Translations under genes and position numbers: made by a program | Shown here: positions 1 through 58,603 of the stretch, piece by piece | Position numbering within the stretch: the first letter of the stretch is position 1 | Layout of the letters: each line of letters begins with the position of its first letter | Source of the DNA: Gammaproteobacteria bacterium | GTDB lineage: Bacteria > Pseudomonadota > Gammaproteobacteria > Pseudomonadales > Azotimanducaceae | DNA: 58,603 bases | Reading direction: 5' to 3' | Assembly: GCA_028821125.1 (NCBI GenBank) | Contig: JAPPHD010000107.1 | Span: forward strand, 1 to 58,603 | Notes under the pieces: generated by a model | Told to the model about the DNA's origin: nothing | Database searches by the model: none | The model's input: only the letters and a program-made list of their open reading frames with translations

Positions 1-55
1 TGGCACAATGCCTATTATACGAAATCGATGGCTAAGTCCGACAGGCTGCTAGCCC

Positions 56-604
56 CTACGGGTCGGGCTTTGGCGGACGGTTCGAATCGCCGCCGGGTTC
101 GGCTCCGATGTGAAGATGGACTGCATCATCGAAACAGAGCTGGCTGCCGTCCTGGCGGTCACTGCCACCTGGTAACTCGTGTGTCGCGGACTCTTCGCAG
201 GAGATTTCCGGCGATGATTCGACGGACGTCCGGGCGTCGAGCAGGGCTTGCTTGCGCATGTTCGGCAACTCGAATTTTGGGGGCAAAGCGGAGGACTCGC
301 GCAGGTTCGCGCCCGACTCGCGGAATACCGAGTCCGCCTTGGGCAGAAAGATGTCCGTATCGACAGCGATTCCCTCCACGGGGACTGCAGGATCCGTCCC
401 GGTCACCGGCGGCACGTACTGTTCATGCCCGGTTACCAGGAATCCCAGTACCGCCAGGGCGGCAGTCGTCAAGGCGGCTGCAGCGATGAGGGGAAGGGTC
501 CAACGCCGTGTCGTGCGGCGCGCGGCGGTAAGAACTCTCGCGTCCTCTTCTGCCGGTGACGACTTGCCCGATCGACGGGGGGGTTCTCTCCGATCGTGGC
601 TCAT
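56..604 (-). CDS. Small single-pass membrane protein, function unknown
   Basis: This 182-residue protein has a basic N-terminal stretch (residues 1-34) followed by one hydrophobic segment at about 36-58, then a long polar, probably extracytoplasmic tail without a recognisable domain. It starts only 6 bp after the stop of the cyclase gene, so it is probably the last gene of the SDR-cyclase operon. A GAGAA stretch lies just ahead of the ATG. I do not recognise a family, and the tail is low in conserved-looking motifs. It could be an anchored accessory protein of the pathway. The call that it is a gene rests on operon position, start context and the clean membrane segment. Confidence 0.6.
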   Translation of the reverse strand: MSHDRREPPRRSGKSSPAEEDARVLTAARRTTRRWTLPLIAAAALTTAALAVLGFLVTGHEQYVPPVTGTDPAVPVEGIAVDTDIFLPKADSVFRESGANLRESSALPPKFELPNMRKQALLDARTSVESSPEISCEESATHELPGGSDRQDGSQLCFDDAVHLHIGAEPGGDSNRPPKPDP

Positions 605-610
605 GGTTTC

Positions 611-1399
611 TCAATTCCCTGCAGGAACCAGTGCCAGCACCCGCAACGGACTGCCGGAACCCCGCCGGATTTTCAAGGGCGCGGCCAGGATCACGCTGCC
701 GGTGGGCGGCAGCAGGTCGAGGTTGGCTAGGCACTGCAGGCCGTACTTGCCGGCGCCGTGCATGTAGTAGTGGCAAGGGTAGGGGGGATTGAGGTGCTGG
801 CCCTGGCCGGCGTCGGTGCCGATGGCTTCCGAGCCGAAGCCGAGCACATCGCGCTCGTCGACCAGCAGGCGCACCGCATCCGGGTCGGGACCGGGTGTGT
901 GCTGGCCTTCTTCATCGAAATTCTGGAAGGCGGCGGGGTCGGTGATCTTGGACCAGTCCGTGCGCATGAGCACCCAGGCGCCGGCCGGGATACGCCCGTG
1001 CTCGGCTTCCCATTCGAGGATGAAGTTAACGGTGAGCAGGAAGTCGGGGTCTTCGCGGGACTGTTCCGAGCAGTCGAGCACGCAGGCCGGGGCGATCATG
1101 TGCTCGACCGGGATGGTGTCGGTGGCATTGTTCGGCAGGTTGCGGCCGGAAATCCAGTGGATGGGCGCATCGAAGTGGGTGCCCGTGTGCTCGCCGCAGG
1201 AAATGTTGTTCCAGTACCAGCCGGGGCCTCGGTCGTCGTAATGGGAGACCTCCTCGATACGGAACGGCCAGCACTGGCCCATCTCGGGCGGCAGGCTGAT
1301 CTGCGGAAAGTCCGGGTCCAGGGTCTGGGTCAGGTCGACAACGGTCAGGCCGCCGCCGGCGATGGATGCCGCGAATTGGGCGAGCAGGTCCGAACTCAT
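611..1399 (-). CDS. Cyclase-family metal-dependent hydrolase (kynurenine formamidase-like)
   Basis: The 262-residue protein carries the family signature H71-TGTH75-x-D77-x-P79-x-H81, which in the cyclase/kynurenine formamidase family binds the catalytic metal. Members hydrolyse N-formylkynurenine, isatin or cyclic amide and lactone substrates. Length is normal for the family. The start is supported by AAGGAG six bases before the ATG. It lies 34 bp downstream of an SDR gene and 6 bp upstream of a small membrane-protein gene on the same strand. Family membership is clear from the motif; the substrate is not known. Hydrolysis of a ring-opened or lactone intermediate would fit the surrounding catabolic genes. 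Confidence 0.85.
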   Translation of the reverse strand: MSSDLLAQFAASIAGGGLTVVDLTQTLDPDFPQISLPPEMGQCWPFRIEEVSHYDDRGPGWYWNNISCGEHTGTHFDAPIHWISGRNLPNNATDTIPVEHMIAPACVLDCSEQSREDPDFLLTVNFILEWEAEHGRIPAGAWVLMRTDWSKITDPAAFQNFDEEGQHTPGPDPDAVRLLVDERDVLGFGSEAIGTDAGQGQHLNPPYPCHYYMHGAGKYGLQCLANLDLLPPTGSVILAAPLKIRRGSGSPLRVLALVPAGN

Positions 1400-1433
1400 T
1401 GTGGCTCCTTCAATTCCTTTGTGTAAGCACCGG

Positions 1434-2171
1434 TCAGGTAAAGCTCATGCCGCCGAGGGAGGTGCCGCCGCAGACGAACAGCGTCTGCCCGGTCACGAAG
1501 CCGGCATCGTCGTCCAGGAAAAACGTTACCGCGCGGCTGATGTCCGCAGGCGTACCCAGGCGACCGACGGGCACCCGGCCCGCCACGGTGCGGCTCAGTT
1601 CGCTGTCCTTGGGGATCACGTCGTGGAACATTTCCGTATCCTCGACGGGGCCGGGGGCGATCATGTTTACCGTGATGCCGTTTCCGGCCAGTTCCAGCGC
1701 CCAGGTGCGACCCATGCCGATCAGGCCGGCCTTGGTGGCCGAATACACCGTTCGCTTCTCCAGGCCGACGACGGCCCGCGTCGACATCAGCACGATGCGG
1801 CCGCACCGCTCGCGGCGCATGTGCGGCAACAGCGTCTGCACCAGTGCCAGAGCGGTGCCGATGTGCAACTGGGTGAGTGCGTCCAGGTCCTCTCCGGTCA
1901 CGTCCGCCAGGGGCTTTTCGCGAATCGCGCCGGCGTTGTGCACCAGGCGCGTGGCGGGCCAGGCCGCCGCGGCTTCTTCGGCGGCGGTGCGGGTGGCCGC
2001 AGGATCTGTCAGGTCCACGGCGACGGAATGCAGGTGCGCATGCGAGAACGGCGGGTCACGGCGCGCGAAACTGACCACCTCGGCGCCGTCGTCCAGCAGC
2101 CGCCGGCACAGGTCGGCGCCGATGCCGGAACTGCCGCCGGTCACCCAGACGGTACGCATGGAACCGATCAT
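1434..2171 (-). CDS. Short-chain dehydrogenase/reductase (3-oxoacyl-ACP reductase-like)
   Basis: This 245-residue classical SDR has the NAD(P)-binding TGGSSGIG at 11-18, HNAG at 78-81, catalytic Ser130 and the YSATK motif with Tyr143 and Lys147. It would oxidise an alcohol or reduce a ketone with NAD(P). It is the first gene of a minus-strand operon with the cyclase. A second ATG four codons downstream (MRTVWV) is an alternative start. Its leader contains the palindrome GGAACTGTTCC and is one arm of an inverted repeat described separately. The exact substrate is unknown. Confidence 0.88.
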   Translation of the reverse strand: MIGSMRTVWVTGGSSGIGADLCRRLLDDGAEVVSFARRDPPFSHAHLHSVAVDLTDPAATRTAAEEAAAAWPATRLVHNAGAIREKPLADVTGEDLDALTQLHIGTALALVQTLLPHMRRERCGRIVLMSTRAVVGLEKRTVYSATKAGLIGMGRTWALELAGNGITVNMIAPGPVEDTEMFHDVIPKDSELSRTVAGRVPVGRLGTPADISRAVTFFLDDDAGFVTGQTLFVCGGTSLGGMSFT

Positions 2172-2255
2172 ACCTGCTCTCGGTGCGCCGGAACCAAGGA
2201 ACTGTTCCGAATTCGGGTTCGTTTTAACAAACCAAATGAAACTAATGAGTAATGA
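2165..2255 (-). repeat. Arm A of an ~80-bp imperfect inverted repeat (SDR leader)
   Basis: Read on the minus strand, this stretch runs from an A/T-rich CTCATTAG segment through GGAACAGTTCC to GAGCAGGTATG, which ends in the start codon of the SDR gene. A second copy, inverted relative to this one, lies at 6351-6432. In the ungapped 45-base core I count 34 matches, and the last 15 bases (CCGAGAGCAGGTATG) are identical. It includes the promoter and ribosome-binding region of the SDR operon. Confidence 0.75.
2198..2208. promoter_or_regulatory. Perfect palindrome GGAACTGTTCC, probable operator
   Basis: GGAAC-T-GTTCC is a perfect 5+1+5 palindrome about 30 bp upstream of the SDR start. The same 11-mer is kept in the otherwise diverged second copy at 6395-6405. 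That conservation is what suggests a binding site. The cognate regulator is unknown; the MarR protein encoded at 10386 and a regulator outside the window are both candidates. Confidence 0.5.
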
Positions 2256-2292
2256 ATGTGTTGCCTACGAAAGTCTTGGGATAGCCGACCGT

Positions 2293-3537
2293 TCATTCAC
2301 ATAGCTCCCGTTCAAGCACCTTTGGGTCTTCCCGATAGCGCGAGAACCACTCCCTGGCCACTGCGCCGGGATAGACGTCCTCCACGCCGTCCTTCAGCGC
2401 GGCGACCACGTCCGCGGCGAGCCGCTCGGGCGCCAGTTTCGGCGGCGGTATGAGCTGGTTCCACTCATCGTCGACCGGGCCGGGAAACACGTTGACGACG
2501 CGGATGGCGTTCGGCTTGAACTCCGCGCGCATGCACTGGGTGAGGCTGAACGCCGCGGCCTTGGAGGCGGAATAGGTGCCGTGGGGCGGGAAGTTGGACA
2601 GGGCGAAGACCGACAGGATGTTCACCCAGGCCACGGCGCTGTTCTGGCCATCGGCGCCCCGGAACTGCATGGCGGGGCCGAACTCCTGGGCGAGGCGCAG
2701 CAGGCCGAAATAGTTGACATCCATCTCCAGGCGGGCCACGTCGGTGCCGTAGCGCGAGGCCACGCCATGGGTGCGGTGCGCTTCGGCGGTGTTGATCAGG
2801 ATGTCCACGCGTCCGCCCAGGGAACCGCCCGCCTCACGCACGGCCCGGGCATCGGTGAGGTCGAGGGGCACCAGTGTGACTTCGGGAATGGACTCCAGTT
2901 CGCTGAAGCCCGGCGGCTGCTTCCAGGGTTCGGCGTGGCCTACCCAGATGAGGCTCGCGCCGGCGTCGGCCACGGCGCGCACCATGGCCTGGCCCACCGC
3001 CGACTTGCCGTCGGTGATCAGCACCTTGCGGAACTTGGGGTCGCAGGTCATTTCCCGCAACTGCTTGTCGTCTGCCATGTTCGGCGCCTCCTTGTCGGGA
3101 AAGGCGATCAGTACGCCGCGGCCGGCGCGGTCCAGCCGGGCATCCACCCGCACCGTGCAGGGCGGTTCGGGAACATCGCCGTGCAGGTGGGTCACAACGG
3201 TCGGCCCACAGGCCAGCTTCACCAGCCCGAGCCGCCAGGGCAGGCGCTCGCGGAAGAAGAGGTCGTGGCTGTGGTTGAGTTCGGTTTCGGAGATCAGTTC
3301 ACCCGTTCTGTCCACCGGAGACCAGGACAGGTCCACCGACAGGCAGCCGCTGCACATCTCTCGGGGCGGGTACTGGATGCGGCCGCACTCGGAACACCGC
3401 TGCAGTTCGAAACTGCCCCTGGCCGCCGCCGCGGTCATGCCCAGCGCCACCCGGCTGCGCGTCCAGGGGGGCACCACGGGTAGCCGGGTGCGCAGGATCG
3501 GATTCTTGCGTTTCGGGCGGCGCAGGGGTTCGGTCAT
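2293..3537 (-). CDS. DUF35 zinc-ribbon/OB-fold protein fused to an SDR domain
   Basis: The 414-residue protein has an N-terminal zinc ribbon with Cys48, Cys51, Cys62 and Cys65 followed by an OB-fold to about residue 150 (DUF35, the usual partner of SCP2-type thiolases). An SDR domain covers about 168-400. The SDR part keeps YSASK (Tyr322, Lys326), but its cofactor loop is degenerate (TDGKSAVG at 175-182) and NNAG reads NTAE. The ATG at 3537 overlaps the thiolase stop as ATGA, which fixes this start against a longer reading in the same frame. An acyl-CoA-binding chaperone subunit joined to a reductase would channel product of the adjacent thiolase. The degenerate motif leaves catalytic activity open. 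Confidence 0.8.
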   Translation of the reverse strand: MTEPLRRPKRKNPILRTRLPVVPPWTRSRVALGMTAAAARGSFELQRCSECGRIQYPPREMCSGCLSVDLSWSPVDRTGELISETELNHSHDLFFRERLPWRLGLVKLACGPTVVTHLHGDVPEPPCTVRVDARLDRAGRGVLIAFPDKEAPNMADDKQLREMTCDPKFRKVLITDGKSAVGQAMVRAVADAGASLIWVGHAEPWKQPPGFSELESIPEVTLVPLDLTDARAVREAGGSLGGRVDILINTAEAHRTHGVASRYGTDVARLEMDVNYFGLLRLAQEFGPAMQFRGADGQNSAVAWVNILSVFALSNFPPHGTYSASKAAAFSLTQCMRAEFKPNAIRVVNVFPGPVDDEWNQLIPPPKLAPERLAADVVAALKDGVEDVYPGAVAREWFSRYREDPKVLERELCE

Positions 3538-4715
3538 GCCCCGTTCCCTCCCGACAGGACCGCTGCGGCGCTGCACAGGCCGCGGTCGTAGTTGATCATG
3601 CCGAAGCCGCTCACCAGCCCGATTCGCGCGTCCGCGACCTGGTGGCCGTGAGCGGTGCCCGTGAGCTGACGGACCGCCTCCACGAGACCCAGGTAGCCGC
3701 CGGCGGCGCCGGCCTGCCCCACAGACAACTGGCCGCCGGAAGGATTCAGCGGGAAATCGCCGTTCCAGGTGAAGTCGTGCTCGCGGATGAACGCCGGTGC
3801 TTCGCCCTCGTTGCAGAAGCCGAGGTTCTCGAGCTGCAGGGCGTTGATGACGGGATAGTCGTCGTAGGTGCAGAGAAAGTCGATGTCGTCCGGCCCCTTG
3901 CCGGCGTTTGCATACAGGGAGTCTGCATCCATGGCCCAACCGCCGCGCATCTGGATGGGGTCGTCCGGCCAGGCGTTGTGGCGCTCGATGGTGGCCAACA
4001 CCCGGGCATGGGGCAAACCGAGCGCCTCGGCCCGTTCGGCGGTGGTCACCAGAAAGCCCTCGCCGCCCGCGCAGGGCATCACGCAGTCGAAGAGGCGCAG
4101 GGGCGCGGTGATGACCCGGGCGTTCAGGTAGTCGTCCAGGGTCAGCGGCGTCTTGAAAAGCGCGTTCGGATTGGCCAGGGCGTTCTCGCGCTGGGCGACG
4201 CAGAGCTTGCCGAAATCCTCGCGCCGGGCGCCGTATGCGCGCATGTAGTGGTCGGTGAGAAAGGCGAAGTTGGCGTTGGGGCCGCCGGAACCGTAGGGAT
4301 AGACGGCATCCTGGGCATACTGGCTGAAGCTGCCGAGCATCTTGCGGAAGGTGTCCACGTGGTTGGTGTCACCGGCCAGGCAGGCCACCACTTCCGCATC
4401 GCCGCACTGCACCGCCCGCGCCGCGCGGCGCAACGCCACCACGCCGCAGGCGCCGCCCATGGGGATGTGGTCCAGCCAGCGCGGCGAGACGCCGAGGTGC
4501 TGAGTCAGCCCCACCGCCGTATCCGGCATGAGCTGGAAGCTGGATACGCAGAGTCCGTCCACTTCGTCCTTGGCGATGCCGCTCTCGTCGAGCAGGCGGC
4601 GCAGCACCCGGGCCAGGAACCAGTGGGCGCTACGGTTCGAATAGCGGCAGTAGTCGACGGTGACCGGGGCCGCAACGGCGATGCCGGTATAGGGCGTCTG
4701 GGCTCGGTCAGCCAT
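3534..4715 (-). CDS. SCP2/Ltp2-type thiolase-superfamily protein
   Basis: This 393-residue protein belongs to the lipid-transfer/SCP2 thiolase group that pairs with DUF35 proteins, and here the DUF35 gene follows with an ATGA overlap. Cys90 lies in GGACG, where the nucleophile is expected. The GHP histidine motif of true thiolases is not apparent; QAGAAG (334-339) stands there. Tyr284 sits in a YDDYP motif, as in the retro-aldolase Ltp2, which uses tyrosines instead of the thiolase residues. So it may cleave a beta-hydroxyacyl-CoA by retro-aldol reaction or act as a degradative thiolase. The fold call is firm; the reaction is inferred. It overlaps the upstream ligase gene by 8 bp. Confidence 0.82.
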   Translation of the reverse strand: MADRAQTPYTGIAVAAPVTVDYCRYSNRSAHWFLARVLRRLLDESGIAKDEVDGLCVSSFQLMPDTAVGLTQHLGVSPRWLDHIPMGGACGVVALRRAARAVQCGDAEVVACLAGDTNHVDTFRKMLGSFSQYAQDAVYPYGSGGPNANFAFLTDHYMRAYGARREDFGKLCVAQRENALANPNALFKTPLTLDDYLNARVITAPLRLFDCVMPCAGGEGFLVTTAERAEALGLPHARVLATIERHNAWPDDPIQMRGGWAMDADSLYANAGKGPDDIDFLCTYDDYPVINALQLENLGFCNEGEAPAFIREHDFTWNGDFPLNPSGGQLSVGQAGAAGGYLGLVEAVRQLTGTAHGHQVADARIGLVSGFGMINYDRGLCSAAAVLSGGNGA

Positions 4716-6339
4716 GGCCGGCCTTCATTGCCCTTGTGTCGATGCATTCGCCCGTAGCCAGGCGCTCGGCGGCAAGGTCCTTCAGCGCCGCGCGCTGGAT
4801 CTTCTCGGTGGCAGTCAGTGGCAGTTCATCGCAGCGCGCGATGTACCCGGGCGCCTTGAAGTAGGCGAGCCTGTCCAGGCAGTGGCGCACGATGCAGACC
4901 GCGGCTTCCGGCCAGGGGCCGGCGTCGCCGTCCACGATCACGCAGGCGAACACCTCGTCGCCGCGCAACTCGTCGGGCACGGCGGTGACGGCCGCGGCGA
5001 TCACGCCGGGGTATTCGATGAGGGTTTCCTCCACCTCGACCGCCGAGATGTTCTCGCCGCTGCGCCGGATCACGTTCTTCTTCCGGTCCACGAAGTGCAG
5101 CAGGCCGTCGGCATCCAGGTAGACCAGGTCGCCGGTATGGAAATAGCCCCCGGCCCAGGCCGCTTCGGTTGCCGCGGTGTCTTTCAGGTAGCCGCGGAAA
5201 AGGCCGCGCCGCGGATCGTTCCCGGCATGGCGTACCAGCAATTCGCCGGGCCGGCCGGGTGCGGCGTCCCGGCCGCTGTCGTCGACGATGCGGAAGTCGA
5301 CGCATGGAGGCGGGCGGCCGATGCAGCCGGTGCCGGGCTTGCGCGGTTCTTCCTGTGCCGCCACCGCCACACTGCAGCCGGTCTCCGTCATGGCCCAAGC
5401 CTCGATCAGGGGAATGCCGAAGCGTTCCTCGAACGCGGCATGCAGTTCGCCGCCGAGGCCCGCGCCGAAACCGAAGCGGACGCTGTGGGCCCGGTCCGCC
5501 GAGGAGGGGGGCAGGTTCATGAGCATTGCCGGCATCACCCCCAGATAGTGCATGATCGTCGCGCTGGATTCCCGGACACTCTCCCACCAGCTTCGCGGAT
5601 GGAACCTGTCGATGGGCACGATGCAGCCGCCGGTCATCAGCATGGCCATCGTCGAGGTGGCCATGGCGTTCATGTGGTGCATGGGCAGCGGGGTGATCAG
5701 CCGGTCTGCTCCCGGGTCCAGGGCGCAATAGCCGCCGAGGTCCCGGTACCAGGCGCCCGAACTGAGGAAGTAGTCGTTGTCGAGCAGGCAACCCTTGGGA
5801 CGGCCGGTGGTTCCCGATGTATACAGCAGGGCGCATTCGTCGCCGATGTTCGCGCCTTCCGCGGGGGCATCGTTGTCTCCCCGGGTTGCCCAGGGGCCAT
5901 CGCAGGCCAGGGCCCGGCAATCCGCCGGCGCCGCCTGCCGAACCTGCTGCAGGCGGTCGGGAAGCGTTACTGCGACACGGGCGTCGCCGTGCTCCAGAAC
6001 GTATTCCAGTTCGGCTGAGCGCCAATGCGGGTTCAACGGTGCGACGCTCATGCGCAGCGCGTTCAGGGCGAGCCAGTGGTAGAAGAACTCCGGGCGGTTG
6101 TCGAGCCCCAGCGCGACGCGGCTGCCCGGCTCTAGCCCGAGGCGGCGATAGGCGGCGATCAATGGCCGGACCCGGGAGTCGGCATCCGCATAGGTGACCA
6201 CTCCCGGACTCTGTGCGTAGCGCCGGGCGGTGTCTTCCACGAGGTAGAGCATGGGACTTTCCCCATGCGCCCGGACAGCGTTTTGAAACGCCTCGAATAC
6301 AGAGGTGCCGGGCGGTGCAGCGGCTGGGTTGGCTTTCAT
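4708..6339 (-). CDS. AMP-forming acyl-CoA synthetase
   Basis: The 543-residue protein shows the adenylation-superfamily P-loop YTSGTTGRPKG at 173-183, a later YFHTGD motif, and a DRKKNVIRRSGENIS segment before the C-terminal lid domain. It should activate a carboxylic acid to its CoA thioester with ATP. It is the first gene of the ligase-thiolase-DUF35/SDR operon and overlaps the thiolase by 8 bp. Length is normal. The acid is unknown, but the Rieske oxygenase and AAHS transporter elsewhere in the window make an aromatic or cyclic acid plausible. Confidence 0.9.
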   Translation of the reverse strand: MKANPAAAPPGTSVFEAFQNAVRAHGESPMLYLVEDTARRYAQSPGVVTYADADSRVRPLIAAYRRLGLEPGSRVALGLDNRPEFFYHWLALNALRMSVAPLNPHWRSAELEYVLEHGDARVAVTLPDRLQQVRQAAPADCRALACDGPWATRGDNDAPAEGANIGDECALLYTSGTTGRPKGCLLDNDYFLSSGAWYRDLGGYCALDPGADRLITPLPMHHMNAMATSTMAMLMTGGCIVPIDRFHPRSWWESVRESSATIMHYLGVMPAMLMNLPPSSADRAHSVRFGFGAGLGGELHAAFEERFGIPLIEAWAMTETGCSVAVAAQEEPRKPGTGCIGRPPPCVDFRIVDDSGRDAAPGRPGELLVRHAGNDPRRGLFRGYLKDTAATEAAWAGGYFHTGDLVYLDADGLLHFVDRKKNVIRRSGENISAVEVEETLIEYPGVIAAAVTAVPDELRGDEVFACVIVDGDAGPWPEAAVCIVRHCLDRLAYFKAPGYIARCDELPLTATEKIQRAALKDLAAERLATGECIDTRAMKAGHG

Positions 6340-6350
6340 GGAATGAAATT

Positions 6351-6432
6351 CAACTCATTATTTTTAATGGATATTTTAAAATGAAACCGGATTTGGAACA
6401 GTTCCTTAGAATCGGCGCCGAGAGCAGGTATG
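6351..6432 (+). repeat. Arm B of the inverted repeat; orphan copy of the SDR leader
   Basis: This plus-strand copy of arm A reads CTCATTAT..., then GGAACAGTTCC, then CCGAGAGCAGGTATG. It carries the equivalent of the SDR ribosome-binding region and start codon, but no convincing gene follows it on the plus strand. On the minus strand the same A/T-rich stretch lies directly upstream of the acyl-CoA synthetase start and probably supplies its promoter. The two arms face outward from the 4.1-kb ligase operon. Confidence 0.75.
6395..6405. promoter_or_regulatory. Perfect palindrome GGAACAGTTCC, probable operator (second copy)
   Basis: This is the same 11-bp palindrome as at 2198-2208, here 56-66 bp upstream of the acyl-CoA synthetase start. 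Its exact retention in a repeat that has otherwise drifted by about a quarter points to selection for protein binding and to co-regulation of the two operons. Confidence 0.5.
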
Positions 6433-6505
6433 CGGTACGTGCATCCGGCACGCCAGGCGGACGCGTTGTGGTGGAGTTCGAGGATGCAGATTGTTCGACA
6501 CCCGG

Positions 6506-6584
6506 CCCCGCAACCAGTTGCGGGGCGTCGCCACCTGCCGAAGCGGTGCTTCGGCTCGGGCTGCGCCCGACCGGTGGCGACCCC
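6506..6584. repeat. Nested palindromes: hairpin plus three-way-junction-like fold
   Basis: A 9-bp hairpin (CCCCGCAAC, CA, GTTGCGGGG; 6506-6525) is followed by an 8-bp outer stem (TCGCCACC at 6528-6535 with GGTGGCGA at 6573-6580). That stem encloses two perfect hairpins: GCCGAAGC-GGT-GCTTCGGC (6537-6555) and TCGGGC-TGC-GCCCGA (6556-6570). It lies 75 bp beyond the stop of the dioxygenase beta gene. No U-tract follows on either strand, so it is not a textbook terminator. It may be a structured RNA 3' end, a processing site or a palindromic mobile element. Confidence 0.6.
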
Positions 6585-6659
6585 GCACCGCACACCTACT
6601 CTCTCCCAGCGGTATTCTGTTTCTTGCGCGTCCTCGTCGCCGTGCGCTGGATTCCATGG

Positions 6660-7142
6660 TCAGGGGAACCGTTGTATCGACGGCAGCGCCGCTTCGCGGT
6701 TCAGCAGCTCGATGCGCTTGCGGCGGATTTGCAGCGCGCTGCCGACTGACAACAATTCGTGGTGGGCGACGCCCGCTAGCACGAACTGGTCGTCGAGCTG
6801 GCTTTCGACGTAGACGAAGGGGGTTCGGGTCGTAAACCTCCCCGCCTTTGCATCGAATGCGTCGATCTGGGGGCGCTGCAACACGTGCTGGCAATGGCTC
6901 GGCGGGTTCTGGGAGAAGGCGGCGGGGTCCTTCAGCCGCTCGATGCGCACCTTGAGCATGAGCTTGTCCTCGTAGAAGAGGGCGTTGTGCACGTCGTCTT
7001 CCCGCTGGCCGCGCTTCAGCGGCATCCAGTACAGGGCATCGTCGGTGAAAAGATCGTACCAGTCGTCCAGGGCGCCTTCGTCGATGAGTTGCGCTTCCCG
7101 GTAGATCAGGGAGCGCAAGTCCGCGCGGGTGGGGGGCTTCAC
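6660..7142 (-). CDS. Ring-hydroxylating dioxygenase beta (small) subunit
   Basis: This 160-residue protein has the beta-subunit look of Rieske dioxygenases, an NTF2-like cone fold. The chain opens with an acidic helix, contains an LYTDDALYWMP-type segment (here LFTDDALYWMP), and ends in basic RRKRIELLNRE. The GTG start at 7142 overlaps the alpha-subunit stop as GTGA, so translation is coupled. A longer in-frame reading upstream is excluded because it would lie wholly inside the alpha gene. The small subunit is structural and sits in the alpha3beta3 complex. Confidence 0.87.
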   Translation of the reverse strand: MKPPTRADLRSLIYREAQLIDEGALDDWYDLFTDDALYWMPLKRGQREDDVHNALFYEDKLMLKVRIERLKDPAAFSQNPPSHCQHVLQRPQIDAFDAKAGRFTTRTPFVYVESQLDDQFVLAGVAHHELLSVGSALQIRRKRIELLNREAALPSIQRFP

Positions 7143-8506
7143 TGAGGATTCGCCTCGGTCTTTCTGCGGCTCAGCGTACTTTGTCGCGCTCCCATCGACT
7201 CCACCATCCGGTCCCGCCAGGCGCGGAACTGGCCGCGCATGGACACTTCGCTGGTGCCGTTGTATTCGCCGGCGATGTCGGTCTCCACGGCGGGGTCGTG
7301 GTTGCGGTGCAGGCTGACCCAGTCGTTGCCGGAAGCGGCCAGGCCCTGCTGGATCGAGCGATAGCAGTGCAGGTCGTCGTGCCCCACCACCGAGGTGGGT
7401 GCATTGATCAGGCGGCTGTAGGTCAGGGTGCGCTCGAGCAGGTGGTCGGTGGCGCCGGCCAGGCGGAACGTCCAGCTCTCGAGGACGGTCCTGTTGGCTG
7501 CCAGGGGCCGGGCCACCCGAATCGCCTGGATGGCGCCCTTGATGGTGAGGCTGGGGAAATAGACGGTGTTGTGCCGGTTGATCGAGAGGATCTCCCGGGC
7601 GCGCTCCTCGCCGTAAGCGCTTGTCAGGGCCTCGAAATAACCGGGAATCTGCGAGTAGGCGGAATGAATGGAAAAATGCACGCCGCTGTAGCTGTGCCCG
7701 TTGGGGTAGATCTTCACACCCATGTCGTCGAAGAACTTGTAATTCGAAACGAAGGGCTCGAACTGCTCGACAACCATGGGCTTGGGTGTGTCCTCCGGCA
7801 AGCCCATGGCCGCCCAGACGTCCCGGGCGGTGCCCGCCGAGGACTGGTGCGCCACCATGGGGTGCATGGTGTCGTTCAGGTTCTCGACGAACATCTTCCA
7901 GTTGCAGTCGTGCATGTAGCGCAGCACGCCGCCGGCCACCTCGAGCCGGCCCTCGGGCGAGCGGTCGGCCATGTTGTCGATGGAAGACAGCGACTCTCCG
8001 AAGTAGTCGTGGAACGGCAGGCCCCGATCGCTCAGTTTCGCGAAAACGAAGCCGCGGTAGTTCTCGACATTGGCGACGCGCACCACGCCCGAGTACGCCT
8101 CGGATTGCTTGAGCCCGGTGCCTTCGTAGCCGCCAGCCACGGGAATCGCCCGTACGCTGCCGTCGAAACGGTAGGTCCAGCCGTGGTAAGGGCAGCGGAT
8201 CGCGGACTTGAGGTTGCCGGCCGGAGCGCTCAACAGCCTCGTGCCCTTGTGCGCGCAGCGGTTCATCAGCACGTTCACCTCGCCGCCGGTGTCGCGGATG
8301 AGGATAACGGGCTGCAGCCCGATGTCCGCGGTGATGTAGTCCCCCGGGTTCGGCACCTGCGAGTCGTGGCCGACGTAGATCCAGGTGGTGGGCCACAGGT
8401 GCCGCATCTCCAGCTCGAAGATCTCCTGGTCGATGTACAGGTCCCGGTGCACCGCATCGTCGCGCACCAGGGCGGCGACGGCATCGGGATTATCGGTGTA
8501 GCCCAT
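7139..8506 (-). CDS. Rieske non-heme iron dioxygenase alpha (large) subunit
   Basis: The 455-residue protein carries the Rieske [2Fe-2S] ligands Cys84-x-His86 and Cys105-x2-His108, and the mononuclear-iron motif Asp212, His215, His220 (DTMHPMVAH). This is the catalytic subunit that inserts O2 into an aromatic or related ring. The beta gene follows with a 4-bp overlap. No ferredoxin or reductase gene is near, so electron-transfer partners must be encoded elsewhere. The substrate is not readable from sequence. It lies 98 bp downstream of the aminotransferase gene. Confidence 0.92.
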   Translation of the reverse strand: MGYTDNPDAVAALVRDDAVHRDLYIDQEIFELEMRHLWPTTWIYVGHDSQVPNPGDYITADIGLQPVILIRDTGGEVNVLMNRCAHKGTRLLSAPAGNLKSAIRCPYHGWTYRFDGSVRAIPVAGGYEGTGLKQSEAYSGVVRVANVENYRGFVFAKLSDRGLPFHDYFGESLSSIDNMADRSPEGRLEVAGGVLRYMHDCNWKMFVENLNDTMHPMVAHQSSAGTARDVWAAMGLPEDTPKPMVVEQFEPFVSNYKFFDDMGVKIYPNGHSYSGVHFSIHSAYSQIPGYFEALTSAYGEERAREILSINRHNTVYFPSLTIKGAIQAIRVARPLAANRTVLESWTFRLAGATDHLLERTLTYSRLINAPTSVVGHDDLHCYRSIQQGLAASGNDWVSLHRNHDPAVETDIAGEYNGTSEVSMRGQFRAWRDRMVESMGARQSTLSRRKTEANPQ

Positions 8507-8604
8507 CGGAAGGCCTCCGGCTCATCGGCAATTCCTTGCGTATCGGTATTTCATGGCGAATCGCGGCAAACATCAACCGGGGACGGAATCCGCGCGGCCA
8601 GGGA

Positions 8605-9738
8605 TCATTGCGCGCCTTGTGCAGGCTGCGATGCCGCCGACACAGGAGCTGCGGGCTCTTCCTGTCCCATGTAATCGGCCAGGGCGGCCAGAACAGCCTC
8701 GTTTTCGTGATCCAGGCCCACCGTTATGCGCAGCAGTTCGTCGTTGGCGGCGGCGGGGCGCGGGATGATGCCGCGCTGTATCAGGAAGGCGGCGGCGCCG
8801 GCGCCGGACCTGCCGCTCTCCTTCGGAAACCGGATGAGGTAGAAATTGGCGACGCTCGGCGCCATGGTCAGGCCCATGGCGGCGATGGCATCCGCAATGC
8901 GCAAGAGCCAGGCGCTGTTGTGCCGCCGTGCCCGATCCACGTGGCCGGTGTCGCGGATCGCCGCGGCAGCGGCCACCAGGGCCGGGCCGTTGGTGTTGAA
9001 CGGCGTGCGGATGCGCTGCACCGTATCCACCACGTTCGGCGGGCAGTAGGCCCAGCCGATGCGCAGCGAGGCCAGGCCGTGGATCTTCGAGAAGGTGCGG
9101 GTCATGACCGTGTTGCCGCCGGCATCGACCAGGGAGGCGCCGCTGTCGTAGTCCTTCCGGTCGACGTATTCGGCATAGGCGCCGTCGATCACTAGAAGGC
9201 AATCGGGCGGCAGGCCGCTGCGCAGCCGGCGCAGTTCCTGGCCGGTCATGTAGGTGCCCGTGGGGTTGTTCGGATTGGCGATGACGCACAGCCGCGACTT
9301 TTCCGTTGCCGAATCGATCAGGGCCTGCACGTCGATGCGCCACTCCCGCTCCGGGGCGACGACGGGATTTCCACCCTGGGCGAGGCAGTGAATCCGCACC
9401 ATCTCGAAGCTGTTTTCGCTGATCAGGAAGTCATCGCCGGGCTGCAGGTAGGCGCGGGCCATCAGCAAAATCAGTTCATCCGAGCCGTTGCCGCAGACGA
9501 TGCGCTCGGGGTCGAGGCCATGAACCTCGCCTATGGCGCGGCGCAGTTCCGCCTGCGACCCGTCCGGATACCGGTTGATCTGCCCCACCGCCTCTCGGTA
9601 AGCCGCCAGCGCCGCCGGGCTCGGCCCATGGGAGGACTCGTTCGCCGACAGCTTGGTGGGGTTCTCCATGCCTTCAATGGCGCGCTGCCCCTGTTCGTAG
9701 GGCCTGAGCCTGGAAACACCCGGAGCTGGTTTGAGCAT
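8605..9738 (-). CDS. hisC: PLP-dependent aminotransferase, histidinol-phosphate aminotransferase family
   Basis: The 377-residue protein has the class I/II fold: NPNNPTG at 155-161, DGAYAEY at 185-191, and the PLP Schiff-base Lys218 in TFSKIHGLASLRIGW. The sequence is of the HisC type. It sits with a Rieske dioxygenase and a divergent RidA gene rather than with his genes, so it may be a HisC paralogue acting on an aromatic amino acid of the catabolic pathway. The C-terminal 20 residues are Ala/Gln-rich and probably disordered. Confidence 0.85.
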   Translation of the reverse strand: MLKPAPGVSRLRPYEQGQRAIEGMENPTKLSANESSHGPSPAALAAYREAVGQINRYPDGSQAELRRAIGEVHGLDPERIVCGNGSDELILLMARAYLQPGDDFLISENSFEMVRIHCLAQGGNPVVAPEREWRIDVQALIDSATEKSRLCVIANPNNPTGTYMTGQELRRLRSGLPPDCLLVIDGAYAEYVDRKDYDSGASLVDAGGNTVMTRTFSKIHGLASLRIGWAYCPPNVVDTVQRIRTPFNTNGPALVAAAAAIRDTGHVDRARRHNSAWLLRIADAIAAMGLTMAPSVANFYLIRFPKESGRSGAGAAAFLIQRGIIPRPAAANDELLRITVGLDHENEAVLAALADYMGQEEPAAPVSAASQPAQGAQ

Positions 9739-9861
9739 CTCGATGCGGTCCTTTTCCTGTACGGCCGATCGGGCACGGCAACCCCGGGCGGGTCGGCAGG
9801 AACGATTCGTGCGTGGCCCCGGCTATGCAAGGGCCGTCCGATCGAATATCTTAGGCTGGTG

Positions 9862-9879
9862 TATTTTACACGTAAAGTA
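9862..9879. promoter_or_regulatory. Imperfect palindrome around TTTAC-AC-GTAAA, probable operator
   Basis: TATTTTAC-AC-GTAAAGTA is an 18-bp dyad with one mismatch per arm and a perfect 5-bp core. It lies about 12 bp before the RidA start, in the 152-bp region between the divergent aminotransferase and RidA genes. Size and symmetry fit a MarR-family site, and a MarR gene lies two genes downstream. Autoregulation is inferred, not shown. Confidence 0.5.
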
Positions 9880-9890
9880 TAGGTGCGGGC

Positions 9891-10289
9891 ATGGACGACA
9901 GGGCCATCCAGCCGCCCGGCTGGGCGCGGCCGAAGGGGTATGCGAACGGCATGGTGGCCGAGGGCCGGCTGCTGGTTACCGGGGGTCTGGTCGGCTGGGA
10001 CGAGCAGGAACGATTCAGGAGCGACGACTTCGTCGACCAGGTTCGCCAGACGCTTTCCAACACGGTGCAGGTGCTTGCCAGCGGCGGCGCTGCCCCTGAG
10101 CATATTGTGCGCATGACCTGGTACATCATCGACAAGCAGGAGTACCTGAGGCGCCGGCGGGAAGTCGGAGCCGTCTATCGGGAGACCATCGGGCGGCACT
10201 TTCCGGCCATGGCGGTGGTGGAGGTGGCGGCGCTGCTGGAGGACCGCGCGAAGGTGGAGATCGAAACAACCGCGGTGATCCCGGCGTGA
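9891..10289 (+). CDS. RidA/YjgF-family enamine-imine deaminase
   Basis: This 132-residue protein matches the RidA trimer family in length and in the pattern of GYANGMVAEGRLLVTGGLVGWD, a central VRMTWYIID strand, and a C-terminal ALLEDRAKVEIETTAVIP ending. RidA proteins hydrolyse reactive enamines and imines released by PLP enzymes, and a PLP aminotransferase is encoded divergently. I could not confirm the catalytic arginine of canonical RidA in the last third, so it could be a catabolic subgroup member. Confidence 0.85.
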   Translation: MDDRAIQPPGWARPKGYANGMVAEGRLLVTGGLVGWDEQERFRSDDFVDQVRQTLSNTVQVLASGGAAPEHIVRMTWYIIDKQEYLRRRREVGAVYRETIGRHFPAMAVVEVAALLEDRAKVEIETTAVIPA

Positions 10290-10385
10290 ATGCGGGCCGT
10301 GCAGGGTCGCTCGAGACAGCGGGGCGGACGCGGCGATGAACGCGGGCTGCGCAGGATTGCTCGGGACCCAGGTTCGGAAGCGGCG
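10287..10385 (+). repeat. Short imperfect direct repeats between RidA and MarR genes
   Basis: The element TGAATGCGGGCCGTGCAGGG (10287 onward) recurs as TGAACGCGGGCTGCGCAGGA at about 10336. A shorter third copy, GGCGATGAACGCCGG, overlaps the MarR start. This is probably a small local duplication; no gene is visible in it. Confidence 0.4.
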
Positions 10386-10901
10386 ATGAACGCCGGTCTC
10401 AAGGAGTCGGAGGACAGCAAACGGGCCCTACGGGCCTGGGTGCAATTGCTGAAGACCGCCAAGCGCATCGAGAGCGAGGTGGCCAGCCACTTCGCCAACC
10501 AGCACAATACCTCGCTGTCGAGATTCGATGTGCTGGCCAACCTGGAGCGCTCGCCGGGCCACGCCACCGGCACCTCGCAGCTATCGAAAATGCTGCTGGC
10601 TTCCCGGGGCAACATCACCCGGCTTTTGGACCGGATGGAGAACGACGCGCTCATTCGCCGCGAACCCCACCCCGGCGACCGGCGCATCAGCGAAGTGCGC
10701 ATGACCGCCGCCGGCGAGGCGCTGTTCGCCCGGCTGGCGCCGGACCACGAAGGCTGGGCCCAGGAGATATTCGGCGCGCTGACCGAGGCGGAACTGGACG
10801 ACCTGATCGCCATGCTCCGCAAGTTGAGGGTGCGCCTGGACGAAGTGCCGAAATCCCGGCCCGGGATTGCCCGCCGTCCCGAACCGCGACAGGAGGATTG
10901 A
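10386..10901 (+). CDS. MarR-family transcriptional regulator
   Basis: The protein, 171 residues from the ATG at 10386, has the MarR winged helix: LSRFDVLANLERSPG, SQLSKMLLASRGNITRLLDRM as recognition helix, then the wing RREPHPGDRRISEVRMT. MarR proteins repress catabolic operons and release DNA on binding an aromatic ligand or acyl-CoA. A reading that extends 32 codons upstream crosses short repeats and looks non-coding. The stop overlaps the thioesterase ribosome-binding region. It is the obvious candidate regulator of this cluster. Confidence 0.88.
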   Translation: MNAGLKESEDSKRALRAWVQLLKTAKRIESEVASHFANQHNTSLSRFDVLANLERSPGHATGTSQLSKMLLASRGNITRLLDRMENDALIRREPHPGDRRISEVRMTAAGEALFARLAPDHEGWAQEIFGALTEAELDDLIAMLRKLRVRLDEVPKSRPGIARRPEPRQED

Positions 10902-10903
10902 AC

Positions 10904-11329
10904 ATGCTGGTGTACTACCGCGAGCGGACCGTCGCCTGGGGCGAATCCGATCCGTTCGGGCTCGTCTATTTCCCGCGCATGCTGGCCTGGTTCAACGATG
11001 CGGAACACGAGTTTTTCGCCCAGGCCGGCTACCCGTTGACCCGAATGGTGGCGGAGGATCGCACGGCGTTCGTGATGGGGCGGGTGAATTTCGAGTTCGT
11101 CGGCCCGGCGGGTTACGGAGAGAAGATCGTCACGCGGCTCGCGGTGAAGGAAATCACCCGGTCGACGGTGACCTGGGACTGCAGCGCGCGCCGGGCGGAC
11201 AAGGCGCTCGTGACCCGGGGGACGGCGACCAGGGTCTACGCCCGCATCCAGGAGAACGGCGAACTGAAGGCCAAGCCGATTCCCGACAGCATCCGCGCGC
11301 TGCTCGGCGGGTCGGCCAACGATGGGTGA
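10904..11329 (+). CDS. Acyl-CoA thioesterase, 4-hydroxybenzoyl-CoA thioesterase/YbgC hotdog family
   Basis: The protein is 141 residues. The motif WGESDPFGLVYFPRMLAWF resembles the catalytic loop of the family, where an aspartate (here in ESDPFG) activates water. It would hydrolyse an acyl-CoA to free acid plus CoA. The ATG at 10904 is preferred over a TTG six bases upstream because AGGAGGA (10891-10897) lies at ideal spacing. The gene follows MarR immediately and precedes the ThDP enzyme by 3 bp, forming a RidA-MarR-thioesterase-ThDP operon. Confidence 0.85.
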   Translation: MLVYYRERTVAWGESDPFGLVYFPRMLAWFNDAEHEFFAQAGYPLTRMVAEDRTAFVMGRVNFEFVGPAGYGEKIVTRLAVKEITRSTVTWDCSARRADKALVTRGTATRVYARIQENGELKAKPIPDSIRALLGGSANDG

Positions 11330-11332
11330 CTC

Positions 11333-12958
11333 ATGCATGAGATGAGCGGGGCCGACGCGCTGCTGGCCCAGATCCTCGCGAATGGAACAGACACCATCTA
11401 TGGCCTGCCCGGCGGGCAACTCGATCATTTTTTCGATTCGATGCACCGGGCCGGCAACCGCATCCGGTTCATCGGCAGCCGCCACGAGCAGGGCGCCGCC
11501 TACATGGCCCTCGGCCATGCGCGTTCCACCGGCAACCCGGGCGTCTACTGCGTGGTGCCCGGGCCGGGCGTGCTGAATACGGCCGCCGCGCTCTGCACCG
11601 CCTACGCCACCAACGCGCCGGTGCTGTGCCTGACCGGCCAGATCCCGAGCGAGGGCCTCGGGCGGGGCATCGGCTATCTGCACGAACTGCCGGACCAGTT
11701 GGCGACGCTGTCGACCCTGACCCGCGCATCGGAGCGCATCATGACGCCGGAAGCGGCCCCGGACGCCGTCAACGAGGCGTTCCGGCGCATGCTGGGCGGC
11801 CGGCAGGGCCCGGTATCGCTCGAGATGCCGATGGACATCATGGCGCGGAAGGGCCGGGTGAAGCTGCTGCCGCCGGCTTCCGTGCCCCCCGCCGGCGATG
11901 TGGATCCGGAGGCGGCTGCCGCCGCCGCGCGCATGATGGCGAAATCCAGGGCGCCCATGATCGTCGCCGGCGGCGGCGCCATTGGCGCACGTGAAGAACT
12001 CAACGAACTGGCGGAGCGCCTGCAGGCGCCGGTGGTGACCTTCCGCAACGGGCGGGGAATCGTTTCCGACCGCAGCTACCTCTCGCAGAACCTGGTGGCC
12101 GGGTACGAACTCTGGCGAACCGCCGACCTCGTCATCGGCATCGGCAGCCGCATGGAGCAGCAGTACCTGCACTGGGGCATACGCGAGGGCAGGGGGGTGA
12201 TCCGCATCGACATCGACCCGGAGGAATTCGCCCGCCACGCGGCCCCGGACGTGGCGCTGAACTGCGATGCCGGGGTGGCCATCGCGGCAATCCTGGGCGC
12301 TCTCGACGCAATCGCCGGAACGCGGCCGTCCCGGGAAGGCGAATTGGCCGCCCTGAAGGATTCCGTGCGCAAGCGAATCGAGAAAGTGCAACCCCAGGTC
12401 GCCTACCTGGATGCGATCCGCGATGCGCTTCCGGACGACGGCTTCCTGGTCGATGAGATCACCCAGGTCGGCTATGCCTCGTGGTACGCCTTCCCGGTGT
12501 ACGAACCCCGGCACCTGGTCACGAGCGGTTACCAGGGAACGCTGGGCTACGGCTACGCGACGGCACTCGGTGTGAAGGCCGCCAACCCCGACAAGCCCGT
12601 GGTCAACCTTGCCGGCGACGGCGGCTTTCTCTACACCTCGAACGAGATGGCCACCGCCGCCCAGTACAACATCGGCCTGGTGACGGTGCTGTTCAACAAT
12701 AACAAGTTCCAGAACGTGCAGCGTCAGCAGCGGGATTGGTTCGGCGGGCGCATCATCGGCTCGGATCTGAAGAACCCGGATTTCATCGCGTACGGCGAGA
12801 GCTTCGGCATTAGCAGTTCACGGGTCGATACCCCGGAGGCCCTGCGCAACGAACTCGCCCGCTACCTGGCACGCGACGAGCCGGGCCTGATCGAGGTGCC
12901 GGTCGGCGACATGGCGTCGCCGTGGGAGTTCATCATCAGGGAGCCGCTGTTTGCATAG
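11333..12958 (+). CDS. Thiamine-diphosphate-dependent enzyme, acetolactate synthase/decarboxylase family
   Basis: The 541-residue protein has three ThDP domains: the Pyr domain with catalytic Glu52 (RHEQGAAYMA), a central domain with GGGAIGAREEL, and the PP domain with the metal/ThDP motif GDGG at 428 running to NNN at 455-457. It could be a 2-keto-acid decarboxylase, an acyloin synthase or an acetolactate-synthase homologue. A keto acid would be the logical product of the divergent aminotransferase. The last 26 codons recur as fragments at 24751 and 26225 next to IS91 remnants. The gene itself looks intact. Confidence 0.87.
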   Translation: MHEMSGADALLAQILANGTDTIYGLPGGQLDHFFDSMHRAGNRIRFIGSRHEQGAAYMALGHARSTGNPGVYCVVPGPGVLNTAAALCTAYATNAPVLCLTGQIPSEGLGRGIGYLHELPDQLATLSTLTRASERIMTPEAAPDAVNEAFRRMLGGRQGPVSLEMPMDIMARKGRVKLLPPASVPPAGDVDPEAAAAAARMMAKSRAPMIVAGGGAIGAREELNELAERLQAPVVTFRNGRGIVSDRSYLSQNLVAGYELWRTADLVIGIGSRMEQQYLHWGIREGRGVIRIDIDPEEFARHAAPDVALNCDAGVAIAAILGALDAIAGTRPSREGELAALKDSVRKRIEKVQPQVAYLDAIRDALPDDGFLVDEITQVGYASWYAFPVYEPRHLVTSGYQGTLGYGYATALGVKAANPDKPVVNLAGDGGFLYTSNEMATAAQYNIGLVTVLFNNNKFQNVQRQQRDWFGGRIIGSDLKNPDFIAYGESFGISSSRVDTPEALRNELARYLARDEPGLIEVPVGDMASPWEFIIREPLFA

Positions 12959-13006
12959 CGCTGCTTTGTTATCGCTCGCCCGGCAGCCCTGGTTGCTCAC
13001 CAACGA

Positions 13007-13340
13007 TTGAACTTCGCTCGCTTCCAAGGCGTGTTCGCCCCAAACTGCAAGCACCGCGAGCGCGTCGTACCCAACCGCAGCACCGAGAAAGTCAAGACCG
13101 ATAAGCCCTTTGCACCGATGAAGTGGATGCAGCGTCTGCAACGTTCATTCGCTATCGACATCGACGCCTGCTCGAAATGTGGCGGCAAGTTGCGTGTAAT
13201 CGGTTGCATCGAAGACTCCGACGTCATCGCCACCATCCCCGAACCTATTCGAACACGAGAGGCGGCCGAGCCGTCACAGCCGCGAGCGCCGCCTCCGCGT
13301 TCGAAGTTCCTCGGCACTCAGAACCAGGACGAGTTGTTTC
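13007..13340 (+). pseudogene. IS91-like transposase, C-terminal remnant
   Basis: The reading VFAPNCKHRERVVP, then KWMQRLQRSFAIDIDACSKC and GGKLRVIGCIEDSDVIATI, is the C-terminal end of IS91-family HUH (Y2) transposases, including their CxxCGG zinc knuckle. The HUH and tyrosine region is missing, so the piece is inactive. It lies 48 bp beyond the ThDP-enzyme stop. A second, more decayed copy lies at 24546-24750. Downstream it runs into the 3'-end repeat at 13283. Confidence 0.75.
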
Positions 13341-13513
13341 AGAACTTTTCCCGACACTCACCTGCGACCGAATCGCGGAAAACTCCACTCCACACCCCTG
13401 ATCGCTTCCATCTCTCCGCTCGCGACCGGTGCATGTCCAGCGCGCTCAGGCTCCCAACCGGCGAAATCTCCATCGCCATACGCTCAGATCGCCAGGTTTC
13501 GGGCGGTTATTCT
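13283..13513 (+). repeat. IS91-like 3' end, copy 1
   Basis: This ~230-bp stretch recurs nearly colinearly at 25904-26135 and, for its last ~140 bp, at 27145-27284. Shared landmarks are CACTCAGAACCAGGAC (less exact at the first base in copy 2), CGCTCAGGCTCCCA and CCGGCGAAATCTCCATCGCC. It directly follows the transposase remnant, so it is probably the replication-origin end of the element. Confidence 0.7.
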
Positions 13514-13539
13514 TCCTATGCTCCGACGCCTGACCCGTG

Positions 13540-13692
13540 CACAGCTTCCGTTCCCTGCTACGGGACCTGGCTACCGTTACGAAGAACCCCGTGGCGCCCC
13601 GTCTGCCCGGCACCGAATCCTTCGACGTCCTCGCCCGACCCGACGACATGCAGCGCCAAGCCTTCCGGTTGCTCGGCGTGCGACTGCAATAG
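13540..13692 (+). pseudogene. C-terminal scrap of a second transposase (IS1634/IS4-like?)
   Basis: An open stretch of 50 codons reads HSFRSLLRDLATVTKNPVAP and ends MQRQAFRLLGVRLQ before TAG. The pattern resembles the C-terminus of IS1634/IS4-type DDE transposases. No upstream part is present. Family assignment is from memory of the motif and is uncertain. Confidence 0.4.
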
Positions 13693-13931
13693 TGTACTCA
13701 GTAACGACCGGCTAGAAATCCGTGATTTCGAGAAAGATCAATAGGTTATATCGAGTCGACTCTAAAAAGTTCAGGATAGTCGCCGAATTGGCGGCGGCCT
13801 GAGACGGTAGGTCCGGCCCGCGTGTTCAGACTCAAGCAGTTCTCGATTTTGCAACCAATAAAGAACGGCGCGAGTTGTCGGTATCCTTGCCTGAAAGTAC
13901 TATTCCGCGACTCGAAATTGGCGACGGAGCG
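13693..13931. other. Gap between transposase scrap and DUF262 gene
   Basis: About 240 bp without a supported gene. It is less GC-rich than the catabolic region and includes A/T-rich stretches around 13740-13765 and 13840-13860 that could hold the promoter of the DUF262 operon. I see no clear palindrome. Confidence 0.4.
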
Positions 13932-15056
13932 ATGATGTCGAACGAAGTCCCTGCAAACCACGATAACGCCTCAACAGTCGAAGATGACGTTGAGGGACTG
14001 GACTCCGCGGTCGGATCGTGGGGCGATTACCCAATCGACGAGTTGCTCATTCGACATGACCACAGGACCGTCTATGACGTTCTGCGCCGGATAGAGCGCA
14101 ATTCCTACGTTATGAACCCAGACTTCCAGCGAGACTTCATCTGGCCCGAGGACAAGCAGAGCAAGCTCATTGAGTCTGTAATTATGCGGATACCCTTGCC
14201 TGTGTTTTACATGGCTGAAGATGAGCAAGGTAGAGCCATCGTGGTGGATGGCCTGCAACGGCTGTCAACCTTCAGAAACTATGTTGGTGACGGCTTTCGT
14301 TTGCGGCTTCCCGACCGGCCGGAATTGAACGGCCATCGGTTCTCGGAGTTGTCCACGAAGTTTCAGAATCGCGTGGAGGACTGCAACCTCATCTTCTACA
14401 TCATTGACGCCAAGGCCCCGCCTCGAGCGCGCTTGGACATCTTCGAGCGCGTGAACGGTGGGGAGCCGCTTACGCGCCAACAAATGCGAAACTGCCTTTT
14501 CATGGGTAATGCCACCCGCTTTCTAAAGGACGAAGCTACTTCGGATCTGTTTCTCGATGTGACTGGTGATAGCTTGAACTGGAGGACCATGAGAGACCGC
14601 GAATTCGTCAACCGTTTCTGTGCCTTCTCCGTACTTGGGGTCGACCAGTATCGGGGTGACATGGACGACTTCCTTGCGGCGACTCTGACACAAATGAACA
14701 AGATGCCAGAAGATGAAATGGATGAACTGTCGGAACGCTTCCGCCGCAGCCTCGCAAATAATCGACTCTTGTTTGATCGGCATTGCTTTCGGAAGTCCTT
14801 GGTGCAGCTAGAGGGGAGACGGAGCGTAATCAATGCCTCATTGTGGGATGTGATGTCCACGGGATTGTCTGGCCACTCGGAGGAGTCCGTGACGGCAAGC
14901 GCGGAAGAACTCAGGTGGGCTATGAGCGAACTCCTGCAGGACGAGGACTTCACCATTTCAATTACCTACGCCACCAACGACAGGGAGCGTGTTCGGCATA
15001 GATTCGCACAATCGACCGAGGTGTTGGAGGAAATCTTAGGTGTTCCAGAGAATTGA
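13932..15056 (+). CDS. DUF262-domain protein (ParB/GmrS-like), defence module gene 1
   Basis: The protein is about 374 residues from the ATG pair at 13932/13935; a TTG at 13875 is an alternative. The DUF262 hallmark DGLQRLSTF follows a NPDFQRDFIWPEDKQSKLIESVIMRIPLP-type region (split here for length), as in the nucleotide-hydrolysing, nuclease-associated half of GmrSD. The C-terminal half is helical without a recognisable HNH (DUF1524) domain. It overlaps the downstream ATPase gene by 17 bp. DUF262 proteins are common in phage-defence loci. The three-gene layout resembles the reported Menshen system as I remember it; this needs a profile search. Confidence 0.8.
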   Translation: MMSNEVPANHDNASTVEDDVEGLDSAVGSWGDYPIDELLIRHDHRTVYDVLRRIERNSYVMNPDFQRDFIWPEDKQSKLIESVIMRIPLPVFYMAEDEQGRAIVVDGLQRLSTFRNYVGDGFRLRLPDRPELNGHRFSELSTKFQNRVEDCNLIFYIIDAKAPPRARLDIFERVNGGEPLTRQQMRNCLFMGNATRFLKDEATSDLFLDVTGDSLNWRTMRDREFVNRFCAFSVLGVDQYRGDMDDFLAATLTQMNKMPEDEMDELSERFRRSLANNRLLFDRHCFRKSLVQLEGRRSVINASLWDVMSTGLSGHSEESVTASAEELRWAMSELLQDEDFTISITYATNDRERVRHRFAQSTEVLEEILGVPEN

Positions 15057-16200
15057 CCTTCTGCACTTCAAGTGCTTTGAGTTGCTGCGGCTGCCGCTGC
15101 GGTCGATCACGCTGCTTTCGGGTCTGAACGCGTCCGGTAAATCCTCCGTCATGCAAGCATTCGCGCTGTTTCATCAGACGGTGCGGGAGCACCTTTGGTC
15201 GCCGCGGTTAATGCTCAACGGCAGTGCGGTAAGACTCGGCACGGCAGGCGATGTCATCGATCATGTGAGCGGGGGCCGAGGCTGCGGCATCGGATTGCGG
15301 TACCTCGATACCGAGTTTCGGTGGGAGTTCTCTGCGGAGCGCTCAGACATGTCGCTGACCGTCACAAATGTCGTAGTTGACGAACGGCAGTATTTCGCCC
15401 CAGATGGCGAAATCATGGAACTTTATCAGTTGCTTCCGAAAGAGGAGGAAGTGGACGGTAGGGATCTGGTGTTGCGCTTGGACGAGCTGTCTTATCTGAC
15501 GGCCGAGCGAACGGGACCTCGCGACATCTATCCGTTGGAAGGGCGGGAGCATTTCGGTGTCGTTGGTGCAAAGGGCGAGCATGCAGTATCACTGATGTAC
15601 TCGCGAGGAGATGATCCAGTTATCGATGCCCTTGCGCTTCCCGGTACGCCGAAGACTGGGCTGCGGCAAGTTGGGGCTCGCATGGCGGCGTTTTTCCCGG
15701 GGTGCGAGCTTGAGGTTTCGCCGATACCGCGCGTCGACTCGCTAACCTTGGGAGTTCGAACGTCACCGCAGACGGACTTCCATCGACCAGGAAACACGGG
15801 CTTCGGGATCACGCAAGTCCTGCCCATCGCCGTATCATCGTTGTTCGCGAGGCGCGGTGACCTGCTCCTGATCGAAAACCCGGAAGTACACCTGCATCCC
15901 GCTGGTCAAGCCCTGATGGGTGAGTTCCTGACCGAAGTCGCAGCCGTTGGCGTACAGGTGGTGCTTGAGACTCACAGCGATCACTTGCTCAACGGTGTGC
16001 GTCGGGCCGTCAGACGAGGCGTACTCAAAGGGAACGACGCGGCGTTGCACTTCTTTCGGTCCCGGCGGGATGCCGAAGACGATGGCGGCGCGGTAGTGCT
16101 AAGTCCTCAGCTTGCGGACGACGGGAGCATCGACTACTGGCCAGACGGTTTCTTTGATCAGTTCGACAAAGATATGAACTACTTTGCGGGCTGGAGTTGA
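15040..16200 (+). CDS. AAA15/AAA21-type ATPase with DUF3696, defence module gene 2
   Basis: The 386-residue protein has Walker A GLNASGKSS near residue 31, Walker B LLLIENPEVHLHP, and a following VLETHSDHLLNGVRR switch region. The order is that of the OLD-like AAA15/21 ATPases, and the C-terminal part fits DUF3696. The GTG start at 15040 is supported by GGAGG eight bases upstream. It overlaps gene 1 by 17 bp and is followed 3 bp later by gene 3. In comparable defence systems the ATPase senses or transduces infection to an effector. Confidence 0.83.
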   Translation: MFQRIDLLHFKCFELLRLPLRSITLLSGLNASGKSSVMQAFALFHQTVREHLWSPRLMLNGSAVRLGTAGDVIDHVSGGRGCGIGLRYLDTEFRWEFSAERSDMSLTVTNVVVDERQYFAPDGEIMELYQLLPKEEEVDGRDLVLRLDELSYLTAERTGPRDIYPLEGREHFGVVGAKGEHAVSLMYSRGDDPVIDALALPGTPKTGLRQVGARMAAFFPGCELEVSPIPRVDSLTLGVRTSPQTDFHRPGNTGFGITQVLPIAVSSLFARRGDLLLIENPEVHLHPAGQALMGEFLTEVAAVGVQVVLETHSDHLLNGVRRAVRRGVLKGNDAALHFFRSRRDAEDDGGAVVLSPQLADDGSIDYWPDGFFDQFDKDMNYFAGWS

Positions 16201-16203
16201 GTT

Positions 16204-17163
16204 TTGGAACTGATCACGAACGATCTTTCGATACACGGCCAGTTTCGCGAACTCGCTACCTTTCGGAAATCCTTGGGGATCCTTCAGCAGTTGCGTGCAT
16301 CGGCGAGGCGTTTCGGCAGACAGATGCAATGCAGCCGTGGTTTGCTCAACGCAGAGCCGTTGCCAGGTGTACCTATGGTTCAGGCGATTGGGCAACTGTC
16401 GCACGACGAGCGGCGTTCAGTAATGTCGTGGCTGACCTCGGCCGGACCTTTCTGGGACGATTTCCGCAGACATGGCCCCGACGACTATCTGGAGTGTCGA
16501 GGTGAGATCGTCACCGAGTCGGGAGTTGGCGAGGCTGCGTTCCGATCCCTGTTTGGCGTCGAGTGTGCATTGGTTAGTTTCGTACCGTCCCATTGGGACT
16601 ACGGGCCTGTTTTTGTCGCTCTCAGACCGGATGGGGAGGAAGGGACCGATCCTGGCGTTTCGCTGCCAAACTGGCGGACGGTGCCGGAACTGGAGTCGGG
16701 CCTCGCCAAGGCCGAACTGCCGATGGGTGCATGGGCGGACGTTGAGAAAACATGTCGTCTGCGATACACGCAACTCGTCTTCTCCGACGACGCCTTCGGC
16801 AACCTGTCTGGAGTGCCGTTCGCGAAAAGTTCAGCGGAACGGATCGTTGCGTTGCTTGGGATTCTGGAACGCAAGGCAAGGGCATTTGACGACATTGGAA
16901 CACCGACTGACGAAGCACGCCGAATCGACCGTGATTACTTCCGCGGTGCCAATGCTCTTTTCACGGATTCTTCAGCGACGGAAAAGCGCGAACTTGGAGA
17001 CCGACTAACGTTCCCGCACCCAGAGAAACGGGGTGAATCGCTATGGTGTCCGTGGCACGGCAAGGAACGCCACTTGACGCTGCGCCTGCACTTTTCTTGG
17101 CCGATCCGTCACGGGGAGCCCGTTTACGTTGTCTATGTCGGCCCGAAGCGGACCAAGCGCTGA
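16204..17163 (+). CDS. Unknown protein, defence module gene 3 (possible effector)
   Basis: The 319-residue protein starts at TTG 3 bp after the ATPase stop, with GGAG at about 8 bp spacing. I recognise no domain in residues 1-240. The C-terminus, about 280-319, has Cys-Pro-Trp-His followed by RHLTLRLHFSW and EPVYVVYVGPK. This alternating beta pattern with basic residues resembles the core strands of RelE/HigB-type toxins, but the likeness is weak. Position and spacing say it is part of the DUF262-ATPase module. A nuclease-like effector role is a hypothesis. Confidence 0.65.
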   Translation: MELITNDLSIHGQFRELATFRKSLGILQQLRASARRFGRQMQCSRGLLNAEPLPGVPMVQAIGQLSHDERRSVMSWLTSAGPFWDDFRRHGPDDYLECRGEIVTESGVGEAAFRSLFGVECALVSFVPSHWDYGPVFVALRPDGEEGTDPGVSLPNWRTVPELESGLAKAELPMGAWADVEKTCRLRYTQLVFSDDAFGNLSGVPFAKSSAERIVALLGILERKARAFDDIGTPTDEARRIDRDYFRGANALFTDSSATEKRELGDRLTFPHPEKRGESLWCPWHGKERHLTLRLHFSWPIRHGEPVYVVYVGPKRTKR

Positions 17164-17176
17164 AGATCACGCTGCA

Positions 17177-17436
17177 AACTCGCCTACAAATCGGTGCTCG
17201 ACAACATCGGCGCTGGCAATTTGCAGCCGAAACTGAACCGCATGTCCAAGCAGGGGCGTTAGGCGAAAACGGGCTCGCTGATCAGCGATGAGGTGCTGGG
17301 CGTCTTTGGGGTGAGCGGCGAGCCCGCCGCCGTTCCGGGGCAGATTGAGGCCCGCTACGGCGAATCGGTTGATCGCACTGCGGCGACCTTCGAGGGGATT
17401 GTGGTGGTGCGGGGTTGGTGCGGACTTGGGCTCTGA
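17177..17436 (+). pseudogene. LLM F420-dependent oxidoreductase, C-terminal relic with in-frame stop
   Basis: The frame reads CKLAYKSVLDNIG, LQPKLNRMSKQGR, stop (TAG), AKTGSLISDEVLGVFGVSG, then QIEARYGESVDRTAATFEGI. This is the C-terminal end of LLM-class F420-dependent oxidoreductases, where a Trp normally follows KQGR; TGG has become TAG. No N-terminal part is attached. It lies between the defence module and the DUF7689 gene, and is a relic of the chromosomal background or of an earlier insertion. Confidence 0.65.
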
Positions 17437-17470
17437 CTCGTGTCATCGGTCTTCGGCGCACTGTGAACCA

Positions 17471-17935
17471 TTATCCTGAAATCGCCGAACGGTTCGCAGA
17501 CCTTCGCATGTAAACTGTCGGACTGCCGTATATTCCATCGGATAGCGACTCCGGGCTGATGTGTTCGATTAACGGACCTTTTCCCATTTTGCTGCGCCAG
17601 CGTCCGGTTGGCGTTTGTAGTGCTGCGTGTGTCCACAGTCCCTGTTCATCGTACAGCGCGACCTTTTCAAATCCGCTTTCAAGACTGCTGTTCCGGCAGC
17701 GCTGAAATTCCAAGCCGGTGAATACTTCAATGAGGCTTTCCATACGTCTTGTGCGTGTGGCGTAATCAGGCCAATAGCTATCTTCTTTCACAGTGTCCCA
17801 CCACGAGCTCGCGTCACCGGCCGCATAAGCAATGCAGTTATATTGAATCGAGGCTGGGGCCACAATTTCGAACGGTTCGCCGGATAGCCTTGGGAATACT
17901 TGTTCAAGCGATTGCCTCCATTCAGATGTATCCAT
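17471..17935 (-). CDS. DUF7689-like small protein, last gene of the restriction operon
   Basis: The 154-residue protein contains YNCIAYAAGDASSWWD at about 32-47, a signature seen in DUF7689-type proteins that accompany diverse immunity and polymorphic-toxin loci. Its role is not known. It overlaps the 3' end of the 1774-residue enzyme gene by 14 bp, so the two are probably translated together. It might be an inhibitor, immunity or accessory subunit. Cys/Trp/Asp spacing suggests a papain-like or deaminase-like fold, but this is speculative. Confidence 0.7.
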   Translation of the reverse strand: MDTSEWRQSLEQVFPRLSGEPFEIVAPASIQYNCIAYAAGDASSWWDTVKEDSYWPDYATRTRRMESLIEVFTGLEFQRCRNSSLESGFEKVALYDEQGLWTHAALQTPTGRWRSKMGKGPLIEHISPESLSDGIYGSPTVYMRRSANRSAISG

Positions 17936-20900
17936 TGACTTCGCCCCACTCCAGCCAGGAATCCTGCATTACTGCGATCTTGCCTCGGTCGGCTGGATCC
18001 ACAGGATCGGCTCCCGTGATGGCGCGCAACGCGAAAAACCAGTGTCCCCTCTCTTCCCTCATTCGTTCCAGTATCAGGGGCACCACGGGTTCGCCCATAC
18101 CGATTATTTCCATGTGGGCGGGATGTTCGGCGGCGCGATCCGAGTGGGATAGAAACACGGTCTCCAATTCCCATTGGTCGGCGAGTTTTGTGAAGCGCTG
18201 ACGCTCGGCGGGATCGACCTCTACTTCGTCGGCGTGTTGCTCGTAGCCCAGGCCGCGCACATGCGGTTCCCGGTGCAGCAACAGACGTAGCCGCGTGAGT
18301 TCGGCGGAGTCCCATCCCATTGCCCCGGCTACAGCTTCATCCCAGAGGCGGCGCACTTCGCACTCACCGTCGCGGAACTGAGGAACTACCATGTCCTTTG
18401 TGCGCTCCCAGCAGTCGGCAAGAGCCTGACGGATACGGTCGTCCTTGATGTCGGGTACTCTGAGGTTTTTTGTCGCGTGTGGCGAATAGCTTGGAAACGA
18501 CAGTTTTTTGCCTGGACTTCGCATAATCTGAAGCCGCCCCGGTGTCGAGTTGACAAATACCGCAATGGCCTTCGCTTCGCCCGGGGACAACCCGACCACG
18601 GGAAACCAAGTCTGCCCAAGATACCTGGTTTCGCTCGCGGTCGCGGTCAATCGCGCTGTCCTGTTATCTTGCCCTGCGGTTATCAAAAGGTGCGATGACC
18701 ATTTCAGATAGTGTCTTGCCTGACGTTCTCGTCCCTCTTTGAAAACCCAATGTCCATCGGGATTGGATTGGATCGTCTTTTGGCCTTCAGCGCCTTTCGA
18801 TTCCAGAATGGGTATGCTTTCTTCGTCGTCGCGAATCGATCTGTCAAAGTTCTCGCGCACCCTCCGGCTTCCGTCGTGAGCGGTACAACCGGGTATGGAA
18901 CCAAGGGATTGCAGTTGGGGATGGTACGCAAACTCCCGGCTTGCTTTTGCCAATGTCGGTGAGCGCCAGATTGCGGGCGTCCAGTCGCCGGCCTTTATGC
19001 TTTCCGCTGGCCAGTGAAACACTTCGCCCCAGCCGTCCCGCAGGTGGCCTTCGTCACACTTCGAAAGTGCTTGGTGCAATTCATGGCCGTGCCTGTCATC
19101 GGTTGGCAGTCTGTCGAGGTTGACGAACCGCGTTGGCGGCCTCGCGCCTCTGTGTCGCTGCATGACGACGATGCTTTCGTTGACATTGACGTTCTGGCTC
19201 AAGTTGATGTTGTTGGGCTGGTGGCAGGTCAGAATGGTGTGGATGTGGTAACGCGCAGCCAGTACGCGGCGCTCGGTCAATCCCGACGGAGCACACAGGG
19301 CAATGCTGGGATTGATCATTACGAGGACGCCTGCCTGGCTCTGCAAGCACCTGTCCGCCAACGCGACGAATAACGGCCCGATAGAGTTCTTGTCCGCAAA
19401 GTTGTCCATCTCGTTGTCGCTGCGGATGAGCATGCGCTCCATATGGTCAACGGTCGAACGAAGTGCTTGTTGTACGTCCTTCGGAAACTTCTCTCCCATC
19501 TTTTCTCTGTTCGTGAACGGCGGGTTCATGATGACCACGCGAGTGTCCTTCACCGCATCCACGGCATCTTCGAGTTCGGTGTCGTCCGTCGCCTCCCAGG
19601 TCGCTTGGGAATTGATGGTATCGCCACCCCAATCCAACTCGTTCGGTCTTGGCACGACGTCGCGCTGCCCCAACAATTCGAGAGTGCCAGCGTAAACCCG
19701 GTCTGGAACATGCTTATCGGGGCCATAAGGCATCAGATGCAGCCCCATTCTCCGGTAGCTGACGCGCTGGTTGCCCGCGGTCAGTTGGGACGCGGCGAGC
19801 TGCAGCGAAACGGGATTGATGTCCAAGCCCTTGATGACATCCTCGACCGCCAGTTTCTGAAGCTGGTTCAGCGTCTCGGCGTCCGCGCCTTTATCAAGCG
19901 CCCTGCGCTTCATGTCGGAAAGCATGGCGGCAAGCAGCGTGCCGCTGCCGCATGCCAAATCCACGGTTTTGTGCCGCCGCCAGACCTCTGGGTCGGACCA
20001 ATCCTGGTCTCCGCAGGCATCAAGGGTCAGCCGTGCGGCGAGCGAAGCGGCGATGGGCCTGGTGAAGTACGCGCCATCGGATGCCTGGTTGCCCATGACG
20101 CGGTTGAACAGCGGCCCGGCATGGTCTGCGCCCATGTCGGCGTAGGTCTCGGCGATGCGCTCCGCTTCCGCGGCGAGATGATGCAGTGCGCGCTCCAGAC
20201 CGGCAGTCTTGCCCGTCGTCTCGACCGCGTAGATGGCTTCCAGGGCGGGTTCGAGCACAGGGCGGAAGTCGTGGCGCATGATGCGCTCCCATTCCCGGCT
20301 TAGCTTCTGTACGACATTTGCCTGATTCTTGATGAGTGAGAGATCGCTAACGCCGGACAGCCAGCCGCCGTTGCTGATACGCTGGTGCAGCATGGCGGCG
20401 TTCATCATCAACAGCGCGCCAATGGTGCAGCCGTCCGCCTGCTTCTTGCCGGTTTCCTTGAGCCGGTCGAGTCCGAAGTGACTGTTCAGAGCGGGCAGCA
20501 ATCCATCTGCCCGCATATGGTGCGCTCCCTCAGCGACACTCGATTCCAATATATTGAGATCGCGTATCACCCGATTGCCGCTCAGCCCGGACTTCGACAG
20601 CAGATTCATTTTTATGGCGCTGCCATGGTCTTCGAGCCCGCTCAACTTGAGCATCAGTTGACCCTGTTCCTCGGCTCGTTCTTTGGCGGTCTTTCGGGGT
20701 TTGCGCTGCGCGCCCGGCTGTACGCGAATGCCGCCCTCACCGGCATTTATCATCTTCCGGGCTTTGGCTTTGGTTCGCAGTATGTTCACAACGCCCCGCG
20801 CCGCGCCCGCTTTCGGCTTGTCCCGGGCCACCGAGTCCGCGCGCAGTTCGACAGTTCCATCATTGTTCTTCTTTCCAGTGAGTACTTGAGTGATCTCCAG

Positions 20901-23246
20901 GGCATCGCCAGTGCTGGGTACATCGAATTCGCGGGGTTCTTGGCGTATGCGTAACACCCCGGACTCACCATCATCGGTGGGCTTTTCGTTCAAGCGTCGT
21001 ATACCCGCTCTAGCACGGCTCTTGCCTGCTAATGCCTGCTCAACCGCTTCCTGCGCGGCACCGGGAGGCCCTTCGACTTCGCCGTACTGGATGCGCCTGC
21101 CTTCCCCCATGGCGACCGCCACCAAAGTGCGCTCCACCGGTGGTGGCTTGGGAATGTACAGTTGCAGGAGTTCTTCAAGGTTCTCTTCAATTCTTTGGTC
21201 GTGGGCGCGCAGCGCGAGCAGTATCTGCCCCAATTCCTGCCACCCTTCCTCGGCAGCGCTGTTGCTCAGCCACTTCTCGGGGTCGGCGGTGGGTGGAATC
21301 AGAATGGGGCAAACAATGTAGCCCAGCTCCTTTCCGGGCGCGGTACGCATCGCCCTTCCGACGGCCTGAACGACATCGATGGGGCTCTTGCGGGCCTCAA
21401 GGAAAGCCACAGCGCTCAATGACGGTGAATCGGTACCCTCTCCGAAAATCCCAACATTGATGATGCCGTGAGGGTGCGCCGCGTCAGCAGCGGCCAACCG
21501 TCCCTTCGCGGTTTCGCGCGCCGCAGCGTTGCTCGAAGCGTCGAGGTGTTCGAGACTGTAGTCGGACGCGGCCCTGCCATTCGCGTTCTCGTCGAGCCAT
21601 CGCGAGACCCACTTCTTGACATTGTCGGTCTGGAGGTCTGCCGCCATGTTCTTGGACTTGTCCACGGTGTTCATGAAAGCGATGCACGACTTGATGTCCA
21701 CTTCGTCGCCTTTGGTGGCGCCGCCCATCGTCAGCGCGAATGCCAAGCCCCTTAGGTAATCCGTGGTCGTCAGTTGACCGCGTCCTGTGCTTCTGGTTGC
21801 CTTGGCCAGATCGTTCGCCGTCTTGAACGCCACGGGATCGTTGATGCCCATGGCGATGATGCGATAGTCCGACAACCAGAGGTTGCGGACAGCCTCCAGG
21901 TAGCTCTTGCGGTACAACTCCACTCCGAACGTGGTTTCGTCGTCCATCGAGCGTACTATCCAGTTCGGATTGCCGGTGGGCCGTTTGCCGTCGTAGATGC
22001 GCGGCGTGGCCGTCTGATAAACGCGGTAGGTAACAGGGAACCTGTCGTTGTCATGGCAGACGGTGAAGTCGCGAAGGCGCAGTTCCTCTTCGTTCGCGGC
22101 AGCGGACTTGGAGTTCCTGCGCTTCAGTCCCGCCGTTCTGTGGGCTTCGTCGGCAATCAATACACACGCTCTGACACCTGCGTTCAGCAGTGCTTCCGAT
22201 ACCCTGGCGCTGCTTTGGTAAGTGCCAATGAGAACCTTGATCCCGTTGCCGGAAGTACTCAGGTGCATCCAGTCCGCTATTTCGCCGGCATCCGTGGTCA
22301 CCTTGCCTTTCACTTCGGATGCGCTGACATTGCTGTTGTCGACGGTCGGATCAAGCGTGGCGTTGCGGGTCCCTTCTTTTTTGGGGTCGTAGCCAGCCGT
22401 GGCGTCCGAGCAGACTGCCAGCACGTCTATCGAAATAGATGCGTATTGCAGGTATTCGCGTCTGATCTGGGCAACGAGCGCAATGGAAGGACAAAGGACG
22501 ATGGACAGTCCGTCTGCAGGCGTCAGTTCTTCTATGACCCGAAGCGAGATTCGTGTCTTTCCCGTTCCACAGGGCAGAATGATCCTGCCTCGGGCTTCGC
22601 CCATGGGCAGCCCTCCGCTCTCCGAGCGTTCCTGTTCCCTCAGTATGCGGACGCTGTTGGTGACGGCTTCGTTTTGCATGCAGGATTTAGTCTGCATTCG
22701 TTCGTCGCCGTCTGGATTCGGCTGGCAGTGTTCACAATCTTCGGGGGCGGCATGCGCTTGCCGTTGTTGATAAATGTCGTTTGTGATGTTGACCAGCTTG
22801 AGGGGTTTGTCGTGCATCGACGCTGATTGCATTGCGCCACTGGCAAGTGGATTGTCGCCATTGGTAACCAGCCAGCGTTCGGCCCAGAAGTCGGAAGCGG
22901 ACGCAGCCGCGAATTTGGCTATCTCGTCGTTCTTGATTGAAGCGCCGCGCCCCTCGTCGTCAAGGCGGCGCGACTTGCACTGAATTGCGATGTATTTCCC
23001 ATCGCTGCGACGCGTGGCGACGGCGTCAATCCCTACATCCAAACCGGTGGTGCCCGGGAAGTGTGCCTCTCTATCCGGCCACTTGCCCCAAAGCCAGCAA
23101 TCCGCAACGTCCCACTCCTTGATGAATGGACCGGACTCCACTGTCACAACCTCGAGCCAATCTCCATCGGTCTCTTGTGGATTCATCTCCGCTAGTTTAT
23201 CGATCGCCGTTTCGATGACGTCTTGCGCGGTCGAGGTATCGATCAT
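17922..23246 (-). CDS. Single-polypeptide restriction-modification enzyme (type ISP-like: nuclease-helicase-methylase)
   Basis: The 1774-residue protein has, in order: an Mrr-like PD-(D/E)xK nuclease (GLDVGIDAV with Asp74, then QCK 89-91); an SF2 helicase (GTGKT 227-231, DEAH 366-369, QAVGRAMR 627-634); a charged linker; and an N6-adenine methyltransferase (motif I DLACGSGTLL at 1096-1105, motif IV NPPF at 1241-1244). A C-terminal region of about 400 residues is likely for target recognition. This matches the LlaGI/LlaBIII plan, which are about 1570 residues, so this one is larger. Such enzymes methylate one strand of an asymmetric site and translocate and cut foreign DNA. It starts at ATG 23246, overlapping the short nucleotidyltransferase gene as ATGA. 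Confidence 0.88.
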   Translation of the reverse strand: MIDTSTAQDVIETAIDKLAEMNPQETDGDWLEVVTVESGPFIKEWDVADCWLWGKWPDREAHFPGTTGLDVGIDAVATRRSDGKYIAIQCKSRRLDDEGRGASIKNDEIAKFAAASASDFWAERWLVTNGDNPLASGAMQSASMHDKPLKLVNITNDIYQQRQAHAAPEDCEHCQPNPDGDERMQTKSCMQNEAVTNSVRILREQERSESGGLPMGEARGRIILPCGTGKTRISLRVIEELTPADGLSIVLCPSIALVAQIRREYLQYASISIDVLAVCSDATAGYDPKKEGTRNATLDPTVDNSNVSASEVKGKVTTDAGEIADWMHLSTSGNGIKVLIGTYQSSARVSEALLNAGVRACVLIADEAHRTAGLKRRNSKSAAANEEELRLRDFTVCHDNDRFPVTYRVYQTATPRIYDGKRPTGNPNWIVRSMDDETTFGVELYRKSYLEAVRNLWLSDYRIIAMGINDPVAFKTANDLAKATRSTGRGQLTTTDYLRGLAFALTMGGATKGDEVDIKSCIAFMNTVDKSKNMAADLQTDNVKKWVSRWLDENANGRAASDYSLEHLDASSNAAARETAKGRLAAADAAHPHGIINVGIFGEGTDSPSLSAVAFLEARKSPIDVVQAVGRAMRTAPGKELGYIVCPILIPPTADPEKWLSNSAAEEGWQELGQILLALRAHDQRIEENLEELLQLYIPKPPPVERTLVAVAMGEGRRIQYGEVEGPPGAAQEAVEQALAGKSRARAGIRRLNEKPTDDGESGVLRIRQEPREFDVPSTGDALEITQVLTGKKNNDGTVELRADSVARDKPKAGAARGVVNILRTKAKARKMINAGEGGIRVQPGAQRKPRKTAKERAEEQGQLMLKLSGLEDHGSAIKMNLLSKSGLSGNRVIRDLNILESSVAEGAHHMRADGLLPALNSHFGLDRLKETGKKQADGCTIGALLMMNAAMLHQRISNGGWLSGVSDLSLIKNQANVVQKLSREWERIMRHDFRPVLEPALEAIYAVETTGKTAGLERALHHLAAEAERIAETYADMGADHAGPLFNRVMGNQASDGAYFTRPIAASLAARLTLDACGDQDWSDPEVWRRHKTVDLACGSGTLLAAMLSDMKRRALDKGADAETLNQLQKLAVEDVIKGLDINPVSLQLAASQLTAGNQRVSYRRMGLHLMPYGPDKHVPDRVYAGTLELLGQRDVVPRPNELDWGGDTINSQATWEATDDTELEDAVDAVKDTRVVIMNPPFTNREKMGEKFPKDVQQALRSTVDHMERMLIRSDNEMDNFADKNSIGPLFVALADRCLQSQAGVLVMINPSIALCAPSGLTERRVLAARYHIHTILTCHQPNNINLSQNVNVNESIVVMQRHRGARPPTRFVNLDRLPTDDRHGHELHQALSKCDEGHLRDGWGEVFHWPAESIKAGDWTPAIWRSPTLAKASREFAYHPQLQSLGSIPGCTAHDGSRRVRENFDRSIRDDEESIPILESKGAEGQKTIQSNPDGHWVFKEGRERQARHYLKWSSHLLITAGQDNRTARLTATASETRYLGQTWFPVVGLSPGEAKAIAVFVNSTPGRLQIMRSPGKKLSFPSYSPHATKNLRVPDIKDDRIRQALADCWERTKDMVVPQFRDGECEVRRLWDEAVAGAMGWDSAELTRLRLLLHREPHVRGLGYEQHADEVEVDPAERQRFTKLADQWELETVFLSHSDRAAEHPAHMEIIGMGEPVVPLILERMREERGHWFFALRAITGADPVDPADRGKIAVMQDSWLEWGEVNGYI

Positions 23247-23581
23247 CTATGCCTCTCGAGAGGTATTTCGTTCTCGAATGTCACTAATTGTACCAACGGT
23301 CCGTTAAGCTCTGAATGGGATCGATGGTTCGGAAAGCGCCGCGAGTCGCCCACCGCGATCGCCGCTGCGATGCGGTCGAGGGCGGAGTCGATGTCTCGGA
23401 GCGATGATTGGCGATCCGCCACGGGCAGCCAGGTCAGGTCGAGGTCGACGGACAGCCTCGGCAGGTCCCGGTAGAACAGATTGATGGCCGTGCCGCCCTT
23501 GAGCGCGAATGCGGTCTCCCGCGCGATCACGGGCAGGACGCCAAGCAGCAGTCGGACCTGTTCCAGGTAGCGGTCAAGCAT
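23243..23581 (-). CDS. Shortened AbiEii-like nucleotidyltransferase
   Basis: At 112 residues this is less than half of a usual AbiEii toxin (the copy at 53402 is 255). It keeps the nucleotidyltransferase core: FALKGGTAINLF at 25-36 and SVDLDLTWLP at about 44-53, that is GG(S/T) plus DxD. The C-terminal half is absent. The stop codon overlaps the restriction enzyme start as ATGA, and the start overlaps AbiEi by 8 bp. The neat coupling argues against random decay. It may be a minimal NTase, or a truncated toxin left by a recombination that joined AbiE to the restriction gene. Confidence 0.7.
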   Translation of the reverse strand: MLDRYLEQVRLLLGVLPVIARETAFALKGGTAINLFYRDLPRLSVDLDLTWLPVADRQSSLRDIDSALDRIAAAIAVGDSRRFPNHRSHSELNGPLVQLVTFENEIPLERHR

Positions 23582-24410
23582 CGTCGTCCGTGGCTCGGGG
23601 CTCTGCGGGTATCAGCGTTTCGGGTACGGAGATGCGGTAGTCCGGATGGAACCGCCCACCTTCGACAAGGGCCCGTGGCCCGGACCCGAAGTCGACTGCC
23701 GAGGCGTCGACGTGCTCGCGCCACGGATGGTCATGCCGGTCGGCGAACACGAAGAACAGCCTGCGGACCTTGACGCTGCGGCAGTCGCGCAGCAGCGCAG
23801 TGAGCCGGCGAGGCCGCAGCGAGATCAGGCCCTCGAAGACCATATCGAGGTTGTCGAAGCTCGCGTGCCGGGGCAACTCGTCGAGCGCTTCGAGGATGGC
23901 GCGTTCTGGAGACGACGCCCGGATGGGCCAGTGCCACGCGTGGATCAACGCGCTGTCCCCGACATCGAACCCCTCGGTGCCGAGCGGGTTGTCGCCGAAA
24001 AGCGTGCGCCGGCGGACGACAATCTCCGTGGGCGTGGGTAGGCGTTTCAGCCAGGACGGTACGTCGCCGTAGAAATGCACGCGCGGGGTTCCTCCGAGAT
24101 GCAGGTAATGCGTGTGGCCGGCCAGGTCGAGGGCGCTTTCCCCACCGAGATGGACGGGGTAGTTCATGAGCCGCTGCAGGGAAAGGAGAAGGATGGCCCA
24201 GAACGCCTCGTCGCTCGGAGCGCCTTGTGGCGTCGGTCGCCGGTACACCCCGCGGACGAGGCGCTCGAGCCAGCCGCGGGCGACGTAGTCGTGGATGGAC
24301 TTCGGGTCGATGCCGCGGGCCGTCAGCCAGGGCGTGTCCACCACGAAGCCGGGCGGCACCGTATCTAGGAGCGGCTTTAAACGTTGCTTTCTTGAATGGT
24401 TCATAACCAA
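23574..24410 (-). CDS. AbiEi-like antitoxin/repressor (type IV toxin-antitoxin)
   Basis: The 278-residue protein has an N-terminal winged-helix: a PPGFVVDTPWLTARGIDPKS-like segment, then YVARGWLERLVRGVYRRP, and a C-terminal AbiEi-type domain with HLGGESALDLAGHTHYLHLGG. AbiEi proteins repress their own operon and neutralise AbiEii. Here it heads a four-gene chain with the short AbiEii-like gene, the restriction enzyme and the DUF7689 gene, so it may set expression of the restriction enzyme. An A/T-rich promoter region with a 12-bp palindrome lies upstream. Confidence 0.8.
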   Translation of the reverse strand: MVMNHSRKQRLKPLLDTVPPGFVVDTPWLTARGIDPKSIHDYVARGWLERLVRGVYRRPTPQGAPSDEAFWAILLLSLQRLMNYPVHLGGESALDLAGHTHYLHLGGTPRVHFYGDVPSWLKRLPTPTEIVVRRRTLFGDNPLGTEGFDVGDSALIHAWHWPIRASSPERAILEALDELPRHASFDNLDMVFEGLISLRPRRLTALLRDCRSVKVRRLFFVFADRHDHPWREHVDASAVDFGSGPRALVEGGRFHPDYRISVPETLIPAEPRATDDDA

Positions 24411-24433
24411 TAAAATAGCATAATTACAAAATA

Positions 24434-24445
24434 AACTTCGAAGTT
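24434..24445. promoter_or_regulatory. Perfect 12-bp palindrome AACTTCGAAGTT upstream of AbiEi
   Basis: The palindrome lies about 24-35 bp upstream of the AbiEi start, in the only strongly A/T-rich stretch nearby (24411-24480). AbiEi proteins bind inverted repeats at their own promoter, so this is the likely operator of the AbiEi-NTase-restriction operon. Confidence 0.45.
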
Positions 24446-24545
24446 ATCTTGCGGAACGTTTTAAAACTTGGCTGATTACCATGCAACAGAATGAGGATCA
24501 AACCAGCGGGTGACGCGACGTGGATGTGGTGCGGTACCTGCGATC

Positions 24546-24750
24546 GTTTCGTAGCCAACCGCAGAACCGAGGAAGTCAAGACCGATAGGCCCCTTGCACC
24601 GATGACCTGGATGCAGCGTCTGCAACGGGTACTCGCCATCGACATAGAGACCTGCCCGAAGCGTGGCGGCAAGTTTCGCGTAAACGACTGCATCGAAAAC
24701 CCTGACGCCATCGCCACCATCCTCGCACCAATTCGAACACGAGAGGCGGC
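24546..24750 (+). pseudogene. IS91-like transposase, C-terminal remnant, copy 2
   Basis: The frame reads VANRRTEEVKTDRPLAPM, TWMQRLQRVLAIDIETCPKR, then GGKFRVNDCIENPDAIATIL. It is clearly homologous to the remnant at 13007 at both DNA and protein level. The zinc knuckle is broken (CPKRGG). It ends in GCGGCCGAGCCG, where it passes directly into a copy of the ThDP-enzyme tail. Confidence 0.7.
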
Positions 24751-24799
24751 CGAGCCGGGCCTGATCGAGGTGCCTGTCGGCGACATGACATCGCCGTGG
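24751..24799 (+). repeat. 48-bp copy of the 3' end of the ThDP-enzyme gene
   Basis: This matches 12877-12925 (encoding EPGLIEVPVGDM and following) with a few substitutions. It is joined to the transposase remnant at CGAGCCG, a 7-base sequence present in both parents, which suggests a microhomology junction. Confidence 0.75.
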
Positions 24800-24859
24800 C
24801 ATGTCGCCACAGTCTTGCCGAGCAGCGCCCGGGCGGTGTCGCTCTGCCGGGGCTCCTGT

Positions 24860-25864
24860 CTAAAGAACTTCTTCGGCCATGAGGCGCAGGGTGTCGCGGT
24901 CTCCCGAACCCACGATGAGCATGGTCACCGGGCTGTCCCGCCAAGCCTGCAGCCGCTCGCGGATGCGCTCCCGCGGCCCGAGCAGTGAGATCTCGTCACA
25001 GAGTTCGTCCGGTACCGCGGCGACCGCCTCGTCGCGGCGGCCCGCCAGGAACAGTTCCTGGATGCGGTCGGCCGCCTCACCGAAGCCCATGCGGCTCACG
25101 TGGTCCTTGTGCACGTTGAACGTTTTCGCGCCCATGCCGCCCACGTAGAAGCCGACGTCCCGCTTCACCTGGTCGATGGCGCCCTGCACGTCGTCGCTGA
25201 CGATCACCGTGGTAGCCGCGGCGATCTCGAAGTCCCGGTTCCGGATCGCCATGGCGTCCTTGTACTGCTCCGTCATCCGGTACGGCGAGAGGAACATAGG
25301 AATCCAGCCGTCGCAGATCTCGGCGCCCATCGCAACGTTCTTCGGGCCCTCGGCGCCGAGATACACAGGGATGTGCTCGCGCACCGGGTGCAGGATCAGT
25401 TTCAGCGGCTTGCCGAGCCCCGTGCCGCCCCGCAGGGGCATCTGGTAGTGGTCGCCGTCGAACGCCACCGGCCCGTCCCGCGAGACGATCTTGCGGAAGA
25501 TGGACACCCACTCGCGCGTCCGGGCGAGCGGCCTGGGGTAGGGCTGGCCGTACCAGCCCTCGACAACCTGCGGGCCCGACACCCCGATACCCAGAATGAG
25601 CCGCCCGTTGGAAAGGTAGTCGAGGGCCACCGCGTGCATCGCCGCGCTCGCGGGGGTGCGGGCCGAGATCTGCATGATCGAGGAGCCCACGTTGATCCGT
25701 TCCGTGTGCGCCGCGATCCAGGTCATCGGCGTGAAGCAGTCCGCCCCATAGATCTCCGGCGCCCAGACGGTGTCGTAGCCGAGCGACTCGGCCTCATTCG
25801 CGAGCGCGATCAGCCGCGCACCCCCGGGCGGCCCGAACGGGCCGATTCCCAATCCCAGTTTCAT
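24860..25864 (-). CDS. LLM-class F420-dependent oxidoreductase
   Basis: From the ATG at 25864 the protein has 334 residues beginning MKLGLGIGPFGPPGG; a TTG nine codons upstream is less likely. It has the luciferase-like TIM-barrel pattern: ANEAESLGYDTVWAPEIYG, TERINVGSSIMQ, RTPASAAMHAVALDYLSNGR, ILGIGVSGPQVVEGWYG and ATTVIVSDD. The family transfers hydride from F420H2 to varied substrates. It lies alone on the minus strand between IS91-like debris on both sides, so it may have been carried in or trapped there. Substrate unknown. Confidence 0.87.
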   Translation of the reverse strand: MKLGLGIGPFGPPGGARLIALANEAESLGYDTVWAPEIYGADCFTPMTWIAAHTERINVGSSIMQISARTPASAAMHAVALDYLSNGRLILGIGVSGPQVVEGWYGQPYPRPLARTREWVSIFRKIVSRDGPVAFDGDHYQMPLRGGTGLGKPLKLILHPVREHIPVYLGAEGPKNVAMGAEICDGWIPMFLSPYRMTEQYKDAMAIRNRDFEIAAATTVIVSDDVQGAIDQVKRDVGFYVGGMGAKTFNVHKDHVSRMGFGEAADRIQELFLAGRRDEAVAAVPDELCDEISLLGPRERIRERLQAWRDSPVTMLIVGSGDRDTLRLMAEEVL

Positions 25865-25903
25865 GCTGTCGTACCACGGCGAAACCCGCAATTGTACGCG
25901 AGG

Positions 25904-26135
25904 CGACGCACCGCCTCAGCGTTCAAAGCGCCTCGATACTCAGAACCAGGACGGGATGTTCCAGAACATCGCCTGACACTCACCTACGAGCGAATCGCGG
26001 AAATCTCCGCTCCTCACCCCTGATCGCTCCCACCTCTCCCCTCGCGACCGGCGCATGCCCAACTCGCTAAGGCTCCCATCCGGCGAAATCTCCATCGCCA
26101 TACGCTCAGATCGCCAAGTTTCAGGCGGTTATTCT
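25904..26135 (+). repeat. IS91-like 3' end, copy 2
   Basis: Nearly colinear with 13283-13513 at a constant offset, with scattered substitutions. It is not preceded by transposase but by the LLM gene. It is followed 89 bp later by a tail copy of the ThDP-enzyme gene. Confidence 0.72.
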
Positions 26136-26224
26136 CCCGCACAAAAGTTGACCATGAACTGCCGCTCTCCAATACTCGGTCGCGAGAACTCCACGCAAGG
26201 GATAGCGGAGCCTCAGATGTCGAA

Positions 26225-26312
26225 CGAGCCGGGCCTGATCGAGGTGCCCGTCGGCGACATGGTGTCGCCGTGGGAGTTCATCATCAGGGAGCCGCTGTTC
26301 GCCTAGCGCTGC
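26225..26312 (+). repeat. 88-bp copy of the 3' end of the ThDP-enzyme gene, including its stop
   Basis: This matches 12877-12964: the codons for EPGLIEVPVGDM, SPWEFIIREPLFA, the TAG stop and GCGCTGC beyond it. It has only a few base changes. It is in frame with a short spurious reading upstream but has no promoter or enzyme body, so it is a dead fragment. Confidence 0.8.
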
Positions 26313-26453
26313 CCAGCGCCCACAGGCTTGGCCGGACGGAACCTGTTCCTCCAAGGCACGTTAGCAAAGCAGTGGACGTCTGGAATCCATGCAATGAGTC
26401 TCTTGCCATCCGAAAGGCAGGGCACTATATTCATCCCTAGCAAGGAATGAATT

Positions 26454-27044
26454 ATGCCGCTCACACCAGACTTGACGATTCGCGAAACCGCTGCCCTGTC
26501 GGGAGTGTCTCGCACCGTGATCGAGAAGGCGGTCGAAGCGCACGTACTCGAACCTCTCGCTGCATCTGCCCGGTTTCGGGGTGGGGCGACGCGCTTTCTC
26601 CCGATCCGCGCAGTCGCCTACTTTCATGCACTTCAAGCAGCCAGGCTTAACGATCTCCCATTGCGGCATAAGCGATCAATCTGGGGGTGCGTGGCTAGCA
26701 TTGAGCCCATGAAGCTCAAGGCCATCGAATTCGCTCCCGGCGCTATTCTCGATCTTGAACGATTGGCAGCAGACCCGCTTGACTCCGCGGAGCGATACCG
26801 TGAAGCGCGTGATCGATGTATTACATCGAATGAGGACATTCTCGGCGGTACACCGGCGATAGCCGGAACTAGAATCACGGTCTATGCCGTTTTGGGGCGC
26901 CTGCAGGATGGCGACACCATCGATGATCTCCTGGACGACTATCCAGAGGTTGCGCGTGAAGCGTTTGAAGCGGCTGAACTCTACGCCAGGGCTCACCCGC
27001 AACGGGGGCGCCCGTCCGGGCGGCCGTGGAAAAACGTGGCCTGA
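26454..27044 (+). CDS. DUF433 antitoxin with N-terminal MerR/HTH-like domain
   Basis: In this 196-residue protein the N-terminal part, LTIRETAALSGVSRTVIEKA, is a helix-turn-helix. The C-terminal part, about 120-185, is DUF433: GGTPAIAGTRITVYAVLGRL, then DDLLDDYPEVAREAFEAAELYA. DUF433 proteins are VapB-like antitoxins usually followed by a DUF5615 PIN-like toxin, whose truncated remains lie immediately downstream. Start supported by AAGGAAT before the ATG. It may now act as an orphan regulator. Confidence 0.8.
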   Translation: MPLTPDLTIRETAALSGVSRTVIEKAVEAHVLEPLAASARFRGGATRFLPIRAVAYFHALQAARLNDLPLRHKRSIWGCVASIEPMKLKAIEFAPGAILDLERLAADPLDSAERYREARDRCITSNEDILGGTPAIAGTRITVYAVLGRLQDGDTIDDLLDDYPEVAREAFEAAELYARAHPQRGRPSGRPWKNVA

Positions 27045-27144
27045 GTCATGGTGGCAGTAAAACTGGGCTTGGCGCGCCTGATCACTCGGTTTTGGCTCGA
27101 TGCATCAAACAGAACCTCGTTCTGGTGACACAAAATGCTCGTGA
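27045..27144 (+). pseudogene. Truncated DUF5615 PIN-like toxin
   Basis: The frame GLGAPDHSVLARCIKQNLVL then VTQNARDFR matches the centre of DUF5615 PIN-like toxins, including the conserved TxxxxDF motif. The N-terminal ~25 residues with the first catalytic Asp are missing. The C-terminus is replaced at about 27145 by a copy of the IS91-like 3' end. Confidence 0.6.
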
Positions 27145-27284
27145 TTTCCGCTCCACACCTTTGATCGTCCCCATCTCTCACCTCGCGACCCGCGCATGTC
27201 CAGCCCGCTCAGGCTCCCATCCGGCGAAATCTCGATCGCGATAAGTTCAGATCGTCAGACTTCCGGCAGTTGTTCCTATTCTCC
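27145..27284 (+). repeat. IS91-like 3' end, copy 3 (partial)
   Basis: This matches the last ~140 bp of copies 1 and 2, more diverged (for example CTCGATCGCGATAAGTTCAG for CTCCATCGCCATACGCTCAG). Its left boundary interrupts the PIN-like toxin gene, so insertion or recombination at this end caused the truncation. Confidence 0.65.
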
Positions 27285-27328
27285 CGTCTCTGTCCCAGAT
27301 GTCCTGAACCAGAACAATGCGCTTGCGC

Positions 27329-27610
27329 TCATGCAACCGCGAACCTCGTGATGCCGCTGAGGTCCAACGCCTTTGCGGCTTCCTCCAAGTCATAGCTGGT
27401 CTGTAGGTTCAGCCAGAATGCCGGAGAGGTTCCAAAGTACTTCGCCAGGCGCAACGCCGAGTTCGCGGTGATCGAACGTTTGCCGTGAACAATCTCATTG
27501 ATCGCGCGGGGCGACATGCCAATTTCCCGGCCTAACCGGTTTTGGCTGATACCGAATTCGTTGAGGAACTCCTCGAGAAGCACCTCTCCCGGATGTATGT
27601 TTTCGAGCAT
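27329..27610 (-). CDS. higA: HigA-family antitoxin
   Basis: This 93-residue HTH_XRE antitoxin has the HigA hallmarks IHPGEVLLEEFLNEFGISQN, MSPRAINEIVHGKRSITA and SALRLAKYFGTSPAFWLNLQ. It binds HigB and the operon promoter. It lies 9 bp downstream of higB on the same strand, in the toxin-first order typical of higBA. Confidence 0.9.
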   Translation of the reverse strand: MLENIHPGEVLLEEFLNEFGISQNRLGREIGMSPRAINEIVHGKRSITANSALRLAKYFGTSPAFWLNLQTSYDLEEAAKALDLSGITRFAVA

Positions 27611-27619
27611 GTTTGACCT

Positions 27620-27901
27620 CTAGTGATAGTCGACGATTTCCACGTCCTTTGCGTGGGAATCCCGCCAATCGAAGCAGATACGCCATTGGTCGTTAATGCG
27701 GATGCTGTACTGTCCCTGGCGGTCGCCTCGCAGCTTTTCCAGACAATTCGATGGCGGGACTCGCAAGTCGTCGAGTACGGTCGCCGCGTCCAGCATGCGC
27801 AACTTGCGCCGTGCCCGCTGTTGGATCTCGGTCGCAAGCCTCTTGGCGCGTTCGCCGTTGAATATGGCTTCAGCGCGCTTGTCTTTGAACGAACGGATCA
27901 C
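27620..27901 (-). CDS. higB: HigB/RelE-family mRNA interferase toxin
   Basis: The protein has 93 residues. The patterns MIRSFKDKRAEAIF, LRVPPSNCLEKLRGDRQGQY and SIRINDQWRICFDW are typical of HigB toxins, which cleave ribosome-bound mRNA. Basic residues and the C-terminal DVEIVDYH fit the family. It is the first gene of the pair, with a palindromic operator immediately upstream. Confidence 0.9.
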   Translation of the reverse strand: MIRSFKDKRAEAIFNGERAKRLATEIQQRARRKLRMLDAATVLDDLRVPPSNCLEKLRGDRQGQYSIRINDQWRICFDWRDSHAKDVEIVDYH

Positions 27902-27930
27902 TGTCTAAACTATAACGTTGTGCGTCATAT

Positions 27931-27943
27931 AACGCAATGCGTT
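27931..27943. promoter_or_regulatory. Perfect palindrome AACGCAATGCGTT, probable higBA operator
   Basis: AACGCA-A-TGCGTT lies 30 bp upstream of higB among two TATAACG direct repeats (27911-27917 and 27928-27934). HigA-type antitoxins bind such sites. The inner 11 bases, ACGCAATGCGT, also occur upstream of the AbiEi gene at 54975. Confidence 0.55.
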
Positions 27944-27954
27944 ACGGATTTATT

Positions 27955-28095
27955 CCCGAGCCTGGTGGGCGTGGCCGCCAGGCCGACAAAGCCGCTGCGC
28001 CATGCTTCGGTCAGGTAGATCGAGTCAATACCCGCCTGCTCAGCCCGGCGGGCCAGTTCGACCATCTTGTGCATGCCGACGACGCCGGCGCCTCG
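27955..28095 (-). pseudogene. N-terminal relic of an LLM F420-dependent oxidoreductase
   Basis: On the minus strand the frame reads GVVGMHKMVELARRAEQAGI, DSIYLTEAWRSGFVGLAAT, then loses similarity near the higBA operator. The pattern is the first helix-strand of an LLM oxidoreductase barrel. Only this piece remains. It may be the other half of the gene whose C-terminus lies at 17177, but the two need not be related. Confidence 0.45.
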
Positions 28096-28106
28096 GGCGG
28101 GGTTGG

Positions 28107-29438
28107 CTATCCGGCCTGGTTTTTGCCAGCCAGGGCGCCGCCCGGCGTTCCACCAGCCCGCTTCGCGATCTCGTTCTCGACCCGCCAGATGCGATCCTGG
28201 CCCCAGCAGGCGTAGGCGTCCTCTTCAATGCCGCCGATGACGCGGAAGCTCGGCACGCCCCAAAGGCCTGCATCCAGCATGGCGTTCAGGTTGTCGTCCA
28301 AAAGCGCCGACCAGTCCGTATCCCGGTTCGCCGCCCGCAGCTCGCTCCAGTTCAAGCCGGCATTGGCTGCCACCTGGCGAAGGCCCGCCTCCGTCGAGAT
28401 GTCGATTCCCTCCGCCCAGGCGGCGGCGAGGTAGGCCGTGACGAAGGCCATGCCCGCATCCAACGCAACGGCGCCGGGAAAGAGCGCGAAGGCGTGCCTG
28501 ACCGGCTCCCCGAAGGGATCGACCATGCGTTTGAACGGCACGCCATGGGCGCGCGCTTCCCGCGCCGCGTCGGTGAGGATGTAGCGTTGCTTGGGGCGCG
28601 GGGCCGGCACGCCGCGCATCAGCATGGGCATCACCGGGCGCAGCTTCACGGTGACGCCGCTGCGGGCGATCAGGTCCAGCACCCGCTGGTGGCCGACCGC
28701 CGTGTAGGGGCTGCGCAGCGACGGGAAGTACTCCAGGATGACGTCGCCGGCATCGAGGCCGGAAGTGTCAACGGGAACCGGTTCGGGTACGCAGAGCTCG
28801 CCGCCGCCGAAACCTTCGTTCATCAGGCGCGCCTCGAGCAGCCGAATCCGGTCGATACCCCAGAACCATTCGCCGTCGAAGTGGAACATCCCGCCGAGAT
28901 AGTGGCCCAGCCGCTCCCGCAGTGCGACGCCCCGACGTACGGCTTCCCGGCCCGTGCCGCCGGAATCCGCAGGCTGCAACGCACCCGACCAGAGCGCCTC
29001 GCCCGTTGCGAACGCTTGAGCCGCAAATTCGGCGGCATCGAGATGCGGTGCCAGCCGATCGTTGGCTTGATCCACGCTCGAGGGTTGCGGCAGGGTCTTG
29101 GCATCGAACGCCACGCCGTAGCCGGCGGCGACGCTCCTCGCATCGTTGAGCGCCCAAGCCGCAAAGTGCTCGCTGCTGCCTTGAAAGGCGGCGGCGGGCC
29201 CTGACACCAGATGGACCTTGAACGGCAGGTCGTAGGCCGCATTCAGGGCATCCAGTTTCTGCACCGCCAGGTGACTGTAGGGATCGTCCACCTGATGAAA
29301 GTAGTGCACCGCCTGGGCTTCGCCGGACAGCCTTCGCCTGAGCCGCGCCCGGCGCCTTGATGAGCGCAGGAACGCCTCGGAGGCCATCAGCCGCATCGCT
29401 TGGGAGCGGATGCGGGTTTTCAGGCGTTCAGGGTTCAC
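28107..29438 (-). CDS. Tandem DsbA-fold protein (2-hydroxychromene-2-carboxylate isomerase-like)
   Basis: The protein is about 443 residues from a GTG at 29438; ATG at 29396 is an alternative. Two DsbA/HCCA-isomerase-like domains follow each other: the first begins VHYFHQVDDPYSHLAVQKLD, the second VILEYFPSLRSPYTAVGHQR, each with the S/D-PY motif of kappa-class GST/HCCA isomerases in place of CxxC. The C-terminal WGVPSFRVIGGIEEDAYACW belongs to the second domain. HCCA isomerases act in naphthalene-type pathways with glutathione. A two-domain single chain is unusual. An upstream extension of the frame has no start support. Confidence 0.75.
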   Translation of the reverse strand: MNPERLKTRIRSQAMRLMASEAFLRSSRRRARLRRRLSGEAQAVHYFHQVDDPYSHLAVQKLDALNAAYDLPFKVHLVSGPAAAFQGSSEHFAAWALNDARSVAAGYGVAFDAKTLPQPSSVDQANDRLAPHLDAAEFAAQAFATGEALWSGALQPADSGGTGREAVRRGVALRERLGHYLGGMFHFDGEWFWGIDRIRLLEARLMNEGFGGGELCVPEPVPVDTSGLDAGDVILEYFPSLRSPYTAVGHQRVLDLIARSGVTVKLRPVMPMLMRGVPAPRPKQRYILTDAAREARAHGVPFKRMVDPFGEPVRHAFALFPGAVALDAGMAFVTAYLAAAWAEGIDISTEAGLRQVAANAGLNWSELRAANRDTDWSALLDDNLNAMLDAGLWGVPSFRVIGGIEEDAYACWGQDRIWRVENEIAKRAGGTPGGALAGKNQAG

Positions 29439-29488
29439 GGATGTGGATCTCGGTGGAGTTTTGTTCGCCCGCCCTACAACGCCGATGA

Positions 29489-30022
29489 TCAGTCGCCGCC
29501 TCTGCTGTCGCGGATCGCGCGAATCCCACCGCGCAGCAGCGCCACAAGCAACAGCCCCAGTCCAAGAATCAGGCAGACCGGGAGAATCCAGCCCTTTACC
29601 AGGGTGAAAGCCGACGCCCAGGCCACCTGGATGGCGCCGACGTTGGGGTACTGGAGAAGCATGGCGGTGATCTGGGCGTTCTCCGCCAAATCCCCGAGGC
29701 CGGCGACAACCGGGATGAACGCCAGAATCCACGTCCCCTCGGTCAGCCGGAAGCGGTAGATCAGGCCGGCAAGGAACGTGACGTAGATAACGGGAAAAAG
29801 CGTGTCGAGCACGGCGCTTGCCCATGCGTAGGTCGTCCTGCCACTCGGTCCGTATTCCTCCATCGACGCCATCGCCTCTTCGTGCGAGTAGCCGGGCTTC
29901 ATGTCGAGCATCTCGCCGCCGATTGGAAGATTCGGGAACACCAGAACCAGGAACGCCGCCGTGGCGGCGAAGGTTACTGCCAGCGTGCGGGTCCGGCCGG
30001 CGAACTCAAAATAGGATCGCAT
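29489..30022 (-). CDS. Integral membrane protein, about five helices, unknown
   Basis: The protein is 177 residues from the ATG at 30022, which is preceded by AGGAG at proper spacing; the in-frame ATG 7 codons earlier lacks one. Hydrophobic segments lie at about 10-30, 65-85, 95-115, 125-145 and 148-168. The motif YGPSGRTTYAWASAVLDTLFP precedes the second helix, and GLGDLAENAQI is polar within the third. I do not recognise a named family. It starts divergently from the diheme cytochrome gene, 299 bp away. Confidence 0.75.
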   Translation of the reverse strand: MRSYFEFAGRTRTLAVTFAATAAFLVLVFPNLPIGGEMLDMKPGYSHEEAMASMEEYGPSGRTTYAWASAVLDTLFPVIYVTFLAGLIYRFRLTEGTWILAFIPVVAGLGDLAENAQITAMLLQYPNVGAIQVAWASAFTLVKGWILPVCLILGLGLLLVALLRGGIRAIRDSRGGD

Positions 30023-30321
30023 CCAAGCTGCTCCTTTCTCCATGAGATTCGACCATACGCGGCGAGAGACCTCAGGTACAAGCCACTGGACGGTACGAGT
30101 TGATAGAGGGTTCCCTCGACCGCTGCGCGTCTTCCCGCATGTCAGGCCAGCGCTTCGAAGTTCAGTTTCTCGAACCGCTCCCCAAGGTCCGCCCTGGATC
30201 GAACTGCGGAAGCGATACGGCCACTCTGAGGTTGTTCCCTGAACCTTTGTGGTAGTCTCCGATTGCGGAGGGCCCGCCGAATATCGAGTCTCCACCATAG
30301 ACCAGTCAGGCAAGGATAGTC

Positions 30322-31092
30322 ATGACGTCGTTTCGAATACGCTCTGGTTTGGTACTGTTTCTGCTGCCGATTCTGAATGCTCCCGTGTTGGCCGGGGAAC
30401 CGTCAGAGGACATACACACCGCCTTCCTCGAGCACATGCACGGCCACCTCGAGCAGATCAGCGAGATAAAAGACGCTGTGATCGCCGGCAATTTGCCAGA
30501 CGTGCGGGAACCGGCCCGGTGGCTCGCGTCTTCCGAACCCCCGGGCCTGTCACTGCCCTGGATGCCGTATGTGCAGGAGATGCGTCGCTACGCGAGCCGC
30601 GCAGCCGACGCCACAGACCTGGTTGCCGCCGCCAGCGCGGTCAGCGAAATCGCTCGGACTTGTGGGGATTGTCACCGCGCCAGCGGTGTATCGATCGCAT
30701 TCGGGTTCGACGAGCGTCCCCCCGAGGAGGAGCAGAGTCTCATGACCCAGATGCAACGGCATCTGTGGGCTGCGGATCGCATGTGGGAGGGCTTGATCGG
30801 GCCGTCCGATTCAGCCTGGAACCGGGGCGCCGCCATCCTCTCGGAGATTCATCTGGACATCTCCGACTTCGCCGGCTCCGGCGCGGAAGGCGCAGGTTCC
30901 GCGGAAAACGAATCGCAGATGAGTGAACTGCTGAGCCGTGCGAGCGGAATGGGTGAGCAGGGTGGCCTGGCAGCTTCCACGGAACTGCGCAGTGGCCTGT
31001 ATGGCGAATTCCTGTCGCTGTGCGCCAGTTGCCACAGTCTGACGGGGGGCGGCCCGGAAGGTCAGGGCTTCTCCATGTCAAGCGGCCGGTAA
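30322..31092 (+). CDS. Periplasmic diheme cytochrome c
   Basis: The 256-residue protein has a signal peptide at 1-24 (ending PVLAG) and two CxxCH haem sites, C114-GD-CH118 and C234-AS-CH238. Histidine-rich helices near residues 32-44 (HTAFLEHMHGHLEQ) could supply an axial ligand. The two-haem, helix-rich layout is consistent with small periplasmic electron carriers. It is convergent with the selenoprotein candidate, and their 3' ends overlap by 31 bp. The redox partner is not evident. Confidence 0.85.
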   Translation: MTSFRIRSGLVLFLLPILNAPVLAGEPSEDIHTAFLEHMHGHLEQISEIKDAVIAGNLPDVREPARWLASSEPPGLSLPWMPYVQEMRRYASRAADATDLVAAASAVSEIARTCGDCHRASGVSIAFGFDERPPEEEQSLMTQMQRHLWAADRMWEGLIGPSDSAWNRGAAILSEIHLDISDFAGSGAEGAGSAENESQMSELLSRASGMGEQGGLAASTELRSGLYGEFLSLCASCHSLTGGGPEGQGFSMSSGR

Positions 31093-32204
31093 TAGTCCTT
31101 GCCCTGGCTGGCGTATTCCATCATTACCTTGCGGAACGTCTCGCCGGCCGAACCTTCTTCCGTCAGGGTGAGATTCTGCCGGATGAAGTTGATGCTGTCG
31201 GGGTTCAGCGACCGGGCCATCTCCCAGTAGCGTTCCGCCTTGTCTTCCCGGCCGTGCGCCCGGAACAGGTTGGCGAGCCGGAACGCCGCGTCGGCCTGCT
31301 GTTGGGCGAAGCTGTGCTTGCGGATGTTCCCGGAGACGGCGGCGGCGGACTGCACGAACCTGCTCTCGGCCCCTTTCGCCACCCAATCCTTCAACGCCGG
31401 GGCGTAGACGTCGTTGCCGAAGGTGATCTTCTGATCGCCGGCTTCGATTTCGTGAATCGCCGAGTAGGTGCCTTCATCAATGCGCACGATCCTGCCGGTC
31501 TCGTCGATCCAGGCTGCGGAAGGCACGTTCACGAAATTGAAGGCGCTGCTGATGATGTGATCTTCGTCCACGACCTGTACGTAGGTGGGGTTCGCCGCAT
31601 CGAAGATGGGGCCAGCTGCCGCCTCGCCTCCGGTGTCCTGCGCGGCGCAGATCAGCACAAAGTTCGGGTCGTTGATTTCCTCGTAGATGCGTTGCCACAC
31701 GGGCACGTCGAGCATGCAGCCTCACCAGGACGACCAGGTGGCGATGAGCGCCTTCCTGCCCTTGAGATCTGCCGTGCCGATGCTGTTGCCCTGGCGGTCG
31801 GTCACTTCGAAGTCCGGCGCCATGGCATCGACCATCATGCTTTCGCGCCTGGCCGGTATCTCGGCGAAGCTCCACACGCCGGCGGGCCGGTCGGCTACAT
31901 GGGGCTGGCCGACCAGGTCCGCGAAGGCGGCCAGGTCAAACCAATCCGTGCCGTCCTGTCGAATCAGCACATCCTCGTTCAACGGAATGCACACTTCTTC
32001 CCGACAGGCGCCTTCGGGTTTCAACTCGAAGCCGTTCACGCTCGGCAGGTCATCCGGCCGGATGAGCAGGCCGTCGCCGGCCCCCGTTTCGGCAAGCGTC
32101 ACCTCCCGGCCCTGGTACAACACCGTGGTACTGCCCGGCGGGTGTATCGGCGTCTCCTCGAACGGGTGACGCAGTTCCGGGTACGCCATCATGGTTTCAG
32201 CCAT
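31062..32204 (-). CDS. Thioredoxin-fold protein, probable selenoprotein (in-frame TGA)
   Basis: Read through one TGA codon (31724-31722), a 380-residue protein results with Sec at position 161 in TWSSW-U-GC-MLDVPVW. This is the place where TlpA/ResA-like proteins have WCxxC or WCGC. Upstream lies DFEVTDRQGNSIGTADLKGR, the AhpC/TSA fold entry; downstream are NPTYVQVVDE and VPSAAWIDETG, the rest of the fold, then a helical C-terminus. A hairpin CGTGCC-CGTGT-GGCAACG begins 14 nt after the TGA. The start has AAGGAGCATTGC before ATG. Cys67 and Cys72 could form a second redox pair. Alternatives are a nonsense mutation or two separate proteins, but the frame is intact on both sides. Confidence 0.82.
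31690..31707 (-). promoter_or_regulatory. SECIS-like hairpin downstream of the TGA
   Basis: In the minus-strand RNA the stem CGU-GCC pairs with GGC-(A)-ACG around a five-base loop CGUGU. The loop begins 20 nt after the UGA and has G at its second position. Bacterial SECIS elements sit directly after the UGA with a G near the start of a short apical loop, so place and form fit. Confidence 0.6.
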
Positions 32205-32512
32205 GCAATGCTCCTTCGGGCCGTTCGCGGAGCCGCCATGCTAGCGAAATGACGTTCGGTTTGCAGGCGCTGGACAATTTCGGGTTCTTGCGTTGCGCCG
32301 TTTCGGTCTCACGCCGCCCGTCGACGGGCCAGCGCAAACCATCGGAGGGCCTGGCTTTGGAGGTGCCGTGCACCGGGTCAATTCGTCGGTCTGAGGGTGA
32401 AACGCCGTGCAACCGGCAGCCGGGCCGGTTGATCGAGTAAAGTTCGCAACCGGGCACCGCTTTACTGGGGCTGAAGCGTCGCCCAGTCAGGAATCATGGC
32501 AAAGATCTAAGG
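32205..32512. promoter_or_regulatory. Intergenic region between selenoprotein candidate and MFS gene, with stem-loop
   Basis: This 308-bp region holds divergent promoters by position. A perfect 8-bp stem, CAACCGGC-AGCCGG-GCCGGTTG, lies at 32410-32431; without a U-tract it is not a clear terminator. I see no gene in it. Confidence 0.45.
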
Positions 32513-33823
32513 ATGGATCCGGTACTGAAAGAGCAACTCCACCGTGGCCGCATGTCCTTCTTCCAGGTTCGTGCGGTTGCCGTCTGCCTGTGCATCAACG
32601 TCCTCGATGGCTTCGACATTCTCGTCATCGCCTTTCTCGCACCGGAAATCGCCGGGCAATGGAAGCTGTCGCCGGAATCGCTGGGCATCCTGTTCAGTGC
32701 GGGGCTTGCCGGCATGACGGCCGGATCGCTCTTCCTGTCCCCGCTGGCCGACGTTTATGGCAGGCGCCCGGCCATCCTGGCGAGCCTGATCGTCACCAGC
32801 GCCGGAATGCTGGCAAGCGCCTTCACGGAAGGCCTCGCTCAACTGGCTGTAGCACGGGTCGTCACCGGGCTCGGCATCGGCGCCATGATCGCGAGCCTCA
32901 CCGCCATGGTGGCCGAATACTCATCCGACCGGCGGCGGGCCGCCGCGGTCGGCATCTCCATGGCGGGTTATCCGATTGGCGCCATCTTCGGCGGCATCGT
33001 CACGGTGTACCTGCTCGAGACGTTCGACTGGCGGGCCGTGTTCCTGTTCGGCGGGCTGGTCACGGGGCTGATGATTCCGTTGGCGCTGGTGTTTCTCCCC
33101 GAGTCGATCGAGTACCTGCTGACGCGCCGCGACGAAGACACGCTGAGCCGGGTCAACCGGTTGCTCGAGAAGATGAAGAAGTCGCCGCTCGACAGCCTGC
33201 CGGATGCCGGCCTTGAACCGGCGCCGGCAACCAGCCGTGTCACCGAACTGTTCGCGCCGGCCTATCGCAGGCAGACGGCTCTGGTCTGGGGCGCCTTCTT
33301 CCTCACCATGTCAACGCTCTATTTCGCCCAGTCTTGGACACCGAAGCTGATGGTGGATGCGGGGTTCGATGCCTCGGAGGGCGTGTCGGTCGGAGTGCTG
33401 ATCCAGGTGGGGGCGTTGCTCGGCATTCTCGCCATCGGGGCGCTCACGGCGAGGCTCTCCATCTATGCGACCGCCGCGCTGCTCATGGGTTTCGGGTTTA
33501 TCGCCATGGCCACGTTCAGCCTCACGCTGTCGCAGATCGACTATCTCTATGCGCTGGCTGTCTGCATCGGCCTTGGTGTCAACGCCGCGATGATTGCGCT
33601 CTATGCCATCGTCGCGGACGTCTACCCCGTCGGCATACGCACCACGGCCATCGGCTGGGCCATCGGCATGGGGCGTTTCAGCGCCGTCCTGTCGCCGGCA
33701 ATCGCGGGATTTCTGCTCGGCATCGAGATCGAGGCGCCGCTGCTCTTCCTGGTGTTTGCCGTGCCCATGCTGATTGCCGCTGGCCTGGTGTTGCTGACGG
33801 GGTCCGGCGGACAGCGCAAATGA
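32513..33823 (+). CDS. MFS transporter, aromatic acid:H+ symporter (AAHS) type
   Basis: This 436-residue, 12-helix major facilitator has the AAHS-type first-helix motif LDGFDILVIAFLAPEI and the loop 2-3 signature LADVYGRRPAIL. PcaK/BenK-like members import protonated aromatic acids. It likely supplies substrate to pathways such as the ligase/dioxygenase cluster, though it is 20 kb away. AAGG directly abuts the ATG, so an internal start at MSFFQVRAV is possible. Confidence 0.85.
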   Translation: MDPVLKEQLHRGRMSFFQVRAVAVCLCINVLDGFDILVIAFLAPEIAGQWKLSPESLGILFSAGLAGMTAGSLFLSPLADVYGRRPAILASLIVTSAGMLASAFTEGLAQLAVARVVTGLGIGAMIASLTAMVAEYSSDRRRAAAVGISMAGYPIGAIFGGIVTVYLLETFDWRAVFLFGGLVTGLMIPLALVFLPESIEYLLTRRDEDTLSRVNRLLEKMKKSPLDSLPDAGLEPAPATSRVTELFAPAYRRQTALVWGAFFLTMSTLYFAQSWTPKLMVDAGFDASEGVSVGVLIQVGALLGILAIGALTARLSIYATAALLMGFGFIAMATFSLTLSQIDYLYALAVCIGLGVNAAMIALYAIVADVYPVGIRTTAIGWAIGMGRFSAVLSPAIAGFLLGIEIEAPLLFLVFAVPMLIAAGLVLLTGSGGQRK

Positions 33824-34109
33824 ACGAAGGTGCGCTGAGCCGCGCGGCCGGCACCCCGTTAGCGATGCGCTCGTTCTGACGGAGCCTCCGGCCCATTGGG
33901 TCGGCCCGCCGCTTGCAACTGTAGTCCTCCCCGGCAGCCGCATTGGCCGACCTGCGGTCATCTGGAAGATGCGGCTCGATGCAAGCCTCATCGGCACGGA
34001 ACCAAATGCCTGACCGGCCAGTCCAATAGTCGATTCCGGCTCGATCCTGAAGGAACCGGGGGGCGGAACAGTGTCGGATTTGCCATGACCCCAAGCGTTA
34101 CGAGGACAC
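33824..34109. other. Intergenic region ahead of the subtilase gene
   Basis: 286 bp with no supported gene. GAGGA stands 5 bp before the subtilase ATG as ribosome-binding site. I see no strong palindrome or terminator. Confidence 0.4.
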
Positions 34110-37100
34110 ATGAATTCCAGCATTGCATTCGGTACCCGGACAGGAAAGACGATTGGCACATTGGGGCTGCTCGCCGGCTTCGCCAGCGTTGCCATTCTGC
34201 TCTTGTTCCCATCCTTGTTCGGCCAGGACCGGCCGCCCGACACTGAACCACAAAGCGCCCGGCAGCCATTGCTCGAAGCCGCGGTGGCATCCATTGCCGC
34301 GGAGAGTAGCGGCCTGCTCGCGGAACCAGTGGTGCGGGGCGCTCCACCGGCTTTGGGAGCAGGGGTCGCTTTCAATCAGGCAGACGAACAGGCGCTGCCC
34401 AAGCCTCCCGACGGCTATTCGCTTGCCGGGGACGACGGCGATATGTTCGAGGGGCCGATCGAACGCCGATTGGGCAAAGCGGAAAACCGATCGAACGACG
34501 GTCTCGACTGGCTTGGTTCCACGTCGTCGATCGAAGATCTGGTGAGCCAGGCCGCCCAGGCCGGTCGCGACTGGTCTTTCGGGTGGATCCGTCTTGACGG
34601 CACCGCCCGGCCCGGCGACATCGCGCCCGGTATCGAAGAACTGGGTGGCCGTATGCTCGGTTCCGCGGGCAACCTGGCGCGCGCCAGGCTTCCCGGCGAT
34701 GCGCACCGGCTGGAATCGATCGCCGCGCTGCCCGGCGTCGGAGGGTTGGGCGCCCTGCCGGTCCGGAAAAAACTGCCCGGGGCGTTCGCCGAGGAAGTAC
34801 GGGCCAAACCACCGTCCGAGCAGATACCCGCATTTGTCACCCTCATGACCGGCGACCCGGACGGGCGTTGGCGGCGAGCCCTGGAAGACCTCGGCGCCGT
34901 CGTGGGCCGTTTCGACCCGGACATTCGGGTGTACGCCGCCAACCTGACTCCCGAGGTGCTGGAACCCATCGCCGCGCAGGATTTCGTACTCGCGATCGAA
35001 CCCGTGGGCATCGTCCGGGCCGCGCATGATACGGCCGTACCGGCAATGGGCGCGGATGCCCTGCGTACCTACCTGGGTTCCGGAGGTCTCTTTTCGAGAA
35101 CGGCCGGCGCCTCCACGCCCATCGCCGTCATGGACAGCGGCCTCAACGTCAGCCACCTGGATATCGCCTCGAATCGGGAGAGTATCTGCGGCGCCAATCT
35201 GGTGTATTTCGATGCTCTCGTTGACGATGAAGACCTGTGGGTGGATGAGAGGGGCCACGGTACCCACGTCACCGGGATCATTGCCGGCAACGGGTACGTG
35301 GTACCCAGCTTCGCCGGCATGGCGCCCTCGGTGAAGCACATCCGCATTGCCAAGGTGCTGGGCAGCCAGGGATTGGGATCCGATGCCTTCGTTCTGCGCG
35401 GCATGGACTTTCTCGCGCACCCGATTGGCTGCCCCGGGGCCGGTTGGTCGGATGCGCACGTCAAACCACTCATTGTCAATATGAGTTTGAGTGCAGCCAA
35501 CCTGACACATGAGGGCAGGGGCGCAGGTCCGCGCAAGCTTGATTCCCTCGTCTGGAGCCAGGGCCAGCTTTACGTGGTTTCCCAGGGGAATGTGGATATT
35601 CACGGATTCTCGCAGTACGCCGCTGCCAAGAACTCGCTCGCGGTGGGCGCGATCTTTGACGACGGAAACATTGCGGATTTCAGCAGCCGGGGCCCGACAG
35701 CCGACGGGCGGCTCGCGCCGCAGGTGGTCGGGACCGGATTCGACGTCGTTTCGGCCGCGGGAGGCGGCAGCTTGGGTGACTACCTGCAGTCCAGTGGTAC
35801 AAGCATGGCCAGTCCGGCGGTTGCGGGTGTGGCGGCGCTGATCATGGATGTCAGCCGGGCTTATCGTGGCAGGCCTGCGCTGACACGGGCGCGAATCATG
35901 TCCAGCGCAATCAGGCCGGATGCCTGGCTGGAAGACGGCACCGGGTTCATGGCGAACAATTCCGATGGGCCAGGAGCGCTGCAGGCCGCCTACGGGCTCG
36001 GCAAGGCTTCCGCCCGCACCAGCATCCTGAATCGCAATCGGCCGGACGGCTGGATCAGCGGCAGTCACGTCTCCAGGATCTCGAGCGGCAAGTACGCCTA
36101 CAGGGACATCTACGTGCCGGAAGGCACGAGCCGGCTCGATCTGGTAGTGACCTGGGACGAACCCCCCGCCGAGACAATTGCCGCCACGGTGCTGCACGAT
36201 CTCGACCTCTGGCTCGACCGGGGCGTCGACTGCGGACAGGCGGAGTGCGGCGAATTCGCCTCCACTTCACGGATAGACAACGTGGAGTGGATCATCGTCC
36301 GGAACCCGCTGCCGGGCTTATACCGTGCCAAGGTAACCGCCCCCCGGGTCTACGGCACAGCCCCTGAAGCGGCGCTCTCCTGGACGATGATCCGCGGGTC
36401 ATCGACGCCCGATCTGGAGATCGCCGCAAACAGGGCGGTCGTCGATGTAGGGATCGGGCGTGGGCCGACGGTGAGGCTGACGGCAAGAGCACGCTCCTAC
36501 GTCGCAGCCGGAACGAGCATTCACCTCGACTGCCGATTAGCGCAAGGAGGCCGGTGCGATAGCGTCGGGACATTTCTGGTTACGACCAGAAGGGAGGATG
36601 GCATCGAAATCCGTTCCGAAGCCAGCCTCGATTCTCCCATTCCGGTCGGCGAACTCGCGGTCGGCGAAACCTGGCAGGCCGACTTGACGTTGTGGGATCC
36701 CGGTCTGGACGGCGGCGGAGCCTATCGCCTGTACATCAAGGCCAATGGCTGGAATGCGAATCCGGCATCGACCAGCGTTCTGGTGCGCAGGCCGGGGACC
36801 GGCAAGGTCGAGCCGCGCGAAGCCCCGGCGCCGTCGAACGACCGGTTCGCGGATGCCGACCGGCTCGATGGCGCCGAGGGTCACAGGGAAGTCGATCTGC
36901 TTCGTGCCACAACGGAATCGGGAGAACCCGCTTACAGGGGTTTTCCGCCTCGCGCCAACGGTTCGGTCTGGTACAGTTGGACCGCTCCGCAAGATGGAGC
37001 GGTCTGGTTCAGTGTGGTCGCGAACGACCGGTTCTCCTCCCCCGAATTCGCCCTGGTGGACGCCTTCCGGGGCGAGGCGGTCGCGGCTCTCCAACGCATT

Positions 37101-39488
37101 GGGTCGGGACGTCAAGGCGTGCAGTTCTTTGCCGAACAGGGGCAGGCTTACCTGATCCGCATCAGTTACGTCAGGAGGGCGCCGAGCCTGCGGCTCGACT
37201 GGGCCCAGGGGTCCCGGCCGGCCAACGATGACCTCGGCAGAGCCGGCGCCATTGCCGGAGTGGAAGGCAGTGTGAAGGGGAACAACGCGGGAGCCACACT
37301 GCAGCCCGGCGAACTGTTCGGGGTAATGGCGGCCACTGCCTGGCACCGGTGGCGGGCGCCAAGCGATGGAGCATGGGAATTTCGGGTCAATCACAACAAT
37401 TTGCGCGCGCTGGCGTTTACGGGGCGGAACTTTGCCGACCTGCGACTGGTGTCGGGTTTCCCGGGTGCCTCGGCCTCGTTCCCCGCCCGCGCCAACGAGG
37501 TGTACTACATTGCCGTCGCCGCACCGGACGTCCATACGCCGGGTGGGGTGTACGAGTTGAGCTGGTCGCTGACCGACCGCCAACCCGGCAACGACGATTT
37601 TGGGGGTGCAACCGAATTGCCGGGCGCCGCATCGGCGTCGCACGGCATAGGAGTCGACGTTCCGGCGACCGTCGAACCCGGGGAGCCCGAGGAAAGCGGC
37701 ATTCGCACCAAGTGGTGGTCCTGGACGGCGCCGGCGGACGGCGACTATACCTGGTTGCTGGACGAATTGACCGAGACAGCATTGCGCCTCAACATCCGCC
37801 TGCTGGTGTCGGTGTTCGAAGGCGACAGCCTGGACGAACTGGAGCTGGTCGCGACCAACGGCCCAATCATGTCGGTAAGCCTCGGGTTTACCGCAGTTGC
37901 AGGCCAACGCTACTGGATATCGGTGGGATTGCCCGCCCGTGACACCTCCGCCTACACCGAAACCTATCGAACGGGAAGCGCGACGCTGGTATGGGGTCCG
38001 ACCCCTGAAAACGACGACCCGGTAGCCGCGCCTGTGCTGGCCGGTTCGGGCGGCTCTGTTTCCGGGTCGACCCGTTTCGCGACAATCGAAGCAGGAGAAC
38101 GGGCCGATCTTCACGGGCATTCGAGCCTCTGGTGGACCTTTGCGGCCGAGGAGTCCGGCTGGTACCGGTTCGAGGTCGCAGGAACCGGTGTCTGGACGCT
38201 GACGGCGTACCGGGAAGCCGGCGACGGGTCGGGCGAATCGGAAGTCGTGGGCTCAAGCCATTGGCAAAGGGGCGAAGGTCAAGGGACGGAACTGTTGTTC
38301 CAGGCCGAGCCCGGCATACGCTACTCCATTGCCGTCGGCCGGCGCGGCGGGGAGGGATCCGGCAGTTTCACCCTGCGCTGGTCGGAAAGCGATGCGCCGG
38401 CCTGGTTGCGGTACCTCGGCCGCCTGGGCGACGGCGATTCGGACGCCGCCGGCGACCCGGTCGAGATTCGCGAACCCGGAAGCCTGGCCTTCCGGGGGGA
38501 CGGCGCGGTCCTGTACCTCGCCTCGGCGATCGGCCTGCAAGTCTACGAACGCAATTCGTCGACGGGCGAATTGACGCTGATGCAGTCGCTGGACGACTAC
38601 CTGATCGATCACACGCTGATCTGGGACCAACATCGCAATCGGCTGCTCGCCTACGGGTGCGGGGCCTGGCGCGCCTACCCGCAGTCTGGCGACGGTCCGG
38701 AACTCGGGGCCGGTGGGGCTCTGGCCGTCACAGGCGAAACGGGCAGGTGTTCGGGCAACCTGTTCATGGATTCCTCGGGCGCCTTCCTCTATCGAACAGC
38801 GGAAGGACAACTGGAACTGCTCGCGCTCGAACCATCGGGCGGCCTGCGATTCGTGCGCGGATACCAGTTCGAGGGGCAGGCGCAACACGCCGTCATCGGT
38901 GCCGACGACTCGCACGTTTACGCCATTGCGGAGTCCGTTCCCCGGGATCTGCTGCAGGTGTTTTCTCGGAACGACGAATCCGGTCTGCTCACCCACCTGG
39001 AAAGTTCGGGCCGCTTGAAACGAACGGCTGAAACCGTAGCAGTCAGCGATGACGGCAGATACCTGTTCGTATTCGACTTCAACGGACAGAGCACCCGCGC
39101 TTTCGGGCTGGAGGATGCTTCACGCCCGAACCCGACGGATTTCCTGGCGCCGTTCTGGAACCCGCCCGGCTCTCAATTCACTAACCAGTGCCGGTTTGCC
39201 GTGATGCGCGTCGGAGAGCCCGTGGCGGATGTCGTCTGCGACAACCTGGCTTACTCCGTTCGCTTGCATCCGTCGTCCGGGTTACTGGAGGGGACGGACA
39301 CCATTGCGGACTGGCAGGCGGATCGTTTCAGATCCCGGGTTCCGTTTTTCGGCGCTCCCGAGTCCGTGGCGGCGAGTCCGGACGGACGCCACCTGTATGT
39401 CTCCACTGCGCACCAGGGAATATTGATTTTCGAACGTGTCGGCAATCAACCTGCCGATGCGGGTTCCGGCAGCTCGGACGAGTCGTGA
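34110..39488 (+). CDS. Giant secreted subtilisin-like (S8) protease with repeat and propeller domains
   Basis: In this 1792-residue protein an N-terminal hydrophobic segment at about 14-38 directs export. The S8 catalytic triad is Asp342 (VMDSGLN), His383 (RGHGTH) and Ser565 (SGTSMASP). After the protease come at least four related ~120-residue beta repeats, each with a (S)W(Y/W)SWTAP or WHRWRAP-like motif and an NDD(F/L) entry, similar to PPC-type binding modules. The last ~400 residues form a likely seven-bladed propeller (LAFRGDGAVLYLAS, VQVF-type strands). Such proteins degrade or display at the surface. A lipid or membrane anchor at the C-terminus is not evident. It stands alone, between MFS and TetR genes. 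Confidence 0.88.
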   Translation: MNSSIAFGTRTGKTIGTLGLLAGFASVAILLLFPSLFGQDRPPDTEPQSARQPLLEAAVASIAAESSGLLAEPVVRGAPPALGAGVAFNQADEQALPKPPDGYSLAGDDGDMFEGPIERRLGKAENRSNDGLDWLGSTSSIEDLVSQAAQAGRDWSFGWIRLDGTARPGDIAPGIEELGGRMLGSAGNLARARLPGDAHRLESIAALPGVGGLGALPVRKKLPGAFAEEVRAKPPSEQIPAFVTLMTGDPDGRWRRALEDLGAVVGRFDPDIRVYAANLTPEVLEPIAAQDFVLAIEPVGIVRAAHDTAVPAMGADALRTYLGSGGLFSRTAGASTPIAVMDSGLNVSHLDIASNRESICGANLVYFDALVDDEDLWVDERGHGTHVTGIIAGNGYVVPSFAGMAPSVKHIRIAKVLGSQGLGSDAFVLRGMDFLAHPIGCPGAGWSDAHVKPLIVNMSLSAANLTHEGRGAGPRKLDSLVWSQGQLYVVSQGNVDIHGFSQYAAAKNSLAVGAIFDDGNIADFSSRGPTADGRLAPQVVGTGFDVVSAAGGGSLGDYLQSSGTSMASPAVAGVAALIMDVSRAYRGRPALTRARIMSSAIRPDAWLEDGTGFMANNSDGPGALQAAYGLGKASARTSILNRNRPDGWISGSHVSRISSGKYAYRDIYVPEGTSRLDLVVTWDEPPAETIAATVLHDLDLWLDRGVDCGQAECGEFASTSRIDNVEWIIVRNPLPGLYRAKVTAPRVYGTAPEAALSWTMIRGSSTPDLEIAANRAVVDVGIGRGPTVRLTARARSYVAAGTSIHLDCRLAQGGRCDSVGTFLVTTRREDGIEIRSEASLDSPIPVGELAVGETWQADLTLWDPGLDGGGAYRLYIKANGWNANPASTSVLVRRPGTGKVEPREAPAPSNDRFADADRLDGAEGHREVDLLRATTESGEPAYRGFPPRANGSVWYSWTAPQDGAVWFSVVANDRFSSPEFALVDAFRGEAVAALQRIGSGRQGVQFFAEQGQAYLIRISYVRRAPSLRLDWAQGSRPANDDLGRAGAIAGVEGSVKGNNAGATLQPGELFGVMAATAWHRWRAPSDGAWEFRVNHNNLRALAFTGRNFADLRLVSGFPGASASFPARANEVYYIAVAAPDVHTPGGVYELSWSLTDRQPGNDDFGGATELPGAASASHGIGVDVPATVEPGEPEESGIRTKWWSWTAPADGDYTWLLDELTETALRLNIRLLVSVFEGDSLDELELVATNGPIMSVSLGFTAVAGQRYWISVGLPARDTSAYTETYRTGSATLVWGPTPENDDPVAAPVLAGSGGSVSGSTRFATIEAGERADLHGHSSLWWTFAAEESGWYRFEVAGTGVWTLTAYREAGDGSGESEVVGSSHWQRGEGQGTELLFQAEPGIRYSIAVGRRGGEGSGSFTLRWSESDAPAWLRYLGRLGDGDSDAAGDPVEIREPGSLAFRGDGAVLYLASAIGLQVYERNSSTGELTLMQSLDDYLIDHTLIWDQHRNRLLAYGCGAWRAYPQSGDGPELGAGGALAVTGETGRCSGNLFMDSSGAFLYRTAEGQLELLALEPSGGLRFVRGYQFEGQAQHAVIGADDSHVYAIAESVPRDLLQVFSRNDESGLLTHLESSGRLKRTAETVAVSDDGRYLFVFDFNGQSTRAFGLEDASRPNPTDFLAPFWNPPGSQFTNQCRFAVMRVGEPVADVVCDNLAYSVRLHPSSGLLEGTDTIADWQADRFRSRVPFFGAPESVAASPDGRHLYVSTAHQGILIFERVGNQPADAGSGSSDES

Positions 39489-39542
39489 AGAGTTGAAAGA
39501 CGCCACGGCGGCTGTCATGCCCATGGCGTTGGCGCGGTCGTA

Positions 39543-40184
39543 TCAACAATCGTCCTTCAGCAGATAGCGCTCCACCATTTCGATCATTGCCTGCTCAAGC
39601 CGGGGATCGTCGAGCTGATCCGGCGCCCGCAGGCCGTAGGTGTTGGCGGTGGCGCTCACCGTGTGCATGAGAAATTCGGCCAGGAACCGCAAATCCGCCT
39701 CCGGGCGCAGCATTTCGCGATGCGCTTCGAGAAAGGCGACCGAGATGCCGAGAAAGTCGTCGAAGACCTCAGCCTCCACCTCGGCGATTGCCGCACGCGG
39801 CACTTCGGTTTCCAGGGCGGCGTAGAGCACGGGATCGCGGCGCATCCAGTTGAGCCGGCCACGCACGATGTGGCAGATTGCGGCGCGCGGTTGTTGCGGA
39901 CGCGGTTGGGCGATGAGTTCCCGGTAAAACTTGTGGCCTTCCCGCCTGCGCAATTCCGCAAAGATCGCTTCCTTGCCCGGAAAGTACTCATACAGCGAGC
40001 CGATACTGACGCCGGCCCGCTCGGCTATGCGATTGGTGCTCGCGGCAGCATAACCATCCTCGGTGAGAATCCGAGCGGCGGCGTCGAGGATGGCGTCAAC
40101 CGTCGCGATGGCGCGGGCTTGCCTGGGGCGCTTGCGCAGCGAATAGACTGAGTTTGCGGCGATTGAGCGGTCGTCGTGTTGCAT
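39543..40184 (-). CDS. TetR-family transcriptional regulator
   Basis: The 213-residue protein has a helix-turn-helix with ILDAAARILTEDGYAAASTN then RIAERAGVSIGSLYEYFPGK, which is canonical TetR_N. The C-terminal ligand domain is unremarkable. It is divergent from the P450-like gene, with a 10-bp perfect palindrome between them, so it probably represses that transcript and its own. Confidence 0.9.
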   Translation of the reverse strand: MQHDDRSIAANSVYSLRKRPRQARAIATVDAILDAAARILTEDGYAAASTNRIAERAGVSIGSLYEYFPGKEAIFAELRRREGHKFYRELIAQPRPQQPRAAICHIVRGRLNWMRRDPVLYAALETEVPRAAIAEVEAEVFDDFLGISVAFLEAHREMLRPEADLRFLAEFLMHTVSATANTYGLRAPDQLDDPRLEQAMIEMVERYLLKDDC

Positions 40185-40210
40185 ACCGAGTAATCCGAGT
40201 ACGAAAACCT

Positions 40211-40220
40211 AGCGATCGCT
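40211..40220. promoter_or_regulatory. Palindrome AGCGATCGCT in the TetR-P450 intergenic region
   Basis: A perfect 10-bp palindrome, flanked by CCGAG and CTCGGATAAT elements, sits 26 bp upstream of the TetR start and 28 bp before the P450 start. Its place makes it a candidate TetR operator. Confidence 0.45.
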
Positions 40221-40248
40221 CGGATAATAGCAGGGGACTCGAAAGAGG

Positions 40249-40809
40249 ATGCGGCCGATGTCCCTGGTGCCTTCCGTTCAAGTGGATTCGAACGCTCTAC
40301 CCCGCAGAGCGAATTCCAACCTGAAACACCTCCCCGGCCCCAAGGGCCATTGGTATTTCGGCAATCTGCGGGCGCTGCTCCCCGACCCGGTGTTCCGGGA
40401 AACGCTGCGGTTGTATTCACCTGTCCAGTTGTTGCCGCGGAGGAATGTCCGGGGGTTCGAGTTCCGTGGCAAACACATACCGGGGAACAGCCAGATTCTG
40501 CTCTCGCCCCAACTCTGCCATCGGGATCGGATACTTTTCGAGCAACCCCACGCTTTTCGCCCGGAGCGCTTCCTTGCAACCGGTCCCGATAACCGGGCGG
40601 ATCCGTTTTCGTTCGTCCCGTTCGGCAAGGGCAGCCACATGTGCATCGGTATGCGTTTCGCCACGCTGGCGGTTAAGGCGTTTTTCGCACTCCTTCTTCG
40701 TACATACTACCTGCAGCTTTCCGTAGATCGGCTCCCTGTCATCCAGTACCTGCCGATGCTTCGGCCCAGGCATCGGTTGCCGCTATGTTTTGTGCCCCAT
40801 AAGGGTTGA
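40249..40809 (+). CDS. Cytochrome P450 with the middle deleted (N-terminal stub joined to C-terminal third)
   Basis: The protein is 186 residues against about 450 for a P450. Residues 26-47 are the N-terminal proline-rich LPGPKGHWYFGNLRALLPDP. Immediately after comes the K-helix ExxR (Glu51-Arg54, ETLRLYSP), the PERF motif at 105-108 and the haem loop PFGKGSHMCIG with Cys132. Helices A-J, including the oxygen-binding I helix, are gone, yet the frame is intact. It cannot be a normal monooxygenase. It is most likely a decaying gene with an in-frame internal deletion; a haem-binding remnant protein is conceivable. Confidence 0.75.
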   Translation: MRPMSLVPSVQVDSNALPRRANSNLKHLPGPKGHWYFGNLRALLPDPVFRETLRLYSPVQLLPRRNVRGFEFRGKHIPGNSQILLSPQLCHRDRILFEQPHAFRPERFLATGPDNRADPFSFVPFGKGSHMCIGMRFATLAVKAFFALLLRTYYLQLSVDRLPVIQYLPMLRPRHRLPLCFVPHKG

Positions 40810-40954
40810 ACTGGCGCGTGACGAGCCCGGCCGTGCGTCCGCCAATGCTAAGCGGGTGCGCGAACGCGCTGCTTCCCGGCGAGTCTTTGCACGGGAAATT
40901 GGAAAGAGTGCCGCCGACATGCGGCGATATGCACCCGCGGTAAAGTCTCCCCTA

Positions 40955-41242
40955 TCAGTCCGCTTCGGCGGTCACCGGGTCGATCATGCGCTTGACCAGG
41001 GTGACCTTGTTTGCAGGGAAGCCGCTGCGCTCGGAATGCTCGGCGATGAGTTCGGGGTTCCCGGCGATGTAGATGCAGAAGACCTTGTCGCCCGCGACGT
41101 ATGAGTGCTCCCACTGGATGTTCTTGTTCTCGGCCTTCATGGCGGCGAGAACGCCGTTCGATTTCTGCGATGCCTCCCGCAGGGCGTCGCGTTCGGCGGA
41201 ACCGATTTCGGGGATGTCTCTTTCGATCACGTATCTTGGCAT
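40955..41242 (-). CDS. DUF4242 small protein
   Basis: The protein is 95 residues from the ATG at 41242, preceded by GGAGGAGCGCC. MPRYVIERDIPEIGSAERDA, then WEHSYVAGDKVFCIYIAGN, then HSERSGFPANKVTLVKRMID match the DUF4242 ferredoxin-like family (SCO4226-like, some of which bind nickel). Function unknown. It is a stand-alone gene; a longer upstream reading has no start support. Confidence 0.85.
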   Translation of the reverse strand: MPRYVIERDIPEIGSAERDALREASQKSNGVLAAMKAENKNIQWEHSYVAGDKVFCIYIAGNPELIAEHSERSGFPANKVTLVKRMIDPVTAEAD

Positions 41243-41432
41243 GGCGCTCCTCCGGCGGCCTTGAACACGATCCTTGGCCCAGACTAGCCTGCGCTGGTCA
41301 TGTTGTCGACCAACCGCGACTGTGGCTGCGCGTGGGCATGGGTGCATAGGGGCGCAACGGCCATAGGAAGCGGGTTTTCCGAGTGTCGGTACCCCCCCTT
41401 CTGGTGTTGTCAGACAGTGATAACCTATGTAG

Positions 41433-41804
41433 ATGACGGCGCCTGAACGCGATCCTGGGCTGGACACGCTGCTCGACCTTCACGGACAGACGCTATTCGT
41501 GGATGAGACGGGCCATTGGGTGAAATTCGTCGCCGTGCAGACCACCGCGACTGCGGAGCGCCCCCACGCGCTGAGCTACTCGCTGACGCTGCATGCCCCG
41601 GATGGCGAGCGGCTGGTCGGTTTCGACAACGCGCACCCGGTGCGGGAGCGCCGAGGTCCGGGTACGCGGCGCCGCACTCAGAGCGACTACCGCCACAGGC
41701 TGCGAAGTATCGGGCCCTACGAGTACACGGATGCTGCGACGCTTCTGGAAGACTTCTGGAAGGAAGTGGACGCCGTTCTTCGAGAAAGAGGAGTGCTGCC
41801 ATGA
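41433..41804 (+). CDS. TumE-family (DUF6516) toxin
   Basis: The 123-residue protein contains HALSYSLTLHAPDGERLVGF and DNAHPVRERRG, the signature of TumE/DUF6516 toxins. Partners are HTH antitoxins encoded directly after, as here, with an ATGA overlap. The region between 41290 and 41433 contains the probable promoter. The molecular target of TumE is not certain to me. Confidence 0.75.
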   Translation: MTAPERDPGLDTLLDLHGQTLFVDETGHWVKFVAVQTTATAERPHALSYSLTLHAPDGERLVGFDNAHPVRERRGPGTRRRTQSDYRHRLRSIGPYEYTDAATLLEDFWKEVDAVLRERGVLP

Positions 41805-42181
41805 AGACGCTGAAGATCGGCATCGCGAGCTACGAATTGATGAAGGAACGAACAATGGCGATTGCCCGTGGAGAACACAGGCCTGCACGGGGCGAGCCGA
41901 CGGTCTGGTTCACGTCAATCGAAAGCTTCGCCAAAGTGCTTTCGGGGCGCAATCGCGAGCTGCTGGCGCTGATTGCCCGCGAAAAGCCGGACTCGCTCAC
42001 CGAACTCGCGGAACTCTCGGGGAGAAACAAGTCCAACCTGTCGCGGACGCTGAAGACGATGTCGCGTTACGGTTTGGTCGAACTGCGTGAGGGTGAGCGT
42101 GGTACGTTGGTTCCTCGGGCACCGTACGATCAGGTGAGGCTGGATGTTTCGTTGACGCAGTCGCCACCGGGGATGGCTTGA
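41801..42181 (+). CDS. TumA-family HTH antitoxin/regulator
   Basis: This 126-residue protein is coupled to the toxin by ATGA. It has a winged helix with LLALIAREKPDSLTELAELS and GRNKSNLSRTLKTMSRYGLV, of the HVO_A0114/MarR-like type found in TumA. It should bind the toxin and autoregulate. Confidence 0.78.
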   Translation: MKTLKIGIASYELMKERTMAIARGEHRPARGEPTVWFTSIESFAKVLSGRNRELLALIAREKPDSLTELAELSGRNKSNLSRTLKTMSRYGLVELREGERGTLVPRAPYDQVRLDVSLTQSPPGMA

Positions 42182-42267
42182 GTTCACAAGTGTACCGGCC
42201 GCCTCGCGGGGCCGCTGCTGCTTGCTGCGCGGCACCGGGTTTCCCTCGCGATTGCCGTGAAGGAATC

Positions 42268-43137
42268 TCAGGCGAGCGCCTCCAGCGCTTCCCAGTGCAG
42301 CGTGCCGAACGGGGCGTCGGGGTGCACTGGCTGGATGCAGACATGGGTAGCTCCCGCGTCGTAGTGTGCCCGGATGCGGTCCCGGATTGCGTTTGCGTCG
42401 CCCCAGGCGAAGGTGGTGTCGACGAACCGGTCGGAGCCGCCGCCCTCGATGTCGGACTCGTCGAGCCCCATGCGCAGCCAGTTGTTGCGGTAGTTCGGCA
42501 GCGCCATGTACATCTGTGCCGTCTGTCGCGCGACGGTTCGCGCCTTTTCGGGATCTTCGCAGAGAATCACCTTCTGCTCGACGCAGAGCCAGCCGTCGGC
42601 GCCCATGATTTCGCGCGCCATGGCGGTGTGGTCCGGTGAGGTGAAGTACGGGTGCGCGCCCTTACAAGCATTCCGGGCGAGTTCCAGCATCTTCGGGCCG
42701 AGGGCGGCGATCACGCAGGGGGGATCGGGCTCCGGGTTCGGCCCGCTGTAGGGGGAGGCGTTCATCTTCTCCAGGTAGGAGCGCATCGTCGCCACCGGCT
42801 TGCCGTAGGTGAGCCCCCGCACCCCCTCGACCATCGGCTTGTGGGAGACGCCGAGGCCGAGCAGGAAGCGGTTGCCGGATTGTTCGGCAAGCGTCTTCTG
42901 CGCCGCCAGCGTGACGCCGGGCTCCCGATGGTAGATCGAAGCGATCCCGGTCGCGACGATCAGTTCGCTGGTATTCGCCAGCAGCCAGGAGGCGTGCGCA
43001 AAAGGGTGTCGGCCCATTGCTTCCGGAATCCACAGCGCGCTGTAGCCGAGCGACTCGATACGCTGGGCGGCTTCAGCAGCCTCGGTCGCGGACATGCCGT
43101 CGGTGAAGTACCAGACGCCGGTTCTGGTGAGATTCAT
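42268..43137 (-). CDS. LLM-class F420-dependent oxidoreductase (TIGR03620-like)
   Basis: The protein is 289 residues from the ATG at 43137, which has GGAGACTGCA ahead of it; a longer reading in the same frame runs into the divergent VOC gene and is rejected. Motifs: AAQRIESLGYSALWIPEAMG, VATGIASIYHREP, GNRFLLGLGVSHKPMVEG and CVIAALGPKMLELA. It is an F420H2-dependent reductase or dehydrogenase with unknown substrate. It is divergent from the VOC-SDR pair. Confidence 0.87.
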   Translation of the reverse strand: MNLTRTGVWYFTDGMSATEAAEAAQRIESLGYSALWIPEAMGRHPFAHASWLLANTSELIVATGIASIYHREPGVTLAAQKTLAEQSGNRFLLGLGVSHKPMVEGVRGLTYGKPVATMRSYLEKMNASPYSGPNPEPDPPCVIAALGPKMLELARNACKGAHPYFTSPDHTAMAREIMGADGWLCVEQKVILCEDPEKARTVARQTAQMYMALPNYRNNWLRMGLDESDIEGGGSDRFVDTTFAWGDANAIRDRIRAHYDAGATHVCIQPVHPDAPFGTLHWEALEALA

Positions 43138-43452
43138 TGCAGTCTCCTCTATTCGGCCGCAAGCCGCATGTTCGATATTGCCTGATCGCTCGCCGGGCGC
43201 CCGAACTGGCTGCCGCATCATACCGGACAGGCTGACGACTTGTTTTCCCACACAAGGAGGCGTCCTTTGCCTGCGGCTACGAGAGAATCTCCCGCCTTCC
43301 CAATCAGCTTTGCGCACGGAGATGGCCGTCTGAAACGTAGTTTTTGCGGGGCAGGCATGGTCGGCTGCCAGGCGAGGCGTCTGATTCCTGCGATGCCCCC
43401 TCGGCTGCGTGGTACGCTTGCGGCGTTCGCAGTCAATCCAGGGAGTATCACG
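43138..43452. other. Intergenic region between divergent LLM and VOC genes
   Basis: 315 bp that must hold both promoters. I see no strong palindrome or RNA gene. AGGGAG precedes the GTG start of the VOC gene. Confidence 0.4.
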
Positions 43453-43893
43453 GTGTCTGTCCAGGAGCTTTTCGCCTACCTCATTGTCGACAATGCGAGC
43501 GAGGCCATCGAGTTCTACGAACGGGCTTTCGGCGCTGCCGAGAAGTTCCGGCTCGTGGGCCCCGGCGGCCAGATCGGTCACGCGGAACTGGATTTCGACG
43601 GAACCACCCTGATGCTGGCGGACGAATTCCCGGACATGGGCATAGTGGCGCCGTCCACCCTTGGCGGCTCGGGTGTCAGCATCCATCTCCACGTGGACGA
43701 TGCGGACGCCGTGGTCGACCGGGCGGCGCAGGCCGGCGCCACGGTAGAGTCGCCGCCGGCCGACCAGTTCTATGGCGAACGCTCGGCGGTTCTGAAGGAT
43801 CCGTTCGGACACCGGTGGAATGTCGGCCACCACATCGAGACCGTATCCCCGAAGGAGATGCAGCGGCGCTACGATGAAATGGCCGGTGATTGA
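43453..43893 (+). CDS. VOC-superfamily (glyoxalase/PhnB-like) protein
   Basis: The protein is 146 residues from a GTG at 43453. FAYLIVDNASEAIEFYERAF, FDGTTLMLADEFPDMG, VSIHLHVDDADAVVDRAAQA and LKDPFGHRWNVGHHIE are the betaalphabetabetabeta repeats of PhnB-type VOC proteins. It may be an isomerase, epimerase or binding protein. A longer in-frame reading upstream lacks a ribosome-binding site. It is followed 12 bp later by an SDR gene. Confidence 0.82.
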   Translation: MSVQELFAYLIVDNASEAIEFYERAFGAAEKFRLVGPGGQIGHAELDFDGTTLMLADEFPDMGIVAPSTLGGSGVSIHLHVDDADAVVDRAAQAGATVESPPADQFYGERSAVLKDPFGHRWNVGHHIETVSPKEMQRRYDEMAGD

Positions 43894-43905
43894 CCTGGGT
43901 CAGCA

Positions 43906-44724
43906 ATGGCATCAGACGATCACATTGCGGGCAAGAGCATCGTCGTCACCGGTGCCGCAAGCGGATTCGGCGACCTGGTCACCCGCAAGACCCTGGCACG
44001 CGGCGCCCAGGTCGCTGCGCTGGACATCAGCCCGGTCGATCACGAGCAGAACGACAATCTGCTGATTGCGCGCACCGACGTCACCGACGCAGGCCAGATG
44101 CAAACGGCCGCAAATGCCGCGATCGAGCGGTTCGGCAAGATCGATGTGCTGGTGAACAACGCCGGCACGATGCCCCTGGCTTTCTACAGCGACCACGCCC
44201 GGGCGCTGGACGCCTGGACGCGGTGCCTTGACGTCAACATCAAGGGCGTGCTGAACGGCATGGCCGCGGTCTACGACCACATGATCGCGCGCTCGCGGGG
44301 GCATATCGTCAACCTGTCGAGCATTTACGGCAACTACCCGGTCGCCGGCGCCGGCGTGTATGGCGCCACCAAGGCTGCCGTGAACTTTCTGTCGGAAGCG
44401 CTGCGGGTGGAATGCCAGGGCAAGATCAAGGTCACGGTCATCAAGCCGACCGGAGTTCCCGCCACGGGACTCGCGGCGGGAATCGTCAATCCCCAGGCGA
44501 TTGTCGGCCTGACGGCGCAAAACACGGCGGCCTATGTCGAGACCGTGCAGGCGTACATGTCCGGCTCCCTCCCCGATGAACAGCGGGACGCCAATCACCC
44601 GCAATACGCCGTGCTTCACCCGGAAGCGGTCGCCGACGCCATCATTCATGCCATCGACCAGCCCTGGGGAGTCTCGGTATCGGACGTGACGATTCGAGCG
44701 ACCGGAGAGCCCTTTATCCTTTGA
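43906..44724 (+). CDS. Short-chain dehydrogenase/reductase
   Basis: This 272-residue classical SDR has TGAASGFG near residue 15, NNAG (about 83-86), NLSSIYGNYP with the catalytic Ser, and the YGATK motif. It is probably in one operon with the VOC gene. Its 3' end faces the enoyl-CoA hydratase gene, 19 bp apart and convergent. Substrate unknown. Confidence 0.88.
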   Translation: MASDDHIAGKSIVVTGAASGFGDLVTRKTLARGAQVAALDISPVDHEQNDNLLIARTDVTDAGQMQTAANAAIERFGKIDVLVNNAGTMPLAFYSDHARALDAWTRCLDVNIKGVLNGMAAVYDHMIARSRGHIVNLSSIYGNYPVAGAGVYGATKAAVNFLSEALRVECQGKIKVTVIKPTGVPATGLAAGIVNPQAIVGLTAQNTAAYVETVQAYMSGSLPDEQRDANHPQYAVLHPEAVADAIIHAIDQPWGVSVSDVTIRATGEPFIL

Positions 44725-44743
44725 TTGGCTCCCCCGGTGTGGT

Positions 44744-45565
44744 CTACCGCCCGGTAAAGTTCGGTTTGCGGCGCTCCATGAAGGCCCGAACGCCTTCCTT
44801 GAAGTCCTCGCTCTGGAACATGCCGCCCAGGTGCACCATCAGGTGGTCCACTGCCGTGTCGTAGGATTCCTCGAGACCCATGCGCATCATGCGCTTGGTG
44901 GTCTGCACGGCCATGGGCGCGTTGTCGGCGATCTCGCTGGCCCACTGCATGGCCGTCGGCATGAGGTCTGCATCCGGCACCACCGTGTTGACCAGGCCGA
45001 TCTCCAGTGCTTCCTCTGCCCCGACGGTTCGCGCCCTGTAGTAGAGTTCCGCCGCCTTCGCCCAGCCGACCAGGCGCGGCAACAGCCAGGTGCCGCCGCT
45101 CTCGGGCACCACGTTGCGCTTGGCGGTCACGGCCGCCATCTTCGCTGACGCCGAAGCGATGCGGATGTCGGCAAGCAGTGTCAGGTCCATGCCGTAACCC
45201 GCGGCCGCGCCGTTGATCGCGCAGATCACCGGCGTATCGATGTTCCACATCACGTTCACCGGCGCATCGCGCAGGTCGAATAACTGCCGGGGCCGGTTCT
45301 GACCGCGACCGCCATCGCTGCTGCCGATGCCGCCCTGGTTGACGTCAACGAGATCGAGCCCGGAGCAGAAGCCGCGCCCGGCCCCCGTCAGCACGATGCA
45401 GCGGATGTTCGGATCCTTGTTGGCCTCCACCAGCTTGGCGGACAACTCGCCCAGCATGTCGGTGCTGATGGCGTTCAACCGGTCCGGCCGATTGAGTGTA
45501 AGGACCAGCACGCGGTCCTGTTGTTCGACGAGCAGTTCGTCAGTGGTAGAGGCGCTGATGGTCAT
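44744..45565 (-). CDS. Enoyl-CoA hydratase/isomerase (crotonase) family
   Basis: The 273-residue protein has LTLNRPDRLNAIS at the start of the fold, GAGRGFCSGLDL forming one half of the oxyanion hole, and INGAAAGYGMDLTLLADIRI the other. Glu in VVPESGG could be catalytic, as in hydratases. It is the last gene of a minus-strand run after the FAD enzyme, nitrilase and a small protein. Confidence 0.9.
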   Translation of the reverse strand: MTISASTTDELLVEQQDRVLVLTLNRPDRLNAISTDMLGELSAKLVEANKDPNIRCIVLTGAGRGFCSGLDLVDVNQGGIGSSDGGRGQNRPRQLFDLRDAPVNVMWNIDTPVICAINGAAAGYGMDLTLLADIRIASASAKMAAVTAKRNVVPESGGTWLLPRLVGWAKAAELYYRARTVGAEEALEIGLVNTVVPDADLMPTAMQWASEIADNAPMAVQTTKRMMRMGLEESYDTAVDHLMVHLGGMFQSEDFKEGVRAFMERRKPNFTGR

Positions 45566-45762
45566 GGAGTCTCCTTGCCCGAACGGACGAAGCGCGGAAG
45601 TATGTCAGACGGAACGCGGCGATGCACTGCGTGCCGGCGACGGTGCTTGAAGCACTCGCAACCATGCGCAAATCGCCTCAATTTACGTTCGTCTTACATT
45701 GGTCTTTGCCCGGCGAAGAAACCCGGCCGGATGACGCAACCTGGTTTGCCGGCGCAAACCGG

Positions 45763-46050
45763 CTACCAGGGTTTGTTGAGTCCGACGCTGCGGCGCCGGT
45801 CCTCCCAGGCCCGATGGCCCGTGTTCTCCTGCCGGGCTCGCAGCGGGGTGAAAGGCAACCTCAGTAGAAACCCCCAAGCGGAAGGGCTTGCCAGCAAGCG
45901 CCGGATTGCGGTGCGGGCATCCTTGGGGGAGACAAAAACCCGGGCGGCCAGGGTGCTGTCCGGCGTGCTTTCGATGATCAGCTCATCGCCCCGGCGGGCA
46001 ATGGCGCCTACCTGAAACTCGATGTCGGCCAATTCGCTGACGACTTTCAT
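45763..46050 (-). CDS. Small hypothetical protein
   Basis: This 95-residue protein begins MKVVSELADIEFQVGAIARR with GGAGA before the ATG. It has the beta-strand-like DELIIESTPDSTLAARVFVS followed by a helix and LLRLPFTPLRARQ. It sits 37 bp after the nitrilase stop in the same direction. I do not recognise a family. Confidence 0.6.
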   Translation of the reverse strand: MKVVSELADIEFQVGAIARRGDELIIESTPDSTLAARVFVSPKDARTAIRRLLASPSAWGFLLRLPFTPLRARQENTGHRAWEDRRRSVGLNKPW

Positions 46051-46087
46051 GGGATTCTCCGGTCTGTAGAGCCCGAAAGTGTGTTGG

Positions 46088-47281
46088 CTATCCCTCTTTC
46101 TTCAGTGCGCCGATTGCCTGGGCGGCTCCGATGCGTTGCCGGTGGCGTTCGGGCATGTCGTGCGCCGTCATGCCGGCCGGCGGCATGAACTGCCCCCGCT
46201 CGTACAACTCGGAAAAAACCTGTTCCACCGGGCGCATCTTGTCGGCGAGAGTGCGGGGCGGCTTACCCGTTGGAAACTGGTTCGGCGGGTAGATGGGCTT
46301 TTCGTAGATCTGCCGGAAGCCTTCGGTGCGCACATCCACCCAGCAGTTGTGGTTGCAGCGCGAACGGTGTTCACGCAGGGCCTCGATGTCGATCGGCGCA
46401 CCGATGACCTGTTCTTCGGGATAGGGCGCCGTGCGCACCATGTTGCCGATGTAGTCGATGATGAACGAGTTGCCGGAGCAGAACGCCCGGGGGTAGTAAT
46501 CGTAGTCCACGGTGCCCCAGTTGGATCCGAGCAGATAGCACATGTTGTCGTGTGCGCGGGTGCGCCGGGTGAAGGTCCAGAAATCCCAGGGTTCGGAGAC
46601 GCCTTCGGCCTCCTGCAGGGCCACGGGATGGCAGATCACTTCACAGCCGTTGTAGCCGAGCGCCCGGGACACCTCCGGCGTGCAGCCGTCGTGACAGGTC
46701 ATGGTGCCGAGCTTGCCGATGGGGGTGTCGATCACGGGAAACAGGTCGCGAATGTCGGCGCCGAACACTTCGCGGTACTCGTCGAGCAGGTCGTGCGGGC
46801 TGGTGCCGAGGCCGATGGAGGCGGGGATGTGCCACTTGTGATAACGAAGCTCGACCTCGCCCGAGGGTCCGATGATGAATGCTGTGTTGAACCAGCGATC
46901 GGGGAATTCGCGAACCTGCTCGACCACGCCGCCCCCGGCAATGTAGAGGTTGTATTCCCTGGCCTTGTTGCCGAGCGCCTGCATTTCGGGGCCGTCGATG
47001 GCGATGGCCTTCTTCATGAAGCTGTCGATGCCGTGTTCGCCCTTGCCCGGCGTGGTGACCCCCTGCAGGAAGTACTCGGGAAGCACCACGAGCCGCGACT
47101 GCAGTTCCCAGAAGTAGCCGACTCCGAAGTCGATCAGGTTCAGCACCCGGTCTAGGTTCTGCTTGATCTCGGCCCGGTCGCTTGCCACCCGCACGTGCGG
47201 TTGCACCACCAGTGCCGTGTACTTCTCGATGGGTGAGTGGGTTGTGAGTGTGCCCTCTATGGGAGATGTCTGCGCGTCCAT
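46088..47281 (-). CDS. Nitrilase-superfamily amidohydrolase
   Basis: The protein is 397 residues from the ATG at 47281. The catalytic triad motifs are visible: Glu in VLPEYFLQG, Lys in YHKWHIP and Cys in MTCHDGCTPE. Length and the long C-terminus (RTEGFRQIYEKPIYPPNQFP) place it among larger amidases of the formamidase/aliphatic amidase side rather than small omega-amidases. It hydrolyses a C-N bond of unknown substrate. It follows the FAD enzyme by 31 bp, so the two likely act together. Confidence 0.85.
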   Translation of the reverse strand: MDAQTSPIEGTLTTHSPIEKYTALVVQPHVRVASDRAEIKQNLDRVLNLIDFGVGYFWELQSRLVVLPEYFLQGVTTPGKGEHGIDSFMKKAIAIDGPEMQALGNKAREYNLYIAGGGVVEQVREFPDRWFNTAFIIGPSGEVELRYHKWHIPASIGLGTSPHDLLDEYREVFGADIRDLFPVIDTPIGKLGTMTCHDGCTPEVSRALGYNGCEVICHPVALQEAEGVSEPWDFWTFTRRTRAHDNMCYLLGSNWGTVDYDYYPRAFCSGNSFIIDYIGNMVRTAPYPEEQVIGAPIDIEALREHRSRCNHNCWVDVRTEGFRQIYEKPIYPPNQFPTGKPPRTLADKMRPVEQVFSELYERGQFMPPAGMTAHDMPERHRQRIGAAQAIGALKKEG

Positions 47282-47312
47282 GCGATTTTCCGTGTCGATG
47301 TTCTTGCGGGAT

Positions 47313-48890
47313 TTACCAGAAGCTTGCCGGCTTGATGCCCATGTCATCGAGCATCACGTTGGCGGTGATGGTGCCCATGGCGGAGATGCCGCCGCCGGGG
47401 TGGCAGTGGGGCCCGGTCATGTACAGGTCGCGCACCGGGGAGCGGTAGTGGGCGTAGCCCGGGAACGGGCGGAAACAGCCGAGTTGCGACTCGATGCGCT
47501 CGCCACCGTTCGTGGTGCCGTCGACGAAGCTGGGATTGGCGGCCTCCAGGTTCTCGCCCGTATCCACCGCCAGGGCCAGGATATTGCGCTCGTCCATGTT
47601 GGGCGCGTAGCGCTTCAGCTTGCCGAGCAGCACACGCCGCGTGTAGTCCTCGCCGATCTCCGCCCAGGTCTCCCCGGTAGCGAGCCAGTTGGAGACGAAG
47701 GTGTCGCAGATCAACGTGTGTTTGCCCTCGGGCGCCCGGGTGGGGTCGAGCAGCGTCCAGCAGGCGCTCCACAGGAACGGGTCTGTCGGCGCGATGCCCA
47801 TGGACAGTTCCGCGTAATAGCGCGTCATCTGATCCATCGAATCGACGATGCGGTGAAAGGCGCAGTGGCTCATGTCGGGGCCGTTGGCGAACGCCGGCGG
47901 CTCCTCGAGTGCCAGGTGGCCACGGCACACCGAGATCTTGCCGAAGCTGTAGCCGCGCACCATGTCCAGGAAGTCTTCCTCCAGCTCGCTCTCATCGAGC
48001 AGCCTCAGGAAGGTCTGTCGGGGTTCCAGGGCCGAGACCACCGCCCGGCGCGCGCCGATGCTGCCCCGGGCAGCCGTAGTGACGCCGCCGGCCCTGCCGT
48101 TCTGGACCACGATTTTCTCCACCGCGCAGTCGGTGAAAACGCGCCCCTCCCGGGCCTCGATGTAGCGCGCCATCGCGTTCGGCAGCATCTGGCTTCCGCC
48201 TTCGGGGATGGCCTGCCCGTAATGGTGAATCGCCGGAATCATGATGTAGAAGGACTGGCCCGCTCCGCCCTGATCCGGGAGGATCTGCGGGGCCAGCGCC
48301 CAGTTCATCATGACGGCGCGCACGAAATCGTGCTCGAAATAGGATTCCACCCAGGCGCGCGCCGACATGGAAAAGTCGCGCAGCCGGCGAATGCCGGCCC
48401 GGGTGGTCTCCAGTGCCCGGGGAAGGGCGCTCGGGGGGGAGGGCGGGGAGAAGAAGTCCTTGACGAACCCTTCGCGGATGGCCTCGAACTCGTCGTATAC
48501 CGAGCGGTAGCGGCGGGCGTCCCGGGAGGAGTAGGCGGCGATGGATTCGCAGGTCCGGTCGATGTCCTTGTGGATCACGATGCCGGGGCCGCCGTTGCAG
48601 TCCGGGTGGCCGGTGATCTGGTCTTCGGGTTCGATGTACTTCAGCCCGTACTGCTCGAGTTCGGGCTGAATGCTCTTGAAATCGGCGTTGCACCGGATCC
48701 AGACGTGGGAGGAACCGTACAGGTCGTGCCTGAATCCGGGCAGCGTCACCTCCCGGGTGACGGCGCCGCCGCCGACCCACTTGTTGCGCTCGACGACACA
48801 GACCTTGAGGCCCTCGCGGGCCAGTACGGCGCCGCAGGCCAGCCCGTTGACGCCGGCGCCGATGACGACGACATCGAATTCGGAATTCAT
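47313..48890 (-). CDS. Phytoene-dehydrogenase-like FAD oxidoreductase
   Basis: This 525-residue protein has the N-terminal Rossmann FAD site VVVIGAGVNGLACGAVLA followed by VVERNKWVGGGA, and the C-terminal FAD-binding GPHCHPGGGISAMGTITANV. This is the pattern of CrtI/RPE65-unrelated phytoene-dehydrogenase-like (COG1233) enzymes. No carotenoid genes are nearby, so a different desaturation or oxidation, perhaps of an amide substrate shared with the nitrilase, is more likely. It is first in the operon. Confidence 0.85.
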   Translation of the reverse strand: MNSEFDVVVIGAGVNGLACGAVLAREGLKVCVVERNKWVGGGAVTREVTLPGFRHDLYGSSHVWIRCNADFKSIQPELEQYGLKYIEPEDQITGHPDCNGGPGIVIHKDIDRTCESIAAYSSRDARRYRSVYDEFEAIREGFVKDFFSPPSPPSALPRALETTRAGIRRLRDFSMSARAWVESYFEHDFVRAVMMNWALAPQILPDQGGAGQSFYIMIPAIHHYGQAIPEGGSQMLPNAMARYIEAREGRVFTDCAVEKIVVQNGRAGGVTTAARGSIGARRAVVSALEPRQTFLRLLDESELEEDFLDMVRGYSFGKISVCRGHLALEEPPAFANGPDMSHCAFHRIVDSMDQMTRYYAELSMGIAPTDPFLWSACWTLLDPTRAPEGKHTLICDTFVSNWLATGETWAEIGEDYTRRVLLGKLKRYAPNMDERNILALAVDTGENLEAANPSFVDGTTNGGERIESQLGCFRPFPGYAHYRSPVRDLYMTGPHCHPGGGISAMGTITANVMLDDMGIKPASFW

Positions 48891-48943
48891 GAACAGTCAA
48901 CCTGTGGGGTACGCGTGGCGGGTGCCCGGAAGCCTGCGGGATA

Positions 48944-48981
48944 CCGGCAGCGGCCCTGTCGCCAGGGCCGTGCCGGTTTTT
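48944..48981 (+). terminator. Strong intrinsic-terminator hairpin, T-run on the plus strand
   Basis: CCGGCA-(G)-CGGCCCTG, loop TCGC, CAGGGCCG-TGCCGG, then TTTTT at 48977-48981. The 14-bp stem has a single bulge. Both neighbouring genes run on the minus strand, where the run of As precedes the hairpin and TATCCCG follows. So the T-run faces the wrong way for the TonB gene. It may stop antisense transcription or be a weak two-way terminator. Confidence 0.7.
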
Positions 48982-49027
48982 CCGTGAGGCGCGTCGGAAC
49001 GGGGCATCGCCACTGAACCGGCGCGTA

Positions 49028-51544
49028 CTACTCGCCGAAACGGGTCGTCCAACTCACTCTCACCCAGGCCGGGTGCGGCTGCACCACGGTGCCCGTCTGG
49101 GAGAAGTCTTCCGCGGCGAGGGTGTAGTCCTCGTCGAAGAGGTTGTCGACGCTCACGTTCAGGTTGTGGTTGTCCCAGTCGAACCCGGCCTGCAGGTTCA
49201 CCAGCGTCACGTCGTCGGCGACGTAGGGGAACTCGGGGCGGTTCTGGTGGTTGAACTGGGTGGTGAAGCTATCCCGGTAGATCACTTCGGCGCGAACGTA
49301 GGCATCTGCGGGGCCCACCTGCCAGTTGAACTGCGCGTTTGCGCCAGCGCTCCATTTCGGCGCGTTCGGCAACTGCTGGCCGCTGACATCGCCGAACGCG
49401 GAATTCTTGAAATCCTTGAATTCGGCGTCGGAATAACCGGCGAAGGCGCCGAGTTGCAGGTTTTCGCCCACCAGGGACTGCACAGAGAACTCAAAGCCCT
49501 TGGACTCTGCTTCTTCGGCGTTGTTGACGCGGCTGTCCGGCTGCGGGCCGCCCACGCAGTCCACGCCCTGCGGGCTGTCGAACGGCACCAGTTCGCCGCT
49601 TGCCAGCGGGCAGACGAACCGGTCCAGGCGCACCTGCATGTCGTCCCACTGGGTCAGGAACAGTGCCAGTTCCGCATAGGTGCGGTCCTGGTTGAAGCTG
49701 CCTTTCCAGCCCCACTCGAAACTGCTGACCCGTTCCTTGTCGAAGAAGGAACGCGAGTCGATCCTGAGGGCTTCTCCCACCAGGGCGGCGCGCCCGCCGG
49801 CGTCGGCGGCGACACGTATGCCCGCGGCGCGGTAGCCCCGCGACCAGGTGAAATACAGGTTGTGGTCTTCCCAGCCGGCCCAGCTTATGCCCACGCGCGG
49901 CGAGAAATCGGTGCTGTCGTTCTTGCCTTCGTTGAAGAAGTTCTGGGGGAAACGGCCGCCGGATACGAACATGGCGCCTCCCGACTGATAGATGGGCAGC
50001 GGGTGCTGGTCGGGCCTGAGCTCGCAGCCGGGGCGTAGCGGCGCCGGTACGCCGTCCACCACGGGCCGGGTTCCGCAATCGAAGGAGGCGTAGGTGTTAT
50101 CCCACCACTGTTCGTCGTTGTCTTCGGAGTACCGGCCGCTGAACGACAGGGTCAGGTCGTCGACGATCTCGTAGGACAGGTCGAAGAAGAGCGCCCAGCC
50201 GTCGCGTTCCACGTTCTGCTCGTTCTCGTTGGGCCGGTCGCCGGGCACGGTCAGGAAGCCGATGAATCCCGGGACGACGTCCTGGCCCGCGATGATGCGG
50301 TTGTCGACGTTGAAGCGGTCGTTGTACACCAGGCCGCCGACGGTCCAGTTGAAGGCGCGCCCGCCAATTTCCCAGTCGTTGGCGGAATTCACGCGCACTT
50401 CCTGGCTGAAGGACTCGGCGTCGTAGCGGTTCAGCCGGTTGAAGATGTCCCAGCCCGAGTTGTCGAGGTCTTCGAACTGCTCGAAGTCCGAGCGCTGGTT
50501 GCCGGTGATGGAGGTGAACGAGAAGCGCTCCGCATCGTACTGGATGCGCAGAATCACGAGGCTGTTCTCCACTTCCTGGTAGGTGTCCTGGTCTTCGCAG
50601 TTGTACCGGTCGTTGCCGTTCTGGAAGAAGATGCCGTCGCCCATTCCGCAGGTGCTGACCGGGTCGGTGGTGCCGCTCGCGCCGGGCCCGAAACTCAGGA
50701 AGCCGGCCGGCCGCTGGCCCGTAGGTATCTTGCCGAGGTTGCCCTGGTCTTCGCGAACGATCTGCCCGGAGAGGTCGATGGTCCAGTTTTCCGGCTGCCA
50801 GCGTATCGCCAGGCGCGCGTTCACGTCCTCGTGGTCCGCGTCGTTGCCGGTGTGGCTCAGGTTCTGCACGGCCCCATCGCTCTGTTCGAAGGCGATACCG
50901 CCCCGCACGAACAGGTCGTCCATGACGGGTACGTTGCCCACCGCGCCGACGGTGTATGTCTCGAAACTGCCGTAACCCACCCTCACCTTGGCCATGGCGT
51001 TCTCGTCCGGCTTGCGGGTGACGATGTTGACGGCGCCACCGGTGGCATTGCGCCCGAAGTAGGTGCGCTGGGGACCGCGCAGGACCTCGATGCGCTCGAT
51101 GTCGTCCAGGGGCGGATTGGCGGACCCGCTGGCCACCGAGCTGACGCTGAACTCGTCGACGTTCATCCCGATGGCGGGGCGCGACTGGATGATCCGCTCG
51201 TTGCCGCCGGACGTGAGGTCGCTGATGCCGCGGATCGAAACGTCGCCGTTCTTGGTGCCCTGCTGGTCGTTCTCGTTGAAGGTCACGTTGGCCAGCCGCT
51301 GCACATAGTCGCGCGCGCCGCGCATGTTCGAGCGCTCGATCTGCTCGGCGCCCACCACGGTGATGCTGATCGGCACTTCCTGCAGGTTCTCCTCGCGCCG
51401 CTGGGCGGTGACGATGACTTCCTCGATGACGCTGGCGGCAGCCCCGGTTTCCCCGAGTGCCGCGGGCGCCCAGGCCACCGGAACGAATCCCATGAGCAAG
51501 GCTGCGAGTGGAGCCGGAAGGCCACGGAATCGGTGATTGATCAT
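49028..51544 (-). CDS. TonB-dependent outer-membrane receptor
   Basis: In this 838-residue protein a signal peptide ends near LGETGAA. A TonB-box-like EEVIVTAQRR precedes the plug (VPISITVVGAEQIERSNMRG, VSIRGISDLTSGGNERI, DDIERIEVLRGPQRTYFGRN). A 22-strand barrel follows and ends with aromatic RVSWTTRF. The ATG has GGGGG at normal spacing. It imports a scarce or large substrate with proton-motive force. It is divergent from the sulfatase, with a shared palindrome, suggesting uptake and desulfation of one substrate, such as a sulfated glycan or steroid sulfate. Confidence 0.93.
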   Translation of the reverse strand: MINHRFRGLPAPLAALLMGFVPVAWAPAALGETGAAASVIEEVIVTAQRREENLQEVPISITVVGAEQIERSNMRGARDYVQRLANVTFNENDQQGTKNGDVSIRGISDLTSGGNERIIQSRPAIGMNVDEFSVSSVASGSANPPLDDIERIEVLRGPQRTYFGRNATGGAVNIVTRKPDENAMAKVRVGYGSFETYTVGAVGNVPVMDDLFVRGGIAFEQSDGAVQNLSHTGNDADHEDVNARLAIRWQPENWTIDLSGQIVREDQGNLGKIPTGQRPAGFLSFGPGASGTTDPVSTCGMGDGIFFQNGNDRYNCEDQDTYQEVENSLVILRIQYDAERFSFTSITGNQRSDFEQFEDLDNSGWDIFNRLNRYDAESFSQEVRVNSANDWEIGGRAFNWTVGGLVYNDRFNVDNRIIAGQDVVPGFIGFLTVPGDRPNENEQNVERDGWALFFDLSYEIVDDLTLSFSGRYSEDNDEQWWDNTYASFDCGTRPVVDGVPAPLRPGCELRPDQHPLPIYQSGGAMFVSGGRFPQNFFNEGKNDSTDFSPRVGISWAGWEDHNLYFTWSRGYRAAGIRVAADAGGRAALVGEALRIDSRSFFDKERVSSFEWGWKGSFNQDRTYAELALFLTQWDDMQVRLDRFVCPLASGELVPFDSPQGVDCVGGPQPDSRVNNAEEAESKGFEFSVQSLVGENLQLGAFAGYSDAEFKDFKNSAFGDVSGQQLPNAPKWSAGANAQFNWQVGPADAYVRAEVIYRDSFTTQFNHQNRPEFPYVADDVTLVNLQAGFDWDNHNLNVSVDNLFDEDYTLAAEDFSQTGTVVQPHPAWVRVSWTTRFGE

Positions 51545-51580
51545 AGTATCCCCCTTGTGCTCATACAGGCGGAAAGCCGT

Positions 51581-51596
51581 ATGTAAGCGCTTACAT
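51581..51596. promoter_or_regulatory. Perfect 16-bp palindrome ATGTAAGCGCTTACAT (LacI-family-type operator)
   Basis: It lies in the 208-bp region between the divergent TonB-receptor and sulfatase genes, 37 bp from the TonB start. The central TAAGCGCTTA has the CG-centred symmetry of LacI/GalR sites. No LacI gene is in the window. Confidence 0.65.
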
Positions 51597-51752
51597 TACT
51601 ACTTGAAAAAGCTCGGTTCAAGCATCGGCGGAACGGCCGGCCACACCGGAGAGAAACATTGGTTTCCGGGTCGGGATGAGTTCCCGCGGTTGAGGGCCAA
51701 CAGACACCAGGGGCTTGTCACCGTTCCGGATCGTCGCCCTTATACTGCCGCA

Positions 51753-53066
51753 ATGATTTTCTTCCTCCGCAACCTGTTGTCCGGACTGGTGCTGGTTCTT
51801 CCGGCCTTTGCGCCAGCGGCGGATCCGCCGAATGTTGTCCTGATTCTTGCGGATGACCTCGGCTATGGCGATGTCGGTGCGTATGGCGCCCGGGTGATCG
51901 AGACGCCCAATATCGACAGGCTGGCCCGCGACGGCATTCGCATGACGGATTTCTATGCCAGCGGAAATGTGTGCACCCCTTCCCGCGCCGGTTTGCTGAC
52001 AGGCCGCTATGCGGTCCGTGACGGCATGGCCGCCGGCACGGTCACTGTCGACGACACACATGGCCTGCCGCCCGGCACGACGACGATTGCCGAATTGCTG
52101 CAGCGCCGGGGTTACCGGACCGCGTTGATCGGCAAATGGCATCTGGGTCATCACACGGAGGGGCAACGGCCCAATGCCCGGGGGTTCGACCTGTTCTATG
52201 GCCTGTTGCATCCCAACGATGTGGAGCAACCTGTCTACCGAAATGCGGAGGCCGTCCCGGAACCGCTTGAGCAAAGCCGGTTGACTGGCCGACTTACCGG
52301 GGAAGCCGTGCGCTTCATCGACCGCAACGCCGATCGGCCGTTCTTCCTGTTCATGTCACACACCGCACCGCACATCCCGCTGGCGGCGTCTCCCGAGTTT
52401 GCGGGCTCCTCCCGGGCGGGTACCTACGGCGATGTGGTACAGGAGCTCGACTGGAGCGTCGGGGAACTGCTCGATGCGGTCGAGCGCAACGGCATTGCGG
52501 AGAACACGGTCATCCTGATTACCAGTGACAACGGCCCGTTTCCCGAGGGAAGCAGCGGCGGACTGCGCGGCGGCAAGGCAACGGCCTGGGAGGGCGGATT
52601 CCGGGTTCCCTTTGTTGCGCGCTGGCCGGGCCGGATACCGGAGGGACGTGCAACCGGCGTCATGGCAATGAACATCGACCTGTTTCCGACTGTCGCGGCC
52701 ATGGCCGGGGCCCCGCTTCCGGACTCGCTGACACTGGACGGCCGGAACATTCTGCCCGTGCTGACAGGCGCCTCGAACGAATCCCCGCACGAGGCGCTTT
52801 ACTTCTTCAATCACGACCGTATTGCAGGACTGCGCACACAGGACTGGAAGATCGTGGTGCGGGCGGATTACCGAAACATCGAGCGCTGGCTGCCGGGCCG
52901 GGATCTCCGGCTCCTGTTCGACATGCGCACCGACCCCACGGAGCGATACAGCCTGGCTGCTCACCGCCCCGACAAGTGGCGGGAACTGAACGCGCTCCTG
53001 ATCCGTGGACAGCAGGAGTTCAACGCGGCTAAGCCGAGTCGACACCCCATTTGCGGAACACCTTGA
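51753..53066 (+). CDS. Secreted type I sulfatase (arylsulfatase family)
   Basis: The protein is 437 residues from the ATG at 51753. Signal peptide 1-24, then PNVVLILADDLGYGDVGAYG with the metal-binding Asp pair. The formylglycine motif is Cys74-TPSRAGLLTGR, and GKWHLGHH follows. Cys74 must be converted to formylglycine by a maturase encoded elsewhere. It hydrolyses a sulfate ester outside the cytoplasm. A longer frame upstream (from 51537) has no signal peptide at its start and crosses the operator, so it is rejected. Its 3' end overlaps the convergent ribbon-helix-helix gene by 38 bp. Confidence 0.92.
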   Translation: MIFFLRNLLSGLVLVLPAFAPAADPPNVVLILADDLGYGDVGAYGARVIETPNIDRLARDGIRMTDFYASGNVCTPSRAGLLTGRYAVRDGMAAGTVTVDDTHGLPPGTTTIAELLQRRGYRTALIGKWHLGHHTEGQRPNARGFDLFYGLLHPNDVEQPVYRNAEAVPEPLEQSRLTGRLTGEAVRFIDRNADRPFFLFMSHTAPHIPLAASPEFAGSSRAGTYGDVVQELDWSVGELLDAVERNGIAENTVILITSDNGPFPEGSSGGLRGGKATAWEGGFRVPFVARWPGRIPEGRATGVMAMNIDLFPTVAAMAGAPLPDSLTLDGRNILPVLTGASNESPHEALYFFNHDRIAGLRTQDWKIVVRADYRNIERWLPGRDLRLLFDMRTDPTERYSLAAHRPDKWRELNALLIRGQQEFNAAKPSRHPICGTP

Positions 53067-53271
53067 AAACATGGTCGTCACTTGCGAACTGACCGTGCTC
53101 GGCTTCGATGACCGCGCACTCGATTTCCTGAACTTGCCATTCGTTGAGGTTTACGAAATCGCGAATGGCTTGTGCAGCTAGAAAGGACTTCGATCGCTGC
53201 GTCGCCTTGGCGAGTTGCTCAAGGCGTTGTTTGAGTTCCGATTCCAGACGGATGGTTACGGTAACGGACAT
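53029..53271 (-). CDS. Ribbon-helix-helix (CopG/RelB-like) antitoxin, orphan
   Basis: In this 80-residue protein VTVTIRLESELKQRLEQLAK is the RHH strand-helix, followed by TQRSKSFLAAQAIRDFV. The C-terminal tail WQVQEIECAVIEAEHGQFAS is the toxin-binding segment of RelB/ParD-like proteins. No RelE or ParE gene is attached on either side. Its end overlaps the sulfatase gene in the opposite direction. Confidence 0.78.
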   Translation of the reverse strand: MSVTVTIRLESELKQRLEQLAKATQRSKSFLAAQAIRDFVNLNEWQVQEIECAVIEAEHGQFASDDHVFKVFRKWGVDSA

Positions 53272-53401
53272 GGGTCGTTGCAACTGCTGAATGTACACAC
53301 TATGGCACAGACGAATGCACCGAACACATCGATCTTTGCGCAAGTTGATCGGACTCCAAGGTCGAGGGTGCGTATGTTTCCAGAACCAGCGGTACAAGCA
53401 C

Positions 53402-54169
53402 CTATATCAGCCTGGTACCGCGAAGGCACCTGGAGACGGCCCGTTCGACCTGCTGAAAATGCGGCACCTCACCGGTTACGTGGACTTCGAGTTCGCTCGT
53501 CCAACGGCGCCGGTACTGTTCAAGACGCGCCCGATAGCTGGTTGCGAAATAGGCGGGGTCCAGGCTTCTGTGCTCCGCCTTGGGATGGAACATCTCTGAG
53601 GCGTCGAGTGGATCAACGCCTGCCTGTTCGAACAGCAGCCAGAGGTCATACAGGTCCCTGCATTGGAGGCGTTGCATGATGCAGCGCAACTTCTCAGCGG
53701 CGATCTCCGCCAGCGCGTACACTCGCACACCGTGGGTCTTCGGTAGATCAGGCCAACGCGGCAGCAGCCCGACGGTATCCACGTTCAGGACGAGTTCATC
53801 GACCGCGATATCGAGCTTCAGGTATCGCTGACGCCCCAGCGGCCCCCGATAGGCGATGCGACGTGGCTCTTCTTCGGTCAATGTCAGCGACTCCACCGCG
53901 CCGGTAACCGCCGAAAGCGACGCCTCGATGGTTCTGTAGGTAGCCGCGAGGTCGCCCTTCACCACCGAGAAGTCGAGGTCGGCCGAATAACGGAACTCGT
54001 CGAAATAACACAACCGTAATGCCGAGCCGCCTTTGAACACCATTCCGTGGTCGTTATCCAAGCTGGCCAGGCCGGCAATGATGTGGGCGAGTACGTAGTC
54101 GCGCTCCACGGTAGGTGCGGGAACCCGGTCTCGTGCAGCCTGTTGGGTGATTTGCGCCCGATTGCTCAT
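53402..54169 (-). CDS. AbiEii-family nucleotidyltransferase toxin
   Basis: This 255-residue protein has the full NTase core KGGSALRLCYFDEFRYSADLDF (G-G-S and D-x-D parts), then helices ending with KLRCIMQRLQCRDLYDLWLL, a typical AbiEii segment. AbiEii toxins transfer nucleotides to tRNA or other targets and cause growth arrest. It overlaps AbiEi by 4 bp. Confidence 0.87.
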   Translation of the reverse strand: MSNRAQITQQAARDRVPAPTVERDYVLAHIIAGLASLDNDHGMVFKGGSALRLCYFDEFRYSADLDFSVVKGDLAATYRTIEASLSAVTGAVESLTLTEEEPRRIAYRGPLGRQRYLKLDIAVDELVLNVDTVGLLPRWPDLPKTHGVRVYALAEIAAEKLRCIMQRLQCRDLYDLWLLFEQAGVDPLDASEMFHPKAEHRSLDPAYFATSYRARLEQYRRRWTSELEVHVTGEVPHFQQVERAVSRCLRGTRLI

Positions 54170-54969
54170 TGACCAACGACTGCCAGCAGTTCATCCACTT
54201 TCCGGGGCCATCGTACGCGCCATCGTTTATCCCGCAAGGCCACCGGTTCTTTTGAACCCGGCTCAAGGTCCAGATCGGCGGTGATTCGCTTGATGGGTTC
54301 GAATGCGCCAGCAAGCGGGTGTAGTTTCAGGGTGTCGGCGAGTGAGCCGAGCCGACGGAGCGCAGCCGCGTAACCCAGGCGGCGGGCGTAGTCGGTGAGG
54401 ATGTGGGGCTTGAGATGAGGGGCGGCGGTGGCGACCGCCTCTGCCAACACCTCCGCTCCGCCGACGAGTCGCGGTCGGTCGGCGGCATCCAGAACGGCAC
54501 GATGCACGTCCGAAAGATAGGAATTCCGGGTCGGCACGCGACCGATTTCGAGTTTGTCAAGCGGTTCGATGACCACTTTCAACCGCTGGCCGGAGAGCGT
54601 CTTTGTCCGTACGCGGCGTATGGCCGCAACCTGGATGGTGCGTGCCGGGTGGACCACCAGATCGTGCTCGTAGAGGGCGCTTCGCCAGGCAATGCGATGC
54701 GGCAACCCCTTGAATGCTGCCCCGACAGAAAGCGCAACGTCCTCAGCCACCGCCGGGGTGCCGAGCACCCCCAACTGGCGTAGCGCATAATGTCCGCGGC
54801 GCACACGATCGATCAACCCCGCTTTCTCCATGCGTTTGAGCAGATTGGCCGTTGCAGTCTTCGATTTGCCGAGACACCGCTCGACCTCCGCAAATGTGAA
54901 GGTGGAGTGGCCTTGCGCTAGCAATTCGTTGGCGAGTGAAAGGCCTTGTGTTGGTGAATTGTCGTTCAT
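54166..54969 (-). CDS. AbiEi-family antitoxin/repressor
   Basis: In this 267-residue protein the N-terminal winged helix FTFAEVERCLGKSKTATANL, KRMEKAGLIDRVRRGHYALR is followed by an AbiEi-type domain (LGTPAVAEDVALSVGAAFKG, HRIAWRSALYEHDLVVHPAR). It forms a type IV pair with the AbiEii gene. A palindromic candidate operator lies at 54975. Confidence 0.87.
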   Translation of the reverse strand: MNDNSPTQGLSLANELLAQGHSTFTFAEVERCLGKSKTATANLLKRMEKAGLIDRVRRGHYALRQLGVLGTPAVAEDVALSVGAAFKGLPHRIAWRSALYEHDLVVHPARTIQVAAIRRVRTKTLSGQRLKVVIEPLDKLEIGRVPTRNSYLSDVHRAVLDAADRPRLVGGAEVLAEAVATAAPHLKPHILTDYARRLGYAAALRRLGSLADTLKLHPLAGAFEPIKRITADLDLEPGSKEPVALRDKRWRVRWPRKVDELLAVVGQ

Positions 54970-55303
54970 AACTTACGCAATGCGTGAATTACGACCCATC
55001 ATAGACCATTTCTACTCGCTAACGCGATACTCACCATGCGGCTGATTTGCGACCCTTTGTTGCGACAAATCCGCCAATCGTCAGAGCCTGAAAACGACTC
55101 CTTCACCGGAACAGTCGCAATGGAATGAAGGATACAATGACAACGCAGAAAAGACAGATGCAGCAACGGCTTAACAAGGCCGAAAGCCCGCCGCCACGTC
55201 TAGAGTGGCCCAGGGAGCCAAGTATTTGGTGTCGCTCGTCTTGAGGAGGGCAGCATGGAGTGGATAGACGTGCACTCGTGGATAGCAAAATAAAGGTTCA
55301 ACC
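54970..55303. promoter_or_regulatory. Divergent intergenic region with palindrome and two tiny ORFs
   Basis: This region separates the AbiE pair from the plus-strand ATPase gene. ACGCAATGCGT (54975-54985), followed by GAATTACG, lies 6 bp from the AbiEi start. Two short plus-strand ORFs with good ribosome-binding sites follow in series: 55137-55244 (35 codons, GAAGGA) and 55255-55293 (12 codons, GGAGGG). They may be leader peptides or chance. Confidence 0.45.
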
Positions 55304-58300
55304 TTGAATCCCGAAGGAGATGATGGCGACTTTTCACTCAGCCCCGTGGACTGGGGCTTGGAGGATTTGGTAGCCGCGTTGTTGCAACAGCAGCCGATAG
55401 GCATCCCCGGCAGCGACCCTTTCGTGCTCCGCGATGACAATGCCCGCAGAATTCTGGGGCACTACACGGATAACCGTCAATTGTGGCTTCGTGCTAAACC
55501 CGTACGGAAAGAAGAAATCGAGGGAGTACTTCGAGCTTTGGGCGACCCGCTTCCGTCAGCGGTGCCGATCGAGTCGTCTCGGAGTCCGTCTAGGACTTGG
55601 CGGCTAACCCGTATCGAAGCGCACCGCTTTGCAGGCCTCCACCGACATTGTGGCCGGGAAGGCAAAGATCCGAAGGTCTTCAGTATCGATTTAGAGCGGG
55701 ACGTAACATTGATCCGTGGATTCAACGGTGCGGGCAAAACGGCGCTGCAAAACGTGATCGTCTGGTGCCTTACGGGAAAGGCACTAAGATCGCAGCAAAT
55801 GCCTGACCAGATCCACGAACCCATGACCGCAACTTGGACAGGCAGTCGTGCTGTCGAAGACGGCGAGAACGAACCGGCGCCCGCGTTACCGCCTGCAGTG
55901 CCAATTCCATCGGCTACTGAACTCGAAAGCCTTGGTGAGAAAGCAAAAGTCGATACTTGGGTGCAGTTGACCTTTTGCGATTCTAGCGCCGCCGAAATTC
56001 GTGTTGTGCGTCGAGGGCTGACCGTCGGCTCTCGCGGCAGGATAGGCATGACCGTAACGGGGCTATCCGAACTCGGGTTGTCGGAACTCGCCACCGAAGT
56101 CGGTACGCTGATGCCGGGCATTGCCGCGCAAATGCGGTTCGACGAAAGAACGACCTTCGCGACAGCAGTGGCCACGTTAACTGGGCTCAAACCGCTGGAG
56201 GATCTGGGACTGCGATCAATACGGGTGGTAAAGCGGCTCCGAGTTGATGAGACGAAAGCTGCAAAGAATGCCGCCGCTGAGCAGGTAGCCGATTTCAATA
56301 GGCGACGGAGAAGCATGCGTGAAGCTTGGACGGGGCGCCCCGAACTAGGCGATCCTGTCGACCTACTCAGGGCGGATGATTGGGAGAACGCGGGGGAATG
56401 GAGTTCTCTTCTGGCCAATGCGCGAACACGCCTGGAGTCGATGAAGGTCGTGTCGCAAAAACGTGTCGAATCGATTCTTGGACAAGGATTGGAAACCTAT
56501 GCCAATGCTGATGCCTTGCTACAGCAGCTGCACGGTGCGTTAGCCTCGCTCACGCGAAATGCGCTCGCAGGTCTGCGGTCGATGGCTACTATTCGGGATT
56601 TAGCGGCGGTTACCGACGACGACATCGCGTCCGCGCAAGCTCTCATCGGTGAGATGGTGCAGCGGGCGGACGCCATGTCCCAGCGCTTGACCCAACCGAT
56701 GGAAGCGGCACGTTGGCAGTTGTATACAAGGGTGGCAGCGTGGCATGCAGAACACCACGCCGGGACGTTGCTAGACGATTGTCCAGTCTGCGGGTCGGCA
56801 TTGGCGAGCGTTGCGGAAGATCCGGTTCTCGGTCGCAGTATTGGCGAGGCAATTAAGCTGTGCCAAGACGCGGACTCCGATGTGGCCAAAGGTGTGGAAG
56901 AGTGGCTGAGGGAGGCACCGCGGGAATTCTTAGACCAGCTGCCGCAATCTCTCCGCGGCATTGCGGAACGTTCGGCACCAGATGGCATCTTGTCGATGTA
57001 TCGGAAGGCTTATGTCGACGAGTTGCTAATCGACTCGAGCTTTGCTGGTCCACTTGAGCCGCTGAAGGCAAATGCAACTCGAGTCTGGGACATCGCCGTT
57101 GATCGTCATCCTTTGCGGGAAGGCCCAGCAGTTAAACGGACGGTGTGGCCCAAGCGATTTGAGGGAAGCCGGTTGGCCCAACTGAGCAACAATGTAGAGC
57201 GATTCATTTGGCTAGCCAGACAGCGCCGGGACAATGCAAAGGCGATCAAGAGCTTGCTGCAGCGCTACGTTGGAAAGTTGACACCGACTGATGTCGACAG
57301 CAATCAAGGAACTGCGGATTGGGTGGAAGATGGGCCTACCGCAGACTCGCCAATGCGTGATCAGATCGAGTCGCTCCGGCGGGCTGTGAACGGTGTCGCG
57401 CCGATTCTCGCGCTGCTGCGACAACTCGAAGAATTGGATTCCGTGAGCAAGTCCCACGGTGAGATCCAGAAACGTTTGGCCCGCATTGCCGAGGCTACCA
57501 CAGCCATGACCGAATTCGCCCGCTTCCCTGATTTGGTGTTCCATCAAGTCACCGGCCTTATCAACGCGCTCAATGAGGGTACGAAGGCGTGGTTGGATAG
57601 GATTTACCGACCTCACTATCTCGGCGGCCCCGCTTACAGCGGGTTCGACGCTGCGCAGGAGAAGGGTATAGGTCTTCGCGCTGGCATCGACGACGTGGAG
57701 GTCGACGCTTACCGAGTCATGAACGCCTCACAGTTGCGGGCCTGCGTCTGGGCGTTCGTGTTCAGTTTGTGGGAACGCGTACGGGCAAGGGTAGGAGGCA
57801 TCGACTGCCTCCTACTGGATGATCCGCAAGAGCAGTTTGACCCTATCAATTCAGTAAACCTGGCGGCGGCAGTTGCGGCAATGCCGTCTCACGGCATGCG
57901 CCCAATCGTTACGTCGAACGACCATCGTTTCTTGGATTCGGTGCGGGCCAACTTGCCGGCCCGCTCGACGGTGGACCCGTCTTGGTACACGGGCATCATC
58001 AGTCCGATCTCGAACTCCCGGCTAACCGCCTGCGTCGGTCCAGACCGTGGGGAGATAGAAGAGTTGAGGCGAACTTGGCGGGCCGACAAGAACAACGAAG
58101 ACAAAGCGCGACAGTTCGTGATCGCCGTCCGGGTCAACTTGGAAAACCGGTTGTGGGACTTGCTGGCAGTCAGCCCGTTCGAGCGTCAGAAGCCTACGTT
58201 GTCGGACTTGATCAATGCGCTACGAATGGCGCGTAACCACGGAGAGCAACCATTTGACGAACCGCCATTCGACGCCTTGCTCGCCAATGCCGACCTGAGA

Positions 58301-58603
58301 GACTCCGCCCTGTTTTACCGATGCATCAACAAGGCTCATCACCAACCGCAAGACGTGACGCCGCACGATGCAGGCGAGGTAGACAAAGCGTTCAATGAAG
58401 TCAATCGCCAATTGCGCAGTTGCTCGGCGGCGTACGCACGATTCATGGGGCGGCTGACTCGCGAAGACGAGGACCCGGTTTCCGTCAAGCTACCCCCCAT
58501 GCCGGCACGGAATGTCGTGGCGATCGCGCCCGTCCCCATACTTGGCCGGGTTAGCCCGACTTCCGCAACTCAGCGTCGAAACGGTTGCAAGTCATTGATT
58601 TTA
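55304..58603 (+). CDS. SMC/Rad50-like ABC ATPase, partial (runs off the window)
   Basis: At least 1100 codons are open to the last base. The TTG start at 55304 follows AAAGG; no in-frame ATG is nearby. Residues 1-115 are an unrecognised N-terminal extension. The ATPase begins WRLTRIEAHRFAGLH and has Walker A GFNGAGKTA at 139. A helical arm carries CPVC (Cys493, Cys496), like a zinc hook. A degenerate signature NASQLRACVWAFVFSLW is followed by Walker B CLLLDDPQEQFDP at 835 and a TSNDHRFL switch. The 250-residue C-terminal part contains ALRMARNHGEQPF and CINKAHHQPQDV. RloC-like or Lamassu-like defence ATPases are the nearest comparisons; family not settled. Confidence 0.78.
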   Translation, partial: MNPEGDDGDFSLSPVDWGLEDLVAALLQQQPIGIPGSDPFVLRDDNARRILGHYTDNRQLWLRAKPVRKEEIEGVLRALGDPLPSAVPIESSRSPSRTWRLTRIEAHRFAGLHRHCGREGKDPKVFSIDLERDVTLIRGFNGAGKTALQNVIVWCLTGKALRSQQMPDQIHEPMTATWTGSRAVEDGENEPAPALPPAVPIPSATELESLGEKAKVDTWVQLTFCDSSAAEIRVVRRGLTVGSRGRIGMTVTGLSELGLSELATEVGTLMPGIAAQMRFDERTTFATAVATLTGLKPLEDLGLRSIRVVKRLRVDETKAAKNAAAEQVADFNRRRRSMREAWTGRPELGDPVDLLRADDWENAGEWSSLLANARTRLESMKVVSQKRVESILGQGLETYANADALLQQLHGALASLTRNALAGLRSMATIRDLAAVTDDDIASAQALIGEMVQRADAMSQRLTQPMEAARWQLYTRVAAWHAEHHAGTLLDDCPVCGSALASVAEDPVLGRSIGEAIKLCQDADSDVAKGVEEWLREAPREFLDQLPQSLRGIAERSAPDGILSMYRKAYVDELLIDSSFAGPLEPLKANATRVWDIAVDRHPLREGPAVKRTVWPKRFEGSRLAQLSNNVERFIWLARQRRDNAKAIKSLLQRYVGKLTPTDVDSNQGTADWVEDGPTADSPMRDQIESLRRAVNGVAPILALLRQLEELDSVSKSHGEIQKRLARIAEATTAMTEFARFPDLVFHQVTGLINALNEGTKAWLDRIYRPHYLGGPAYSGFDAAQEKGIGLRAGIDDVEVDAYRVMNASQLRACVWAFVFSLWERVRARVGGIDCLLLDDPQEQFDPINSVNLAAAVAAMPSHGMRPIVTSNDHRFLDSVRANLPARSTVDPSWYTGIISPISNSRLTACVGPDRGEIEELRRTWRADKNNEDKARQFVIAVRVNLENRLWDLLAVSPFERQKPTLSDLINALRMARNHGEQPFDEPPFDALLANADLRDSALFYRCINKAHHQPQDVTPHDAGEVDKAFNEVNRQLRSCSAAYARFMGRLTREDEDPVSVKLPPMPARNVVAIAPVPILGRVSPTSATQRRNGCKSLIL

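Follow-up and report, generated by a model that had tools for sequence, protein, structure and literature searches.

The window, a stretch of 58,603 nucleotides, carries an apparently broken gene that almost certainly encodes a selenium-containing redox protein, as judged from relatives that keep the same in-frame stop codon or carry a cysteine in its place. The best explanation as a whole, which is very probably correct, is that UGA codon 161 would be read as selenocysteine (Sec) by the genome's own machinery with the help of a hairpin in the message, and that this Sec would form part of a U-G-C redox site in a thioredoxin fold.

Gene and Protein Architecture

Under translation table 11, the locus yields two open reading frames: one of 160 residues that ends at the TGA (32204..31722) and one of 217 residues (31715..31062). 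With the TGA read as Sec, they become one protein of 380 residues that holds C67, C72, U161, G162, and C163, and codon 161 is the only in-frame TGA. It falls within the sequence WSSW-U-GC of a ResA/TlpA-like thioredoxin domain (Table 1). An earlier reading made from the sequence alone (the sequence-only reading) had proposed that two split frames form a single selenoprotein frame running on for 217 codons past the TGA, with a U161/C163 pair in UxC spacing and a C67-x4-C72 pair; the translation bears out each of these points, and the strand, on which that reading was silent, is the minus strand. Its further description of an unusual redox protein holds in part: the UxC and C67/C72 pairs are real, whereas UGC spacing has already been described and a curated NCBI model exists for the family.

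Table 1. Features of the selenoprotein gene, in window coordinates
Feature	Position	Strand	Evidence
Selenoprotein gene (380 residues, then a TGA stop), WSSW-U-GC branch, ResA/TlpA-like	31062..32204	-	Translation, alignment, tree
Shine-Dalgarno-like AGGAG, 6 nt ahead of ATG	32211..32215	-	By eye
N-terminal domain, residues 1-120	31845..32204	-	Pfam and PDB searches, which gave no convincing match
Cys67	32004..32006	-	Invariant in 34/34 aligned N-domains and 48/48 proteins
Cys72	31989..31991	-	Invariant like Cys67, in 34/34 aligned N-domains and 48/48 proteins
Thioredoxin-like (Redoxin/AhpC-TSA) domain, residues 127-245	31470..31826	-	Pfam, PDB, structure model
TGA codon 161, read as selenocysteine	31722..31724	-	58 TGA and 6 TGC among 64 distinct homologues (the window's counted)
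Cys163, paired with Sec161 in UGC motif	31716..31718	-	Invariant in 48 aligned proteins, in part circularly, since the homologue scan demanded GC at that place
SECIS hairpin: inner stem TGCC/GGCA (4 bp), loop CGTGT, one bulged base, 2 outer pairs	31690..31707	-	Comparative and folding analysis
C-terminal tail of helices, residues 267-366, including one TPR-like repeat (304-336)	31107..31406	-	Pfam, structure model

Redox Domain and Proposed Chemistry

Residues 126-245 of the window protein match PF00578 at 29.1 bits (cut-off 26) and PF08534 at 30.5 bits (cut-off 26.6). By sequence, the closest solved structures are the thioredoxin-like protein 3kcm and the ResA proteins 4nmu, 3c71, 1st9, and 2f9s. 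An AlphaFold2 model computed with 48 homologues has a mean pLDDT of 92.4, and its top fold matches in the PDB are thioredoxin-like 3kcm and 4nmu, together with ResA 2f9s/1su9. In the alignment, Sec161 coincides with the first Cys of the thioredoxin C-x-x-C motif, with one residue missing. The TPR-like repeat in the tail of the window protein falls under the Pfam cut-off.

For the N-terminal domain, Pfam and the PDB offer no convincing relative. Searches of PDB sequences return nothing at E values up to 1, and the window's own domain has no match in Pfam, where scattered matches at E 0.018-0.096 occur in 1-2 of 34 members. A Foldseek search with a model of the domain (pLDDT 78.6) returns nothing at E 0.001, the best value being 0.16. 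The C67-x4-C72 pair is invariant in the Cys copies of the protein as well.

In thioredoxin chemistry, the residue at the first Cys position attacks and the second Cys resolves. From the alignment, Sec161 replaces the first, attacking Cys of the ResA/TlpA-like fold, with Cys163 as its partner. The protein may be pictured as a thiol/selenol oxidoreductase in which Sec161 would attack a substrate, either a disulfide or a peroxide, and a Sec161-Cys163 selenenylsulfide would form. A reductant would then restore the site, possibly through Cys67 and Cys72 of the N-terminal domain, whose invariance suggests that they probably share in the cycle, and partners would be held by the helical tail. The enzyme is probably cytoplasmic, since inspection by eye shows no signal peptide in the window clade.

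The same selenoprotein could instead work mainly as a peroxiredoxin-like enzyme that reduces peroxides, rather than in disulfide reduction or isomerisation. All 48 members match the AhpC-TSA and Redoxin profiles at E 0.01, 34 of the 48 match the GSHPx profile weakly, and an older name, 'Prx-like (UGC-containing)' (PMC2398784), points the same way. Against this stand the closest solved structures, which by sequence and by fold are thioredoxin-like and ResA, the nearest NCBIfam names, which are ResA-like and ResA, and the conserved second Cys two residues on, which makes a thioredoxin-type pair. Peroxide reduction as the main reaction is a possibility of somewhat less than even likelihood.

Conservation of the UGA Codon

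Of the 64 distinct homologues gathered, the window's among them, 58 have TGA at site 161 and 6 have TGC; the scan motif accepted a stop or any of C, S, T, A, G, and Y there, followed by G-C, so that other residues would escape it. Five relatives from named records, at 67-85% identity, all have TGA there; by their titles they are metagenome-assembled genomes of Gammaproteobacteria, of Pseudomonadales, and, in one case, of Alphaproteobacteria. The TGA thus occupies the place of the expected redox Cys, as had been supposed. One genome (G1009) has a TGC (Cys) copy as well as a TGA (Sec) copy, at loci L112 and L113, which lie on different branches.

Homologues at E 1e-20, in counts that always include the genome of the window, are present in 68 of 150 genomes from the family, in 3 of 369 from the class, and in 2 of 398 from the phylum. 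In the order, 9 of 293 genomes have a match at E 1e-20, and 160 of 293 have one at E 0.001, mostly to the thioredoxin domain alone. From these counts, the protein, together with its nearest paralogues, is frequent within the window's family and rare elsewhere. Among plasmids, 24 records match, all at less than 60% identity and none spanning 80% of the query; the 15 of the 24 that are listed start at residue 108 or later and thus lack the N-terminal domain.

A split frame is weak evidence by itself. In the six frames of this G+C-rich window, such joins are not rare: 35 TGA codons are flanked on each side by 100 or more open codons. Ranked by the excess of G+C at third over second codon positions, taken for the weaker side, the U161 join comes first of the 35 by a narrow margin (0.34 vs 0.33 for the next), and it stands above chance because of its conservation among homologues. 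The other 34 joins, inspected by eye, are unconvincing as a second selenoprotein in the window.

These frequent joins, and the two ORFs given by table 11, would also fit a UGA that is a true stop, which would leave only a pseudogene or a 160-residue fragment beside a separate or dead 217-residue ORF. Conservation in effect refutes this: 58 distinct genes, the most distant of them (L032) at 26% protein identity, share the TGA at this codon, and their frame is open before and after it. A break there would also split the thioredoxin fold between the strand at 151-157 and the helix at 162-177, and the synonymous freezing described below is confined to codons 167-169. A true stop retains practically no likelihood.

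Selenocysteine Machinery

The genome that contains the window encodes selA (518.5 bits), selB (385.5), selD (277), and tRNA-Sec (75.8), each above its cut-off. The selA, selB, and tRNA-Sec genes adjoin in a row on one contig (C142), selD is on another (C33), and a separate Rfam scan recovers the same tRNA-Sec. Among the genomes compared, selA is present in six of six with TGA copies, including G1009 with its additional Cys copy, and in none of the four that yielded Cys copies only (G120, G092, G027, and G029). These four likewise show no tRNA-Sec above the cut-off, the best score being 46.9 (G029). The sequence-only reading had named selA, selB, selC, and selD, and Cys in place of the TGA residue among homologues, as the means of checking its selenoprotein interpretation; both the machinery and the Cys homologues are found, and they support it.

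Sec use is general in the window's family, where selA is detected at E 1e-60 in 126 of 150 genomes. Presence of selA does not separate family genomes with a homologue (60 of 68) from those without (66 of 82; Fisher p 0.26). The eight homologue-bearing genomes that show no selA at E 1e-60 are counter-evidence. A tRNA-Sec above the cut-off is found in four of them, in one case barely (G1047, 48.3 bits vs 47), and in the other four (G1062, G1074, G1082, and G1099) none exceeds it. The eight assemblies are 73-96% complete, and missing contigs are the likely cause.

Two of these genomes, G1082 and G1099 (loci L074 and L088), belong to one genus and are 93 and 96% complete. Both have a TGA orthologue, and neither selA nor tRNA-Sec above the cut-off was found in either.

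The idea that the UGA is read as some other residue, such as Trp after a change of code, or is passed by leaky read-through, draws on the open frame alone and is extremely improbable, given that the gene's own terminator is TGA, that the six sense-codon homologues have Cys and not Trp (in a scan whose motif would have missed Trp), and that the genome has the Sec machinery.

The SECIS Hairpin

A hairpin of the form CG-TGCC-(CGTGT)-GGCA-A-CG (31707-31690) starts 14 nt past the TGA and has a five-nucleotide loop with G second, as the sequence-only reading had described; the loop follows the UGA by 20 nt. Published limits for SECIS elements (PMC13188914) include a loop of 3-9 nt, a stem of 4-16 bp, a G within the first two loop bases, a spacing of 16-37 nt, and an energy of -7.5 kcal/mol or lower. 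By script comparison, the window hairpin is within these limits, with a loop of 5, a stem of 4 + 2 pairs, G second, a spacing of 20 nt, and -8.7 kcal/mol for the best fold that retains the hairpin; it is this fold that lies within the limits, and the free minimum-energy fold differs. Among the 58 TGA genes, the best hairpin-holding fold is at -7.5 kcal/mol or lower in 46, and the hairpin appears in the free minimum-energy fold of only 31 of the 58 48-mers.

Folding energy is uninformative as a SECIS test in these sequences. The window 48-mer has a free minimum-energy fold of -11.2 kcal/mol that does not contain the hairpin, and its z of +0.95 is no better than shuffles. The six stretches evaluated from five genes give z values of +0.95, +0.94, -0.03, +0.21, +0.80, and +1.35, and none clearly beats its shuffles.

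Comparison between genes, in contrast to free folding, is informative. Of the 93 conserved degenerate codons compared across 39 orthologues, complete uniformity is confined to three consecutive ones, codons 167-169: Val167 is GTG in 39/39, Pro168 is CCC in 37/37, and Val169 is GTG in 39/39, against a median top-codon share over the 93 of 0.47. These codons make up the 5' stem and loop of TGCC-CGTGT-GGCA. Covariation is seen in the outer pairs: at codon 166, the third base tracks the base opposite in the stem, with C-G in 25 of the 39 orthologues, T-A in 7, and a mismatch in 7 (p 1.4e-4, one T-C row excluded), so that a synonymous base follows its pairing partner. The four-pair inner stem is intact in 58/58 TGA genes vs 1/6 TGC genes (Fisher 8e-7, a guide value only, as the sequences are related). 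The third-base evidence is the stronger part, because codons for conserved Trp and Gln underlie most of the inner pairs.

Covariation was assessed against 500 shuffles and six slides, using 54 sequences out of the 58, of which 52 are distinct. Paired cells amount to 91.0% vs 83.2% in shuffles and double-change cells to 23 vs 9.9, and neither these values nor the covariation score is attained by any of the 500 shuffles or by any slide. Two of the five measures, the pairs changed on both sides (2 in number) and the further pair types (5 in number), do not exceed shuffles, 494 and 495 of 500 of which reach them. RNAalifold, unprompted, returns the same four inner pairs. Loops from the family's other branches read AGGTT, AGTTT, or CGGGT, with G second throughout. 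Synonymous freezing of three codons here indicates a SECIS that folding energy alone misses. On this comparative evidence, UGA161 would be decoded as Sec by SelA, SelB, SelD, and tRNA-Sec of the genome, aided by the downstream hairpin.

Gene Neighbourhood

No conserved neighbour gene is found: no neighbour is common to more than 4 of 24 loci, several of which end early at contig ends, and the clusters that span 14-24 loci are the selenoprotein gene itself and the frames opposite it. The lack of a shared neighbour means that context gives no clue to function or partner.

Two nearby loci in the window may be recorded. The minus-strand ORF at 28107-29825 has a DsbA-like thioredoxin domain (PF01323, residues 365-553) and is not in the neighbour clusters common to three or more of the 24 loci. 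At 27329-27901 on the minus strand, an ORF for a HigB-like toxin (PF05015) lies beside a helix-turn-helix ORF (PF01381), which looks like its antitoxin.

Relation to Known Families

In a maximum-likelihood tree of 64 proteins, rooted at the midpoint for drawing, the window protein belongs to a 39-row clade that is entirely TGA (support 99/98). A second all-TGA clade of nine rows (L102-L110), with the motif WASW-U-GC-RFDL[SP]GW, adjoins it. Several of the nine have hydrophobic, signal-like N-termini by eye, which suggests that a single selenoprotein family may comprise exported and cytoplasmic branches. The Cys copies fall in three places on the tree, and at least 3 changes of Sec/Cys label are needed.

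The best match of the window protein in NCBIfam is NF041054 (ResA-like WAxxUGC motif-containing protein, WAxxUGC_long), at 233.9 bits vs a cut-off of 300. Two further members of the window clade score 235.6 and 237.2. Only two of ten further family members pass the cut-off, L113 (WAPY-U-GC) and the Cys copy L031; the other eight score 235.6-298.2. Since it scores under the cut-off, the window clade is a sister branch and not a member by that model's own rule. The two share the UGC motif, the length, and a layout in which an N-terminal region is followed by the thioredoxin domain and then the tail, and profile positions 8-322 of 354 align with window residues 48-350. The window protein differs in having W-S-S-W-U-G-C in place of the literal W-A-x-x-U-G-C (WASW occurs in 2 of 39 orthologues) and about 40 extra N-terminal residues, and its clade is separate from L113 and L031.

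With an AhpC-TSA/Redoxin-type domain and Sec in UGC, the window protein fits the description of UGC-containing Prx/TlpA-like selenoproteins. The name 'Prx-like (UGC-containing)' is a table row in a 2008 ocean (GOS) survey, with row figures of 46, 15, and 855 (PMC2398784), 'UGC-containing Prx-like protein' is an entry in a review list (PMC9312934), and 'UGC-containing TlpA disulfide reductase family protein' is listed in PMC13188914. All are thioredoxin-superfamily selenoproteins with Sec in UGC, likened here to the window protein by the description in those entries and not by sequence. A literature search for 'WAxxUGC' found nothing, one for sponge and selenoprotein gave nothing relevant among the matches listed, and the main text of PMC1088965 contains neither 'UGC' nor 'TlpA'.

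The window protein represents a real, new branch of an already known kind of selenoprotein, unnamed within the sources compared, and the surprise is modest. This well-supported branch would be missed by the cut-off of NCBI's curated model, and its 39 orthologues offer the basis for a model of its own. It shares its fold and domain with the ResA/TlpA thiol-disulfide oxidoreductases. Unlike these, it has U-G-C, one residue shorter, where they have C-x-x-C, and its clade has extra N- and C-terminal domains and no signal peptide visible by eye.
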